Program-made: the position numbers and the translations under genes
Origin: Cordylochernes scorpioides
Lineage: Eukaryota; Arthropoda; Arachnida; Pseudoscorpiones; Chernetidae
Assembly (NCBI GenBank): GCA_030710605.1
Contig: CP092877.1
Location: forward strand, 42,082,406-42,146,405
Direction: 5' to 3'
DNA length: 64,000 nt
The notes under the pieces: generated by a model
Seen by the model: the letters and a program-made list of their open reading frames with translations, nothing else
Database searches by the model: none
What the model was told of the DNA's origin: nothing
Shown here: positions 1 through 64,000 of the stretch, piece by piece
Position numbering within the stretch: the first letter of the stretch is position 1
Layout: every line of letters begins with the position of its first letter

Positions 1-345
1 TCATTCGAGCGAGCTTGAGCAGTTTGTAGTCGATTATCTTCCAACCTTGCTTTTCGTTGTTGAACTGTCTCATTCGAGCGACCCTGAGCAGTTTGTATTC
101 GATTATCTTCCAACCTTGCTTATCGTTGTTGAACTGTCTCATTCGAGCGAGCTTGAGCAGTTTGTAGTCGATTATCTTCCAACCTTGCTTTTCGTTGTTG
201 AACTGTCTCATTCGAGCGACCCTGAGCAGTTTGTATTCGATTATCTTCCAACCTTGCATTTCGTTGTTGAACTGTCTCATTCGAGCGAGCTTGAACAGTT
301 TGTATTCGATAGGCTTCCAACCTTGCATCTCGTTGTTTAACTGAT
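1..345 (-). repeat. 69-bp in-frame coding repeat array
   Basis: Five units of 69 bp (23 codons) lie head to tail. Units alternate between two sequence types (GAGCTTGAGCAGTTTGTAGTC and GACCCTGAGCAGTTTGTATTC in plus-strand reading, 21 bases each here trimmed to the diagnostic differences GAGCTTG/TAGTC versus GACCCTG/TATTC), in the order A-B-A-B-C. This gives a 138-bp higher-order unit and suggests duplication of pairs. Confidence 0.85.
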
Positions 346-419
346 TCTGAAGCTCGTGATATCTTTTTCGATCGTCCTTGAGAGGTAGATCGACCAATCG
401 ATTTACGCTTGGGAGGCAT
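1..419 (-). pseudogene. Helitron Rep/helicase protein, N-terminal repeat region (partial)
   Basis: The frame opens at 419 with a basic MPPKRKS start, followed by arrays of a 23-residue unit of the form RSNETVQQRxARLEDNRxQTAQx. Such repeats lead many arthropod Helitron replication initiator-helicase proteins; their role is not known to me, though they look charged and helical. A TAA at 120-122 interrupts the frame where sister units have a lysine codon, and the frame then stays open to the window edge. The catalytic HUH and helicase domains would lie to the left. The second copy at 55350-55821 shares the repeats. Confidence 0.75.
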
Positions 420-620
420 AACTACCGATGATTATTTTGGTAAAAAAGAAATTAACCGTGGTGTGCAAACTTTATCAATAAGATAAAATAAAAATATTTT
501 ATTTTCAAGCTTCAGATAAAAACTATAAAATAAATCAAAAGTAATTTTCAAAACTAAAGAGGTGACTTGACATATTTCTGAAAACACACACACAGACAGA
601 TTCATTTTTATATATATAGA

Positions 621-837
621 TTAACAGTAATTAAACGTAACAGTAAGAAAATGTTGATATCAATATATTTTAATTTTTTCATATTTTAATATATGTAAAT
701 AGAGTCTCCTAAGAAAGACCACCTAAAAACATGACTCAACTTGTTTCTCCTGTAGGTGTCTCTCATTGAAGATTCTAATTGCTATTAAAGAATCTCTAAT
801 AGACCTTTAATAAGAGACTGCCTCTTGGAGAGACGGG
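621..837. other. Unassigned AT-rich spacer
   Basis: There is no gene here. The stretch holds short imperfect inverted segments (GTCTCCTAAG near 702 and CTTGGAGAGAC near 824) that could be the ends of a small MITE, but I cannot confirm termini or a target duplication. Confidence 0.35.
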
Positions 838-1713
838 TTAAGCTACGAAATGGGTTTTACCCGAGTAAAGGTTTGTTTAACGAACATTTGTTAAAACAAT
901 TCTCTATAAACTTATAAAAAAATAATAGATATATTTTGATAATTTGAAACTCGTAAATTTGAATCTCTCGATAAAGAGAACATTTTTTCCCGGTCCTCGT
1001 GTGCCGTGTCATCCTGAATTTTGTCTTTCCTAATTTTCTACATTACAAAATCATCGTTTTATCTAGTGAACATTTTTTCCCGGTTCCTTGAAAAATACTC
1101 GATAAGTTGAATAAAATCAATATTAATTGGTTCCCTCGGTAATTGGAAGTTAAAGGAATAGTACCTTTGCCTTGGAATTGTATCATTATTCTTGTCTCAA
1201 ATAAATTGCCGTGTCATCCTGAATTTTGTCTTTCCTAATTTTCTACATTACAAAATCATCGTTTTATCTAGTGAACATTTTTTCCCGGTCCCTTGAAAAA
1301 TACTCGATAAGTTGAATAAAATCAATATTAATCGGTTCCCTCGGTAATTGGAAGTTAAAGGAATAGAGAGAGTATCTTCACCTTGAATTGTATCATTATT
1401 TTTGTCTTAAATAAATTGCTGTGTCATCCTGAGATAATCTTACTTTTGATAAATAATCTTTAAGATAATAAACTTAGTGATAATAAAACTTATAGATAAA
1501 AAACTTGCTATCATCGTCGCAATGGTGGCGCTGCTTACGAGTTAAATCTACAAATCTGCAATAACTCTAAGGATATTCAAGAAATTATTTTTTCAGAAAC
1601 CTTCCCAGTACTATAATAAATAATTTCCCAATGTTTCATGTTGTTCCAATGAGTGGTTTGGTCAGGCATAAAGGACAGACACACACACATACATTCATTT
1701 TTATATATATAGA
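838..1713 (-). mobile_element. Non-autonomous Helitron (family 1)
   Basis: The 5' end at 1713 is the TCTATATATATAAAAATGAA terminus (minus strand). The 3' part at 838-900 matches the family (GGGTTTTACCCGAGTAAAGG, then CGAACATTTGTTAAAACAAT), but the terminal hairpin and CTAG are decayed. There is no protein. The element abuts the hammerhead-bearing repeat directly. It carries the internal duplication listed next. Confidence 0.75.
1003..1422. repeat. Tandem internal duplication in Helitron (about 205-215 bp x2)
   Basis: The segment beginning GCCGTGTCATCCTGAATTTT recurs at 1003 and 1208, with the same order of sub-blocks (CCCGGTxCCTTGAAAAATAC, TTGGTTCCCTCGGTAATTGG). Single copies of this block are found in the other family-1 Helitrons, so this copy was lengthened by tandem duplication. 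Confidence 0.85.
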
Positions 1714-1771
1714 TGTGATGATTTTTCAGGATGCTTTAATGACCAATTTTTTTTTTTGGTCGTTGAGGTAC

Positions 1772-1825
1772 AGCTTGCACCACGCTGATGAGGGCCAACA
1801 GCCCGAAACGCGTCCGTGGTTAGCT
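1772..1825 (+). ncRNA. Type I hammerhead ribozyme (intact core)
   Basis: Core CTGATGA is at 1785-1791 and GAAA at 1805-1808. Stem II is GGGC/GCCC around loop CAACA. Stem I is ACCACG (1779-1784) with CGTGGT (1815-1820), then a TGC/T internal loop and a further AGCT/AGCT helix. Stem III within one unit is only two pairs, but ACGCGT is palindromic and would form a six-pair helix between two copies. Predicted cleavage follows C1814 in the GTC triplet. All core residues are present. Confidence 0.8.
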
Positions 1826-2114
1826 TTTCTTGATTAATCAAGAATGGGTATTTGGCCAATTCTGGAATAATTAAAAATCAACGAGAATAGTTTATATTTA
1901 TTCCGATAGATGGCGTAAGCCATTAGCAACTTTCAGTTGCACGATAAGGAGATGCCTTTCTCTTAATTTATGCACCTTATCCCAGTAAAATATTACATTT
2001 GTACTATTTTTCCACATTGTGTAGCTTTCTCACGCAATTCTGGCCTTAACTACCCGTTTCATGATTTTTCAGGAAGCCTTAATGACCAATTTTTTTTTTT
2101 GCTCGTTGAAGTAC

Positions 2115-2168
2115 AGCTTGCACCACCCTTATGAGGGCCAACAGCCCGAAACGCGTCCGTGGTTAGCT
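2115..2168 (+). ncRNA. Hammerhead ribozyme, degenerate copy
   Basis: This has the same architecture as the copy 343 bp upstream. The core reads CTTATGA instead of CTGATGA at 2128-2134, replacing the essential G5, and the last stem I pair is lost. Stem II, GAAA (2148-2151) and the palindromic ACGCGT remain. It is probably catalytically dead. Confidence 0.75.
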
Positions 2169-2362
2169 TTTCTTGATTAAACAAGAATGGGTATTTGGCC
2201 AATTCTGGAATAATTAAAAATCAACGAGAATAGTTGATATTTATTCCGATAGATGGCGCAAGCCATTAGCAACTCTCAGTTGCACGATAAGGAGATGCCT
2301 TTTTCTTAATTTATTTACCTTATCTTAGAAAATTTTACATTTATACTATTTTTTCATATATA

Positions 2363-2545
2363 TGGTAATTTAAGCCAACAACCCCATATTGTATATAACT
2401 TATAACAAGATTTTCATGTATAATAGAAACACATCTGTAAATGATTATACGCATGATTGACATGTGTCATTACATCATCATATGTAATGTAATTTGTACA
2501 AACTGAGGATAAATAAATAAAAATGTAATGGATTAAGAGTTAAGC
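2363..2545 (+). repeat. Inverted fragment of the gypsy-1 LTR (5' end)
   Basis: Reading forward from TGGTAATTTAAGCCAACAAC, this matches the start of the gypsy-1 LTR, which elsewhere lies on the minus strand (reverse complement of about 3425-3601 and 10255-10433). It is more diverged than the two gypsy-1 LTRs are from each other, so it derives from an older insertion of the same family in the opposite direction. Confidence 0.75.
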
Positions 2546-2860
2546 TGTTTTGCCAATAGATTTGGCCCAGCCACATTGCCAGCAAAACACCTCTTTGGTA
2601 GATTGTGAAGATTCCATTGGATCCCGTGTGGATCTCATGGAATAAAGTCCGCCCTAGACTGACGAGGGCCATTAGCCCGAAACCATGGTCTCTAGGTGGA
2701 CGCTTATCAGTGTGCCAAAGTTGGTGTTGTGGCTTTGTCACCGACCCAATGCCGCTAGTTGCGGCGACGGTCAATAGATGGCGTCAGTTTCTGAAGTTTA
2801 TTTTGACGGGAGAGGAGACCATTGCTTCCATGGATTAATTTCTTCCCGGCAAATTTTCCA

Positions 2861-2862
<2 letters not shown>
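2546..2862 (+). mobile_element. Second hammerhead-bearing repeat, single unit
   Basis: A unit of about 315 bp lies between the LTR fragment and a (TA)n tract. It shares the hammerhead plus a downstream GATGGCG block with the 1714-2352 dimer, but is otherwise divergent, so it is a different subfamily. No protein is encoded. Confidence 0.5.
2647..2701 (+). ncRNA. Type I hammerhead ribozyme (intact core)
   Basis: Core CTGACGA is at 2659-2665 and GAAA at 2679-2682. Stem II is GGGC/GCCC with loop CATTA. Stem I is CCTAGA (2653-2658) with TCTAGG (2691-2696), then a GC/T internal loop and GTCC/GGAC. Stem III is ACC/GGT closed by AT, and ACCATGGT is a perfect palindrome that would give eight pairs in a dimer. 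Predicted cleavage follows C2690. Covariation of stems I and III with the 1772 copy (different bases, same pairing) supports real structure. Confidence 0.85.

Positions 2863-2900
<38 letters not shown>
2863..2900. repeat. (TA)n microsatellite
   Basis: About 18 TA units lie directly against the gypsy-1 3' LTR. This tract makes the target-site duplication of gypsy-1 unreadable. Confidence 0.9.
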
Positions 2901-2902
<2 letters not shown>

Positions 2903-3601
2903 GTAACCGAGGGTCAAACCTGTAGTAACCGAGATGAACAGTCAGGGCGTGGAGAGTTTTCCAGTACCTCTCTACACCTTGAAGGACCTTTAACAGTTCT
3001 CACAGAGTACAGGCAGTCGTGGTCGAGGCAGAGTGGAAAGCTTGGGAATGTCCACACACAAAAAACGAAGAGACACAGTTGTAGTAGGAAAGTTCCGTGA
3101 ACAGATAAGAGACGAGCTAAGAGCAAGATGGAGTTAGAAGAATCTTACTGTTTTACATGGTCGATGAGGTGGACCTGGCTACAAACAACAAGGGCTCACG
3201 CCGACGGTGAAGTGACTGTCTCAGTAGGGCTAAACCCGAGGTTTTTATATACCATTCCCGAGGAGGGAGGGAGACATGTGAGAATTTGAACTTTGAACGT
3301 CTGCGGCATTCTGCACCCTTTGACCTTGATGGTAACGACTTGCCAAATTCTCTTTAGGGTTGTTGGATTTCTCTATCGATTTTAGATGTTTTTGAACTTC
3401 TCAATCCTGATTTAACTCAGCTCTTAATCTATTGCATAGTTTTATTTATTTATCCTCAGTTTGTACAAAGTACATTACATATGGTGATGCAAAGACACAT
3501 GTCAATCATGCGTATAATTATTTATAGATGTGTTTCTATATACAACATGACAATCTTGTTATAAGTAGTATACAATATAGGGTTGTTGGCTTAAATTACC
3601 A
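2901..3601 (-). repeat. Gypsy-1 3' LTR
   Basis: 701 bp, about the same length as 9735-10433 and clearly alignable along its whole length, with scattered substitutions, unlike the near-identical LTRs of gypsy-4 and gypsy-5. Confidence 0.85.
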
Positions 3602-5400
3602 TAGATGATCCCCGGGAGTGAAAGGGTTTTCTAGGTTTAAACGGGTAAAGCCTCTCTAACACAGGTAAGTAATTAAAATTTATTTTAATTAATTTAAACT
3701 GTTAGGGTTAAAAAGGGTTATAACAAGATGTTTTGTTTGGATATATCTGAAAATTATAAAAATAAAACTTATGTTTAATTTAAAAGTTATGATATTCATT
3801 TTAAAAGAGAAATTTAGATAAAACCTTTGTTTGATAAAAAATAATGATGATAAAAATAAATTGATGTTCTAAGGGATTGTTAGCGGGCGTTGGAAAGGGT
3901 TAGGGGTTAAAGAATATGCAATTGTAAGTATTACTCATGCAATCAAATACTTAGATCCAGGTGCAAAGCGAGGATATAAACTCGATCGTCTTCCTAGGCA
4001 ATGTTTCACCTGTGATCCTGTATAAGGTTACAGTGCTTTGTCACAATTGTAGGGTTATTTGGTTGAAAAGTTGTTGAAGAAAAAGTTGTTCATTAATATG
4101 ATTGAAAGGGGTGAAATGGAGAACCATGCTATAAGTAGAATTGTTGTATCGACAGTAGGTGATCTGACTTGACTTAAAATCAAAGGTTGATTGTGGTCCG
4201 CTAGAGCTAAAAAATTGTTAGTTGTGAACGCTTTGTGCATGCGTTGGTGATTTTGCTCTGCGGATGATTCAAATAAACTTTTGAAACGTGTTCAAGCCAG
4301 TAGTTGGGATTTTTAAATCTGGGGAACTATGTTCAATGAGTTTGTTGAAATTACGAAATCAAAAAATTGTCAAGCAGTACTGTCGTCTTTCTACGTTGAT
4401 GTGAAGCAATGACTGAGAAGATAGTAGTGTAAAGTACACTGAAGTGGTTAGAGAAATAGATTGTTGTATGCCCGAAAGTTAATGATAACATAGTCATTTT
4501 ATATAAAGGTATAAAACAAATATAAAATGAATAAAAATATAGCAATATCATTGTGGTTGAATAATGTTTAAGTGAACAAAATCAAGCATGTATTATATAA
4601 TATTAATAATAAGGAAAATTAGAGTGATTTTTGAAAAGAAATAAATCTTTTGTAATACTAAAATGATATTATGGAAAATAAGTGTAAAAATTGATTTTTA
4701 AAAATAATGTTGGATTAGAAACTTGTGATTATATAAAAGAAAGGTAAAAAATAAAATATAAAATATTTTATACAAAAAAAAAACAGAATATAATTAAAGA
4801 TTATTACAATGAGTAGATGAGGGTTTAGTATTTCTTGTTTCATGTAGTAAAATGTGTGAAATAAAAGAATCTATAGGACACGGCCTTAATTTATTGGAGG
4901 CGAGTAAGGGGGAGGGTGGCAATGGATTTAAGTGACGCGGCATGGGGTCGAGTTGTTTAGTCTATAATTTCGGTATTTTCATGACTCTCTGGCTGGGAAT
5001 TTGTGAAATTCTCGAGGAAATATAAATGGCTGATGTGAAACACATGTTACACATGGCGGTCATTCCAATAGCGGATATTTAGTTGACAGCTTTGTGGGCG
5101 GGAGAGAGGACGTTGTATATACATGAAACGGGGTCGACTAAAGGGCAATTGCCGCTGTTTATCGTCGGGGATTATATTACTGGGGTCTTGTCTACAGCGC
5201 ACTGGCTTTATATTCTTTCTCTCCAAGTTTGGATCTGGTGGGTTCAAAGAAATCTTTATATTGTGTGAAATAGAGTAAGTAATACAGATCCAAATGGGTT
5301 GGTGTAATGTAGATAGAATAGGATTTTGAATTTAACGGAAATTTTTCTGGTCGCTACTTGAGGTTTGTTTTAAAACGATCGATGTTAAATAAATATGGAT
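3602..5400 (-). other. Gypsy-1 3' internal noncoding region
   Basis: About 1.8 kb between the end of integrase and the 3' LTR. No reading frame with recognisable content is present, and no envelope-like gene could be supported. I do not see a clean polypurine tract next to the LTR. Confidence 0.5.
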
Positions 5401-8400
5401 TTATATATATAAATGTAGAAATGGCTGGGAAGTTTGAGGCGGTATAATTCGGAATTGTTGCGTCTCGGAAATATCTGGAGTCAAATGTTTGAATTCACTG
5501 AGATATACATCTTGAGACGTTCGCTGTGGGTTTTGAATAAATCGGATTTGTGGAGGTGTAATGTACAAAACATTCTCTGTGTAATATTTTAATTTATTGA
5601 CATGTATGGTGTCACTGTCTCTATTGAGAGGTTGATTGGGGCGAACTATTCGAACGACGTTGGGTGAGATTATTTCAATTATTGTGTATGGTCCAGTATA
5701 ATATGGTGCTAATTTACCTGTGTCGGGATGTCTATAATTTTTGACCAAAACAAGATCATTCACTTCGAAATGTGGTGTTCTGTGCTACTTATCAAATGTT
5801 TCTTTATCTTTTTTATGCTTATTTTGGGTAGAAGAGCGTGCTATCTCTCTATCTCTAGTTATTTCGTGGTATGGATTAAGATAAGTTATTAGATCAGGGG
5901 GGATAACATTGAACATTAAGTAGGTGGGTGGAAAACTTGTGACAGAATGGGGCGTGTGATTATACGTCTGAGTGACGCGTTTAACTAGTTGATTCCAGGA
6001 AACTTTCGGATTTTCTAGATAAGCTAGTCTGAGTTTGCCTGTAATGGTGGCATTTAAGCGTTCTATTAAATCGTTTGCTTGTGGGTTATTGCTGGTGGTG
6101 AGTAGGGTTGTATAACATGTGTTATTAGAAATTTACGGAATTTTTCTGAGGTAAAAGCGGGCGCTCTTTAAGATAACAGATGTTTTGGAAATCCTTGTTG
6201 TAGTACAGTCTTGAGGGTTTGAATGTACGTTAGGGTACTGGTGGACTTCGATGGAAAGGTCCAAGCATATCGCGTTAAATGATCCACTATTACGTGTAGA
6301 TATGTCTTGGAGTGCCCATATTTCGAAAATCCAGCTATGGTATCTATAGAGATTAAGTCGAATGGTTGTTGAGGTGGTGGAATTTGTCCGAGGGCACCAT
6401 AGGGTTTACCTTTGGGTCTTTTAATGATTTGGCATGTGTGACACGACCTGACAAATTTTTCTCTAGATTTAGATATACCTTTCCAGTAGTACTGGGTAGT
6501 AATTATGCGGGTCATCTGAGAGATGCCTAGGTGTTTATTATCTTGGTGAACTTTGTTCATTAGGGTATGTTTCAGGGATTCGGGAATTATTATTTTAGTT
6601 ACACCTTTTCGGGTAATGGTATGTAAGCCGTTTGTATCAATGTTGAAGGGGGATGTTGTTGGTTGATGCTGCTTTATAATATCAGCACTGATAAATCCTA
6701 CAAAGGGGTTTCGTGACAGTAAATCTTCCTCGTACTGTTGGCTGCCTTTGAGGTAGTGGATTTCATAATTATAGGTAGATAGTCTCAGGCTCCATCTAAA
6801 GAGTCGGCCTGAAGGATGTTTTATAGTTTTAAGCCATTTTAAAGCTTGGTGATCTGTGTATATAGTGAATTTTATACCGGTGAGGTATATTCGGAATTTG
6901 TCTACACTTTCGACGATGGCGAGGCACTCGAGTTCAGAAACGGTGTAGTTTCTGTGCTCTAAGGGCGCGGCTGAAACATTGTACAGGATGTACTTGTCCG
7001 TCTGGATGTACCTGTTTGAGTATGCCGGCGATCCCTTGGGTGGATGCGTCGCAATAAAGGCGGCATGGTAAACCGACTTGATACAAGTGTAGTACTGGTT
7101 TACTGGCTAAACTCTCTTTGAGAGTGGTGAAAGCTTGTTGACAGTCTGAGTCCCAAATCCATTTTACATCCTTTTTAAGTAGTTTATTCAAAGGTTCTCG
7201 TAAGCGGGCATAATCTGCTATAAACTTATTATAAACGTTCACTGCTCCTAAAATGATTGTAGTGTTTTTTGATTGGTAGGTGGTTTGATGGCATTTATGG
7301 TATCAAGGTTGCGTGTCTGTGGCGCATAAGTACCTGCGGTAACAGTGTATCCTATGAAATCTATATTTGTTTTAAAAATGAACATTTATTATAATTGATT
7401 TTGATGTTTTCGTGTTGACACACCGTTAGAAATTGTTGTAGGTGTTGTAGATGATCCTCTAAGGTGTCAGAAAAAATAATGAAATCGTCGAAGTAATGGG
7501 TAACAAAATTTATTTATATTTTTGCATGACCTGGTTTATGGCACGATGGTATATATGTGGCGAATTTTTAAATCCGTACGGAAGTCTACAAAATTCGTAC
7601 TGACTATATAACGTCACGAAAGCTAGTAGATTACGTGAGTTATGTTCAATTTCCACTTGCCAATATGCGGATGCTATATCTACAGAAGAGTAGTATTTGA
7701 CTTTCGACAATTTATCAAGAATATTTTCTATTAAAGGTAAAGGATGTACGTCTGGAGCGATGATGTCATTGAGTTTTCTGTAATCAATACAGAAACGTTT
7801 CGTTTTGTCACTTTTCGTAACGAGAGTTATTGGACTGGCATAAGGTGATACTGATGGGGCAATGATTCCATGTTGGAGCATTTGCTCTATTTGGGTTTGT
7901 ATTTCTTGTTGGTCGTGTAGTGGCACTATATATGGGCGTAATGCTATTATTTTATCTGTGGTGGTATTGATTTTTATCGGTGGTATGTTCAATTGGGCAC
8001 ATTGTATTTGTTAGTAGAGAACACATGCGATAATTCATATAGAATTCGGTGAAGTTTGTGTGGACAATGTTCTAACTGAGTTGCCGCATTAGAAGGTATA
8101 GATAATTCAATATCATGGGCAGGAGATATAGGGGGTGCTACAACAGTGGGGGAAAATATTGGGGCAGGATCCGCCACATGTAAACAAGACTGGTTGGAGG
8201 GGAGGGTGGTAAAAATAGCTGTTTCCCTCGGTTGATTGGGACATAAATCCTGTTTGCGCTTGGTGAACTTATAGACATTTGTTGGGAGAGCATCATTCTT
8301 CATATAAATTTGGAGATTATTAAAATCTATAATTAATTTAATTATTTTAAGGGTATTAATAAATAAAATACCAAAAGGTAGTGAAGCTTCTACTATAAAA

Positions 8401-8640
8401 AAAATAGTTTTTGGGTGAGGTTACCGATTTTAAGTTTTAAAAAAATATATCCAAGGGTATTTACATTGTGGGCTATTGCGTTTATAGCTAAACTGCACTG
8501 ATGGATAATAATTTTATATGGTAATCTATTTTCTATGGTTCTTAAAATATCCAAGTTAAGTATGTTAAAAGATGCTCCCGTGTCTATTAAAAAGGGAAAA
8601 TTACATTTGGTGACAGTTCAGTCCATATTATTAGCTGTTC
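5401..8640 (-). pseudogene. pol: Gypsy-1 pol (protease, RT, RNase H, integrase)
   Basis: Protease carries DTGAS at 8570-8584. RT fragments at 7510-7992 contain CIDYRKLN and LPYGFKNSP, and a YFDDF active-site box follows in another frame near 7485. The RNase H region (6934-7242 and the next frame) has YCDAST and TDHQALKWL. Integrase at 6168-6560 has the HHCC zinc module and the first catalytic aspartate (ISIDTI). The C-terminal GPY-type module is at 5401-5763. The protein is spread over at least five frames. The conserved order shows a normal gypsy polyprotein that has decayed. Confidence 0.85.
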
Positions 8641-9637
8641 AACGAAAAAAGGTTGCAGGTTTTCCTACCGTTGAGTTGCTCGAGGGGCTTGTAGAGTCGT
8701 CTTGGCTTGCTGCTTGGACTTGGGGAACATGGCTCGGAGATTGGACCTTGGGCCGGGTGTGGGTACCACGTTTTGGTACAGTGGTTGTGCGTGGTCTGGC
8801 GCTGTATACTGGGCGTGTTAGACTCTTCGTGAACCGTTGTTCACACTGGTAGTGCCAGTGCATAGCATTGCAATACTTGCAAGGCGAGGGTGGAGGTGTA
8901 ACTTGGTACGTTACACGTGATGACCGCTGGTTGTTGTACCGCGGTGGTGGGTTGTGGTAGGTTGGATATGGGGCCTTGTCTACTTGGCGCTGGTACGCTG
9001 CACTGGTGGCACACTGAGTTCCTCTTATTCTTGACACTAGGTCGAACCATTCTTTAATGGTGTTTGGTTGTACCGTTGCGATTAATCGCTGGTCTGCGAC
9101 GGGTAGTCCGTAGGTCAGAGACTCTATTAATATGTCGGCGGGTAGGTTGAGTTTCATGCCCATAACCGTTTTGTTTTGGTAGTAGTCTTCTAGGGGCATT
9201 TAGGGTGTCAATTTGATGGCCAAAAAGCGTGCAAACGACGCTTCTGTCGTTGCTGCGAATAAGTCTATCTGTGTCTGGCGGGCATCATTATAAAATAACC
9301 TATCTAACCGTAGGCTTTGGAAATATTGGAGTGGCTTACCTTGCAGGTAGCAGGGTAACTTGCGTAGGCGGTCCGTGTAGGTCAGCTCCGCTCGGTCTGC
9401 TTGGGCGTCGAATTTGTCGAAAAAGCTCTGGGCTTCAAAGGTACCATCGTATGGACTCACGTCTATCTCCCTCGGAGATCGGGCGACCAGCAGCTTACTC
9501 AGGGCATCGGCGATCTGTGTCAGCGGGTTTGTGGAGGTACCTTGGGGCGGCGACGTTTTCTCCTCTTCAAATGTTGTCTCTTGTTTGGGGACAGATGGCT
9601 CGGTCGTATCGTTGGATTGGTTGGTTTGTTCTTCCAT
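8639..9637 (-). pseudogene. gag: Gypsy-1 gag
   Basis: The probable start is the MEEQTNQ methionine at 9637; the longer frame runs back to 9751, into the LTR, and is less likely. The capsid-like part is followed at 9200-9202 by an in-frame TAA, after which the same frame continues to 8639. A CCHC zinc knuckle (CKYCNAMHWHYQC) sits in the second half, and the tail is basic and Pro/Ser-rich. This is a normal gag layout with one nonsense change. Confidence 0.8.
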
Positions 9638-9734
9638 CTTTGCTCTTTCTCTCTTTTCTATCTGGACAGTCTTCTTACCTTCTTCGTTGTGGTGTCCTTC
9701 GTTTTGGTTATCCTGTCGGCTCTCGCTATAGCTG

Positions 9735-10433
9735 TGGTAACCGAGGGTCAAACCAGTAGTAACCGAGAGGGACAGTCAGGGCGTGGAGAGTTTTCCAGTA
9801 CCTCTCTGCACCTTGGAGGACCTTTAACAGTTCTCACAGAGTACAGGCAGTCGTGGTCGAGGCAGAGTGGAAAGCTTGGGGATGTCCACACACACAAAAC
9901 GAAGAGACACAGTTGTAGTAGGAAAGTTCCGTGAACAGATAAGAGCCGAGCTAAGAGCAAGATGGAGAAAGAAGGTTTCTTACTGTTTTACATGATAGAT
10001 AATGTGGACCTGGCTGCAACCAACAAGGGTTCACGCCGACGGTGAAGTGACTCTATCTAAGTAGGGCTAAAACCGAGGTTTTTTATATACCATTTCCGAG
10101 GAGGGGGGGGGGGGAGACTTGGACTTTGAACGTCTGCGGCAATCTGCACCCTTTGACCTTAATGACAACGGGCTACCACATTCCTTTTTAAGGTTGTCGG
10201 ATTTCTCTCTCGATTTTAGACGTTTTGAACTTCTCAATCTTGCTTTAACTCAGCTCTTAATCTATTACATAGTTCTATTTATTTATCCTCAGTTTGTAAA
10301 AGTACATTACATATGGTGATGCAATGACACATGTCAATCATGCGTATAATTATTTATAGATGTGTTTCTATATACAACATGACAATCTTGTTATAAGTAG
10401 TATTCAATATAGGGTTGTTGGCTTAAATTACCA
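9735..10433 (-). repeat. Gypsy-1 5' LTR
   Basis: 699 bp, homologous to 2901-3601. A run of nine or more G near 10105-10114 differs from the 3' LTR. It abuts an A/T tract and then a Helitron 3' end. Confidence 0.85.
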
Positions 10434-10443
10434 TATATATATA

Positions 10444-10890
10444 CTAGCGGATTTGTACCCGGCTTCGCCAGGGTTTTATCCGAGTGAAAGTTTGCCTAAC
10501 CAATATTATTGATAATAATATTCCGGAACACACAGAAAATTATGATAATAATATTCGTTACATTATATATTTATATAATATATAAAATATATTTTTCGAG
10601 CAAACATCCTTACTTTCTACTGAATAAATTTTTAAAAAGATATATAAATAAAAATATCTAGATATATACTACATGATCTTAGCCAAAAGGCCGAGAAACT
10701 ATATTTTATGTATAGAGATGACCTGGCTTCTTGTGTCTTCTGCCCGAGTGAATGTTTCGCTGGTAGATTTTGTTCCTGCCTACTAAAAATTATTATCTGG
10801 CTTCGCCCGTGGTCTGCTTTAGTGGATATTCCCATGAAGAATTTTGTTTATGTCAATCAATTCAATGATACAGCAAAATTGTCATAATCA
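10444..10890 (-). mobile_element. Helitron-type unit carrying U2 snRNA sequence
   Basis: On the minus strand the 3' end is a decayed family-1 terminus (CCGGCTTCGCCAGGG region) with CTAG at 10444-10447. The body (about 10570-10860) is the reverse complement of 62110-62450 and includes GGCTTCGCCCGTGGTCTGC and a TGAATGTTTCGCTGG block. A 35-base U2 snRNA-like segment lies at 10664-10698. It may be two nested units, because internal terminus-like sequences are visible. Confidence 0.6.
10664..10698 (-). pseudogene. U2 snRNA 5' domain fragment
   Basis: The minus strand reads TTCTCGGCCTTTTGGCTAAG then ATCATGTAGTATAT. U2 snRNA begins ATCGCTTCTCGGCCTTTTGG and continues CTAAGATCAAGTGTAGTATC, so this covers about nucleotides 6-40 with a short deletion before GTAGTA, the branch-point recognition sequence. 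The Sm site and the 3' stem-loops are absent, so it cannot be a working U2 gene. Confidence 0.85.
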
Positions 10891-11579
10891 TCTATATATA
10901 CATATAAAAAATTGAATGTCTGTCTGTCTGTACTCTATATATTCAAAAACCATACATCCAATCGTCGTGAAATTTTGGGATATTATTAGGTATATCCCCG
11001 GGAAGGTTTTAGAAAAATAATTTCTTGAATATCTTGAATATCCTTAGAGTTATTTGCAGATGTGTAGATTTAACTCGCAAGCAGCGCCACCATTGCGACG
11101 ATGTAACAAGGTTTTTTATCTATAAGTTTTATTATCACTAAGTTTATTATCTTAAAGATTATTTATCAAAAGTAAGATTATCTCAGGATGACACGACAAT
11201 TTATTTGAGACAAGAATAATGATACAATTCCAAGGCGAAGATATTATTCCTTTAACTTCCAATTACTGAGGGAACCAATTAATATTGATTTTATTCAACT
11301 TATCGAGTATTTTTTGAAGGGACCGGGGAAAAAATGTTCACTAGATGAAACGATGATTTTGTAATGTAGAAAATTGGGAAAGACAAAATTCAGGATGACA
11401 CGGCATACAGGGACCGGGAAAAAATGTTCACTTTATCGAGAGATTCAAATTTACGAGTTTCAAATTATCAAATTATATATATTATTTTTTATAAGTTTAT
11501 AGAGAATTGTTTTATCAAATGTTCGTTAGACAAACCTTTACTCGGGTAAAACCCGGGCGAAGCCGGGTACATCCGCTAG
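10891..11579 (+). mobile_element. Non-autonomous Helitron (family 1)
   Basis: Starts TCTATATATACATATAAAAA and ends with the hairpin CCCGGGCGAAGCCGGG, then TACATCCG and CTAG (11576-11579). The length of 689 bp and the internal blocks (CCATACATCCAATCGTCGTG; AATTCAGGATGACACGGCA) are shared with the other copies. No coding capacity. Confidence 0.85.
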
Positions 11580-12280
11580 TCTATATATATAAAAATGAAT
11601 GTATGTATGTGTCTGTCCTTTATGCCTGACCAAACCACTCATTGGAACGCTATGAAACTTTGGGAAGTTATTTAGTATAGAACTGGAAAGGTTTCTGAAA
11701 AATAATTTCTTGAATATCCTTAGAGTTATTTACAGATTTGTAGATTAAACTCGCAAGCAGCGCCCCCATTGCGACGATGATAACAAGTTTTTTATCTATA
11801 AGTTTTATTATTACTAAGTTTATTATCTTAAAGATTATATATCAAAAGTAAGATTTTCTACCTATTAATTGCGCACAAGTCAAAGTTAGCTTCATTATTT
11901 ATCTACAACATATATATTGAGAGAATAGATAAAATGATGATTTTGTAATGTAGAAAATTAAAAAAGACAAAATTCAGGATGACACGGCAATTTATTTGAG
12001 ACAAGAATAATGATACAATTCCAAGGCAAGATACTATTCCTTTAACTTACAATTACCGAGGGAACCAATTAATATTGATTTTATTCGACTTATCGAGTAT
12101 TTTTCAAGGGACCGGGAATAAATGTTCACTTTATCGAGAGATTCAAATTTACGAGTTTCAAATTATCAAAATATATCTATTAATTTTTTAAATAAGTTTA
12201 TAGAGAATTGTTTTAACAAATGTTCGTTAGATAAACCTTTACTCGGGTAAAACTCGGGCGAAGCCGGGTACATCCGCTAG
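11580..12280 (+). mobile_element. Non-autonomous Helitron (family 1), head-to-tail with previous copy
   Basis: Starts TCTATATATATAAAAATGAA at 11580, immediately after the CTAG of the upstream copy, and ends CTAG at 12277-12280 after hairpin CTCGGGCGAAGCCGGG. 701 bp. There is no spacer between the two copies. Confidence 0.85.
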
Positions 12281-13037
12281 TTTTTTATATAAACAAACGA
12301 TAATAAACAACAACAACAATGTAATTTGCGTCTTCATTATTATAAAACAACAACAAATTAAATTAACAATATAAAAATATATTTTATCATTACATTTAAC
12401 ATTTAACACAAAAACGTTACAATTTTTTGTTTAAATATATATTAATATTAAAATGCCAAGTTTTTTACGTCATTGGAATATTATATTACTAAATTCTCAA
12501 ATTAAATTTATTATACTTGGAACACATTTTAAGCATTGTTACAATTTATAATTATAATTTCACCAGAAGCCGCGTGAGGCGCTGTTTGCGAGGGAAAGTA
12601 GAAAATTTGCAAATAAAATTGTAAAGAATATTTATTTAAAATCAAATTCAAACCAGAAGCCTTCCCAGTAGTATAGTAAATATATATAACTTCTTAAAGT
12701 TTCACGGCGATTGGATAATCTTACCTTTTAAAAACATTCATCGTGTAAACAAACCACGTTTAAATTATTAACCAATCAAATTCATTTATCATCGCGACCA
12801 GTGCTGCGCCCAAGCGGTAAAAGGCTGGATCTAACGAATTTTGGTTTTATATTTAAAAAAGGCACATTAACCCTTTTAGTTTTTTGAATAGCCTATATGT
12901 TAAACGAAATCTTCAGCAACCTACATGCGAAATTTCATAATGATATATTCTGTAGATTTTGCGCAACGCGATAACAAACATCAATTTTGGATTTCATTTT
13001 AATAGAAATATATAAAAGGAAAGGATATATATATATC
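12281..13037 (-). repeat. Repeat family X, copy 1
   Basis: The reverse complement matches 41990-42710 plus 44149-44176. Shared marks include (CAA)n runs, GTAATTTGCGTCTTCATTA, the AAAGGCTGG block near 12825 and GATTTTGCGCAACGCGATAA. Its sequence around GCAAGCAGCGCC resembles family-1 Helitrons, so it may be a diverged Helitron, but I cannot define both ends. Confidence 0.65.
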
Positions 13038-13039
13038 TA

Positions 13040-13608
13040 GCAATTTATCCCTCTTCTGGGTTCTTCTTTATGGGGGTGGAGTAAGCCGACACTTGCTGGA
13101 TGGTATTTTTGTGCAGTCGCGACTGGTGAGTGGTAGGAGGACCGTTGTGTGGGATAGATGGTGATGTTTTTCACCGCACTAGGCAATGATGAGAATAACT
13201 ACTCTTTTTAAAGTAAACCCATATCCTGTGGGTTCCAGAAGTGTCCATAGAAGTCGGGGGAAAATGGTGGATCAATCGAGGTTGTGGCAGAGATTCGATA
13301 GGATCTCGGCTCGGTAATCAGACGACGTTAGGGTTGGTCGTCAATCTTTTGGTCGTTTAGTTTTGTTGATAAAAATTGGTGCCGCGTCGATCCAGGTGTG
13401 CTGGTGGATGACTTGAGTGAGCTGGGATAATTATTGCGACTTTTAAAAATTTAAAATGATTGTGTTTTTTTCTGTAACTGACCGACCGAGCTCCTTCCTG
13501 TTTGATTACCAGCGGCCCGACTGCCGAGAGAGAGAGATAGATGTAACCCGGGCTCCTGGAGCGCAAAACGCCAACTACCCGGGCTGTCCAGCAGTCTAGT
13601 TTAGAATA
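13040..13608 (-). other. Probable 3' UTR of the deleted LINE
   Basis: About 570 bp of GC-richer sequence lies directly downstream of the truncated ORF2. It has no open frame of note. Its position and composition fit the 3' untranslated part of the same LINE, brought next to the start of ORF2 by a large internal deletion. Confidence 0.5.
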
Positions 13609-13896
13609 CTAGTCACGTCCTGTACGGGTTGCTGAGCTAAACCAGTCCATCAGGAAGTTCCATGCTGGCAGAGTTTCTGGTAGGCGGGCCAGTGATGAGG
13701 AATCGAAGTCTGCCTGTCCAAGCAGTAAAGCCGTTTGCGTCCTGGGAAAGCCCGGAGACGGCCAATTGAAACGAGCGGGGAGTTCTTGAAGAAGCACGAT
13801 GTCAGGTTGAGTCGTATTGGCAAGATCAGCAAGCTCCAAGATGGCGGAAGGAGACCTGTGGGCATTGGCCTGCAAGATTCTTAGGGTTCTAGACAT
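13609..13896 (-). pseudogene. LINE ORF2 start: APE endonuclease N-terminus, truncated
   Basis: 95 residues beginning MSRTLRILQANAHRS, with QPDIVLLQE. This is the opening of the apurinic-type endonuclease domain that leads ORF2 of jockey, I and R1-like LINEs. The frame ends after about 90 residues, so the rest of the endonuclease and all of the reverse transcriptase are gone. The start codon precedes the ORF1 stop by a few bases (overlap of eight bases), the usual arrangement for coupled translation. Confidence 0.8.
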
Positions 13897-15040
13897 GATT
13901 CTTGGATTGGGCGATTTTCGCCTTCACAAATGGACACAAGGAAGATGTAGCCAGATGGTTGATGGCAGCACCAGCTTTTTTACTGCAGCGGCAGCAGCGT
14001 GCCTGGCTTGCCTCGACGGCGCACTGTTTGCCTTCGTGCTCAGTAGACCCGCATTTGTAGCAAGTCGGATGGGCAGCAGTGCAGTAAGGGGCTCGGTGTC
14101 CAAATCCGCAGCAGCGGAAGCACTGTTTCAGGGAGTGACTCCTCTCAAACCTATGCATTAAGCCCGCTATCGGAATCCGTCCTTGTTGTCCCAGAATTTC
14201 AGCTACCTTGTTATCCACCTCCACGAACACTGTAGCAGCGCCCCGTGCATTGTTTCCAGAACGGTGCACCACCTTGATGGAGCGAAGACCTGGCAGGGAT
14301 TGGATGGCGTGGTTGGAGGAAAGACCAGTACAAATCTCCTCATCGGACACATTGTTATCGACACTGAATAGGCAGTATCTCGGTAGAATGGTAGGGCGCT
14401 CATGGCAGGACAGGCTAGATGGGAGTGTAGCCAATTTAGATGCCAGGTTTTTGGCCACTTCGTCCGTGCTGGTATGAAGTACCACTTTGCCACTGGAGTT
14501 GATGGAGGCTACCATGTCCTTGGAGGTTGTGAGTGAAGGGTCAGCCTTTTGAATTTCCTTCAGAATATCCCTCGGGTTCGCTTTGGGATCGACCGACCTC
14601 ACGACGACATGAGATTTGAAGGAGGGGGCTAGATTTACAAAGGCGGGCTTTGATTTGGTTATTGGAGGTGCAGTCATACCCGGCTTGGCTTCAACTGCCG
14701 CAACAGAGGCGAAAGATGTGGAGGGAGAAGGAGCGCTTTCTGTAGGCTGAGGTCTGCTATAGCTAGCACCCTTGAAGGCATCTTCAAGTAGAAGTTCAGC
14801 TTTTTGAGCGACGCTAAACAAGAGACCCCTGGTAGTCATGTTTTTCTTGGAAGGCGAGTCAAGGCTGGAGTCAGCAAGAATGGCCTCAAGAGTGCGGCAG
14901 GCGAAGTCGAAAAGATTTGCCGTGCTGTTAAATTTGAACTTGTGCTGAGAAGATGGGGGAGACTCATCATATTCGGGGCGGAGCCGCTTGTTGGAATTTG
15001 GCAGGCTCCCATCACCGCCACCATGTTTGTTCAACACCAT
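13889..15040 (-). CDS. LINE ORF1 (gag-like nucleic-acid-binding protein)
   Basis: An uninterrupted frame of 383 residues. The C-terminal third has three cysteine/histidine zinc knuckles: CFRCCGFGHRAPYC, CYKCGSTEHEGKQC and a longer CCRC...H...C form. The N-terminal half is Ser/Pro-rich, and the middle resembles the RRM-like region of these proteins. ORF1 proteins of this kind coat the LINE RNA and help assemble the particle. The intact ORF1 next to a nearly deleted ORF2 is unusual: the frame is clean although the element could only move in trans. Confidence 0.8.
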   Translation of the reverse strand: MVLNKHGGGDGSLPNSNKRLRPEYDESPPSSQHKFKFNSTANLFDFACRTLEAILADSSLDSPSKKNMTTRGLLFSVAQKAELLLEDAFKGASYSRPQPTESAPSPSTSFASVAAVEAKPGMTAPPITKSKPAFVNLAPSFKSHVVVRSVDPKANPRDILKEIQKADPSLTTSKDMVASINSSGKVVLHTSTDEVAKNLASKLATLPSSLSCHERPTILPRYCLFSVDNNVSDEEICTGLSSNHAIQSLPGLRSIKVVHRSGNNARGAATVFVEVDNKVAEILGQQGRIPIAGLMHRFERSHSLKQCFRCCGFGHRAPYCTAAHPTCYKCGSTEHEGKQCAVEASQARCCRCSKKAGAAINHLATSSLCPFVKAKIAQSKNHV

Positions 15041-15771
15041 GACGGAAAAAGAAAGGATTTTTACAAAATATGTGCCAGTAATTGATAAAATAAAATGAAT
15101 ATATGAAATTAGAAGAGATATTAAAAATATAAGAGTAAATTTAAAGAAAGAATACCGTTAAATATAATATTAAAGAGATTTGTTTACCGGAACTAAATAG
15201 AACGCACGTAACTCAAGAACCGGTGGTGCCGGGGATGATCCCCGACTGCCGATTTTTTGCCGACACTTAAAAGGCGCTCTCCTATTGGCTCGCTACGATC
15301 ACGCCATGCTTCAACCTTGCCCTCTGTGGAAATCTCTAGAAGGATCTTTCCTTTATTTCACCATTTGAATACATTCGATTATTTTAATCAATTAAAAGCA
15401 ATTAAAATATTTATGGTACAATTGAATAAATGGTGGATTGACATAAAATGAAGATTATATTTTTATGTGATATAATTTAAATGATAAAAAATATAAAGTA
15501 AATAATTAATTATAAAAAATATTAAATGCGAAAGTGTTTTGATTTTATTATTATTAATGCTTCAATTGGCTATATGGCTATATATAACTGTGGGTTTATT
15601 GAATAATAAAGCGATTATTAAATTAAAAACATGTAAACAAATTAGATATTAAAAGTGAATTAGGCGTTTTAAAATAAAGATTTAAAATGATATTCGATTA
15701 TAATTGAAATTATAAATATTTAATGGTGTGCTTTGGGTTTTTATTTATTTTTAATATAAATATTTTAATAT
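15041..15771. other. LINE 5' flank and AT-rich spacer
   Basis: 15041 to about 15240 is probably the 5' UTR of the LINE; GGTGCCGGGGATGATCCCCG near 15225 is a small palindrome. From 15250 to 15771 the sequence is AT-rich with no recognisable gene. The last five bases, AATAT, are the left target duplication of gypsy-3. Confidence 0.45.
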
Positions 15772-15945
15772 TGTTGTATAGTTATTATTTAATTAAACAT
15801 TACTCACCAGATGAAATTATTATTACAAATTATTTATTACACTTTATATTTATATTTTTACATCAACACGTTGTTTACATTATACATCGTATATTATTGT
15901 TTTTGATGATGATCTATTCTATATTTTAAAACACAGAAAACTACA
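15772..15945 (-). repeat. Gypsy-3 3' LTR
   Basis: 174 bp, TGTAGT...CAACA on the minus strand. It matches the two halves of the 5' LTR at 20182-20264 and 20968-21058 almost base for base. Confidence 0.92.
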
Positions 15946-15958
15946 TTCCCTCCTTCCT

Positions 15959-18043
15959 TTAGATGAAAGGAATCATGTCTTTATATCTTGATGATGGCTT
16001 GACGACTCTTCCACTCCTGGTGATCACGGGTTCCTTGGTAGTCGGCAAGGGTGGAGAAACCTCTGGTGGCAACTGGTGAAGAGCCTCGGCATCAAGTCTA
16101 TCTGAAACAACTGGGTTAAATGTAGACCCTGTTCTACTTGAACTTGGTCGGTTTAAAGAAGTGTCCTTGTCTTGGTTTGAGGAATTATCATCTGGTATTT
16201 GTACATCAGAAGAGTTGAGGTGTTCAATTCTTGTTGAATCTGAATTAAGATTTTCCTGGCTCTCTTCTGGAATCAAGTCAGAAATGCCTTGATTGGTCTC
16301 TTGAGTAGGAACATGTTTCAAATGTTTAGCATTTCTATGAATTATTTTCCCATTTTTAGTGTTGACTAATTTAAAAGAATTTATTGAAGTGTTTTCAAGA
16401 ATGACATGATGTTCTGATCTGAAATTTGAATCAAGTTTTCCATTATTTGGATTTGCCACATAAACTAAATTTCCAATTTCAAAATTATGAGGACTAGCTT
16501 TCCGAATTATATCATTATATGTTTTCATTTTTTCTTTGTAGACCATATTGAATTCTTTGATGTTGGATTCATCTTCTTCTGCATCATTAACAAGTGAGCT
16601 CAATTTAGTTTTGATTTCTCTTGAAAATAATAGGAATGCTGTAGTCTTTCCTGTAGATCTGTTTGGAGTAGTTCGGTAAGACATTAAAATTCTGGATAAA
16701 TCTTCTTTCCAATCTTTCCCTTCTTCAGAACTTGAATTAAATTGTTTCTTTAGAAATCTATGGAATCTTTCTATCTTCCCATTACTTTTTGGGTAATAGG
16801 GTGAGGCTTTGATGTGCTTGATTCCACATTCTTTTAAAAATCTTTCCATTGATGTACTTACAAACTGTAAGCCATTATCTGTTACAACTTCATGTGGATA
16901 ACCATATCTTGCAAAAATCTCCATCAATTTTTTAATAATTGTCTTGCTGGAAATGTCTTCTATTATCATTGCTTCAGGATATGAAGAATAGTAATCGATC
17001 ACTGTTGAAACATAATGATGGCCAATTGGACCAACTATGTCAATTCCAAGTTTCATCCAAGGTTTTGATGGTAACGGAACTATTTGCAATGGTTGATCAT
17101 TTATCAATGGTTGATTCCTTACACAAATTGGACAGTTTCTAATCAAATTTTCAATGTCAAAGTCCATGTTTATCCAAAAATATTTTTCTCTTAACAGTTG
17201 TTTGGTTCTTGTCATTCCTTGATGTGTTTCATGTGCAATTCTCAAGACTCTCTTTATTAGTTTTGAAGGTAGCAAAATTCTACTTCCTTTCAAAATAAGA
17301 TTATCAAAAATTGAGAGTTCATCTTTAAACTTATAAAAACATTTGAATTCTTCATTCAAAGGATATGGGCAAACTCCCTTTTGAACCATATCTTTCAGTT
17401 TTTGAAACAAAGGATCTTGCTCTGTACAAACTTTTATCTCTTTCAAAGACAGTGCTTGAAGCTCTTCAGAAGTGATGGATAAGACTTTATGAACATAGTC
17501 CTCCAGCCATTTTTCATCACTTGTGTTAGAAAGAGGTTGTCTTGAAAATATATCTGCAATATTTTGCTTTCCTTGAATGAATACAATTTCAAAGTCATAT
17601 GGTTGTAATCTCCAACTCAATCTTTTAATTCTTGGAGGCAAAACAGCTCCATTTTTAGGATTCAGCATATAGATTAGAGGTTTGTGATCTGTTTTTAACA
17701 TAAATTTCCTTCCCCAAATATAGGTGTTAAAATGTTCAATTGCCCATACACATCCCAATGTCTCTTTTTCTATTTGTGAATATCTTTTTTCAGTATCAGT
17801 TGAGGATCTGCTGGCATATGCAATGGGTCTTTTAATGCCATTTTGTTGTGTTTGTATTAATACTGCTCCAAGACCAATAGGGCTTGCATCTGTGATTAAT
17901 TCAGTTGGTGAGTTCAAGTTGTAATATGCCAAGCATGGCTCTTTTGTTAGTGACTCTTTAAGATCCTGAAATGCTTTATTTGTTTTCAAATCCCAATTCC
18001 ACCTAATATTTTTTCTAGTCAAATCATTTAAAGGTTCTGCCAA
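15959..18043 (-). CDS. pol: Gypsy-3 pol, RNase H and integrase part
   Basis: A 694-residue open frame. RNase H shows LITDASPIGLGAVL, EKETLGCVW and LKTDHKPLIYML. Integrase has the HHCC zinc module (HETHQGMTRTKQLL...CPICV) and the catalytic triad in GIDIVGPIG, VTDNGLQFVS and SNGKIERF. The C-terminus is long and polar and ends just before the polypurine tract. This is the intact back half of a polyprotein whose RT lies upstream in other frames. Confidence 0.9.
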   Translation of the reverse strand: MAEPLNDLTRKNIRWNWDLKTNKAFQDLKESLTKEPCLAYYNLNSPTELITDASPIGLGAVLIQTQQNGIKRPIAYASRSSTDTEKRYSQIEKETLGCVWAIEHFNTYIWGRKFMLKTDHKPLIYMLNPKNGAVLPPRIKRLSWRLQPYDFEIVFIQGKQNIADIFSRQPLSNTSDEKWLEDYVHKVLSITSEELQALSLKEIKVCTEQDPLFQKLKDMVQKGVCPYPLNEEFKCFYKFKDELSIFDNLILKGSRILLPSKLIKRVLRIAHETHQGMTRTKQLLREKYFWINMDFDIENLIRNCPICVRNQPLINDQPLQIVPLPSKPWMKLGIDIVGPIGHHYVSTVIDYYSSYPEAMIIEDISSKTIIKKLMEIFARYGYPHEVVTDNGLQFVSTSMERFLKECGIKHIKASPYYPKSNGKIERFHRFLKKQFNSSSEEGKDWKEDLSRILMSYRTTPNRSTGKTTAFLLFSREIKTKLSSLVNDAEEDESNIKEFNMVYKEKMKTYNDIIRKASPHNFEIGNLVYVANPNNGKLDSNFRSEHHVILENTSINSFKLVNTKNGKIIHRNAKHLKHVPTQETNQGISDLIPEESQENLNSDSTRIEHLNSSDVQIPDDNSSNQDKDTSLNRPSSSRTGSTFNPVVSDRLDAEALHQLPPEVSPPLPTTKEPVITRSGRVVKPSSRYKDMIPFI

Positions 18044-18609
18044 TTTAGAAAAATTAGGTATAAATTTTCATAAAAACCCACAAGTTCCTAAGAATGACCT
18101 TAACATCTCAATATTTTTTGGTATTGGAAAATTTAAAATGCTTCTATTTTCCTATTATCAGGTTTAATACCTTCACTACTAACAATGTGACCTAAAATAT
18201 CCAATTCTTCCATGGCAAATTTGCACTTATTCCTGTTGAGCCTAATGCCTACTTTATCAAATCTTTGTAAGACTTTTCTAAGCCTTTCTTCTAGTTCTTG
18301 TCTATCTTTGGCGTAAACAACGACATCGTCCAAGTAACAAATTACACCTTTCAAATCAAGCAAAATTGAATCCATTCCTTTCTGATATGCCTCTGGTGCA
18401 CTTGATAGACCAAAAGGAACTTTACAAAATCTGTAACAACCACGGTGCGTGATGAAAGTTGTAAGGGGTCTTGATTGAGGGTCTAAGTCAACCTGCCAAA
18501 ACCCTTTTTTTGCATCCAGCTTTGCAAATACTTTAGCACCTTTAAGGGCATGTAACATATTGTCAATTGTAGGAATTGGATGTCTTTCTCTCAATATTGC
18601 TTTATTCAC
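18044..18609 (-). pseudogene. pol: Gypsy-3 pol, reverse transcriptase part
   Basis: Fingers and palm are present ([29 protein letters not shown]), with the YLDD catalytic box in [13 protein letters not shown]. The frame is lost near 18135 and again around 18065-18076, where T4 and A5 runs have the wrong length for the conserved frame. Domain content is complete. Confidence 0.88.
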
Positions 18610-19415
18610 TTCCCGAAGGTCTCTGCATAGTCTAATTTCCTCACTATCCCTTTTGGAACAACTATTATGTTAGAAACCCATTCAGAACCTTGATGCACTT
18701 CTTCAATGATTCCATTCTCTAGCATCTTATCAAGCTCTTGAATTACTGCTTCTACCATTGCATAAGGTATACGACGGCATCTCTGGGCAATGGGCCTATA
18801 GTTGTCTTTCAATGTCACTTTATGACTATAGCCTTTTATAGTTCCAAGTCCATGGAAAAGATGTTCATGTTCTTGAACAAGAGTTTCTATATTAGTAGAC
18901 ATTGATTCATTTACATGATTTACCCTTTTAATTATACCTAGTTCAAAACTAGCCTTGCCTCCCAACAAAGATTCAACTTTTTTATCAATCACATAAATTT
19001 CTTCTGAAACTGAATTTTCTTTCCAAGAAATCACAGCATTGAAATAACCATAACATGGAAGAGGTCTATCTTGACCATAGGCAAAAAAGGTTCGGGTGGT
19101 GTCATGTAATTTTGGCATAATTTTATGGCCATATAATTCAAGCATCTTATTATAGCTTATGAAAGTTCTATCACTCCCTGTATCAATTATCATATTTATT
19201 TCACTACCATCTATTTGCACTTTTTCTTTATTTTCAGCACCTGTATAGTAGGTATATTTATCTGAACTTTCACCTACTTCAGTCTTATTTTCTTCTTGTA
19301 TGGTCTTAACTTTAGTTTGATTGAAATTTTTGTGGTTTCTATTATTATTTTGATTTGGGCGGTTCCTGCAAGCTCTAAAAAGATGTCCTAATTTATTGCA
19401 ATATGAACAAGTCAT
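18606..19415 (-). pseudogene. pol: Gypsy-3 second zinc knuckle, protease and RT start
   Basis: Begins with CCHC knuckle two (CSYCNKLGHLFRAC). The aspartic protease shows MIIDTGSDRTFIS, and the N-terminus of RT follows. The frame breaks at a T4 run (18651-18654) next to the RT core at 18609. The upstream gag is in the same frame, separated only by a TAA at 19431. Confidence 0.85.
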
Positions 19416-19430
19416 TTTTTTAGCACCACA

Positions 19431-20129
19431 TTATTGTGCTGAATGTGTATCTAATCCACAGCGATAACATTTAGGCTTTGAGGCACCTGAAAATGATGGG
19501 GTACCTTGATTAGTGAATCTACCTTCGTTGAAATTATTAGCATTATAGTGCTTTTTAGGTTTATTTTGAACTCTATTTAGTGTTTGATCATTTTGAGGTT
19601 CAAGAAGTCTAATTTCTTTTCTAGAAATTTCTAACATTCTAGCAATATCAATGGTTTTTGACAGTGTCAAATTTTCTTGTTGCAACAATTTTTCTTTAAG
19701 TTTTTTGTTGTTACATTTTTCAATTATTTGGTCTCTTATCATATCAGCTTCTAAATTCCCAAATTCACAAGATTTAGAAAGCTCTCTTAAAGAAATTAGG
19801 TAGTTGTCGATCGATTCATCATCTTTCTGGACTCTTTGTCTAAATTTAAATCTCTCAGTGACCACATTTTTATGAGGTGTGAAATATTTATCTAAAGCCA
19901 TTTTAGTTTGTTCATAATTTTCCTTTTCATCTGGCAAGTTGAAAAATATACGCTGTACATTTGGCCCTAAACAATGCAATAGAGTTGCTCTCTTAATTTC
20001 ATCCGATTTTTTTGAAATTCCAGATGCTATTTCAAAAATGGCATAGGATTCCATCCATTGCTTATATTCCGCAAATAAATTGCTTGCATTCATATTCATG
20101 GGTAAAGGTGGCGTCAGGTTGGCTGCCAT
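19431..20129 (-). CDS. gag: Gypsy-3 gag
   Basis: 232 residues with a capsid-type core (KATLLHCLGPNVQRIFF...; YFTPHKNVVTERFKFRQRVQ) and a basic tail. The frame stops with TAA inside the first CCHC knuckle, after CYRCGLDTHSAQ and just before its last cysteine. Reading continues in the same frame on the far side, so this is a nonsense change or a readthrough stop rather than a frameshift. The start is the first methionine after the 5' LTR and leader. Confidence 0.88.
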   Translation of the reverse strand: MAANLTPPLPMNMNASNLFAEYKQWMESYAIFEIASGISKKSDEIKRATLLHCLGPNVQRIFFNLPDEKENYEQTKMALDKYFTPHKNVVTERFKFRQRVQKDDESIDNYLISLRELSKSCEFGNLEADMIRDQIIEKCNNKKLKEKLLQQENLTLSKTIDIARMLEISRKEIRLLEPQNDQTLNRVQNKPKKHYNANNFNEGRFTNQGTPSFSGASKPKCYRCGLDTHSAQ

Positions 20130-20264
20130 ACTTGTTTTTTTAGGGCTACAGTTATATTTTCAAATTCTCTTTGCCAATTTATGTTGTATAGTTATTATTT
20201 AATTAAACATTACTCACCAGATGAAATTATTATTACAAATTATTTATTACACTTTATATTTATA

Positions 20265-20967
20265 CTAGCAGATGTACCCGGCTTCGCCCGGGTTTTACCC
20301 TAGTGAAAGTTTACCTAACGAACATTAGTTAAAACAATTTTAGAAAACATCCAATCCCTACTGAATCTATACTTGGCAAGATAACTTTATGTTTGACGAA
20401 TGGCCCGGGCAACGCCCGGGTTTTACCCGAGTGCGTATATATTTTAAAAACGTTTTAATTCAAATACTATTCGTTACAATTATAAATTGGCGCCATGGAT
20501 GTCACTCTTGTGAAACGTCCCGTTCCAAACTGTGTGTTTTTAAAATGTTTCAATTAAAATACTATTCGTTACAATTATAAATTTGAACGATAGGCTCATT
20601 ATTTCTTTATACAGTTATTATACCGTTATATTATATATATTATATTATATATATATTACACGTTATTTGTTTTCTTGGCCGACTGTTTTACATATGGTGT
20701 TATCTTAAAATTGCTTGTTTTGAATATTTTTTAGATTGAGATTATTAGCTAGTATGTAAAAAAATTAACTCTGTTGATTTTTTTTTTGTATTTAATCGAT
20801 AACAGCGAAGTTACGCATGTTAATGTTAGGGGAAAATATTTTGATGTTAAGCAAAACCTGCTCCATCTCGTTTTACATAAATGTTGAAAATTTGGTCGAA
20901 ATTGATGCATTGTAACGAAAGTTTTTAGTGAACAACACTTATGAAATTTGCATTTTATTAATATAGA
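20265..20967 (-). mobile_element. Composite Helitron inserted in gypsy-3 5' LTR
   Basis: Plus-strand boundaries are CTAG at 20265 and GA at 20967, between host A20264 and T20968; the uninterrupted LTR at 15772-15945 shows the empty site. Near the 3' end it has the family-1 hairpin (CCGGCTTCGCCCGG), and at 20389-20545 a second terminus-like block of family 2 (GGCCCGGGCAACGCCCGGG). The 5' end reads TCTATATTAATAAAATGCAA, the same as the unit at 63852. So it is a chimera of three Helitron types. Confidence 0.9.
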
Positions 20968-21063
20968 TTTTTACATCAACACGTTGTTTACATTATACAT
21001 CGTATATTATTGTTTTTGATGATGATCTATTCTATATTTTAAAACACAGAATACTACAAATAT

Positions 21064-22269
21064 GTGTGTAGTTGTTTATTTAACGTTGATTACTGTATTA
21101 GGAAAATATATAAATAAATAAGTTATCAAAATGTAATTATGGCATATTTTAGTGTTTTAAAAACAAAGCTTTATATGATAAACTAATATAAATTAAATTA
21201 TACATTTTATATAGTGTTTTTTTTTTAATATCAAAATTATCATATTAATATGCATGACGTTATGTTTTGGATTAATGTTTTAAATAAATATTTTTACTAT
21301 ATCGATAATAACTGAAGTTTTAAAGTATTAAATTGTGTGTGTTATTTAATCTTAATTTTAAAAATGACCCGGCTTCGCTCGAGAATTCCCTCGAATGCAA
21401 TTTCCTTCATACTGAAATTACATCGTTCAAAGAATAGCAATTCAGAAGTAACACATAAACCACAGGCAAAAAGTGTGTGTAATGGCAAAATTGCATTATA
21501 TTAGTGTTTAGGTATTTGATTCAATTATTTTTTGCAATCCATTTAGTTGTTTCAAAATCATTATAGTTTAAATAGATGCCAGCTTTTTCACCCAACCCCC
21601 AAGGTACTCGTCCCAGCGCATTAACCCTTTAAATTGCCTGAGTTGAGTGAGTGACTGTGATGCCCATATTCTCAGTAAGAATAATAAAAAAATAGATTTA
21701 TGAAAACATTATTCCAAATATTGGCATGTAAATATTTTTCTGAAAAAATAAAAGAGCACTCGGAAATTAGGCAAACATATGTGTTTGCTAATGACTGCGA
21801 CTGCATTTTAAGCGATTTTTTTAAAGAGATAAAAAAAAAACAAAGGCCAGAACAAAAATTAATAAAAAATACGAAAACCATTATTTACATACAGTAACGC
21901 TTATTTTGTAAAGTTTTTTAAAAAATGCATTCTGTGCACTTACCGTAACTTAGTAATTTAAATTTCTCTCTCAATACTCAATACTTTTGTAAAAAAAGTA
22001 ACACTCGTATAAAAAGATATTTAAAAAAAAAGTACGCAAGCTACTTGGAAAAAAAGAACACTCATTGGTCGCTTAATTGGCCTGGTGTTGTTACTTCGCC
22101 TCATATTTACTCCGCGTAAAAAAAATTCTTCAAATGAAAAAATAAATAGCCTAAAATACTAATCAAAATGTAGCGTAAAATATTCCTCAGGTTTATAAAA
22201 AGCAACATGAAAAATTTGGTACCGATTGGTACAGTATTTTTTGACTTTACCGCGAAACAGACATTGACT
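21064..22269. other. AT-rich intergenic stretch with a Helitron-end remnant
   Basis: Nothing codes. At 21367-21420 the sequence GACCCGGCTTCGCTCGAGAA resembles an eroded Helitron 3' hairpin. The rest is A/T-rich sequence without a recognisable feature. Confidence 0.4.
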
Positions 22270-22878
22270 TTTATATATATAAAGAAGAAAGATATAAATG
22301 ATTGTGTGTCTGTACTCGATAGATTCAAAAACTATACATCCAATCGCCGTGAATATTAGGAAAATTATTAGGTATATCCCTGGGAAGGTGTTTGATAAAT
22401 ATTTTTAAAAATCAGAGTAGGGGTTCTAGCACTACTAAGATAAAGTTCACCATCACAAGAATCAAATATCATTCATTTTATGATGATAATTACAAAATTA
22501 TTGTTCAATTGAAATTCGTTTGCAATATTGAAATAATAAAACATGTTTATTCTACCTTAAAATATGTATATCTTTGTTTTTACATATTTTATCTTCAAAT
22601 GACATATATGTAGAGATAATATTATTGTTAATTTTCAATTTGATTTTTTGTATACATTTTATCATTAATAAATATATTTGAGGTATCAAAACTGCCTTTT
22701 TGTTCAAACACAGCAACATGTGAACGGGTATAGCTAGGTTGAGCAGAGTATCAAACAAAGTTATCTTGACAAGTATATATTCAGTAGGGATTGAATTTTG
22801 CTATAATCATTTAAACAAATGTTCATTAGGCAAACTTTTATTTGGGTAAAAACCGGCGAAGCCGGGTACATTCGCTAG
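22270..22878 (+). mobile_element. Non-autonomous Helitron (family 1, diverged)
   Basis: Ends with hairpin ACCGGCGAAGCCGGGT, TACATTCG and CTAG at 22875-22878. The 5' part has CTGTACTCGATAGATTCAAA and the CCAATCGCCGTGAA block. The exact 5' TC is uncertain (TATATATATAAAGAAG region). The middle differs from other copies. Confidence 0.75.
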
Positions 22879-22886
22879 TATATATA

Positions 22887-23225
22887 CGAGGGGTATCCCA
22901 TAAGTTCGTGGCCCGACCATGAGAACGAAATATTAGAAACTAATAAATTTACCATATATACCTTAAGTTTCTACAATTAACCGTTTTTTTTTTTAAATAT
23001 CACTTTCTGGCATTATTTTTAGGTCAGATGAAGAGGTCTTTGATGCTGTAACTTCATTTTTTGAGTCACTTGACACATCGTTTTTTTGGAGGGTATTAAA
23101 GCATTTGAACATCGCTGGAAAAAGTGTATAGACCTTAAAGGGGATCATGTTGAAAAATAAATCAAAATCATTTTATTAGTCATTTTCTTTATATGTCGGG
23201 GCACCGACTTATGGGACACCCCTCG
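22887..23225 (+). mobile_element. Internally deleted mariner transposon
   Basis: Terminal inverted repeats CGAGGGGTATCCCATAAGT and ACTTATGGGACACCCCTCG are flanked by TA on both sides (22885-22886, 23226-23227). 339 bp against about 1.3 kb for a full mariner. Only the very end of the transposase remains. Confidence 0.92.
23029..23160 (+). pseudogene. Mariner transposase C-terminus
   Basis: EEVFDAVTSFFES is followed, one frame over, by RWKKCIDLKGDHVEK and a stop at 23158-23160. The WxKCIxLxGDYVEK ending is typical of mariner transposases. The catalytic region is deleted. Confidence 0.85.
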
Positions 23226-23463
23226 TATATAATAATATAACTAAAGCTTTTCCAGGGCTAAGTTTCTTGTGCACATTGTATTAAATGAAATTTGTTTTCG
23301 TCATCCAAAATATATTTATAGTTTTACAGTGTGGATATTGTGGCGAAGAAATATATCTTATTATTTAATTTAATTATTCAATGAAAATATTTGACACAAA
23401 TCATTACTATCTACTATCATTACTAATCAACCAACCAAGTACGAGCTCTCTCTCTCTGTGACC

Positions 23464-24230
23464 AGGATGACGGAGAATATCTGTCATCGCTGATCCGAAA
23501 AATTGGACGCGAGGAGATATAGCAAGCATTGAACTCTCCTCAAGAGGAGCCTAAAATCGCTGTCATTGAGGATTTAGTGAGGGAGGAGATTGTAAAGAGC
23601 TCGGTACTTATATTAAAACCTACAAAAGGTCCCCCTCAAGCATCCAGGCCGGTATCAAATCTTAGATTCGAGGCTCAACCTAGAACTCCCCATCCTAAAA
23701 CTTAGTATCAGAAACAAGGAAGAAGACGCGACACCAATGAATGGCGGACAACTGAGGGAAAGCCAATCTGTTTCTATTGCGGATGCCCAGGTCACTTCGT
23801 CCGCTATTGCCGCGACAAGAAGAGAGAAAATGAGGAAAGGAGAAATTAATATTTCCAAAGTAAGCACGACGCAAAGGTATTCTACAACTCTCGAGCCTAA
23901 TCTCAGGAACCCAACGATGAATCATCGATAAGAAATTTCACTCACTACCGAAGCCCTACCCATATCCCGGTCGAAACAGACAACATTTCTCACCTGCTAG
24001 AAGATCTAGCTGGACGCCCCGCCACGAAAAACTAGATGATAGACCATATTAGAGGTGAGGCCGCAAATTTAGAAAATCCTTTCTTGCCGACCACTGTATA
24101 AATAAGAAAAAACTACATTGACGTAAATATAGACCTGCCAAGCCCTCAGGAAGAAGATATCTCAACAGAAATAAGACATCCACCGCAGTCATCTGAAAAT
24201 ATCCCTGGCCCTATTACTAGTTCTTGAGAC
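23464..24230 (+). pseudogene. gag: Gag remnant with CCHC zinc knuckle
   Basis: Around 23750-23815 the plus strand encodes EGKPICFYCGCPGHFVRYC, a perfect CX2CX4HX4C knuckle in the style of arthropod gypsy gag proteins. Stops and frameshifts surround it. Downstream a protease-like INIDLPSPQE stretch may be present, but I would not insist on it. Confidence 0.7.
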
Positions 24231-24300
24231 TGATAACGTAAGTCTTCTTCTGAACATCGGGTCGGTGCTCTTTATAGGAGGAGGCTATATGGCGAAGAAA

Positions 24301-25009
24301 TCTATATATATATATATATATAATTGAATATCTGTCTGTACTCTATAGATTCAAAAACCATACATCCAATCGCCGTGAAATTTTGGGGTATTATTAGGTA
24401 TATCCCCGGGAAGATTTTTGAAAAATAATTTCTTGAATATCTTGAATATCCTTAGAGTTATTTGCAGATTTGTAGATTTAACTCGAAAGCAGCGCCCCCA
24501 TTGCAACGATGATAACAAGTTTTTTATCTATAAGTTTTATTATCACTAAGTTTATTATCTAAAATATTATTTATCAAAAGTAAGATTTTCTACCTATTAA
24601 TTGCGCACAGGTCAAAGTTAGTTTTATCATTTATCTACAACATATATATTGGGAGAATAGATAAATTGATGATTTTGTAATGTAGAAAATTAGGAAAGAC
24701 AAAATTCAGGATGACACGACAATTTATTTGAGACAAGAATAATGATACAATACGAAGGCAAGATACTATTCCTTTAACTTCCAATTACCGAGGGAACCAA
24801 TTAATATTGATTTTATTCAACTTATCTAGTATTTTCAAGGGACCGGGAAAAAATGTTCACTTTATCGAGAGATTCAAATTTACGAGTTTCAAATTATCAA
24901 AATATATATATAATTTTTTTACAAGTTTATAGAGAATTGTTTTAGCAAATGTTCGTTAGACAAACCTTTACTCGGGTAAAACCCGGGCGAAGCCGGGTAC
25001 ATCCGCTAG
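24301..25009 (+). mobile_element. Non-autonomous Helitron (family 1) inside an LTR
   Basis: TC start at 24301 and CTAG end at 25006-25009, with A24300 and T25010 as the target. 709 bp. The LTR sequence resumes on both sides. It is very close to the 62450 and 63214 copies and so is recent. Confidence 0.9.
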
Positions 25010-25249
25010 TAATTTATATTTTATTATTTAATTTAATTATTCAATGAAAACATTTAACACAGATCATTACTATGAATTTGTGAAAGCATCATACATGACC
25101 TTAGCTTGCTTGTTTAATATTATCTAGCTGTATATAGTTGTTCTGGGGCTTCGTTGATAATTGTCGACTAGTCGTACTGACGTCATCAATAAATACCTTG
25201 ATATCTTATGATATTCCAAGACTGATTTCTACGCTACAATATATTTAAA

Positions 25250-26628
25250 ATAATTGAGTTATTTCATAATTTTAAGTCAAATGTTCCATATAACTAAAAA
25301 AGATAAGTGTTCAAGAGACAGACTCAGAATTTAGTGAGAAGGGTAAAATTTAAATTGCGAAAAACTTTGAAAAAATGTGAGATAAGAAATAAACCAAATT
25401 TTTAACAATAAAATGGATAATTCATTTTGAATTTCAGGACTAAAACTGAGATTAAATAATTGTGATAAAAATATAATTGAAATTCAATTGTTAATTTAGG
25501 TTGAAAATGAGTTGTAATAACAATACAAAAGTGTTCATTGTAGTTTAGTCGGAAGTTGGAGTTCAGTAACATTGGGTCAAGTTAGAGTGAAAAAAAATCC
25601 TGGAAAACTGGAGGAAAGGAACAAGTCAAGTGGTAGTAACTGCTGAGCAAGAGCTGAAAACACATGCCGCTGGCTTGGCTGCGGGTTTGGCCGCCCTTTT
25701 CCAATCCTGGAATTTGGTTGCTGTAGATTAACAAATAAGTGGGCTAGATGGGTGATTCTATGACTGAATAGGCCTCTTTACCTATTTTTGTTTATATTTT
25801 AAAATAGATGATATGGCAAATATTTCAAAGTAAAGTTAGGGAAAGATCAGTGGCAGATGTTTATATTGCACTGGCTGATGTAGCCATGGTCACATACTTG
25901 GTGATGGTTGAAAAAGGCATAGTCGTTCAGAGGGCAAAGGTTTTTGTCGTCAGGTAGATATTTGCAGTGTGTAAGTTGCACTTGTAGTGGCGAATGGAAT
26001 CCAAAGTTTGTGGCAATTGAAGAACGACAATCTACCTAAAGGTGGAAGCTGTGAGGTCTTGGATGTGTTTCACTAGTCGTTACACAAAGGTCCGTGGCTG
26101 TGGGTGGCATGATGGTGATCTCCGGCGTCGTTCTGCTCTCCTGGTTCCATCCTCTGCGTTGTCCTCCGTATAATCATGGCGGCTGATTGTCATGGTAAGC
26201 ATACCCTGTCTTCTGATTGTTTTGATTGGCGGGTTATGCAGTCATGAGGCCTTAGTGGTTACAGATGTCAATGTTGTTGTCGTGCCCAACGAAGTGCCTC
26301 AGAGCTCTCAATGAATCTCTATCACATCAGTTACAATGCCCTCTATTTCATTCGTGTTTTCGGTTATATCATTGGAATTTCTTAAATAACGTATATATAC
26401 TCATTAATTAATTTTAAAACAATAAAGGAAAGTTGATAATTTAAGAAAAAAAAAACACCATCCATAATAAGATCTACAACAAATCTTGGGGGGTCGAAAT
26501 TATGTTGAAAACCTAAAAGTTAATAAATTTGTATTTTAATGTGCAAATAGAGCAAAATAATAGTAACTACACGAGTAATGAATAATATAATACATTTATT
26601 CACCTCAAAAGTATCGTTTCAAGTGAAT
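25250..26628. other. Unassigned stretch, no gene seen
   Basis: About 1.4 kb. The first 200 bases follow the LTR end. The part 25650-26340 is GC-richer than its surroundings, but no frame has recognisable domains. If the pogo transposon once had a left inverted repeat here, I cannot find it. Confidence 0.4.
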
Positions 26629-27048
26629 TTATTTGAAAAAACTTCTAATATCAGCTTGTCTTGCATCTTTCAAGGTTATTTTTCTAAATTCTTCTTCAAG
26701 GTTCATGATGAAATTTGAAATTTCAGCAGAATCCTTTTGGGCTGAAAATATCTTTAGTCCATCAATATATTCTCTAGGTTCTGAAAATAACACTATTTTT
26801 ACAGATTGACATTCCTCCTTTTCTTCATCTTTACTTTCGTTCTTATCCAAAGCCATAATCAATTCCAATAGATCCATTTCTCAATCTATTTGGTTGTCAC
26901 TTTCAAAAATACCTTTTTCATCAAATTCCATTAACTGTTTTAAAGTGCACCCAAAAATCTCTTGGGCCATAGTTTCTAGAAGGTCTCTTTCTTCATTATC
27001 TCTTTCAAATTCATCAGGTCCATCTAAAAGAAAATTAAAGCCTGTTCT
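26629..27048 (-). pseudogene. Pogo/Tigger transposase C-terminus
   Basis: Acidic frame fragments (DEFERDNEERDLLETMAQEIFG, then MDLLELIMALDK) end ARQADIRSFFK, the style of C-terminus seen in Tigger/jerky-like transposases. A TGA at about 26881 separates the two parts in the same frame. It lies 3' of the DDE region at 27049. Confidence 0.75.
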
Positions 27049-27344
27049 TTAAAAGCATTTTTGAATAGTTTCAGGTGAAACTTCATCCCAAGAGCTTTTT
27101 ATCCAACAGGTTGTGTCCAAAAAATTAAATAATTTGTAAATCTCAGGGCCAGTCATGTCAGGACGGTTCGTGGCTGTTTCAACAACGAAATGCCTCTGTC
27201 TAGTCCTAAATTTCAACTTGAATGACTGAATGATTCCTTGCTCTAGAGGTTGGACAATTCCAGTAAAATTGGCAGGAAGAAAAAACAATTTGACATTATC
27301 AAGTTTCATTTTGACATGGGTGCGTGCATTGTCCAATATCCTTT
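27049..27344 (-). pseudogene. Pogo/Tigger transposase, second DDE block
   Basis: DNARTHVKM carries the second catalytic aspartate, and FLPANFTGIVQPLEQGIIQSFK is the conserved Tigger stretch (LPPNxTxxxQPLDQGVI). The copia element at 27350 separates it from the first DDE block at 31261. Joining across the insertion does not restore the frame, so a small deletion came first. Confidence 0.88.
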
Positions 27345-27349
27345 ACTAT

Positions 27350-27594
27350 TGATGAGAGAAGCGTGGACACAGGCGTAGACACGGGCACCGCTTGGCGGCG
27401 CTGCATGGAAATGACCAACCAATGGGAACGCCCCCCCTTCTGCCGTGCGTCATCTTGTATATAGTCTTAAGCCTGCCTTTGTTTTTACTGCTGTGTCATC
27501 ATATATATCCTCATATATCCTTATATTAAATAATAATCCTATATTCATAAATCATTTCTTTTGGCTGTTCTTTTTGCATCACCGACCCACAACA
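27350..27594 (+). repeat. Copia 5' LTR
   Basis: 245 bp, TGATGAGAGAAG...CCCACAACA. A run of seven C near 27429 becomes fourteen or so in the 3' LTR. Confidence 0.96.
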
Positions 27595-27650
27595 TGGTAG
27601 CAGAGCGTGGTTAGCTGCATTAAAAAGAACGAAAAGTAAGTGAAACCAAG

Positions 27651-28625
27651 ATGGCGTCGTCTTCCCAAGCGCTTGCCCTGAACGTCGAGAAGCTCACCGG
27701 CAGCAATTATCGATCATGGAAATTTAACATGAAGATGCTCCTGATCGAAAGAGGATTATGGGAATGTGTAATTAACGAAGAAGCGATCGACGCTGATGAG
27801 GATCAAAGAAAATATGAAAAGACAAAAATTAAACAAGAAAAGGCACTGGCAACGATTGCTCTATCAATTTCTACAGAGCAACAAATACACGTTATCGACT
27901 ATAAGACTGCAAGTGAAGCCTGGACGACCCTGGAACAAATATTTGAACCGAAATCAAGGGCGCGAATTCTTCAACTCAAGAAACAATTAGTGAACATCAA
28001 GTTCATCGAAGAAGAAAATATGATAAATTACCTATCAAGATTCAAGACCTGCAGTGATCATCTCAGAGAAGCGGGATATGAAGTAAAAGATGAAGATCTG
28101 GCATACTCTATGCTAGCTGGACTACCAGACTCCTATGATGGGATTATAATGAACTTTAGCAACATGACGGATGATGAGTTCACGTCATCCAAGGTGAGGC
28201 AGGTCCTGCTAACGGAACACGAGAGGAGAACAACCAGAAAGGAGGATTCATCCAAGGAGGTGCTACAGGTGAACAAGCTTCAAAATAACAACAGTACCGA
28301 CAGTCGAAGAAAATGCTACCGATGCGGGAAGATCGGCCACATCGCCACCAACTGCCGAGGAATGAAGCAAACAACTAGAAACCGCGATAATCAGCATTAT
28401 CAGAGGAAGGTAAACAAATCAGATAACTTCCTGGCTGCACTCAACCTAACGAGCGACGAGGATTCGTGGCTGCTGGATAGCGGAGCAACCAACCATGCAT
28501 GCAGAAACAAGGACTGGTTCGTTGACCTTCGGGAGGTGTCTTCTGATCCTATTATGACTGCGAGTGGGACAACTGAGGCCAAAGGATATGGACACATATT
28601 TATCCAGACGTCTATCCATAAATGA
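27651..28625 (+). CDS. gag-pro: Copia gag and protease start
   Basis: 324 residues. It opens with the copia gag core (LTGSNYRSWKFNMKMLL), then the CCHC knuckle CYRCGKIGHIATNC, then the protease active site in WLLDSGATNHA. The frame ends near 28620, where a small insertion shifts it into the 28564 frame that carries the rest. Start: first ATG after the leader, in the context AAGATGG. Confidence 0.93.
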   Translation: MASSSQALALNVEKLTGSNYRSWKFNMKMLLIERGLWECVINEEAIDADEDQRKYEKTKIKQEKALATIALSISTEQQIHVIDYKTASEAWTTLEQIFEPKSRARILQLKKQLVNIKFIEEENMINYLSRFKTCSDHLREAGYEVKDEDLAYSMLAGLPDSYDGIIMNFSNMTDDEFTSSKVRQVLLTEHERRTTRKEDSSKEVLQVNKLQNNNSTDSRRKCYRCGKIGHIATNCRGMKQTTRNRDNQHYQRKVNKSDNFLAALNLTSDEDSWLLDSGATNHACRNKDWFVDLREVSSDPIMTASGTTEAKGYGHIFIQTSIHK

Positions 28626-31089
28626 AAGCATCGAAATCAAGCTAAACAATGTGTTATACGTCCCAAATGTGCGAAGGAATCTGCTGTCAGTCTCCAAGAT
28701 AGAAGAAAACGGCAACCGTGTGACCTTCCGTAATATGGTAGCTCGCGTTTTCAACCCAGAAAACAGGATTATAGTGGAAGCGACAAATGTAAATGGCCTC
28801 TACATTGTGAAAGGTAAGACCTTAAATTCCAGTAAAACAGCATTTAATAGTGAAAGGGACCATTTTCAGAACAATTCCTTAAGAACGTGGCATCAAAGGT
28901 TATGCCATATTGACAGTAACGCCATTGAAAAGATGGCGCGGGAGGAGCTCGTAATAGGCTTAGAAATTTCCTCTAGAGACAAAGGCCTATGCGACGATTG
29001 TTGTATCGCTAAATCCACTAAAGCGTCACATAAAAACCTAGGCAATATTAGACCTAAACAGACCTTGGAGCTTATCCACACAGATATTTGCGGTCCAATG
29101 CCGGTAAAATCAACCGGAGGCAATAGATACTTTCTATCTTTTGTTGATGATTTCTCAAGAAGGATCACTGTGTATCTTCTGAAAAACAAAGATGAGGTAT
29201 TAAAACATTTCGATATCTATAGAGCCACTGTAGAGAGACAAACTGGTAATAAAATTAAAGTGTTACGATCGGATAATGGACTTGAGTTTTGCAATAGAGA
29301 ATTCCAAGACAAATTACGAAAACTAGGGATAAAGCATGAACGCACAAACGTGTATTCTCCGCAAATGAACGGTGTGGCAGAACGTGTAAATCGAACACTT
29401 TTAGATATGGCCCGCGCTTGTTTACATAGCGCTAATCTCCCCCAAAGATTTTGGGCAGAGGCGGTAAATACAGCTGCTTACATTAAAAACAAATGTTATA
29501 ATAGTGCTCTAAAAGACAAAGTACCTGATGGACTTTGGTTAGAAAGAAATCCTAGTGTAAGACACCTAAAAGCATTTGGATGTTTGGCATATAGCCATAT
29601 ACCAAGAGAAAGAAGGCGAAAATTAGACCATCGGGCATGTAGATGTATTCTGGTAGGATACTCAACTCAAACACGTGGATATCGTCTCTGGTGCCCAGAA
29701 TTACAAAAGGTGATTGAAACAAAACATGTTAGATTCGATGAGTCTAAAATTGGACTTGAGTGGACCAAAATAGTCGAAGAGACAGAAACGGAAAGGTACA
29801 ACCACGTTTGGCTAGAACCTGAGACTAATCATGATAACGACCTAGAGAATGAATTACCGAGTAATTTGGATTCAGTGGGGGTAGAGGACGCTTTACCACA
29901 ACCCTCCACCTCCAAAAACATTGTTCGAAATCCATATGGGAGAAAAGGTAAACCAAGAGTAGAGTTAAATTTTTTAGATGTTACCGAGCCGCAAAGTTTT
30001 GAAGAGGCAGTCCAATCTCCCGAAGCCATGTATTGGAGAAAAGCAATGGAAGATGAGCTTAGAGTGCTTCAGGAACGAGGCACTTGGGAGTTATCAACAT
30101 TACCGCTGGGAAAGAAACCGATTAGCAGCAGATGGGTGTATAAAGTGAAGACAAATGAGAGCGGAAATGTAGAGCGTTTCAAAGCACGTTTAGTAGCTAG
30201 AGGTTTCTCACAGAAACAAGGAATCGATTTTCAGGAAACGTATACACCTGTTATTAACTTAGCTGTAATCAGAGTTTTGATAACGTTAAGTTTGAACATG
30301 AAATGGTACAATAGACATCTCGACGTAGATAACGCTTATCTATATGGCGACTTAGAATGGCGACTTTATCTTGCGAATTGTACTAGGCCAGACTTAATGT
30401 TTCCCGTTACGAGATTAGCTCAATTCTCTAGCAACCCTGGACGTCGACATTGGCAAACTGCCAAACACGTCTTAAGATATTTACACGGGAGCATAAATCT
30501 ATCTCTCGTTTATCGCCGGACTGATTCCAATGACGTTTGTGCATACAGTGATGCAGATTGGGCTAGCGACATCGATGACAGACGGTCCAATAGTGGGACC
30601 GCTATCACTATAGGACATTCCTTAGTCATAGGGAAGACTTGCAAACAGAAGTGTGTCTCACTTTCCACAATGGAGGCAGAATATTTAGCGCTATCCCAGA
30701 ACACTAAGGAAGCAGTTTGGATCGCTACCATCTTGAAAGAATTAAAGTTCTTATCGAATTTTGCTTTTCCCTTGATAATTCATTGCGATAATAGATCCGC
30801 TATAGACTTTTCAAAAAATAATGTGGAGAACAACAGATCCAAACACATTGACATAAGATACCATCACGTCAGAGAAAGAATAATTAGCGGAGAGATCAAG
30901 ATTGTCTACATCCCTACAAAGGAGAACCTGGCCGACGTCTTCACCAAGACCCTGAGCAAAGTGGCTCACAAGAACGCCTGTGACTTCATGAACTGTTCTC
31001 CTGTCCAGCGCTTCAGTGGGGGAATGATGAGAGAAGTGTGGACACAGGCGTGGACACGGGCACCGCTTGGCGGCGCTGCATGGAAATGA
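28564..31089 (+). pseudogene. pol: Copia integrase, deleted RT and RNase H
   Basis: Integrase: HQRLCHIDSNAIEKM with CDDCCIAK zinc module, catalytic residues in HTDICGPMP, RSDNGLEFCN and NGVAERVNRT. RT begins normally (WVYKVKTNESG, RLVARGFSQKQGIDFQETY, LDVDNAYLYGDLE) but at about 30354-30372 jumps in frame to YLANCTRPDL, the sequence that normally follows the YVDD palm. About 200 residues including YVDD are missing. RNase H is intact (YSDADWASD, STMEAEYLALS, HCDNRSAI). The element cannot copy itself. Confidence 0.95.
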
Positions 31090-31276
31090 CTAACCAATGG
31101 AACGCCCCCCCCCCCCCCCTTCTGCCGTGCGTCATCTTGTATATAGTCTTAAGCCTGCCTTTGTTTTTACTGCTGTGTCATCATATATATCCTCATATAT
31201 CCTTATATTAAATAATAATCCTATATTCATAAATCATTTCTTTTGGCTGTTCTTTTTGCATCACCGACCCACAACA
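31025..31276 (+). repeat. Copia 3' LTR
   Basis: 252 bp, differing from the 5' LTR by a few substitutions and the poly-C expansion around 31107-31120. The pol frame runs into it (stop at 31087-31089). Confidence 0.96.
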
Positions 31277-31281
31277 ACTAT

Positions 31282-32030
31282 TTTTGTAAAAATATCACTT
31301 GGAATCCAAGCACTATTGTTACTATCATAGGTGACTGGAAGATTGTGGGACTTTAGGTTTTTGAAGCACCTGGGATTTTTATCTTTTCCAATCACAATTG
31401 GTTCTTCTTTCTTTCCAAGCACATTGGTCAAAAGGACTATACTCACTCTCTCTTTACTATTTTTCACCCCTTTAGTCGTTTCACATTTCATTTTCAAAGA
31501 CTCTTTTGATACTGTCTTGTAGAAAAGTCCAGTTTCATCAACGTTAAAAAAACCTTTAGGGGAATACCCATTACATATTTTTATCAAACTTGCCTTCCAA
31601 TTTTCAATGGTGGCCTATTTCATATCCCCAGTTTCTCCACTATGGGAACCAAAAATTATTCCATACCTACTTCTATATATAAAGCTTTCCAGCCAACCAT
31701 TTGATGCATTAAACTTTGAAAGCTTCAAACCAGTGGCAAATTTGAGTGGTTGGTCTTGTAACATTGGACCAGAAACATAAATGTTGCGGGCCTTCATATC
31801 TGAGAAAAACTTCCAAACAAGATCATTTAACTCATCAAATTTTGTTGACTTCTTCATTCTTTTTCTTTTCAGAAGAAGATTTTGATTAAATTCTTCTTTA
31901 ATTTATTCTTAATCAACGTTTTAACTTGTGTTTGGCTAATTTCATATTTATTAGCAACGGTTAGCACGCCTTTTCCTGATTCACGTTCCTTTGTCACTTC
32001 TTGAGGTAAAGTTAGGTGCTTTCGGAACAT
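31282..32030 (-). pseudogene. Pogo/Tigger transposase, N-terminal half
   Basis: Starts MFRKHLTLPQEVTKE at 32030 with a psq-type helix-turn-helix (VLTVANKYEISQTQVKTLI), loses frame near 31870, and resumes with KFDELNDLVWKFF (CENP-B-like DNA-binding region) at 31615-31857. At 31282-31587 GFFNVDETGLFYK holds the first catalytic aspartate. This is a classic pogo/Tigger layout. The part past residue 100 continues across the copia insertion at 27344. Confidence 0.88.
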
Positions 32031-33061
32031 CGTTATATAAATCAATAACGTGATATTAAAAACTATAATTTGAAAAAAAAATTGTAATTACATTTAAAAA
32101 ATTAAATTTCACGTGATCCAGTAAAAAAAAACATGCCTCATTATAATCGTTCTTTTTTTGAAAGGGATCTCTATTTTATTTCATTTTGATCCTAAAAAGC
32201 ATTTTAATAATATGTAGAATTTAACAAATTTTAATATATGGTGACTATTTAAAGGTATTTTTTTTAAAATAAAAATGTAGAAGTAGGACATTCAAAAAAG
32301 GGGGGAAGCTATTTTGAGGTTGCAGGGCACTATATACAGGTCACCTTTAATGTAAATCGCATCATACTATTTAAAATCGGGCGCTATAAAGAGAAAAACG
32401 CTATTTAGAGGAGGCGCTATAGAGAGGGGGTGCTATGGACTGGTCATTTTTAATGTAAATCACATCGTATTACGTATTTAAAATCGGATGCTATAGCGCC
32501 CTCTCTTGGGACTCACCAAAATAAGGTGCTATAGAGAGGGGGTGCTATAGACAGGTCATTTTTAGTGTAAATCACATCGTACTACGAATTTAAAATCGGG
32601 TGCTATAGAGAGGGAGGCGCTATTTAGAGGGGGCGCTATAGACAGGTTTAACTGTATATATATTTGTAATGATGTGTGTATCCTGTTCGATGACTTTAGT
32701 GTGGCATGTTGGTTAGATGCTGTCATTGAGGCCACAATGAGTGGCTTCAGGCATGAATGGGATTGAACAAAAGAACGAAGCATGTTGGATTTCACCTTAG
32801 AGAGAGAGGGCGGCAAGGCTTCTGTTGTAGAGGGTGTGTTCTATTCTAGATCAGGCGAGGAACTGGTGGTAATTCGACTGTTATTTTCGGACCGACGGTA
32901 TAATTGGAGACCTTTCTCCTGTCTGAGTGCCGGCTGTCACTTAATCTAATTTTATTATTTTGTTTTGTATTAGATAATGGCCAAACTGGCGAGTTGGATT
33001 GTGTCAACATATTTGCCTGTTACACTATAACTATATTGCCTATGAATATGTGCTGTAGTAT
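31808..33061. repeat. 1.25-kb tandem duplication, copy 1
   Basis: Identical to 33062-34313 apart from a handful of single-base differences and homopolymer changes (offset 1253-1254). It covers the 5' part of the pogo transposase, its subterminal repeats and the inverted-repeat end, and about 400 bases of flank. Confidence 0.95.
32310..32660 (-). repeat. Pogo/Tigger terminal and subterminal repeats
   Basis: The minus strand begins CAGTTAAACCTGTCTATAGC at about 32655, a Tigger/pogo-type terminus next to TA. Inside it, blocks of GCTATAGAGAGGGGGTGCTA followed by TTTTTAxTGTAAATCACATC and TTTAAAATCGG occur three times. Such subterminal arrays are likely transposase binding sites. Confidence 0.75.
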
Positions 33062-34313
33062 AACTTCCAAACAAGATCATTTAACTCATCAAATTTTGTT
33101 GACTTCTTCATTCTTTTTCTTTTCAGAAGAAGATTTTGATTAAATTCTTCTTTAATTTATTCTTAATCAACGTTTTAACTTGTGTTTGGCTAATTTCATA
33201 TTTATTAGCAACGGTTAGCACGCCTTTTCCTGATTCACGTTCCTTTGTCACTTCTTTGAGGTAAAGTTAGGTGCTTTCGGAACATCGTTATATAAATCAA
33301 TAACGTGATATTAAAAACTATAATTTGAAAAAAAAATTGTAATTACATTTAAAAAATTAAATTTCACGTGATCCAGTAAAAAAAACATGCCTCATTATAA
33401 TCGTTCTTTTTTTGAAAGGGATCTCTATTTTATTTCATTTTGATTCTAAAAAGCATTTTAATAATATGTAGAATTTAACAAATTTTAATATATGGTGACT
33501 ATTTAAAGGTATTTTTTTTAAATAAAAATGTAGAAGTAGGACATTCAAAAAAGGGGGGAAGCTATTTTGAGGTTGCAGGGCACTATATACAGGTCACCTT
33601 TAATGTAAATCGCATCATACTATTTAAAATCGGGCGCTATAAAGAGAAAAACGCTATTTAGAGGAGGCGCTATAGAGAGGGGGTGCTATGGACTGGTCAT
33701 TTTTAATGTAAATCACATCGTATTACGTATTTAAAATCGGATGCTATAGCGCCCTCTCTTGGGACTCACCAAAATAAGGTGCTATAGAGAGGGGGTGCTA
33801 TAGACAGGTCATTTTTAGTGTAAATCACATCGTACTACGAATTTAAAATCGGGTGCTATAGAGAGGGAGGCGCTATTTAGAGGGGGCGCTATAGACAGGT
33901 TTAACTGTATATATATTTGTAATGATGTGTGTATCCTGTTCGATGACTTTAGTGTGGCATGTTGGTTAGATGCTGTCATTGAGGCCACAATGAGTGGCTT
34001 CAGGCATGAATGGGATTGAACAAAAGAACGAAGCATGTTGGATTTCACCTTAGAGAGAGAGGGCGGCAAGGCTTCTGTTGTAGAGGGTGTGTTCTATTCT
34101 AGATCAGGCGAGGAACTGGTGGTAATTCGACTGTTATTTTCGGACCGACGGTATAATTGGAGACCTTTCTCCTGTCTGAGTGCCGGCTGTCACTTAATCT
34201 AATTTTATTATTTTGTTTTGTATTAGATAATGGCCAAACTGGCGAGTTGGATTGTGTCAACATTTTTGCCTGTTACACTATAACTATATTGCCTATGAAT
34301 ATGTGCTGTAGTA
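33062..34313. repeat. 1.25-kb tandem duplication, copy 2
   Basis: The near-perfect second copy repeats the transposase N-terminus, the subterminal repeats (33563-33910) and the downstream flank. The joint is at GTAGTATA / ACTTCC. Differences include one extra T near 33256 and a C-to-T at 33445. Confidence 0.95.
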
Positions 34314-34708
34314 TAAAAACCTCCGCTATCACATGTACCTTGTATTAAACAAATTAAGTCAGCCTACAGACAGTCCAGACAGAGACGGGCCACTAAAGTC
34401 CGGCCACTTAAGACACCAGCGACATTCCAAGGGGCGAGGACTGGAACCCGTTAGTTAACACCTCGGGACTATTAAGACAGTTGGGGATTGTGTGGGACAC
34501 GAACGGCCGCTCGGCTGTGCCAGTCCCGTCTCTCTCTCCTAGTTGTCTTGGGCCCTCTTTCAAATTCTGATATCCTTATTTATTTCTCTCCCCACCTTAT
34601 ATTACCATATATATTAAAATATACAAGTATCAGAGTCATCAATCAACAATTCTGTAACCGTTTGCTTTTGTGAATGGAATAAATACCCAAATATGGCCAT
34701 TTTTATAA
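34314..34708. other. Flank of the duplication, no gene seen
   Basis: Contains a TATA-like GTAGTATAAAAACC at 34305 and an AATAAA at 34678, which could belong to an unrecognised LTR-like element, but a second copy is not visible in this window. Confidence 0.3.
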
Positions 34709-34875
34709 GCATCGGTGGTTCAGTGGTAGAATGCTCGCCTGCCACGCGGGCGGCCCGGATTCGATTCCCGGCAGATGCATTTTTTTACAAGTTTTAAAAC
34801 TCATTCATATTATTATTAAAATATACAAGTGTCAGAGTCATCAATTCTGTGATCGTTTGCTTTTGTGAATGGAAT
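34613..34875. repeat. Direct repeats flanking the tRNA-Gly-like gene
   Basis: 34613-34680 and 34815-34875 share ATTAAAATATACAAGTxTCA to GCTTTTGTGAATGGAAT, differing by a 7-base duplication and a few substitutions. The tRNA sits between them. Confidence 0.85.
34709..34779 (+). tRNA. tRNA-Gly(GCC)-like gene, possibly a pseudogene
   Basis: 71 nt that fold as a cloverleaf, with anticodon GCC at 34741-34743 and an intact D arm and A box (TGGTTCAGTGG). Two positions are against it: the acceptor 3' strand CAGATGC mismatches GCATCGG at one pair, and the T stem closes with A instead of G (CCGGATTCG), which also weakens the B box. A run of seven T at 34780 would end Pol III transcription. The function is therefore uncertain. 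Confidence 0.8.
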
Positions 34876-35402
34876 GCCTTTACGTAATATACGTAACTAA
34901 TATGACTGAAATTTTAGCAGTATGTATAATAGAATCTAGAAAAACTTATATTGACTATTTCAGGTCTCAATCCCGAATATTCTTCGAGTTATTTGCAAAT
35001 TTGACTTGCAAATTTGCTCTTTAGCTCGCAAGCAGTGCCTCTAGGGGTAAAGATGGGAGGTAATATCAGCTGACCTAATGTACATGTAAAACGTGTTTTA
35101 ACAGGACATAGAACAAAAATAAGGAAGAGATATTTGTCGCATTTTTAGCCAAGAAAAATTGAAATTGACAGGTTCTGGGCAAAAATAGTTTTTTTTTTGT
35201 CAGAAAATGATTATGACAATATTGCTGTATCATATTTGATTATCAGATACAAAATTATATCTGGAAAATTTCCAAAAAGCAGAGACCACGGGTGAAGCCA
35301 TTTCATTTTTAGTATGCAGGAACAAAATTCTAACAGAAAAACATTCATTCGAGCAGAAGACACAAAAAGCCATATTATCTATTTATAAAAATATCGCTTC
35401 TC
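34876..35402 (+). mobile_element. Diverged Helitron-type unit ending in U2 snRNA 5' sequence
   Basis: Aligns with 62030-62335: GATTATGACAxTATTGCTG, AGACCACGGGTGAAGCCA, GCAGGAACAAAATTC, CATTCATTCGAGCAGAAGAC. It ends ATATCGCTTCTC (35391-35402), where the 62-kb copy has ATCTTTCTCGGCC. ATCGCTTCTC equals the first ten bases of U2 snRNA. It is then fused to a family-2 Helitron end. Confidence 0.55.
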
Positions 35403-35535
35403 AGACACAAAGTTTGGAGCGGGACGTTTCACAAGAATGACATCCACGGCGCCAATTTATAATTGTAACGAATAGTATTTGAATAAAAGCAATTAATCGG
35501 GTAAAACCCGGGCGTTGCCCGGGTCATTCGGCTAG
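35403..35535 (+). mobile_element. Helitron family 2, 3' end
   Basis: Hairpin CCCGGGCGTTGCCCGGG, TCATTCGG, then CTAG at 35532-35535. About 130 bases are shared with 56807-56950 and 20389-20545 (GGAGCGGGACGTTTCAC; GGCGCCAATTTATAATTGTA). Confidence 0.75.
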
Positions 35536-35545
35536 TATATATATA

Positions 35546-36201
35546 TGTCATAATTTGTATATACCAAGATGTAACCCCACCACAATATATGCAATGTATG
35601 ATCCAAAATGTTTTAATAAAGGTTAGGCCTAAGCGAACTGGGAGAGAAGAGAAGCAACCATTACCAGAATATCATTATCCAGGAAGCAAAAGATTATTAT
35701 CCAGGAACTAATAAAACTGAGTTCAAAGACCTTCTTCTTCCGGGAGCATGATAATTTTAGAAAGACAATGGAAGCACCAATATCCAATCAGGGTCCAGCA
35801 GAAATAGCTAATATCCAATCAAAAGTCGCCACGTAGACGATTTCAACCAATGAGAGCAATAGAGAGTTAACGAGGTAAATCTCGGACTGAGTTAAATCAG
35901 TTGGGAGCTCGACACTACAAGAAGCAAGACTTGCTTCAGCCCTTCTCGCTCAGGTCGCCTCTATGTTCAATATGTGAGTAGCCACTCCATTAGTCAAAAG
36001 CCCTTCTCTCCCTTAATCGCTGGTCCTATTTCTCAATTCCATCCTGTGTCCTTCTCGTTATTTTCCCCTGTGAGAAAACCTACCATTTCAGCCAAACGAC
36101 TGCGCCAACAATCACTACCACGTCAACCACCTCTAGTAAGTCAACAGGGTCTTACAACAACCAACCATCCAAAACCAATCACAAAAGATTTCATCATTAT
36201 A
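35546..36201 (+). repeat. Gypsy-2 5' LTR
   Basis: 656 bp, same length as the 3' LTR and with few differences (for example AATGTTTT versus AAGGTTTT near 35608). Confidence 0.88.
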
Positions 36202-36221
36202 GCGAGTCGACAGGATATATA

Positions 36222-36830
36222 ATGGAAAACGAGCAAGAGCAAAAACAGAGCGACAACGTGATAAGGGAGAGGAAAGCCAGCGGAGTAGGCGAAGCAAGCC
36301 CCCTAGCGGAGATTTTACTCCAGTCGGTCGTGGTCCTGACGCAAGCAAGGTCAACACGCGAGCGCGCGGAGACGGACCTGCCCCCCTCCGATGTGACATA
36401 CGCCACCCACCGACTCGTCCAGGCCGACGACCGGAAGATGGACGGAGCCACTCCCGCCAGGTTGCCGGGCTACCTGACGCGCCACCCCGAGGAGCCACCA
36501 CCCACAATGCCGGACCCATACGCCCACGACCAAGGAAAAACAAGTATGTGGACTACACCGTACAAACAAGCTCAACACGCGAGCGCGCGGGCAGTGCAAA
36601 CAGCCCCACCTCCACAACACGCTGGACACCCCACACCAGGCCCAGACGGACAACCACCAGCTCAACACGCGAGCGCGCGGGCAGTGCAAACAGCCCCACA
36701 TCCACAGCACGCCCAGCGCCCCACACCAGGCCCAGCCGGACAAGACGCCCCAGCCTTTCGCCAACCAAGTAGGAAGGCACCACCCCCCTTTCGTCAGTCA
36801 GCTAACGATGAAACTGTCCATTACGCCTGA
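36222..36830 (+). CDS. gag: Gypsy-2 truncated, proline-rich gag
   Basis: 202 residues. The N-terminus is charged (MENEQEQKQ), and the rest is Pro/Ala/His-rich with no capsid core and no zinc knuckle. A 90-bp unit (AQHASARAVQTAP...) is tandemly duplicated at 36571 and 36661, and an earlier partial copy is at 36349. This block is strikingly GC-rich with CGCGAGCGCGCGG motifs. A full-length gag would be about twice as long, so most of it has been lost. Confidence 0.6.
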   Translation: MENEQEQKQSDNVIRERKASGVGEASPLAEILLQSVVVLTQARSTRERAETDLPPSDVTYATHRLVQADDRKMDGATPARLPGYLTRHPEEPPPTMPDPYAHDQGKTSMWTTPYKQAQHASARAVQTAPPPQHAGHPTPGPDGQPPAQHASARAVQTAPHPQHAQRPTPGPAGQDAPAFRQPSRKAPPPFRQSANDETVHYA

Positions 36831-37200
36831 ACTGTCACCCCCTTTTCTCATTGACACAGGCGCAAGCTTGAACATAGTGCCCTATAACCTCTTTAAAATT
36901 TCAAAAAATAACCTCCCTCAAATAAAACTTAAAAAAACAGTCCATAGACCTACAGGCCATAAACGGTCTTGTACCGACCATAGGCAAAATAACCCTCCCC
37001 TTGACAATAGGTAAATTAACCAAAAAAGAGAATTCCCATTTGGTGGAAGCACCTCTACCATTTGGAATTCTCGGTATAGATACCCTCCGAAAATTTAAAC
37101 TAACAATAAACTTTAACCAAGGCACTATGTTCCAACTTGACGCTCCATTGTCTTCCACTACCTACCACTTTAATCACGTACCCAATGAATGCACGTATTA
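36808..37200 (+). pseudogene. pro: Gypsy-2 protease
   Basis: ELSPPFLIDTGASLNIVP has the DTGAS active site. After a frameshift the flap and C-terminus follow (LPFGILGIDTLRKF). Both match the gypsy-1 protease. Confidence 0.8.
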
Positions 37201-37640
37201 GGAGTGCCAAGCGGTGTCACAAAGGACTCACAATGCACACAAACCTTCCGCACATGGCACCCAATGCGCGCATCCATTGGTCAAAACCCAATTGCCAACA
37301 TGCCAATCTAGTCACGCGCACACCCAACACAATTTTCCCACTAAGGCCAATTGTCCTTATTATATGCCCTCAATGCACAAGGCCACAATGGCCCCAGCTC
37401 ACAACAACAATACCCAGACAGTGTCCATCCAACAGAACAGCTCACACACAACGCACACACATGACCACACGTCGTCACACAACAGTCACACGCGCAAACA
37501 TCGCCACAAGCGCGACACTCGCACAAAAAGGCGACAACAACACCACGCAGGCACATGCACAACCACTGCCAGTACAACCACACCATGTACACGAAACATA
37601 GAAACAATTCACGCCATCCAACAACCGCAAAATCTCAAAA
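37201..37640 (+). other. CA-rich low-complexity segment replacing RT
   Basis: Where RT should lie there are about 440 bases of ACA/CAC-rich sequence encoding only His/Thr-rich runs in every frame. No RT motifs are present. It is a deletion joint filled with low-complexity DNA. Confidence 0.6.
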
Positions 37641-38655
37641 CATTGCGATCTTTCTAAGCGCTGTGAACGCATATAAAAAGTTCATTCCGGACTACGCCCG
37701 CTTGCGGACGCTACTTAACAACCTTTTCAAAAGGGATGTCATGTGGGTCTGGGATGATAAATGCCAGAAGGTGTTCACTAGCCTGAAAGAAAGCCTCACA
37801 ACACACCCCACTTTACACCTTTACCAGGAAGGTCTGCCATGCCAAGTGTACTGTAACGCCTCAACACTCGGCATCGCAGGCGTCCTCAAACAGGTCCACC
37901 CTAATGGGAAAACCTACCCAGTCCAGTATTTCAGCCGCTCCCTGCGTTCACACGAATGGAACTACTCCAGCTCTGAACTAGAATGCCTAGCAATCGTTGA
38001 GAGTGTGGATAAATTCCGCGTCTGTTTGATGGACAGAAAATTTACCATATTTTCTGACCATCGCGCATTGCAGTGGCTGAAAACGATCAAAAACCCGTCA
38101 GGCAGAATATTTCGTGGATATTACGGCTATCGAGATACGAATATGAGGTCTGTTACATAAAGGGAGTACAACAATATGAAACGGACGTCATAACTCGTAA
38201 CCCGTTCTGTGGCTTCTTAGACGCCTCCCTCATTAAGAACCATCAGCCTTCCCCATCGGGAAATTCTAGCTTGACCATTGATCACAATGGACTTCATACC
38301 ATTTCCCGCAAAGGTGTAACCAAAATAGTCATCCCAAAAACACTCACAAACAAACTACTTCAATCAGTGCACACACAATACAACCATCCAGACATCTCAA
38401 GGATGACGAGACTCATCTCCGCTCAGTATTATTGGCAGGGCATGTCAAAAGACATTACATAGAAGGTTAAAACCTGTCCAACCTGCCAATTGACAAAACG
38501 TATTGATGGATCCAACCAACCTCTCCAAAGAGACATCGATACAGTCCACATAAACAAACTAAACCCGTACACAAAATACCACACCCACAAAACCAACAAT
38601 AACAAAAATACACCACCTACGACAGAGGAACGATTACACGTTTCCACTTAAAACC
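37641..38655 (+). pseudogene. pol: Gypsy-2 RNase H and truncated integrase
   Basis: KFIPDYARLRTLLNN and YCNASTLGIAGVL (the expected catalytic D of YCDAS is N here), SELECLAIVESVDKF, SDHRALQWL. Integrase keeps the HHCC module (HTQYNHPDISRMTRL...CPTCQ) and then jumps near 38505 to DTVHINKLNPYTK, the C-terminal tail. The catalytic DDE core is deleted. Frames change at about 38110 and 38460. Confidence 0.85.
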
Positions 38656-41311
38656 CCTACACCCGACATTTTTTCAACAGAACCGTTGACAATCAAACCA
38701 ACAAACAGCGAGCCTTTCAATCATTTAGATCCTACCATTTTAATCAAAACCCGATTTACACCACTCACCCATGATAACAAAAAACGCGACATCGCCCATC
38801 CACGGATACATCCAATTCCAAGTCCGCCACAACTAAACGAAACCCAAAACCATCAACCCCTGGAGAGAACATGGGAAAAAATGTGTAAGTTTCCCATATT
38901 TCACTTAATATTGTTTATCTGTCTCCTGAATATACCCTATAAACTCGCTCCGTTTGCCATAATAGCCTACATTGGAATTTATACCCAACAGCCCCAAAAA
39001 GTGTACCAATTACAGGAAACCATCTTCCATATAGGGATCAGGGGGTCAGAACCAACCTAAATAAGAAGCGTCAGCAGGCGCTGAGACCATCCGGATCAAT
39101 TAGGAGGCAGGAAGATTCAATTACAGGAAGGGAGGGAAGACATATTTAGAAATCTCCCCCGAAAGGCCTCGCATGTCCGGCAATTCGATCGAGGTCACTG
39201 TGTTCCCCCCACGTCCACCATTTTAACGGGCACCAAATTGGATCCATTTCAACACGAGCTCACATCCCGATTTTCTTACATAAACACATTTAATTATATT
39301 AAAATCATTATATTAACATTATATATTAATAAACAAATTCAATTCTCAAAACACATTCAAACGAGCTTACATATCGATTCTTACAAAAACTCATTTAATG
39401 ATATTAATATCATCACATTAATATTATATTAATAAACAAATTTAATTCTTAAAAAACAATCCAAATGAATTGCCGACCAAATTCGATTCTTTTACTAACA
39501 TTTCCAAACAATATTACATGTCACCCACATAAAAACAAGCATACAACACTCACGACCAATACGCAAAATTCAGATCTCAAGGTCAAATACGAACAAAAGC
39601 ACGCACATTATCACTTAAAGGATAGGATAATAAAAAAAAAAATAGGTAGCAAAGCTTTCGAGCTTTCGTTTCTCCCGAAAGGAAGAAACAGCCACTTTAA
39701 AAGGGTCAAGGATTCTCCTCGAACCCTGTATTCAAAGATCCGATTCCGGTTACGACCTCCCGATAACGAAGTGGATATCGGGCGAGCATATCTTAAGTGC
39801 CCTAGGGAACTGCATAAAAATCCCTAGGACGCATTAAGGCTCGGGACAAATTAACATAATACACTCGGCCTTGAGATCTTGAAGATGATACAACCCCAAA
39901 ACACACCATAACGAATACAAATACACACTTAAGGTTAACTAGATTCCCGTGTCTCCTGTACACACAATGTAAACGCACTCTTGGGAAGAATCATGTTTTC
40001 GCCCATGAGTCGCACAGGAAAGACAAAAATCTACGAGGCAAATAAAAAAGATCTGGTTAAGCCGCGTGACCTAGATATTTTGGCATGTAAATTTTATCAC
40101 TAAGAGAGTTTGCGAATCTCTCTTTCTACTTTTTTCCTTATCCCATTCATTTACATTTTTTTAAATTTTTAAAATCAGAATTCTTAATCAAATTTACCAT
40201 TTATATCTCAATCAAATATTTACCATTTATCTTAATCAAATATTTACCATTTATATAACAACTTTTTTATTATTCTGTTTATAAACCAATTACTTACTCA
40301 ACCACTAAATAAATTTTTCTCAACGAAAACTCACTGGTTTTCTTTTAATTTTAGATATTTTTATTTTTATTTCTGATTTCCAAAAGCCCTAACAGAAAAA
40401 TTCCTTCGATTTTAGTTTTCCCCATCTAGAGCTGAATATTGTGTAGGCATTATATTTTTTTCTTCACTCAACATTGCACCAAAGCGCATTCACTTTGATT
40501 TCTTACAACTAAATTTTATTTTTGATTTCTCAAAAGCCCTAACAGAAAAATTCCCTTGATATTAGTTTTCACCATCTCGAGCTGAATATTGTGTAGGCAT
40601 TATATTTTTTCTTCACTCAACAATGCACCAAAACGCATTCACTTTGATTTCTTACAACTAAATTTTATTTTTGATTTCTCAAAAGCCCTAACAGAAAAAT
40701 TCCCTCGATTTTAGTTTTCCCCATCTCGAGCTGAATATTGTGTAGGCATTATATTTTTTCTTCACTCAACAATGCACCAAAGCGCATTCACTTTGATTTC
40801 TTACAACTAAATTTTATTTTTGATTTCTCAAAAGCCCTAACAGAAATATCCCTCGATTTTGTTTTCCCCATCTCGAGCTGAATATTGTGTAGGCATTTCT
40901 TTCACTTAACAATGCACCAAAGCGCATTCACTTTGATTTCTTACAACTAAATTTTATTTTTGATTTCTCAAAAGCCCTAACAGAAAAATTCCCTCGATTT
41001 TGTTTTCCCCATCTCGAGCTGAATATTGTGTAGGCATTATTTTTTTTCACTCAACAATGCCCTAAAGTGCATTCTCTCTCTCTCTCTCTCTCTCATTTTG
41101 ATTTCTTATAATTAAATTATTTTGATTTCTCTTCCTTATATTCAACAAATATGTCACCAACACCATACTCTTTTATCTTTTATGTCACATACAATACTTG
41201 TATATAACCTCCCAGTACCCAAAATTAATTTTCCCCACAAAATTATTTTTCCCTTACAGAATTCACTTCAGGCTACCCCTTTTTGAATTCTTCACATGTA
41301 GGGGGCGCATC
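38656..41311 (+). other. Gypsy-2 3' internal noncoding region
   Basis: About 2.6 kb between integrase and the 3' LTR. A small frame at 38686-39060 has no recognisable domain, and I see no envelope. It contains the 150-bp tandem repeat below and a (TC)n tract at 41072-41094. Confidence 0.5.
40362..41074. repeat. Tandem repeat, about 150 bp x5
   Basis: Units are anchored by AAAAGCCCTAACAGAAA at about 40382, 40532, 40681, 40830 and 40970 (spacings 150, 149, 149, 140). Each holds CATCTCGAGCTGAATATTGT and CACTTTGATTTCTTACAACT. Confidence 0.9.
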
Positions 41312-41967
41312 TGTCATAATTTGTATATACCAAGATGTAACCCCACCACAATATATGCAATGTATGATCCAAAAGGTTTTAATAAAGGTTAGGCCTAAGC
41401 GAACTGGGAGGGAAGAGAAGCAACCATTGCCAGAATTTAATTATCCAGGAAGCAAAAGAATTTTACCCAGGAACTAATAAAACTGAGTTCAAAGACCTTC
41501 TTCTTCCGGGAGCATGATAATCTTTAGAAAGACAATGAAGCACCAATATCCAATCAGAGTCCAGCAGGAATAGCTAATATCCAATCAAAAGTCGCCACGT
41601 AGACGATTTCAACCAATGAGTGCAATAGAGAGTTAACGAGGTAAATCTCGGACTGAGTTGAATCAGTTGGGAGCTCGACACTACAAGAAGCAAGACTTGC
41701 TTCAGCCCTTCTCGCTCAGGTCACCTCTATGTTCAATATGTGAGTAGCCACTCCATTAGTCAAAAGCCCTTCTCTCCCTTAATCGCTGGTCCTATTTCTC
41801 AATTCCATCCTGTGTCCTTCTCATTATTTCCCCCTGTGAGAAAACCTACCATTTCAGCCAAACGACTGCGCCAACAATCACCACCACGTCAACCACCTCA
41901 AGTAAGTCAACAGAGTCTTACAACAACCAACCATCCAAAACCAATCACAAAAGATTTCATCATTATA
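41312..41967 (+). repeat. Gypsy-2 3' LTR
   Basis: 656 bp, matching 35546-36201. It ends inside an ATATAT run, against repeat X. Confidence 0.88.
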
Positions 41968-42710
41968 TATATATATTGAAATATATTAAAAAATCCTTCC
42001 TTATATATATATCTATAAAATGAAATCCAAAATCGATGTTTTTTATCGCGTTGCGCAAAATCTACAGAATATATCATTATAAAATTTCGCATTTAGGTAG
42101 CTGTAGATTTTTTAAACATATTGGCTATTCAAAAAACTAAAAAGGTTAATGTGTGTTTTTTAATATAAAACCAAAAAGCGTTAGTTCCAGCCTTTTACCG
42201 CTTGGGCGCAGGACTGGTCGGACGATAAATGAATTTGATTGGTTAATAATTTACACGTGGTTTGTTTACACGATGCATGTTTTTAAAAGGTAAGATTATC
42301 CAATCGCCGTGGAACTTTAAGAAGATATTTCATAACTACTGGGAAGGTTTCTGGTTCGAATTTGATTTGAAATAAATATTCTTTGCAATTTTATTTGCAA
42401 ATATTCTACTTTCACTCGCAAGCAGCGCCTTTCGCGGTATTTGGTGAAATTATATTTATAAATTGTAACAATGCTTAATATGTATTCCAAGTATATATAT
42501 AAAATATATTTAATTGAGAATTTAGTAATATAATATTCCAATGACGTAAAAAAACTTAGCATTTTAAAATTAATATATATGTAAAGTAAATATTGTAACG
42601 TTTTTGAGTTATATGTTTTAAAATGTAACGTTAAAATATATTTTTTACATTTTTTATTTTATTTGTTGTTGTTTTATATTAATGAAGATGCAAATTACAT
42701 TGTTGTTGTT

Positions 42711-44135
42711 TTTTTATTATTTTTTTTTCGTCTCAATTTACAGGTGGTACATTCGAGCACAGCTCGCGAGTCACCTTGTCCTTGCTATTTACACATGGCG
42801 AGTTGGTGGAGTAGAAGTGGTCCCCCTATGCCTTGCAGGAGGGCAGATGTTGGGCGATGAGCTCTTGACTAAGTGTCAGGGCCGGGTCGTCGGAATCGCG
42901 GATTGATATTTCCTTTATTTTGTAGAATATCTTGTATGGTTGGATTATTTGAATTTTGCATTTGAAGGTATAATTTCTTAACGGAAGTTTGGTACATATC
43001 TTCTAGATCGGGTTGGTTCAAGTCCTCCTTCAGTATCTTGTTTGATAGGTTGAATGGAGCTCCTATACTTGTCCGAAGGCAGATTCTCATAAATGCGTTT
43101 ATCCTGTTTTTGTTTGTGGTTGTAATATATTTACACCAAATTGGGAGTGCGTAAGTTACTATCGGGAGGATACAACTTCTGTATAGAGTAAACTTTTGTT
43201 TTGTAGTCAATTTGCTTCTATAGTTGAACAGGCTTGATAATGTTATTTTTGCGATTTTTGCTTTCTTTATGACATTTTTGACATGCATGTTGAATTTCAA
43301 CTTGGAGTCTAAGGTAACTCCAAGATATTTAACTCTGTCAGTCCAGTTAATAGGGCTTTGGTTTACCTTTAGGATGGATTGTGGCTTGAATTTTTTATTG
43401 TCTAGTGGAGGACAAATTATTGCCTGAGACTTTTTTGGGTTGATGTCTAATTTCCAATCATTGCACCATTTGGTTATACTGTTTATGTAATTTTGGAGTT
43501 GTGTAGTTATTATTCCTATTGATTTGGAGTTTGATAAAATTGCTGCGTCATCTGCGAAAAGTTTTATTTGACATTTTGGATGTGGAGGGAAATCGCTGAT
43601 GTAGATGTTGAATAGGTAGGGTCCCCAAGGATAGAGCCTTGAGGGACTCCAATCTGGGTTGGTTTTTCCGTGGTTATATAATTCCCTTGCTTTGTTGAAA
43701 AGGTTCTGTCCTGGAGATAGTTTTTCAAGAATTTGATAAAATCCCTTGGAAATTGATTTTTTGTTATTTTTGCTATCAAGCCATCATGCCATACTCTATC
43801 AAAGGCTTTGGTAAAGTCTAGAAAAACATCACCTACTGCCTCCTTGTGGGACTTTCTTATTTGGATGTAGTCTATTACTGTGATTAGCTGGTGGGTTTTG
43901 GAGTGTCCTTTTCTGAATCCAAATTGTTGAGGAATGATAAAGTTAATAGAATCCATGTATGACTGCAATCTGCGAAGAACGATTCTCTCGTATACCTTAC
44001 CGATGGTAGAGAGAAGGCTGATTGGTCTGAGATCTTCAGGTGATTTGACAGGTGATTTTTTTGGAATGGTTATGATAATGGCATGTTTCCATGTCTTCGG
44101 GAAGTAGCACAGGTGTAATGCAGCATTGAAGATCC
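42711..44135 (-). mobile_element. Jockey-like LINE, 5'-truncated
   Basis: 1.43 kb. A 13-bp target duplication CATTGTTGTTGTT lies at 42698-42710 and 44136-44148. The minus-strand 3' end is an A-rich tail (T-run on plus, 42711-42728). Only the RT and C-terminal part of ORF2 are present, as expected from 5' truncation during target-primed insertion. Confidence 0.88.
42869..44135 (-). pseudogene. Jockey-like reverse transcriptase (partial)
   Basis: 43564-44135 has the RT palm: PKKSPVKSPEDLRPISLLST, GFRKGHSKTHQL, DFTKAFDRVWHDGL and GVPQGSILG. One frame over, near 43545, FADDAAILSNS holds the catalytic aspartates. The C-terminal region 42869-43300 continues (LYRSCILPIVTYALPIW). Frameshifts near 43600 and 43300 show decay. 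Confidence 0.9.
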
Positions 44136-44176
44136 CATTGTTGTTGTTGTTTATTATCGTTTGTTTATATAAAAAA

Positions 44177-44358
44177 CTAGCGGACGTACCCGGCTTCGCC
44201 CGGCTTTTACCCAAGTGAAAGTTTGCCAAACGAACATTTGTTAAAATAATATTTTGGCGGGAAACATCAACTTCCGACTGAAACTATTCTAGCTAAGATA
44301 AATCATTTTTGTTACCCTTCTCCGCCAAAACCTCTAATAAACATAGGGAATTTTGCAA
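44177..44358 (-). mobile_element. Helitron family 1, 3' end
   Basis: Starts (plus strand) CTAG at 44177-44180, then CGGACGTACCCGGCTTCGCC and the usual ACCCAAGTGAAAGTTTGCC. The body runs into the 37-bp minisatellite. The 5' end beyond the minisatellite is not recognisable. Confidence 0.7.
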
Positions 44359-44790
44359 GTAGGTACCTGCATAAACCATTGGAACTGTTGCAGGTGTAGG
44401 TACCTGAATAAACCATTGGAACTGTTGCAGGTGTAGGTACCTGAATAAACCATTGGAACTGTTGCAGGTGTAGGTACCTGAATAAACCATTGGAACTATT
44501 GCAGGTGTAGGTACCTGAATAAACCATTGGAACTGTTGCAGGTGTAGGTACCTGAATAAACCATTGGAACTGTTGCAGGTGTAGGTACCTGAATAAACCA
44601 TTGGAACTGTTGCAGGTGTAGGTACCTGAATAAACCATTGGAACTGTTGCAGGTGTAGGTACCTGAATAAACCATTGGAACTGTTGCAGGTGTAGGTACC
44701 TGAATAAACCATTGGAACTGTTGCAGGTGTAGGTACCTGAATAAACCATTGGAACTGTTGCAGGTGTAGGTACCTGAATAAATAGATTGA
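44359..44790. repeat. 37-bp minisatellite, 12 units
   Basis: The unit GTAGGTACCTGAATAAACCA plus TTGGAACTGTTGCAGGT repeats at exact 37-base steps from 44359 to 44766 with almost no variation (one GCATAAACC, one ACTATTG). Each joint contains CAGGTGTAGGTACCTG, a near-palindrome. The overlapping minus-strand frames are only the repeat read in three phases. Confidence 0.95.
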
Positions 44791-45021
44791 GAATGTTATG
44801 TGAAGAATTAGGAAATACAAATTCAGGAAGACACGGCAATTTATTAAAGGCAACAACAAATTAAAATCTATTATTTATTTGGTTAACCCATACTCCTGGG
44901 GCGTAATTAAAATGAATAAAATAAAAAAGGGAAGCAAAGAGGGAATTTAACAGTGTAGCAAAATATGAATATCAGAATTAATAATCTGTACATAAATGAT
45001 AAATATTTCGCTACAATATAC

Positions 45022-45359
45022 TGTTGCACCAGGTTGCGGCTTGGCAGACTCTTCAGCCATGATTCTCTCCTGTGCTGGGTCTGGCATCTTACCAGAGCGT
45101 GTTCCAACCATCCTACAAATTTATATAAGGGAATAATGAGATAAGTCTACTTTAAGTAACCTCCAGAATGATTTATCTATTTTCTCACATCAAAGAGAGC
45201 AGTGAAGTCACACGTGTACCTAAATACAAATGATGATAATCTAATCTGTTTTAAATAAATATCATAGAATATTTTATATAAAAATAAATAAATATATAAT
45301 TTAAATTTCAAATATATTAAAAATAATATAAGAAATACGCAATTAATCATGATGTAACA
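45022..45359 (-). repeat. Gypsy-4 3' LTR (contains pol stop)
   Basis: 338 bp, TGTTACATCATGA...GTGCAACA on the minus strand. The pol frame enters it and stops at 45343-45345. Confidence 0.96.
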
Positions 45360-46971
45360 CTTCCCCCTCTCCAGAGGTCGTCACGTCCTCGTGATTGACC
45401 TCATCAATTCTTTCAAAATAGGGTTTGATTCTTGAGACATGGACAATCAATGGGTCTTGGCCAGGATTATCTTTTGGTTCAATTAAGTAATTTACGTTGG
45501 ACAGCTTCTTTAATATTCTATATGGGCCAAAATATTTTCTCAGTAGTTTCTCACACTTTCCTATTTTCCTAATTGGTGTCCAAACTGCTACTAATTCTCC
45601 TGGTTCGTAGCTTCTTTCCATGTGTTTCTTGTCATAGTTCTTTTTCATTCTTTCTTGAGTCTTTATTGAGTTGTTAATAACTAATTTTCTTGTTCTGTTT
45701 ATTTTGTCTAAGTGATGTTTTATGTATTCATCATAATCATCCTTGTCAATGTCCACTGAGATATTCCTGTCGTCCAAAAGAGACGTGGGTTCTCTTCCAA
45801 ACATCAGGAAAAAGGGAGAATATCCTGTGGTTTCCTGAATTGTAGTATTGTAAGCGTGAGTGATGAATGGGAGTATTTCGTCCCAATTCTTCTGATCAGT
45901 GTTCACATACATACTGAGCATATTGATCAATGTTCTATTCAACCGCTCTGTCAATCCATTAGTCTGGGGATGATAGCTCGTTGTGAAGCAATGTTTAATC
46001 TTGCACGTTTTCATCACCTCTTTCATTAAATTACTGGTAAATTGAGAGCCTCTGTCACTAATAAGATATTGCGGGGCTCCGTGCCGGAGAAAAATATCCT
46101 CTACTAGAAATTTTGAAACTTCTTTCACTGTTGCTTCCGAGACTGCTTTTGTTTCTGCATATCTAGTGTAGTAGTCCGTCAGCACGATTATCCATTTTTT
46201 CCTGTTTTTCGTAGATGGCAATGGACCAACAAAGTCAATTCCAATTCTTTCGAAAGGAAAGTTGGCTGGGGGAATGGGCTGTAGTAGTCCAGAAGGTAAT
46301 TGGTTTGAGCCTTTTCTACTTTGGCAAAGGTGACACGTCTTAACGAACTCTGAGACATCCTTTAGCATGGATGGCCAAAAGTATTTACTCTTTATTCGGT
46401 ACATGGTTCTGGCGACACCCAGATGGCCATTCGACATATGATTGTGATATTCTTTCATAATTTCTCTCTTTTTCTTCTCTGGAACCACAAGCAACCACGC
46501 CCTGCCTTCAGGGTTCGGGTTTTTCTTAAAGAGGCATCCATCTTCTACTTTAAAGTTTTGCGCAATTGATCGCCTGCTTCCATTAAGGGTTTTCTTAACA
46601 CTTTCGATAAACTTATCCTCTTCGTCTGTTATTTGATTTAAAAATAGCCTTTCAAAATCCTCATCCCAATCAGTTTCTGGTAAGGGTCCCCTAGATAAGC
46701 CATCGGCGTCCAGATGCTTCTTTCCTGATTTATGTATTATATCGAAGTCATATTCTTGAATTTTCAATGCCCATCTTGCCAATCGACCTGTTGGATCCTT
46801 CAAGTTTTTGAGCCAGCATAAGGCGTGGTGGTCTGTTACTATTTTAAAGTGTCTTCCATAAAGGTAGGGTCGTAATTTTGACATTGACCAGACAACGGCC
46901 AGACATTCTTTTTCAGTGGTTGAATAATTTTGCTCCGCTTTACTTAGGGTACGACTCAAATATGAGATCAC
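45343..46971 (-). CDS. pol: Gypsy-4 RNase H and integrase
   Basis: The frame is open past 47150; the listed methionine is internal. RNase H: HTDASNIGIGATLV just upstream, TTEKECLAVVWSM, IVTDHHALCWL, DADGLSRG. Integrase: HNHMSNGHLGVARTM...CHLCQ zinc module, IGIDFVGPLPS, ISDRGSQFTSN, QTNGLTERLNRT (the DDE residues), and a GPY/F-type FGPYRILKK in the C-terminal domain. All catalytic residues are present. Confidence 0.95.
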   Translation of the reverse strand: MISYLSRTLSKAEQNYSTTEKECLAVVWSMSKLRPYLYGRHFKIVTDHHALCWLKNLKDPTGRLARWALKIQEYDFDIIHKSGKKHLDADGLSRGPLPETDWDEDFERLFLNQITDEEDKFIESVKKTLNGSRRSIAQNFKVEDGCLFKKNPNPEGRAWLLVVPEKKKREIMKEYHNHMSNGHLGVARTMYRIKSKYFWPSMLKDVSEFVKTCHLCQSRKGSNQLPSGLLQPIPPANFPFERIGIDFVGPLPSTKNRKKWIIVLTDYYTRYAETKAVSEATVKEVSKFLVEDIFLRHGAPQYLISDRGSQFTSNLMKEVMKTCKIKHCFTTSYHPQTNGLTERLNRTLINMLSMYVNTDQKNWDEILPFITHAYNTTIQETTGYSPFFLMFGREPTSLLDDRNISVDIDKDDYDEYIKHHLDKINRTRKLVINNSIKTQERMKKNYDKKHMERSYEPGELVAVWTPIRKIGKCEKLLRKYFGPYRILKKLSNVNYLIEPKDNPGQDPLIVHVSRIKPYFERIDEVNHEDVTTSGEGEVLHHD

Positions 46972-47099
46972 CTTCTCTTCACCACCGATGTCTTGGACAA
47001 GTGTTGCACCTATGCCGATGTTGGACGCATCAGTATGAGCATAAGTAGGTGCATTTGGATTGAAGTGACCTAAAATTGGTGGACTTAATAGTGCTGTTT

Positions 47100-48605
47100 T
47101 TAGGGTTTGAAACGCTTCCTCTTGTCTTTCTGTCCAGGTAAATGATACACTTTTTTTATAAGGTTGGTCAAAGGGTCAGCAATTTTTGAGAAGTCTTTGA
47201 TAAATTTTCTATAATATGAACACATTCCCAAAAAGGATTGTACTTCTTTGACCTTTTTGGGCCGAGGGAAATTTCTGACAGCTTTGATGTTATGTTCCGC
47301 GGGTTTTATACCATGTTTGCTCGTTATATAGCCGAGAATCTCCAATTCTTCAAAAGCAAATCGGCATTTTTTGTCGTTTAACCTTAAATTAGATTCACGA
47401 AAACATCTAAAAACAGCTTCAAGTCTTTTGAGGTGCGTTGGAAAATCCGGGCTATATATGATAACATCATCCAGATAACACAAACAAATTTGCCATCTCA
47501 GATTTCCAAGCATATTCTCCATATTTCTCTTAAAGGTAGCAGGCGCGTTACAAAGTCCAAAAGGCATCACGTTGAATTCATATAATCCATGTGCTGTAGT
47601 GAAAGCTGTTTTCTCTTTGTCTCTTTCTTCGACTTCAACTTGCCAATATCCAGATCTGAGGTCTATTGCTGAGAAGTGTGTAGATCCTTGGAGAGTATCC
47701 ATAACTTCGTCTATTCTAGGGATCGGATAGACATCTTTTACTGTCACATTATTCAGTTTTCTGTAGTCCACACAAAATCTGTATTTACCATCTCGCTTCT
47801 TGACCAATATTACTGGAAAAGACCAGGGGCTAGAAGATGGCCTAATTATGCCTTCTGTAAGCATCTCGTCAATTTGCTCTTTTATAATATCTCGTTCTTT
47901 AGCACTTACCCGGTAAGGCTTGTGTTTAATTGGCTTCGCGTCTTCTGTGTCTATCCGATGTTTTGCCAAATTGGTTCTCCCTAATCTCGACGAAAAAAGA
48001 TCTCCATACCTTTCTAAAACTTGTTTTAACTCCTTCTGTTCCTTTGGTGAAAGATTTTCGTTTATTTGGAATCTAGGTTCTTTGTTCTCTTCTACCTCTC
48101 TTTCTCGACTCACATTTATTTTCGCTGGACTACTTCCAAAAGCCAATGTTTGGTTTTTCATTATTTTTAACGGTCGAGGATACGGATTAGTTATCCAGAT
48201 GTGTGTTTCCCTATTTATAACATTGATCAAGCTTCTTGCTAGACGAAGTCCATTTGTTTGAAACATTTTGCTGCTCTCCTCGATAATATATTCTCCATCC
48301 TCTGTTTCTACCAATGCCTTGATCAATTTCATGGAACATTCCGGTACAATGGAATCCTTGGCACTCTTTATTTTCAACATTTCAAAATTGATTTCGTCAT
48401 GATTATTCGTTAAATCGTATTTGATAGTTTCTTGCTTACAATCTATTTTTGCGTTCATTTTCTTAAGGAAATCTCTCCCAAGAATTAATGTCCGTAAATG
48501 CGTTTTCAATATCACAAAGTTGTGTGATAATGTTTCGTCATCAATTTTTATATTTAAAAATATACTTCCTACCATGTCCAATTTTTTTTCCATCGGGTCC
48601 TGCAC
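47100..48605 (-). CDS. pol: Gypsy-4 protease end and reverse transcriptase
   Basis: Protease C-terminal part (LILGRDFLKKM), then RT: FCVDYRKLNNVTVKDVYPIP, FSAIDLRSGYWQVEVE, MPFGLCNAPATF and YLDD in ICLCYLDDVIIYS, then the thumb (SFLGMCSYYRKFI). The frame is joined to the upstream protease through an A8 run at 48582-48589 and to RNase H through an A7 run at 47151-47157. Each is one base off the conserved frame. Confidence 0.94.
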   Translation of the reverse strand: MQDPMEKKLDMVGSIFLNIKIDDETLSHNFVILKTHLRTLILGRDFLKKMNAKIDCKQETIKYDLTNNHDEINFEMLKIKSAKDSIVPECSMKLIKALVETEDGEYIIEESSKMFQTNGLRLARSLINVINRETHIWITNPYPRPLKIMKNQTLAFGSSPAKINVSREREVEENKEPRFQINENLSPKEQKELKQVLERYGDLFSSRLGRTNLAKHRIDTEDAKPIKHKPYRVSAKERDIIKEQIDEMLTEGIIRPSSSPWSFPVILVKKRDGKYRFCVDYRKLNNVTVKDVYPIPRIDEVMDTLQGSTHFSAIDLRSGYWQVEVEERDKEKTAFTTAHGLYEFNVMPFGLCNAPATFKRNMENMLGNLRWQICLCYLDDVIIYSPDFPTHLKRLEAVFRCFRESNLRLNDKKCRFAFEELEILGYITSKHGIKPAEHNIKAVRNFPRPKKVKEVQSFLGMCSYYRKFIKDFSKIADPLTNLIKKVYHLPGQKDKRKRFKP

Positions 48606-48809
48606 AAATTTTTGCGAGTTTACTTATACCATGGCCTGTATCGAGGGCTGTTCTGAGGTCGACCACTGAGAGGTCAGCACCTGTATCAACCAAAGCTTCA
48701 AAAGTCCCTATCTTGTCCACGTTAATTTTTAATTTGTATTTAGGGTCCAACTTCTTGATTCCGTTTATGGTCGACTTGCTTTGATTGACAGATTCAGGCG
48801 CGACGCTTA
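48541..48809 (-). CDS. pro: Gypsy-4 protease start (-1 frame relative to gag)
   Basis: Contains FEALVDTGADLSVVD, the aspartic protease active site. It has no start codon of its own: the frame opens right at the gag stop and is reached by -1 slippage on T TTA AAC. It leaves the pol frame at the A8 run. Confidence 0.88.
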
Positions 48810-49955
48810 GTTTAAATCTTCCAACACGGAATATCTATTCCGGGTAGGAATATTTGTCTGTGTGTTATGACATACATCGGCATAAAGCCGAGGTCCTGAT
48901 TTCTCTGATATTTCATTCATTTGGCATTTCTCTTCGACCTTCTCTTGGGTATCTGCTGGATCCTCTTCTAAGATTCTTATAAACTTGACCCTACAATAAC
49001 GGGCCACGTGCCCTGGCTTGTTACATTTAAAGCAGATTGGTCTTCCATCTTCCGTCCTATTTTTGCTCACTTCTTGGCTTTTATTGTAGGTGTTTCTCTG
49101 AAGGTTTGGTTTTGGCACAAAGTTAGGATTATAAGGACGTCTAGGGGTAGAGGGCTGGGGAAAGTTGTTTCGATACTGTCTGGGAGTAGGAGGGGAGTCC
49201 TTCTTGTAATTATTGGAAACAGGGGCTTGGGGCCTGGAAGTGGTCTGGTAGTTTCGTGCGGCAGTCGGCGGCACGTACCTCGATTGTTGTTGGGGTCTAG
49301 AATAGCGTGGACCGTTATATAGGTTTCTGGATTTCTCCACACGTTCCCGATACTTCTTTTCAAAAGAATCCATTTTCTTGCACACGACAAGAAGGTCATC
49401 GGTCGTTTTAGGAGGGTTCAGGTAGAGCGCGAATGAGTACTCTTTTTTCAGTCCTCCAATAACATGTTCAATTTTTGTTTCTTCTTCCATTGCGGGGTCA
49501 ACCTTGTTGCACAACACTAGAATGTCTTCCGCGAACCTGATTGCTGGTTCATTCCAGTGTTGCATTCTGTTGAGCTTCATTCTAAGTTCTTCTTTATTCG
49601 CGTCCAAAGAAAAATCCTGAATGAGGCGGATTTTAATATTTTCCCAGCTCGTGAAACTAGCTTTGTGTAAATTCAACCAGGTTTTAGCGCTTCCCGTCAT
49701 GTTCATGGCGGCATAACGAGAGATAATGTAGTCTGCCCAATGGTACAGGAAGCCAATTTCTTCAAGAGATTGAATCCATGGGCGAGGGTCTTCCGTTCCA
49801 TCATACTTGGGAATGTCGATGTTGGGATTCAGGACAACTGGGTCGGAACTAGCATCTCTACCAATTGTTGCACCAGGTTGCGGCTTGGCAGACTCTTCAG
49901 CCATGATTCTCTCCTGTGCTGGGTCTGGCATCTTACCAGAGCGTGTTTCAACCAT
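48807..49955 (-). CDS. gag: Gypsy-4 gag, starting inside the LTR
   Basis: 382 residues. The retrotransposon capsid region PKYDGTEDPRPWIQSL...HKASFTSWENIKIRLIQDF is followed by an Arg/Pro-rich segment and one CCHC knuckle (CFKCNKPGHVARYC). The start methionine at 49955 is 90 bases inside the 5' LTR. There is no other methionine before the conserved capsid start, so initiation in the LTR is required. The frame then crosses the LTR edge (49866) and the TGGTAGAGATGC sequence that should be the primer site. Confidence 0.92.
   Translation of the reverse strand: MVETRSGKMPDPAQERIMAEESAKPQPGATIGRDASSDPVVLNPNIDIPKYDGTEDPRPWIQSLEEIGFLYHWADYIISRYAAMNMTGSAKTWLNLHKASFTSWENIKIRLIQDFSLDANKEELRMKLNRMQHWNEPAIRFAEDILVLCNKVDPAMEEETKIEHVIGGLKKEYSFALYLNPPKTTDDLLVVCKKMDSFEKKYRERVEKSRNLYNGPRYSRPQQQSRYVPPTAARNYQTTSRPQAPVSNNYKKDSPPTPRQYRNNFPQPSTPRRPYNPNFVPKPNLQRNTYNKSQEVSKNRTEDGRPICFKCNKPGHVARYCRVKFIRILEEDPADTQEKVEEKCQMNEISEKSGPRLYADVCHNTQTNIPTRNRYSVLEDLN
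48810..48816 (-). promoter_or_regulatory. -1 ribosomal frameshift site, gag-pro
   Basis: The minus strand reads GAT TTA AAC TAA: heptamer T TTA AAC in gag phase, touching the gag stop at 48807-48809. U UUA AAC is a canonical -1 slippery heptamer, and slipping leads into the protease frame. I did not establish a downstream pseudoknot. Confidence 0.8.
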
Positions 49956-50203
49956 CCTACAAATTTATATAAGGGAATAATGAGATAAGTCTACTTTAAG
50001 TAACCTCCAGAATGATTTATCTATTTTCTCACATCAAAGAGAGCAGTGAAGTCACACGTGTACCTAAATACAAATGATGATAATCTAATCTGTTCTAAAT
50101 AAATATCATAGAATATTTTATATAAAAATAAATAAATATATAATTTAAATTTCAAATATATTAAAAATAATATAAGAAATACGCAATTAATCATGATGTA
50201 ACA
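49866..50203 (-). repeat. Gypsy-4 5' LTR (contains gag start)
   Basis: 338 bp, near-identical to 45022-45359. It encodes the first 30 gag codons. Confidence 0.96.
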
Positions 50204-50455
50204 ATACAAACCATTCAAAGATTAAAAGTATACAATAAATAAATCATTCTTTCTATTTTTGAGAGTTAAGAAATCATACTAATTATTATATACAGACTCT
50301 GAAAGACCTAGCTTCGCGCGTCGCTGCGATCTCTGGGGTATAATTAGACTATTTTGCTGTGATTTCAGAAAAAAGGAAATAGAAACAAACTCTTCCATGG
50401 TACTACACAATTTACACTTTATTTATACTTGAACTATAATTTTATTCTAATGCTT

Positions 50456-50743
50456 TTAAATATACAAAATTTTTGTTTTACCTGTTTTATCGGGTGTATA
50501 TACATATAAGTTTGAAGGGTTTCCTACACGTGAGCTAGCTACATAGAGCTGTCCATGTGAGAAACATGGAACTTCCAAATTAAGTCCACATACTTTCAAG
50601 GATTGTCCTTGTGCTTTGTTGAAAGTCATTGAAAAAGCAGTTCGCACAGGAAACTGTAATCGCTTAAATTCAAATGGCAGATCAGGTGGGAAAAGGGGAA
50701 TACGGGGCAACAGTACATCTTGCCCTTTGAATTTCCCATTCAA
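50456..50743 (-). pseudogene. Helitron helicase C-terminus
   Basis: GKFKGQDVLLPRIPLFPPDLPFEFKRLQFPVR and SMTFNKAQGQSL, with LYVASSRVGNPSNLYVY: the last superfamily 1 (PIF1-like) helicase motifs. It is separated from the rest (51677) by the Penelope-like insertion. The initial methionine is fortuitous. Confidence 0.92.
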
Positions 50744-51310
50744 TCTGATTATCCAGTTGGTTTCACAAACAAATGGATTAGAAGATATGAAATAGATAGG
50801 CCAAATTCAAATAGGAATATAGATGATTGCAATAATATAATTATTCCATATTTGAGAGATATAGATAAGGAAATATCTAGAATTTTGAGAAAATTTAAAT
50901 ATAATATTTGGTACAGTACGGGGACAAAAAGGTAATTTTTAACTAGAAATAGAATAATGAAGGATAACATAGGCACATTAAAACCAAGTAATGTAATTTA
51001 TGGAATTAAATGCACACAATGTGACAAAATTTACGTAGGAGAAACAGGCCGTAATTTAGAGACTAGGATTAAAGTACACCAACAGGGTTTAATGGGGAGA
51101 AGGGCGTTAAGCAAAATTGGGGAACATGCATTATATTCAGGACATAGGCCAGATTGGAATGATATTGAGATATTTCATAGGAATATAAAATTTAAAAAAG
51201 AAAGATTATTTTTAGAGGGGTGGGTATCACGGGAAATGGGGAAAAGAACTTTAAATGTATATGAAGATATTCCGCTACAATACAATTTGTTTTTAAATTT
51301 AAAAAAGTAG
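50737..51310 (+). pseudogene. Penelope-like GIY-YIG endonuclease region
   Basis: The RT-endonuclease linker (PVGFTNKWIRRYEIDRPNSN...FKYNIWYSTGTK) is followed by GIY-YIG: VIYGIKCTQCDKIYVGETGR, RIKVHQ and GEHALYSGH. A TAA at 50933-50935 breaks the frame, which resumes in phase. The CxxC motif inside the GIY-YIG (CTQC) is typical of Penelope-like elements. The RT is missing. Confidence 0.9.
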
Positions 51311-51597
51311 TTATAAAGGGTAAGTATAAACTGTACATAATAGATATCGATTAATATATACTATTGTGAAATCTTTTAAATGTTATTATTATTTTTATAT
51401 TTATTTTTGTTTATAATTTCTTAATATATATAAATATGTATATCATAATTTTATTTCAAAGATCGTAGTCTTTGTGAGTTAAATATTTATTTTTGACTCG
51501 TGCTTTGGATGTTGTACAAAATTTCGAATATCGCGTGAGAACGCCCTTAGAGCCTTAGACTGATTTTTAACGCCTTGCTATATGTTTTAATTTTTAT

Positions 51598-51642
51598 TTG
51601 CTCCTGACGAGGACAAAAGCTTTTTGTCGAAACGTCGAGGTA
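51598..51642 (+). ncRNA. Penelope-type hammerhead motif, probably degenerate
   Basis: Core CTGACGA is at 51604-51610 and GAAA at 51629-51632, cleavage triplet GTC at 51634-51636. Stem II is GACAAAA/TTTTGTC with one unpaired G on the 5' side. Stem I is only CTC/GAG. Stem III is the palindrome ACGT and needs a dimer. Hammerheads of this form lie in the terminal repeats of Penelope-like elements. Confidence 0.7.
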
Positions 51643-51676
51643 ATAAAAAGATTTATACTGGCCGAGGTGTCTTTTT

Positions 51677-52899
51677 TCAAGAATTATTCATCATAGTTTT
51701 TACGGAAAGTCGAGTACCGTTACAGAGTTTGGGCGGGTTGATGTTCCGTAGTAAAATGATTGGCACTCCAGTTTTCAATTGTAGAACATGCGGTGGAAAT
51801 CCTGGCAAGTCTAGGCAGTTCAGAAATTCAGTCGGATAGTTCACCGCTTCATCTTCATTTAACACCGTATCAATTGATGTATACGTTCTCTCTTCACCCG
51901 GAACCCTATTTTGTACATAGAAGTTTATATCATTGACATCGATGTTTTTTGCAGCAAGTATCGCTCGTTCACTAAGCCACTGAAGATTTCGGTAATTTTG
52001 GGCTATATTTGAGAAAACTTTCTGAATCATTTCTTCTTTGCTTGATGTTAGTGTGCAAAAGCTTGTGGGCAATGTAATGCATTGCGAGGTTAGGTCGATT
52101 GTCATTTTCCCATTTCCAATATTTAGTAGTTGCTTAGCGAAACGCTCTGCGGATGCATCATTTTGCAGATGAACACGCATATTGGTTTTCAACAACAACT
52201 TCTTTACCTGAGGCCATAAAACAGATGACTTGAGACATGCATTCAATTCATCTGCTGGCGTTGAGCGAGGTATAACAGGTAAAGTTTGAAGAAAATCATC
52301 ACACAGTAGAATGAGAGCGCCACCAAAGGAATTCCCATTTGCCCTCAAATCTTTAAACGTACAATCGAGGGCTTCCAATCCTTTTTTGTGAGCCATTGTA
52401 CATTCGTCCCTATTTTTTGTTTGCACGTTTGAAGAACGTTGCCTATTCCGGAATTTTTCGAGATATTACATGTTGTCCTTTCAATTGCGTGCAAATTCAG
52501 CGGCAATTTTAGTGCTGAATGCGCTGTTTGGCCACCGTCCAAAAGTGTTGCAGCAATTCCAAATGAAGCGATTGCCACTGCGATTTCATTCCGTGATCGA
52601 ATGGTTGCCAAGATGAGATTTATGAGAAAGGTTTTGCCTGTGCTTGCGGGCGCATCTAAAAAGTACAATCCGCCCCTTTGATCGGAGATTGCTTGCATCA
52701 ATGTGTCATATGCAATTCGCTGCTCTGGAACCAGTTTCGAAAAATTCCTTTCAACAAACACACTCAAATCATCGACATCAATGTGGGTTTCACGTTGCAA
52801 ATCACGATCATAGGAGTCATTCGCAGATCTATTCGGTGCACATAATCCCATCTGTCCCAATCTCTTATTAGCGATTGCCAAGCAAATATCTTCGATCAA
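51677..52899 (-). pseudogene. Helitron PIF1-like helicase domain
   Basis: Walker A is DAPASTGKTFLI at about 52640-52675, motif II-like region LILLCDDFLQTLPVIPRSTPADE, then LPPxxL-type sequence CNGTRLSVK at the 3' end. Two frames overlap around 52345-52430. The usual GGTGKT is ASTGKT and the usual GGDFRQ is CDDFLQ, so catalysis is doubtful. It unwinds DNA during rolling-circle transposition in intact elements. Confidence 0.9.
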
Positions 52900-53249
52900 A
52901 CCTAAGCCCTATTATATATCTCTGGTGTGAATTGAAGGTTCAGATTCGCTGCTCGTATATGATGTAGGATATCTTCACTCATGGAATCTTTGTATTTTTC
53001 CCAAAGATCCATTGGCTTGGATGGGAAACATGTTGTCAATAGTATTGCAAATAACATGCGAATTTGATGTGGTTGAGCAGTATTTGATGCATCCGCAAGT
53101 GTTGTGTCCCAATGTGCATCGTTTTCAAGAAGGTATAATTCTTGGCAAGCTTCTCGATAGGTGGAACATACTTTGCCATTTACTGTTCTTAGTTCTTGGA
53201 AGGATTCTGGTCCACATACGTTAACTAACAGTAATCTTAAGTAAAAGCA

Positions 53250-54660
53250 TTATTGATTGCTTGGATGAACTGTATACAGACGACCTAAAGCGTCGGACGA
53301 ATATATATTCGGATGTCCTTCAACTGGTGTGCCTTGTTTACGTCGTTGAAACTTTTTTTTCTGATGCATTCCAGGTGTAGTATTTCGGAACATCAGAGTA
53401 ACGTAGAGTTTTTGCGAACAAATCACCTCTGCACAATGAGAAGAACGCAATTAACGTTGTTTGCGGTGGCGATGCTGCTCTTTCACTCGTAAAATACACT
53501 CGCTGCCCATTTTCGAGATGTACTGCCAAATGAACAACTGTAGGATAACGTTCATGATTTAAAATGATAGAATACGCCAAACTGCCTCATTGCTACAGAT
53601 GTAGCGTCATAATTGATAGCGTTGTACTTCATCGATTGGTGCAGATGCATTTTTAACTCCAAAAGCTGCCATATCGCTTCCTTTGTTGACATATTTGCAA
53701 ATGTATTTGATTGACTTAACTGAATTGCAATATTCAACATTGATGTGTGCTTTGAAAGTCCTAGAGAGTAATGGTGAATAAGGCACAATCCAACGATTAT
53801 CAACTTCGATATCAATGTTGTGAACTTTTATAGTGATGCATTTACCGCCATCTTGAGTTGAGCGCCGACGATATTGTGGATATCCATCAACTCCAGTGAT
53901 AGTTTCGGCGTGTAAATCTCTTGGATAGCGCTTAGTACATTTTCCATCCTTCATGCACGGAGAATTGTTGTTTATCGCGCCATACGGACCGTGAATCTTG
54001 TTTTTGGCTACAACTTCGAATAAATCTGGATCAATAGCGATGTCTGGGATTTCTGCTGAGATGACCTGGTCAATTTGGTCTGGTGTGATCTTGTCGATTA
54101 GCCAAATTAAAATATGTACATGTGGTAAGCCTCTCTTCTGCCATTAAATAGAATACATCCAGCATTGTGACGCTCCAAAAACACGATATTTGACAATGAA
54201 ATGCATAAGAGCTCTCAATTTCTGGTTGAACACACGGGCGATGATATCAGGCCGATCCGAAGGGGATTGTCCAGGAAACAAAAGTTCTCTAATTTCATCC
54301 CACCTAGGATTGCATGTAAATGTTATGAATAAATCTGGACGGCCGTATATACGAACATATGTCATTGCATGTTGTGCGTATTCATGCATGTGCCGTGGAC
54401 TTCCTGCGAATGTAGCTAGTAGTATGATCATTTTCCCCAGATCATTGGGATTCCCATCAGTAGCAATTGCATCTCGTAGATGAATATATTTTTCAGAGCG
54501 GAGTTTGGTTTGGTTCAATCGAATGAAAAGTAGTCGTTCGGTCTCGATTTTTACATACATATCGACAATGTATTGCTGGAACAATGTTCGACATTTCAAA
54601 ATGTGATTGTCTCTGTTGGCACGACTCATCAACCGATATGAATAGAAATTCATTGCATTG
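53250..54660 (-). pseudogene. Helitron Rep (HUH endonuclease) domain
   Basis: YIVDMYVKIETERLLFIRLNQ, GSPRHMHEYAQHAMTYVR and DLFITFTCNPRWDEI precede the HUH motif: CATGTACAT (minus strand, 54114-54122) encodes His-Val-His in GLPHVHILIW. The tyrosine motif is KYICKYVNKGSD at 53607-53954. The region is in three or four frames. In intact Helitrons these residues nick and join DNA. Confidence 0.9.
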
Positions 54661-55821
54661 ATTTTTTTTATCGATCTGATAATCTAATAATCTGATTTTT
54701 TTTGGATCTCTCATCTTAATATTGAAGTGATATCCATCTTCTCCTTGCCAGAACAAAATGGGATATTGTAAGGCATCATATGAGCGATGAGTTTCAGATA
54801 CTCGTTGAAAGTTATCATCTCTGCGATGAATTACTATATCGCGGGAATTATATTCTTCGCCAACTATGAGGATTGCCACTTCATCTATTGTTGGTGCATT
54901 GAATCGCCTTTCGTGTTGACCTGCTGGTGTTTTGTCAGCTCTAATAACAACTACGTAATCATCAGTAGGCATTCGTTCGATGGCTATCTTGAACAGTCGA
55001 ACTAATTCGTTGTGTTGATCTAACAAATTTTGTAATGAAGACACAATTTCTTGATTTGTGCTGCTATTGAATCTACAGCGTTGATTAACTTGGTCATCGG
55101 TGTTTCCCATGAAATAAATTTGCAGAAATTTGTGATCTGAATCCGGCAGAGGTAGAAGTGATCCAACACGATGGCAAATTTGCCCTTGCACTTTAAACGT
55201 TGGCATGTAATTGTCCCGAATGATTTCTGTTGCACCGAACGATGTCATTTGAAAGCATGAATTGTACTTTCGAATGTTTCTCAAGAAATGCTTTGATTGG
55301 CTTGTTGCACCTGATATCAACGTTGATAAAGGTTCATGAGGTAAATGCTATTCGGGCAATTTCACTTTACCACCTGCGCAGCACATTCCTGGAGTCTCAT
55401 TCTTGAATTTAAACGCATCACAAAATTTGCATAACTTGTCCATTTTATCAATAACAACACTTGGATGCAGACTGTAATCATATTCAGCATCATAATGGAA
55501 CGCGGCCCGGTTCAAGTCAGCATGTAGTGTTCGTCTGGAGCGAACATTGCGTTCTCGATTGGTTCCCAACCGTGTTTCCCGCTGGGCAATTGATTCATTT
55601 GAGCGACCCTGAGCAGTTTGTATTCGATCGGCTTCCAACCTTGCATTTCGTTGTTGAACTGTCTCATTCGAGCGAGCTTAAGCAGTTTTTATTCGATCGG
55701 CTTCCAACCTTGCATTTCGTTGTTGAACTGTCTCATTCGAGCGAGCTTGAGCAGTTTGTATTCGATCGGCTTACAACCTTGCATCTCGTTATTGAACTGA
55801 TTCTGAAGCTCGTGATATCTT
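54493..55821 (-). pseudogene. Helitron protein N-terminal region
   Basis: The 23-residue repeats (about 55611-55800) are followed by the zinc-finger-like CKFCDAFKFKNETPGMCCAGGK at 55348-55450 and the Helitron_like_N region (FLQIYFMGN, CRFNSS, IFRRDDN-type HRRDDNFQRVSETHRSYD). A TAA near 55791 and the lost start codon show that it is dead. Confidence 0.88.
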
Positions 55822-56302
55822 TTTCGATCATCGTTTTATCTAGTGAACATTTTTTCCCGGTCCCTTGAAAAATACTCGATAAGTTGAATTGAATCAATAT
55901 TAATTGGTTCCCTCGGTAATTGGAAGTTAAAGGAATAGTATCTTCGTCTTTAATTGTATCATTATTCTTGTATCTAATAAATTGCCGTGTCATCCTGAGA
56001 TAATCTTACTTTTTATAAATAATCTTTAAGAAAATAAACTTAGTGATAATAAAACTTGTAGATAAAAAACTTGTTATCATCGTCGCAATGGTGACGCTGC
56101 TTGCGAGTTAAATCTACAAATCTGCAAATAACTCAAAGGATATTCAAGATATTCAAGAAATTATTTTTCAGAAACCTTCCCAGTACTATACTAAATAATT
56201 TCCTAAAGTTTCATGGCGTTCCAATGAGTGGTTTGGTCAGGCATAATGGACAGAAAGACAGACACACACACACACACATACATTCATTTTCATATATATA
56301 GA

Positions 56303-56802
56303 CTAGCGGACGTACCCGGCTTCGCCCGGGTTTTACCCGAGTAAAGGTTTTTCTAACGAATCTCTCAATAAAGTGAACATTTTCTCCCGGTCCCTTGAAA
56401 AATACTCGATAAGTTAGATAAAATCAATATTAATTGGTTCCCTCGGTAATTGGAAGTCAAAGGAATAGTATCTTGCCTTGGAATTGTATCATTATTCTTG
56501 TCTCAAATAAATTGCCGTGTCATCCTGAATTTTGTCTTTCCTAATTTTCTAGATTACAAAATCATCGTATCATCATGATAATATTTAGAGCAGATTGTTG
56601 AATTATAACAGATAAATTAGAATATTTATCTTGATTATTTTAAAGCGAAAAGTTATTTCAAAAATTTTATTTGCTAGAAACCTTCCCAATACTATACTAA
56701 AAAACTTCCCAAAGTTTCATGGCGTTCCAATGAGTGGTTTGGTCAGGCATAAAGGACAGACAGACACACACACACACATACATTCATTTTTATATATATA
56801 GA
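56303..56802 (-). mobile_element. Non-autonomous Helitron (family 1)
   Basis: CTAG at 56303-56306 abuts the 5' terminus of the larger Helitron with no spacer. Hairpin CCGGCTTCGCCCGG, TC terminus at 56802. 500 bp. Confidence 0.88.
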
Positions 56803-56806
56803 TATA

Positions 56807-56956
56807 CTAGACGAATGGCCCGGGCAACGCCCGGGTTTTACCCGAGTGCGTATATATTTTAAAAATGTTTTAATTGAAATACTATTCGTTACAATTATAA
56901 ATTGGCGCCGTGGATGTCTCTCTTGTGAAACGTCCCGCCCCAAACTGTGTGTGTCT
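56807..56956 (-). mobile_element. Helitron family 2, 3' end
   Basis: CTAG at 56807-56810 followed by ACGAATGGCCCGGGCAACGC and CCGGG. About 140 bases match 20389-20545 and the reverse complement of 35403-35535. The 5' end is not defined. Confidence 0.75.
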
Positions 56957-56994
56957 TGAAAATATAAAAATAAAAATGTGAATGGAAAAATATT

Positions 56995-57067
56995 TCCAGG
57001 GTAGCCTAGTGGTCATGGCATCTGCCCGGTAAGCGGAAGGTCGTGGGTTCGATTCCCATCCCTTGAC
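56995..57067 (+). tRNA. tRNA-like Pol III gene, anticodon GGT (Thr), doubtful
   Basis: Acceptor TCCAGGG/CCCTTGA (one mismatch), D arm GCC/GGC, anticodon stem TCTGC/GCGGA with loop CCGGTAA and T arm GTGGG/CCCAT. The anticodon GGT is at 57028-57030. The A box TAGCCTAGTGG and B box GGTTCGATTCC are good, and a T7 terminator follows at 57071. Position 33 is C rather than the near-universal T, and GGT is not the usual threonine anticodon in animals, so a pseudogene or a SINE head is likely. Confidence 0.6.
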
Positions 57068-57412
57068 ACTTTTTTTATTTTATCCATTCTGACCAAAATC
57101 TATCCGTGAACTTCACACAGTGAACTTCACACAGAGAGAATAAGGCAATTATATAAGTAGATAATCCAAATTGTGCCTTATCACACACTATTTTTTATTT
57201 GGCCTTATTACCATGTGTTTATAATCTATGACGTAATGCCGGCGGCGCGCGCCCGTTGGCTGCCGGCGAGTTCGTGACCTCCCTGTGCGCGCGCATCCGT
57301 GACAGAACCGGCCGGCCCATGACGGTCGTGACTATATATATAATGGATGGATAATAATAATAATATAATAATAATAATAATAATATTATAATATTATTAT
57401 TATTATTATTAT
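57068..57412. other. GC-rich patch and (ATT)n microsatellite
   Basis: 57240-57340 is rich in GCGCGCGC and CCGGCCGG. From about 57346 to 57412 is a TAA/ATT repeat that served as target for gypsy-5. No gene. CCGTGACAGAACCGGCCGG at 57298 recurs at 61832 beyond gypsy-5. Confidence 0.7.
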
Positions 57413-57617
57413 TGTAATATACCTTATAATAATATTATAATATACTCTGTTTAATTAATTTATTTTTGATTGTTTTGGATTTGGCAGCACTGTAATTGTT
57501 GTTGTTGTTATGAATCTATTTAAAAAGTGTACGTTTGACATTAAAAATAGATATAATAAAAATTAGTTTATTAATTTAATAAAACATATTTATTTATTTA
57601 ATCGAAGGAACATTACA
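57413..57617 (+). repeat. Gypsy-5 5' LTR
   Basis: 205 bp, TGTAATATACC...AACATTACA. It is followed after three A by the gag ATG, so there is essentially no untranslated leader. Confidence 0.95.
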
Positions 57618-57620
57618 AAA

Positions 57621-58650
57621 ATGGCGCAGCCGACAGGATCGATCATCCTGCATTTTAAGAATAAAAAGGTAATTGGCTATAGCTTTAACCCTGATGCTAA
57701 CGTTCTATCTATCCCTGAAGAATTTCAAATGCCCATTAATCACGAGCTCGTGTTTAAATGTGGAAAGAATCTAACTTCTTACTATTTAGAAAAGGATTCT
57801 AATAGATTTGTTAAAGTTCCATCAAAAATAATTGAAATATACAAAAATCGATCATTTGAAGATTTACAAATTTGCGTAATGGATGAGGAGGAATTAGATG
57901 CAAAATCTCTATTAACAGAAGACACTTTTAGCAAATTGATAACTACTGTAGCAGAACAACAAAAACTAGTTAATTCTTTAGTTCAAAATTTAAGTTTAAA
58001 CCAGCATGAATATGCACCAAGACATGTCGAAATGAAAGCACCTGATTTCTCCGGTAATAACTTAGATCCAGCCACTTGGATAACCCTATATGAAAATGTC
58101 TGTGCAAATAATGGTTGGGTAAAAGATCAATCCAAAATATATGGTATGAGAAACTACCTAGGGGAACTGCACAATTGTGGTTCGATAGCAGACTTGATGA
58201 TGAATGCAACTTTAGCTGGGAAACATGGAAAGAAGATTTTGTATCCTCATTTGGGGATAACCCCATAGACAAATATGATAGGGCGTTCAAGTGGAGATAT
58301 CGAGGCGGCTCTCTGATCGATACTTCCACCAAAAACAAAGGAAAATGCGATTAGGGATGCCCGGCTTAAGTGAAAAGCTATTGATAATTGGAGTGATTCA
58401 TGGGCTACCCCCAGATATGCAGAATCAGTTGTCCACTGTGAAAATCGAAAACAAAGAGACTCTTCTTCAGCTGCTGAAAAATATCCGTCCCAGTTTGGAG
58501 AAAAAACCTTTTGAACCCAAGCCCTACCAGACAACTGGCAACACAGTGGTCAAGAAGCCAGCCTATTTTGCCAAACTTGATCAAATTGAGGAGGCATCAC
58601 AGACAATGAACAATCAAAATAATTCTGTGTCTTCTCTTCAAAAAAACTAA
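57621..58650 (+). pseudogene. gag: Gypsy-5 gag
   Basis: The start MAQPTGSII at 57621 overlaps the primer site. The frame runs well to about 58160, where a G4 run shifts it; the capsid-like WFDSRLDDECNFSWETWKEDFVSSFG continues one frame over, and a second shift near 58315 leads to MPGLSEKLLIIGVIHGLPPDM. I see no zinc knuckle. It ends at 58650. Confidence 0.82.
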
Positions 58651-58673
58651 ATTTAGAGGGTTGTTCGATCCCG

Positions 58674-59160
58674 ATGACAAAATCGATCCTATTTTTGTCT
58701 TGCAAAAGTCCCGATTCTATGTTGCCCGTTATTATAAATGGTGTAAAACTTGTTGCTTTCTTGGATCCAGGTTCTTCTATCAATCTAATGAGAAGAGACC
58801 TTTTGGCCAAATATAAATGGAAAAGTTATCCATCAGAGACCACGATAACAACGATTGACGAAAGCCATGTCCGAGCTACTGAGAATATTGAGCTGGAACT
58901 TCAGGGTTGACGATCAACAGAGAATGATGACGGCGACAATATTGAGGGAGATGCCATTCGAACTGTTAATAGGAAAGCCCACCATGAGGGATCTCCGAAT
59001 TCAATGGAACTTTGGGACTGATGAGATTAAGTGCTTGTCTTTGCGGTCAAAAGAAGTTATTTTTACCAGTGATGACCTGATCACTATATTCCCAAGCTTT
59101 GCAATGTCTCCAAAAAGGAATTACCATTGCACGAGATCGACTTTCTATTGAAGCCCAATA
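58674..59160 (+). pseudogene. pro: Gypsy-5 protease region
   Basis: FLDPGSSINLMRRDLL is in the place of the aspartic protease active site. The expected D-T/S-G is D-P-G here. The C-terminal part (MPFELLIGKPTMRDL) is one frame over. Either the enzyme is altered or a substitution inactivated it. Confidence 0.75.
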
Positions 59161-59995
59161 ATAACATCGTGGCGTGTAAACCTTACCCTATGTCAGGTCA
59201 CAAGAGAGCATGGACTGCTGGAAAAATCAAGGAGATGCTAGATGGGGATATTATTACTCCTTCTACTTCTGAGTACGCATCACCTTGTATTCTAGTTCCT
59301 AAAACGGACTCGTCCTACCGACTCTGTATTGACTATCGACAGTTGAATAAAGATACTTTTTTTGGACCCTTTTCCTTTTCCTAGAATCGACTCAATCATT
59401 AATAAATTTGGGGGTTGTCGATACTTTACAAAAATTGATTTGAAGGATGGGTTTTGGCAAGTCGGTCTAACTAAAGCCACGAGAAAGTTCTCTGCTTTTG
59501 TAACACCTGATGGACTTTATGAGTTTAAGAGACTACCGTTCGGGTGGAAAAATTCACCTCCTAGATTTCAAAGGGTTATGAGCGAGATGTTGGCTGATTT
59601 ATTGGAACTCAGAGTGGTTGTTTACATTGACGACATTTGTTGTGGCGCCCCAACCCCTTGAAGAATGTGCTTCCCTCACCTACAAAGTTCTCAATAGATT
59701 GAATCAATATAATATGACAGTGAACTTGGGCAAGTGCCAAATTTGTGTATCTGAGGTGGAACTTTTAGGTAGAATTATAAACGGTAACTCGAAGCAAATG
59801 AAGGAGGAAGTAATCGAAAAGGCTAAACTCATGAAACGCCCATATAATCTTAAGTCACTACAATGTTTTACTGGATTTACAGGTCATTTTCGGGCCTATA
59901 TACCAAACTATGCCACGATAGTTCGACCGTTGGACAACCTGAAGAAAAAAGATTCTAGTTTTATGTGGTCTGATAAATGTGAAGAGGCCTATTAA
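59127..59995 (+). pseudogene. pol: Gypsy-5 reverse transcriptase
   Basis: YRLCIDYRQLNKDT, YFTKIDLKDGFWQVGLT, LPFGWKNSPPRFQRVM and VVVYIDDICC (the YXDD box), then the thumb LKSLQCFTGFTGHFRAYI. Frames change at T7 (59357-59363) and C4 (59654-59657). A TAA at 59992-59994 replaces a glutamine codon. Confidence 0.92.
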
Positions 59996-59999
59996 AAAC

Positions 60000-60775
60000 T
60001 TATTGATATCATCACGTCAAAACCAATACTGGCAATCCCAGATGAGTCATTGCCTTATGAAATGTCAACAGATGCTTCATATTATGGAACAGGGGCTATT
60101 CTATACCAGAGAGACGTGAATAAAAGGAAATCACTTCAACTCAGAGTGATTAGTTATTATTCATATACATTTTCCAAGGCTGAACAAAATTATTCCATCA
60201 CCGAAAAAGAATGCCTTGCTGTGTTGAAGGCTGTCAAACACTTCAGATGGTATTTGGAAGGCAAGTCTTTTGCTGTCCACACGGATCATCGCGCATTGAC
60301 ACAGCTACTTTCCTGTGGCCATCTACGGGATCGACTTGCGAGGTGGCAGCTGTTTTCTGAGCTCATTCGAAATGAGAGTGAACCACCGTTCTGGCAGGGA
60401 GCTCAGCGATGCAGACGCGCTGTCTAGATTGGCTGTAGAAACACCAAATTCCAGCGATCAAACCGTACTGTTTGTTAAACATCAGAGTATTCCTTTAAAA
60501 TTAGAAGATCACGGGAAATATTTTGTCCCTCACGAACATCGAACTTCAATTTTATCTATGTACCATGATGATCCCTTATCAGGAGGACATTCGGGGTTTT
60601 GGAGGACATATTATAAAATGAAGCAACGCTTTGTTTGGCCTGGTATGAAGAATGACATAAGGAAATATGTATCTTCTTGTCCTATCTGTCAAAGGGTCAA
60701 GTTCAAGTATAAGAGACGTCCTTCAAAGATGAGTTTGCCCATCAATCAAGGGTACCTTTCCATACTGTACATGTA
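60000..60775 (+). pseudogene. pol: Gypsy-5 RNase H and integrase zinc module
   Basis: MSTDASYYGTGAIL, ITEKECLAVLKAVKHF, VHTDHRALTQLL, then after a T4-run shift (60353-60356) DADALSRLAV. Integrase HHCC: YHDDPLSGGHSGFWRTYYKMKQRFVWPGM...CPICQ. Confidence 0.9.
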
Positions 60776-61563
60776 GATTTCGCCGAGGCTCCTTCTAACA
60801 TCAAGGATAAGAATTCAACATTTTTACTAATTATTGACGAGGCTACTAGGGTAGTTCAAGCAAAGGCAATGAAACAACATGGCCGAGCTCTAATAAAATA
60901 TTTCATCGAACATGAGGATCTGAAATCAGTGAGAACTATAGTCTCCGATCAAGGGAGATCATTTGTGTATGGAGAATTCCCTAGGTGGGCAACCTCCAAA
61001 GACATCCGATTAATAACTACTTCTCCTTATCACCCTGCAGGAAATGGTTTAGCGGAACGAGCTATACGAGATATAAAGACCTTTCTCTCGTGCTATCCTC
61101 ACTTCAAGGGTGGATGGAAAAAAATGCCTTAGAAGCGGCAGTACGCTACCATAATAGATCCTACAACTCCTACCTGGGTTGCTCCCCTTTATTCAAACTT
61201 ACAAAAACTTCCCCTGTTTTACCTGCCGATAAAGAGCTTAATCTTCACTGTCCCCTTTATGAAACAGAAAAGAGTCAAATTGAGCAAAACCTCTACCGAC
61301 AAAGAACAAAGTTTTATTTTAACAGTCGTAAGAAGGCCTTGCCACCAGAGATGAATATCGACGATTATATTTTGGTAAGACATCAGAAGGTTGGAAAGGA
61401 ATGGAAGCTATCTGGTCCGCATCGAGTGACAAGGGTAACCAAAATGGATGGCCACCCCAAATATGTTGAATATGAGTCTGATGATAAAACTCCAAGAACG
61501 GCTCACATCTCCAATATCCAACCTTATCTGCATCGACATCCCAGGAGGGATGAAGTCGCTTGA
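60770..61563 (+). pseudogene. pol: Gypsy-5 integrase core and C-terminus
   Basis: DFAEAPSNIKD near 60778 (first D), IVSDQGRSF (second D), AGNGLAERAIRDIK (E), then after an A7 shift (61118-61124) LEAAVRYHNRSYN and a chromo/GPY-like end (WKLSGPHRVTRV). Stop at 61561-61563, just before the purine tract and the 3' LTR. Confidence 0.9.
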
Positions 61564-61575
61564 AGTCGGGGGAGT

Positions 61576-61779
61576 TGTAATATACCTTATAATAATATTA
61601 TAATATACTCTGTTTAATTAATTTATTTTTGATTGTTTGGATTTGGCAGCACTGTAATTGTTGTTGTTGTTATGAATCTATTTAAAAAGTGTACGTTTGA
61701 CATTAAAAATAGATATAATAAAAATTAGTTTATTAATTTAATAAAACATATTTATTTATTTAATCGAAGGAACATTACA
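61576..61779 (+). repeat. Gypsy-5 3' LTR
   Basis: 204 bp, one base shorter than the 5' LTR (GTTTGG for GTTTTGG). Confidence 0.95.
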
Positions 61780-61904
61780 ATTATTATTATCATTAGATAA
61801 TGATAACGATCATAATGATGATGCGCGCGCACCCGTGACAGAACCGGCCGGCCGGTCCATGACGGTCGTGACTATATATGTTGATAGGTGGATTGGATGT
61901 TTTC

Positions 61905-61975
61905 TAGAATCGTTTTAACAAATGTTCGCTAGGCAAACTTTTATTCGGGTAAAAACCGGGCGAAGCCAGGAACAT
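61905..61975 (+). mobile_element. Helitron family 1, 3' end remnant
   Basis: AACAAATGTTCGCTAGGCAA, ATTCGGGTAAAAACC and GGGCGAAGCCAGG, but CTAG is lost. The 5' part is missing. Confidence 0.6.
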
Positions 61976-61984
61976 ATATATATA

Positions 61985-62449
61985 TGTGTTTGTCGGCTAT
62001 GCAAGCCCTCAATATATACCCAATCTCGCTGATATTTGAACAAGACAGAGAGTTAATCTGGAAGAGCTTTGTGTCGCACTTTTAACCAAGAAAAATTATA
62101 ATCAACCAAGTACTGAGCAACAATTAATTTTTAGTCAGAAATGATTATGACACTATTGCTGCATCATGTTTGATTGACATAGACAAAATTCTTTAGGGGA
62201 TTATTTACTAAAGCAGACCACGGGCGAAGCCAGTTAATAATATTTAGTAGGCAGGAACAAAATCTACCAGCGAAACATTCACTCGAGCAGAAGACACATG
62301 AAGCCAGGTCATCTCTATATATAAAATATCTTTCTCGGCCTTTTCGCTAAGATCATGTAGTATATCTCTATATATTTTTATTTATATATATCTTTTAAAA
62401 ATCTATTCAGTAGAGAGAGAGGATATGTTTGCTCGAAAAATATAGTTTA
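61985..62449 (+). mobile_element. Helitron-type unit carrying U2 snRNA sequence (second copy)
   Basis: Opposite orientation to 10444-10890 and collinear over 62110-62450. Same blocks: AGACCACGGGCGAAGCCAG, GGCAGGAACAAAATC, ACCAGCGAAACATTCACTCG, AAGCCAGGTCATCTC. The U2-like segment is at 62328-62366. Confidence 0.6.
62328..62366 (+). pseudogene. U2 snRNA 5' domain fragment
   Basis: ATCTTTCTCGGCCTTTTCGC then TAAGATCATGTAGTATATC. It matches U2 positions 1 to about 40 with ATCGC changed to ATCTT, one G-to-C, and the same short deletion before GTAGTA as the copy at 10664. The shared deletion shows common descent as part of a mobile unit. Confidence 0.85.
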
Positions 62450-63211
62450 TCTATATATATATAATTGAATGTCTGTCTGTCTTGCTGTGTCTGTACTCTA
62501 TAGATTCAAAAACCATACATCCAATCGCCGTGAAATTTTTGGACATTATTAGGTATATCACCGGGAAGGTGTTTGAAAAATAATTTCATGAATAACTTGA
62601 ATATCCTTAGAGTTATTTGCAGTTTTGTAGATTTAACTCGCAAGCAGCGCCCCCATTGTGACGATGATAACAAGTTTTCTTATCACTAAGTTTGTTATCT
62701 TAAATTTTATTTATCAAAAGTAAGATTATCTCAGGATGACACGGCAAATATTTGACCGGGAAAAAATGTTCACTAGATAAAACGATGATTTTGTAATGTA
62801 GAAAATTAGGAAAGACAAAATTCAGGATGACACAGCAATTTATTTGAGACACGAATAATGATACATTTCCAAGGCAAAGATACTATTCCTTCAACTTCCA
62901 ATTACCGAGGGAACCAATTAATATTGATTTTATTCAACTTATCGAGTATTTTTCAAGGGACCGGGAAAAAATGTTCACTAGATAAAACGATGATTTTGTA
63001 ATGTAGAAAATTAGGAAAGACAAAATTCAGGATAACACGGCACACAGGGACCGGGAAAAATGTTCACTTTATCGAGAGATTCAAATTTACGAGTTTCAAA
63101 TTATCAAAATATATCTTTTTTTATAAGTTTATAGAGATTTGTTTTAACAAATGTTCGTTAGACAAACCTTTACTCGGGTAAAACTCGGGCGAAGCCGGGT
63201 ACATCCGCTAG
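62450..63211 (+). mobile_element. Non-autonomous Helitron (family 1)
   Basis: TC at 62450, hairpin CTCGGGCGAAGCCGGG, CTAG at 63208-63211. 762 bp. The block TCAGGATGACACxGC with the GGGACCGGGAAAAA run occurs twice or more inside. Confidence 0.88.
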
Positions 63212-63213
63212 TA

Positions 63214-63846
63214 TCTATATATATATATATATAATTGAATGTCTGTCTGTACTCTATAGATTAAAAAACCATACATCCAATCGCCGTGAAATTTTGGGAT
63301 ATTATTAGGTATATCCCCGGGAAGGTTTTTGAAAAATAATTTCTTGAATATATTGAATATCCTTAGAGTTATTTGCAGATTTAACTAAATGATGATGATG
63401 ATTATTTTATCAAAAATAAGATTTTCTACCTATTAATTGTGCACAAGTCAAAGTTAGTTTTATCATTTATCTACAACATATATATTAGGAGAATAGATAA
63501 AATGATAATTTTGTTATGTAGAAAATTAGGAAAGACAAAATTCAGGATAAAACGGCAATTTATTTGAGACAAGAATAATGATACAATTCAAAGGCAAGAT
63601 ACTATTCCTTTAACTTCCAATTACCGAGGGAACCAATTAATATTGATTTTATTCAACTTATCGAGTATTTTTCAAGGGACCGGGAAAAATGTTCACTTTA
63701 TCGAGATATTCAAATTTACGAGTTTCAAATTATCAAAAAATATATCTTTTTTTTTTTATAAGTTTATAGAGAATTGTTTTAGCAAATGTTCGTTAGACAA
63801 ACCTTTACTCGGGTAAAACCCGGGCGAAGCCGGGTACATACGCTAG
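63214..63846 (+). mobile_element. Non-autonomous Helitron (family 1)
   Basis: TC at 63214, two bases after the previous CTAG, and CTAG at 63843-63846. 633 bp. Confidence 0.88.
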
Positions 63847-63851
63847 TATTA

Positions 63852-64000
63852 TCTATATTAATAAAATGGAAATTTCATAAGTGGACATCACTAAAAACTT
63901 TCGTTGCAATGCATCAATTTCAACCAAATTTTCAACATTTATGTAGAACGAGATGGAGCAGGTTTTGCTTAACATCAAAATATATTTCCTAACATTAACA
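63852..64000 (+). mobile_element. Helitron family 3, 5' end (runs off window)
   Basis: TCTATATTAATAAAATGGAA then ATTTCATAAGTG, matching the 5' end of the composite at 20967 (reverse complement of 20821-20967), including TTCGTTGCAATGCATCAATT and GAGATGGAGCAGGTTTTGCT. Confidence 0.8.

Follow-up and report, generated by a model that had tools for sequence, protein, structure and literature searches.

Retrozyme families of the pseudoscorpion Cordylochernes scorpioides: head-to-head arrays with two paired outer ends point to Penelope-type insertion

The closest described counterparts of the elements analysed in this study are the non-LTR retrozymes of Metazoa. As presented in the sections of PMC7229834 considered here, these carry type I hammerhead ribozymes within tandem units of approximately 170–400 bp, occur as multimers of low G+C content in genomes with co-resident Penelope-like elements (PLEs), and have target duplications of more than 4 bp when such duplications are present. 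The same traits are found in two repeat families of C. scorpioides, designated A and B, the target duplications being those of family A. Both families also share the weak palindromic helix III of the amphibian retrozymes. The hammerhead-bearing satellite repeats of newts and salamanders resemble them in unit length (approximately 330 bp) and in a weak palindromic helix III that favours dimeric cleavage, the mode described in the same sections of PMC7229834 for ribozymes of this kind; unlike these satellites, A and B are bounded insertions with arms joined head to head. The LTR retrozymes of plants are likewise non-autonomous and hammerhead-bearing, with a circular RNA proposed as the template (PMC4918200, in the part considered), but they differ from A and B in having type III hammerheads, LTR-type priming and 4-bp duplications (PMC7229834, in part). 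What distinguishes A and B from the retrozymes of PMC7229834 is that most of the sampled copies are inverted, head-to-head structures with two fixed and paired outer ends. The word "inverted" does not occur in the main text of that paper, and the portions of PMC11722881, PMC3846280, PMC7229834, PMC11167929 and PMC8490949 considered here contain no description of inverted or head-to-head retrozymes, which does not in itself establish priority. Circles and cleavage were demonstrated in PMC7229834 and are predicted for A and B.

The second relevant group comprises the PLEs. Poseidon of Anolis (PMC11167929) and Penelope of Adineta (PMC3846280), as described in parts of these papers, share with A and B two internal starts (or a "tail"), head-to-head inverted repeats, short target duplications and AT-rich targets. 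Poseidon also carries a hammerhead in its repeat (PMC11167929). In contrast to PLEs, A and B lack an ORF encoding reverse transcriptase (RT) and GIY-YIG domains, and their arms are often multi-unit. In work with a purified PLE protein, the enzyme cut both strands and extended them, showed a preference for AT-rich DNA and initiated reverse transcription at two adjacent internal sites, which correspond to the 30–40-bp tail; ribozyme mutants were still inserted in vitro (PMC11167929). The copies treated in the relevant part of PMC3846280 are bounded by inverted pseudo-LTRs (pLTRs), with an optional 31-bp tail on one of them and duplications of 8–10 bp. In the parts considered of both papers (PMC11167929, PMC3846280), the origin of the tails and of the inverted repeats is not settled. 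PLEs have been named among the candidate mobilisers of retrozymes (PMC7229834, PMC7761336 and PMC11722881, each in part), and according to the consulted part of PMC7761336 no conserved motif reveals the retrozyme partner.

The DNA analysed (the window) is a stretch of 64,000 nucleotides from contig CP092877.1 (assembly GCA_030710605.1, positions 42,082,406 to 42,146,405); the genome that contains it comprises 2.62 Gb in 24 contigs. A first-pass annotation of the window, made without database searches, had placed a tandem dimer with one hammerhead per 343-bp unit at 1714–2352 and had read it as a retrozyme. An element is located there, with limits closer to 1718–2359. It is composed of two head-to-tail units on the plus strand, with a period of 343 bp and 93% identity across 300 aligned bases: unit 1 (1718–2060; 343 bp), which is 95.6% identical to the family A reference unit (locus L009, 1108–1445), and a partial unit 2 (2061–2359; 299 bp), which is 92% identical to it. 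The family A unit has 338 bp, and the window unit 1 is longer by five T residues within a T-run. Unit 2 ends at unit position 295, i.e. at outer-end site 2 defined below, and the same end was found at other loci. The left flank of the element (1400–1717) is a repeat with several copies in the window on both strands, e.g. at 11580–11859 and 55968–56302.

The type I hammerhead of unit 1 (1772–1825, plus strand) has an intact core, and all of the core residues named in the first-pass annotation are in place: CTGATGA at 1785–1791, stem II at 1792–1804 and GAAA at 1805–1808, with the predicted cut after C1814. Stem I is formed by 1780–1784/1815–1819 and 1772–1774/1823–1825, and stem III is the palindrome ACGCGT (1808–1813), again as previously noted. 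Stems I and II are present in the centroid fold, and the stability of the single-strand fold of this ribozyme is not above that of shuffled sequences (z −0.54). The covariance-model check proposed earlier produced a match of Rfam Hammerhead_HH9 to 1769–1834 (E = 6e-4 in a 1.6-kb search), although its 26.5 bits lie below the gathering score of 52; at gathering thresholds, the window yielded two tRNAs only and no hammerhead. The counterpart in unit 2 (2115–2168, plus strand) is defective: its core reads CTTATGA (2128–2134), and the unit alignment reveals a further change at 2127, in stem I. C2157 of this copy matches C1814. Because the second core is broken, the window locus alone should not excise a unit, and the predicted 343-nt RNA, cut at C1814 and C2157, is not supported for this copy; the reference unit would give 338 nt. 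The family A copy of the window is one-armed and decayed.

When both strands of the window were scanned for the motif, two core-intact hammerheads emerged, the one in family A and another, with its core at 2659, which was absent from the first-pass annotation. The latter belongs to a family B copy (2546–2865, plus strand), unrelated to family A. It comprises positions 1–306 of a 319-bp unit (at 2560–2865), preceded by the last 14 bp of the previous unit; it terminates at site 2 of family B (306), beyond which lies (TA)n. Its type I hammerhead (2647–2701, plus strand) contains stem I (2653–2658/2691–2696 and 2647–2650/2698–2701), CTGACGA (2659–2665), stem II (2666–2678), GAAA (2679–2682) and, as stem III, the palindrome ACCATGGT (2682–2689), with the predicted cut after C2690; the Rfam search gave no hammerhead match at 2647–2701. 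There is no complete stop-to-stop ORF of at least 110 aa in the window before position 5401, and the A and B units are non-coding. Since both window copies are one-armed, the form with two arrays joined head to head is invisible from the window, and the interest of the finding lies in the families, each with tens of thousands of motif copies, and not in the window copy.

With two mismatches allowed, the 30-nt core of the unit 1 ribozyme matched the genome at 22,163 places and the reversed pattern at none, which shows that the hammerhead is not a product of chance. The corresponding numbers were 21,399 for the family B core and 10,287 for the hammerhead core of a resident PLE described below (both with up to 2 mismatches and 0 matches to the reversed control), and a looser pattern that fits B and not A gave 16,351 genome matches versus 9. 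Among the full-length ribozyme copies of the fetched loci, duplicates included, the core pattern is kept by 162 of the 174 from family A and by 46 of the 50 from family B. Stem III is a perfect palindrome in all three hammerheads (ACGCGT in A, ACCATGGT in B and ACGT in the PLE), so cleavage between two RNA units would be favoured. The window repeats A and B belong to large retrozyme families of C. scorpioides. The earlier reading of the window element as a retrozyme is well supported by the type I hammerhead, the small tandem units, the dispersed insertions, the target duplications and the co-resident Penelope-like element.

The fetched loci, 40 of family A and 20 of family B, came from the top of the genome search rankings and are not a random sample; four of the family A loci (L012, L061, L066 and L069) are duplicates as judged by their flanks, which leaves 36 A and 20 B. 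Further tandem copies, for which a genome search had been suggested, were found in this sample, mostly as paired arrays in head-to-head orientation. In a typical copy, the units of the first array lie on the minus strand and those of the second on the plus strand (<<<< >>>>); the junction between the two is variable, and arm length ranges from below one unit to almost 15. Independent of the choice of loci are the exact motif matches on contig C1 (approximately 100 listed per pattern, counted by eye). Among these, opposite-strand neighbours no more than 1.5 kb apart were in minus-plus versus plus-minus order 8:1 for A, 9:0 for B and 18:0 for the PLE (35:1 in total).

The outer ends of the arms fall at two places in each family: unit positions 240–252 (site 1) or 288–299 (site 2) in A, 46 nt apart, and, in B, position 272 or 306 or their close vicinity, 34 nt apart. 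We scored 44 two-ended elements, i.e. 28 of family A (four of them split by a LINE) and 16 of family B; for L047, L072 and L074 the ends were read separately, as the automatic table had split these elements or added a palindromic match. Left out were (i) the one-armed L009, L027, L062, L048 and L049, (ii) the edge-cut L022, L025 and L065, (iii) the arm-truncated L071, L039 and L058, and (iv) the complex L026. The two ends are paired in a nearly strict manner in the sampled loci: 40 of the 44 elements have site 1 at one end and site 2 at the other, one has site 1 twice (L073), and three have an end elsewhere (L010, L077/L080 and L044). One of each in 40 of the 41 classifiable elements has a probability of 1.9e-11 if ends are independent (p = 0.5), and the left/right placement of the two ends is 20 to 20. 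With the three arm-truncated elements added (n = 47), the counts are 40 with one of each, 1 with the same site twice and 6 with an end elsewhere. An apparent third class of family A ends, at unit position 50, was rejected as mostly an artefact of match cutting; of the 20 loci fetched for this class, only L075 and L077, both of which carry a LINE, depart from the unit at that position.

The pairing of ends bears directly on self-priming, in which one cDNA would snap back and be copied, so that a single initiation would suffice for an inverted array. Such a process produces head-to-head junctions from one priming event and has been proposed, and favoured, for PLEs in the part of PMC3846280 considered here. 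It predicts the same start nucleotide for both arms and hence identical outer ends, but two different ends are present in 40 of the 41 classifiable elements, and the arms of L011, L016 and L018 differ from each other in length and in private variants. Self-priming is already disfavoured, and we regard it as very unlikely.

The sequences flanking the elements were compared with those of mismatched pairs. The flanks of 25 family A elements (24 two-armed elements and the one-armed L009) share 11.5 nt on average versus 6.5 nt for mismatched pairs, and at least 9 nt are shared in 20 of the 25 elements versus 17.8% of mismatched pairs; the shared strings include a few bases common to the element ends, and several of them are TA repeats. 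Target duplications of more than 4 bp are present in family A. The targets of family B are TA repeats, for which the comparison does not discriminate: at least 9 nt are shared in 13 of 16 elements versus 63.8% of mismatched pairs. Long inverted tandem-repeat arrays resemble foldback elements, and one could suppose that A and B are ordinary satellites, or foldback DNA transposons, that carry a hammerhead by chance. This supposition is hardly tenable in view of the bounded, dispersed family A insertions with matching flanks, the outer ends of the arms lying approximately 46 or 34 nt apart with no common terminal inverted repeat end, and the retention of the ribozyme core in most copies reported above.

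Comparison of the units within and between loci provided information on the template. Unit divergence in family A is 1.19% within the same arm and 1.25% between opposite arms, against 2.71% between loci; the respective values for family B are 0.96%, 0.80% and 1.63%. At shared polymorphic sites, the two arms of a family A locus agree in 95.1% of cases (32 loci), with a mean of 78.2% and a maximum of 85.0% in shuffled data (none of 2000 shuffles as high). The result is weaker for family B (17 loci), with 94.7% versus 86.3% after shuffling and 1 of 2000 shuffles as high. Since the two arms of a locus agree, a single template, or a small pool of templates, should have given rise to both; a similar agreement could arise if elements were inserted in cohorts.

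We also inspected 70 arms, entered by hand, that belong to 20 of the A and 15 of the B elements among the 44. The ribozyme cut site is crossed by 63 of them, and 53 are longer than one unit. The inner ends are not concentrated at the cut, as 1 of 64 lies within 5 nt of it in A (2.1 expected) and 2 of 34 in B (1.2 expected); their distribution is compatible with a uniform one in A (KS p = 0.46) and departs slightly from it in B (KS p = 0.047). Copying of a linear, hammerhead-cut monomer from an internal start would end at the cut; the template would accordingly be a circle or an uncut multimer. An uncleaved multimer would equally yield tandem arms, and the circularity of the template is presumed. 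In the plus arm of L018 (contig C2, 100370000–100375100), with almost 15 units, variants recur in a fixed order of approximately 3–5 units, which hints at a multi-unit (perhaps circular) template or at later rearrangement or duplication; period statistics of this locus were set aside, as short palindromic matches had contaminated them.

GIY-YIG matches are many in this genome. Of 17,015 candidates, 150 were scored, and four loci (L086–L089) were fetched, two of which, L087 and L088, are Penelope-like elements with the usual domain order. L087 contains an open frame of 708 aa with RVT_1 (6e-8) and GIY-YIG (6e-6) domains, and 2,260 of 7,988 scored proteins match it at E ≤ 0.001; the open frame of L088 has 567 aa. 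As a possible PLE partner, L086 (contig C1, 8987300–8991700) was rejected, because it has a 2-kb inverted repeat of another type, and L089 is similar; these two loci represent GIY-YIG-bearing repeats with inverted repeats of 0.5–2 kb, in which a motif scan detected no hammerhead. The repeat of L087 contains a minimal hammerhead motif. No match was obtained for L087 in Rfam at E values of up to 0.5, and its hammerhead is assigned by motif and position.

L087 is the only PLE insertion with both ends read, 2.1 kb of its interior being outside the fetched sequence. Its arms are head to head, its outer ends correspond to positions 361 (left) and 328 (right) of the repeat, an offset of 33 nt, and its flanks share the 12-nt string ACATTCAGAAAT. 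This is the same anatomy as that of the retrozyme copies. L088 also has an end at repeat position 328, and only these ends (361 and 328 of L087, 328 of L088) were used; the end "1–361" of most PLE repeat matches was rejected, since it marks where the query leaves its own element and not the ends of the copies. A and B have no significant homology to the PLE repeat (the best match to L087/L088 has 17 nt, E about 0.01). The link between the retrozymes and PLEs is therefore anatomical, with one PLE insertion behind it, and it points to, rather than identifies, the mobilising element.

Given this likeness, A and B might themselves be the pLTRs of Penelope-like families, and the arrays pLTR-only derivatives of them, which would leave the insertion mechanism unchanged. 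Tandem, head-to-head repeats with hammerheads are known from PLEs (PMC3846280 and PMC11167929, in part), and the resident insertion L087 has this anatomy. On the other hand, the units of the two-ended elements adjoin and leave no space for a PLE ORF, except in the four LINE-split arrays; the ORFs of three of these (L079, L080 and L082) are gag-like or LINE-type, and a single arm may have almost 15 units (L018). We judge this origin unlikely.

The LINE-split arrays L079–L082 were considered as autonomous partners of the form pLTR-ORF-pLTR, and were rejected on account of these gag-like or APE/RT/RNase H ORFs and because the arrays keep their own ends. In L082 (687–5307; contig C7 from 58287700), a gag-like frame of 378 aa precedes a frame of 1172 aa; L079–L081 represent shorter, gag-bearing relatives. 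The open 1172-aa frame with APE, RT and RNase H domains, residing inside a family A array, could suggest that an APE-type LINE such as this one is the mobiliser, all the more so as the 3′ end matches on into the unit in 25 of 40 scored copies, the query included. In the remaining 15 of these 40 genome copies, the LINE stops at the junction or no more than 6 nt from it. In the family A arrays the LINE is placed at unit positions 36–56 with overlaps of 8–17 bp. In L082 it interrupts a unit, 8 bp of which stand on both sides (unit positions 1–49, then 42–338), which looks like a later insertion, and the outer ends of this array (297 and 243) are unaffected. We judge the element of L079–L082 to be a LINE that inserts into the unit, perhaps with a preferred target in the retrozyme, and not a partner; a composite element is the less likely reading. 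Two fixed internal starts with a tail are not known from any LINE. These are a trait of PLEs (PMC11167929 and PMC3846280, in part), and mobilisation of A and B by such a LINE is very improbable.

The reference units of both families and the PLE repeat each contain complementary stretches, so that a hairpin can possibly enclose site 1: (i) GATAAGG/CCTTATC in A, with a loop of 25 nt (shuffle p = 0.007), (ii) CGGGAG/CTCCCG in B, with a loop of 30 nt (p = 0.010) and (iii) CTGGCCG/CGGCCAG in the PLE, with a loop of 30 nt (p = 0.006). The stems have 6–7 bp, and the shuffle test was designed after they had been noticed. In the minimum-energy folds of B and the PLE, other pairings take the place of this hairpin. 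Transferring coordinates from the reference unit, the possible hairpin of window unit 1 lies at 1943–1981 (GATAAGG 1943–1949/CCTTATC 1975–1981), with site 1 at approximately 1971 and site 2 at approximately 2017, that of unit 2 at 2286–2324, and that of the family B copy at 2807–2848, with site 1 at approximately 2831 and site 2 at 2865 (all on the plus strand). The sequence ATAGATGGCG, upstream of the start-site hairpin, is common to A (unit position approximately 184) and B (approximately 215), which are otherwise unrelated; it is found in the window at 1906, 2249 and 2774 and is possibly a protein-binding element.

Taking these observations together, we consider it probable that A and B are non-autonomous animal retrozymes inserted by Penelope-type, two-strand and two-site reverse transcription of a circular or multimeric RNA. 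The process might proceed as follows. The transcript of a tandem array would be cut by the type I hammerheads, probably as dimers, at unit position 92/93 in A and 131/132 in B, into units of 338 or 319 nt, which would be ligated to form circles. A Penelope-like enzyme (RT and GIY-YIG) would recognise the RNA hairpin and make a staggered break at an AT-rich target. Both target strands would then prime reverse transcription, each at its own internal site of the RNA; one of these sites lies in the hairpin loop, the other 17–36 nt past the hairpin. Each enzyme would follow the template along its length or around it, in many cases for more than one pass, and head-to-head joining of the two cDNAs would give the <<<< >>>> form with a short duplication of the target. 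We are evenly divided on the more specific version, in which a single circle is copied by two Penelope RT subunits, primed on both strands of one staggered break, with different starts around one hairpin.

If this is true, the pairing of one end of each kind would mean that a dimeric enzyme holds one RNA and that its start sites are assigned to the two target strands, and a single geometry would explain both the Penelope "tail" and the inverted repeats. The insertion scars and the possible hairpin with two start sites, both common to the resident PLE, point to Penelope machinery. Start sites did not differ between strands for the PLE enzyme in vitro (PMC11167929), so the rule of one of each is not predicted by that study. 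The rule of one site per arm is nearly strict in A and B, whereas the tail of PLEs is called optional and the considered parts of PMC11167929 and PMC3846280 do not state such a rule. It constitutes a quantitative prediction for Penelope integration, testable in other retrozyme-bearing genomes.

A Pfam scan of 20 of the larger ORFs of the window detected Gypsy-, Copia- and Pif1-type domains. Closely similar copies of a 69-bp tandem repeat are located at 1–343 (5 copies) and 55595–55799 (3 copies), and a further array at 44359–44782, comprised of 11.5 copies of a 37-bp unit with 99% matches, is probably young.
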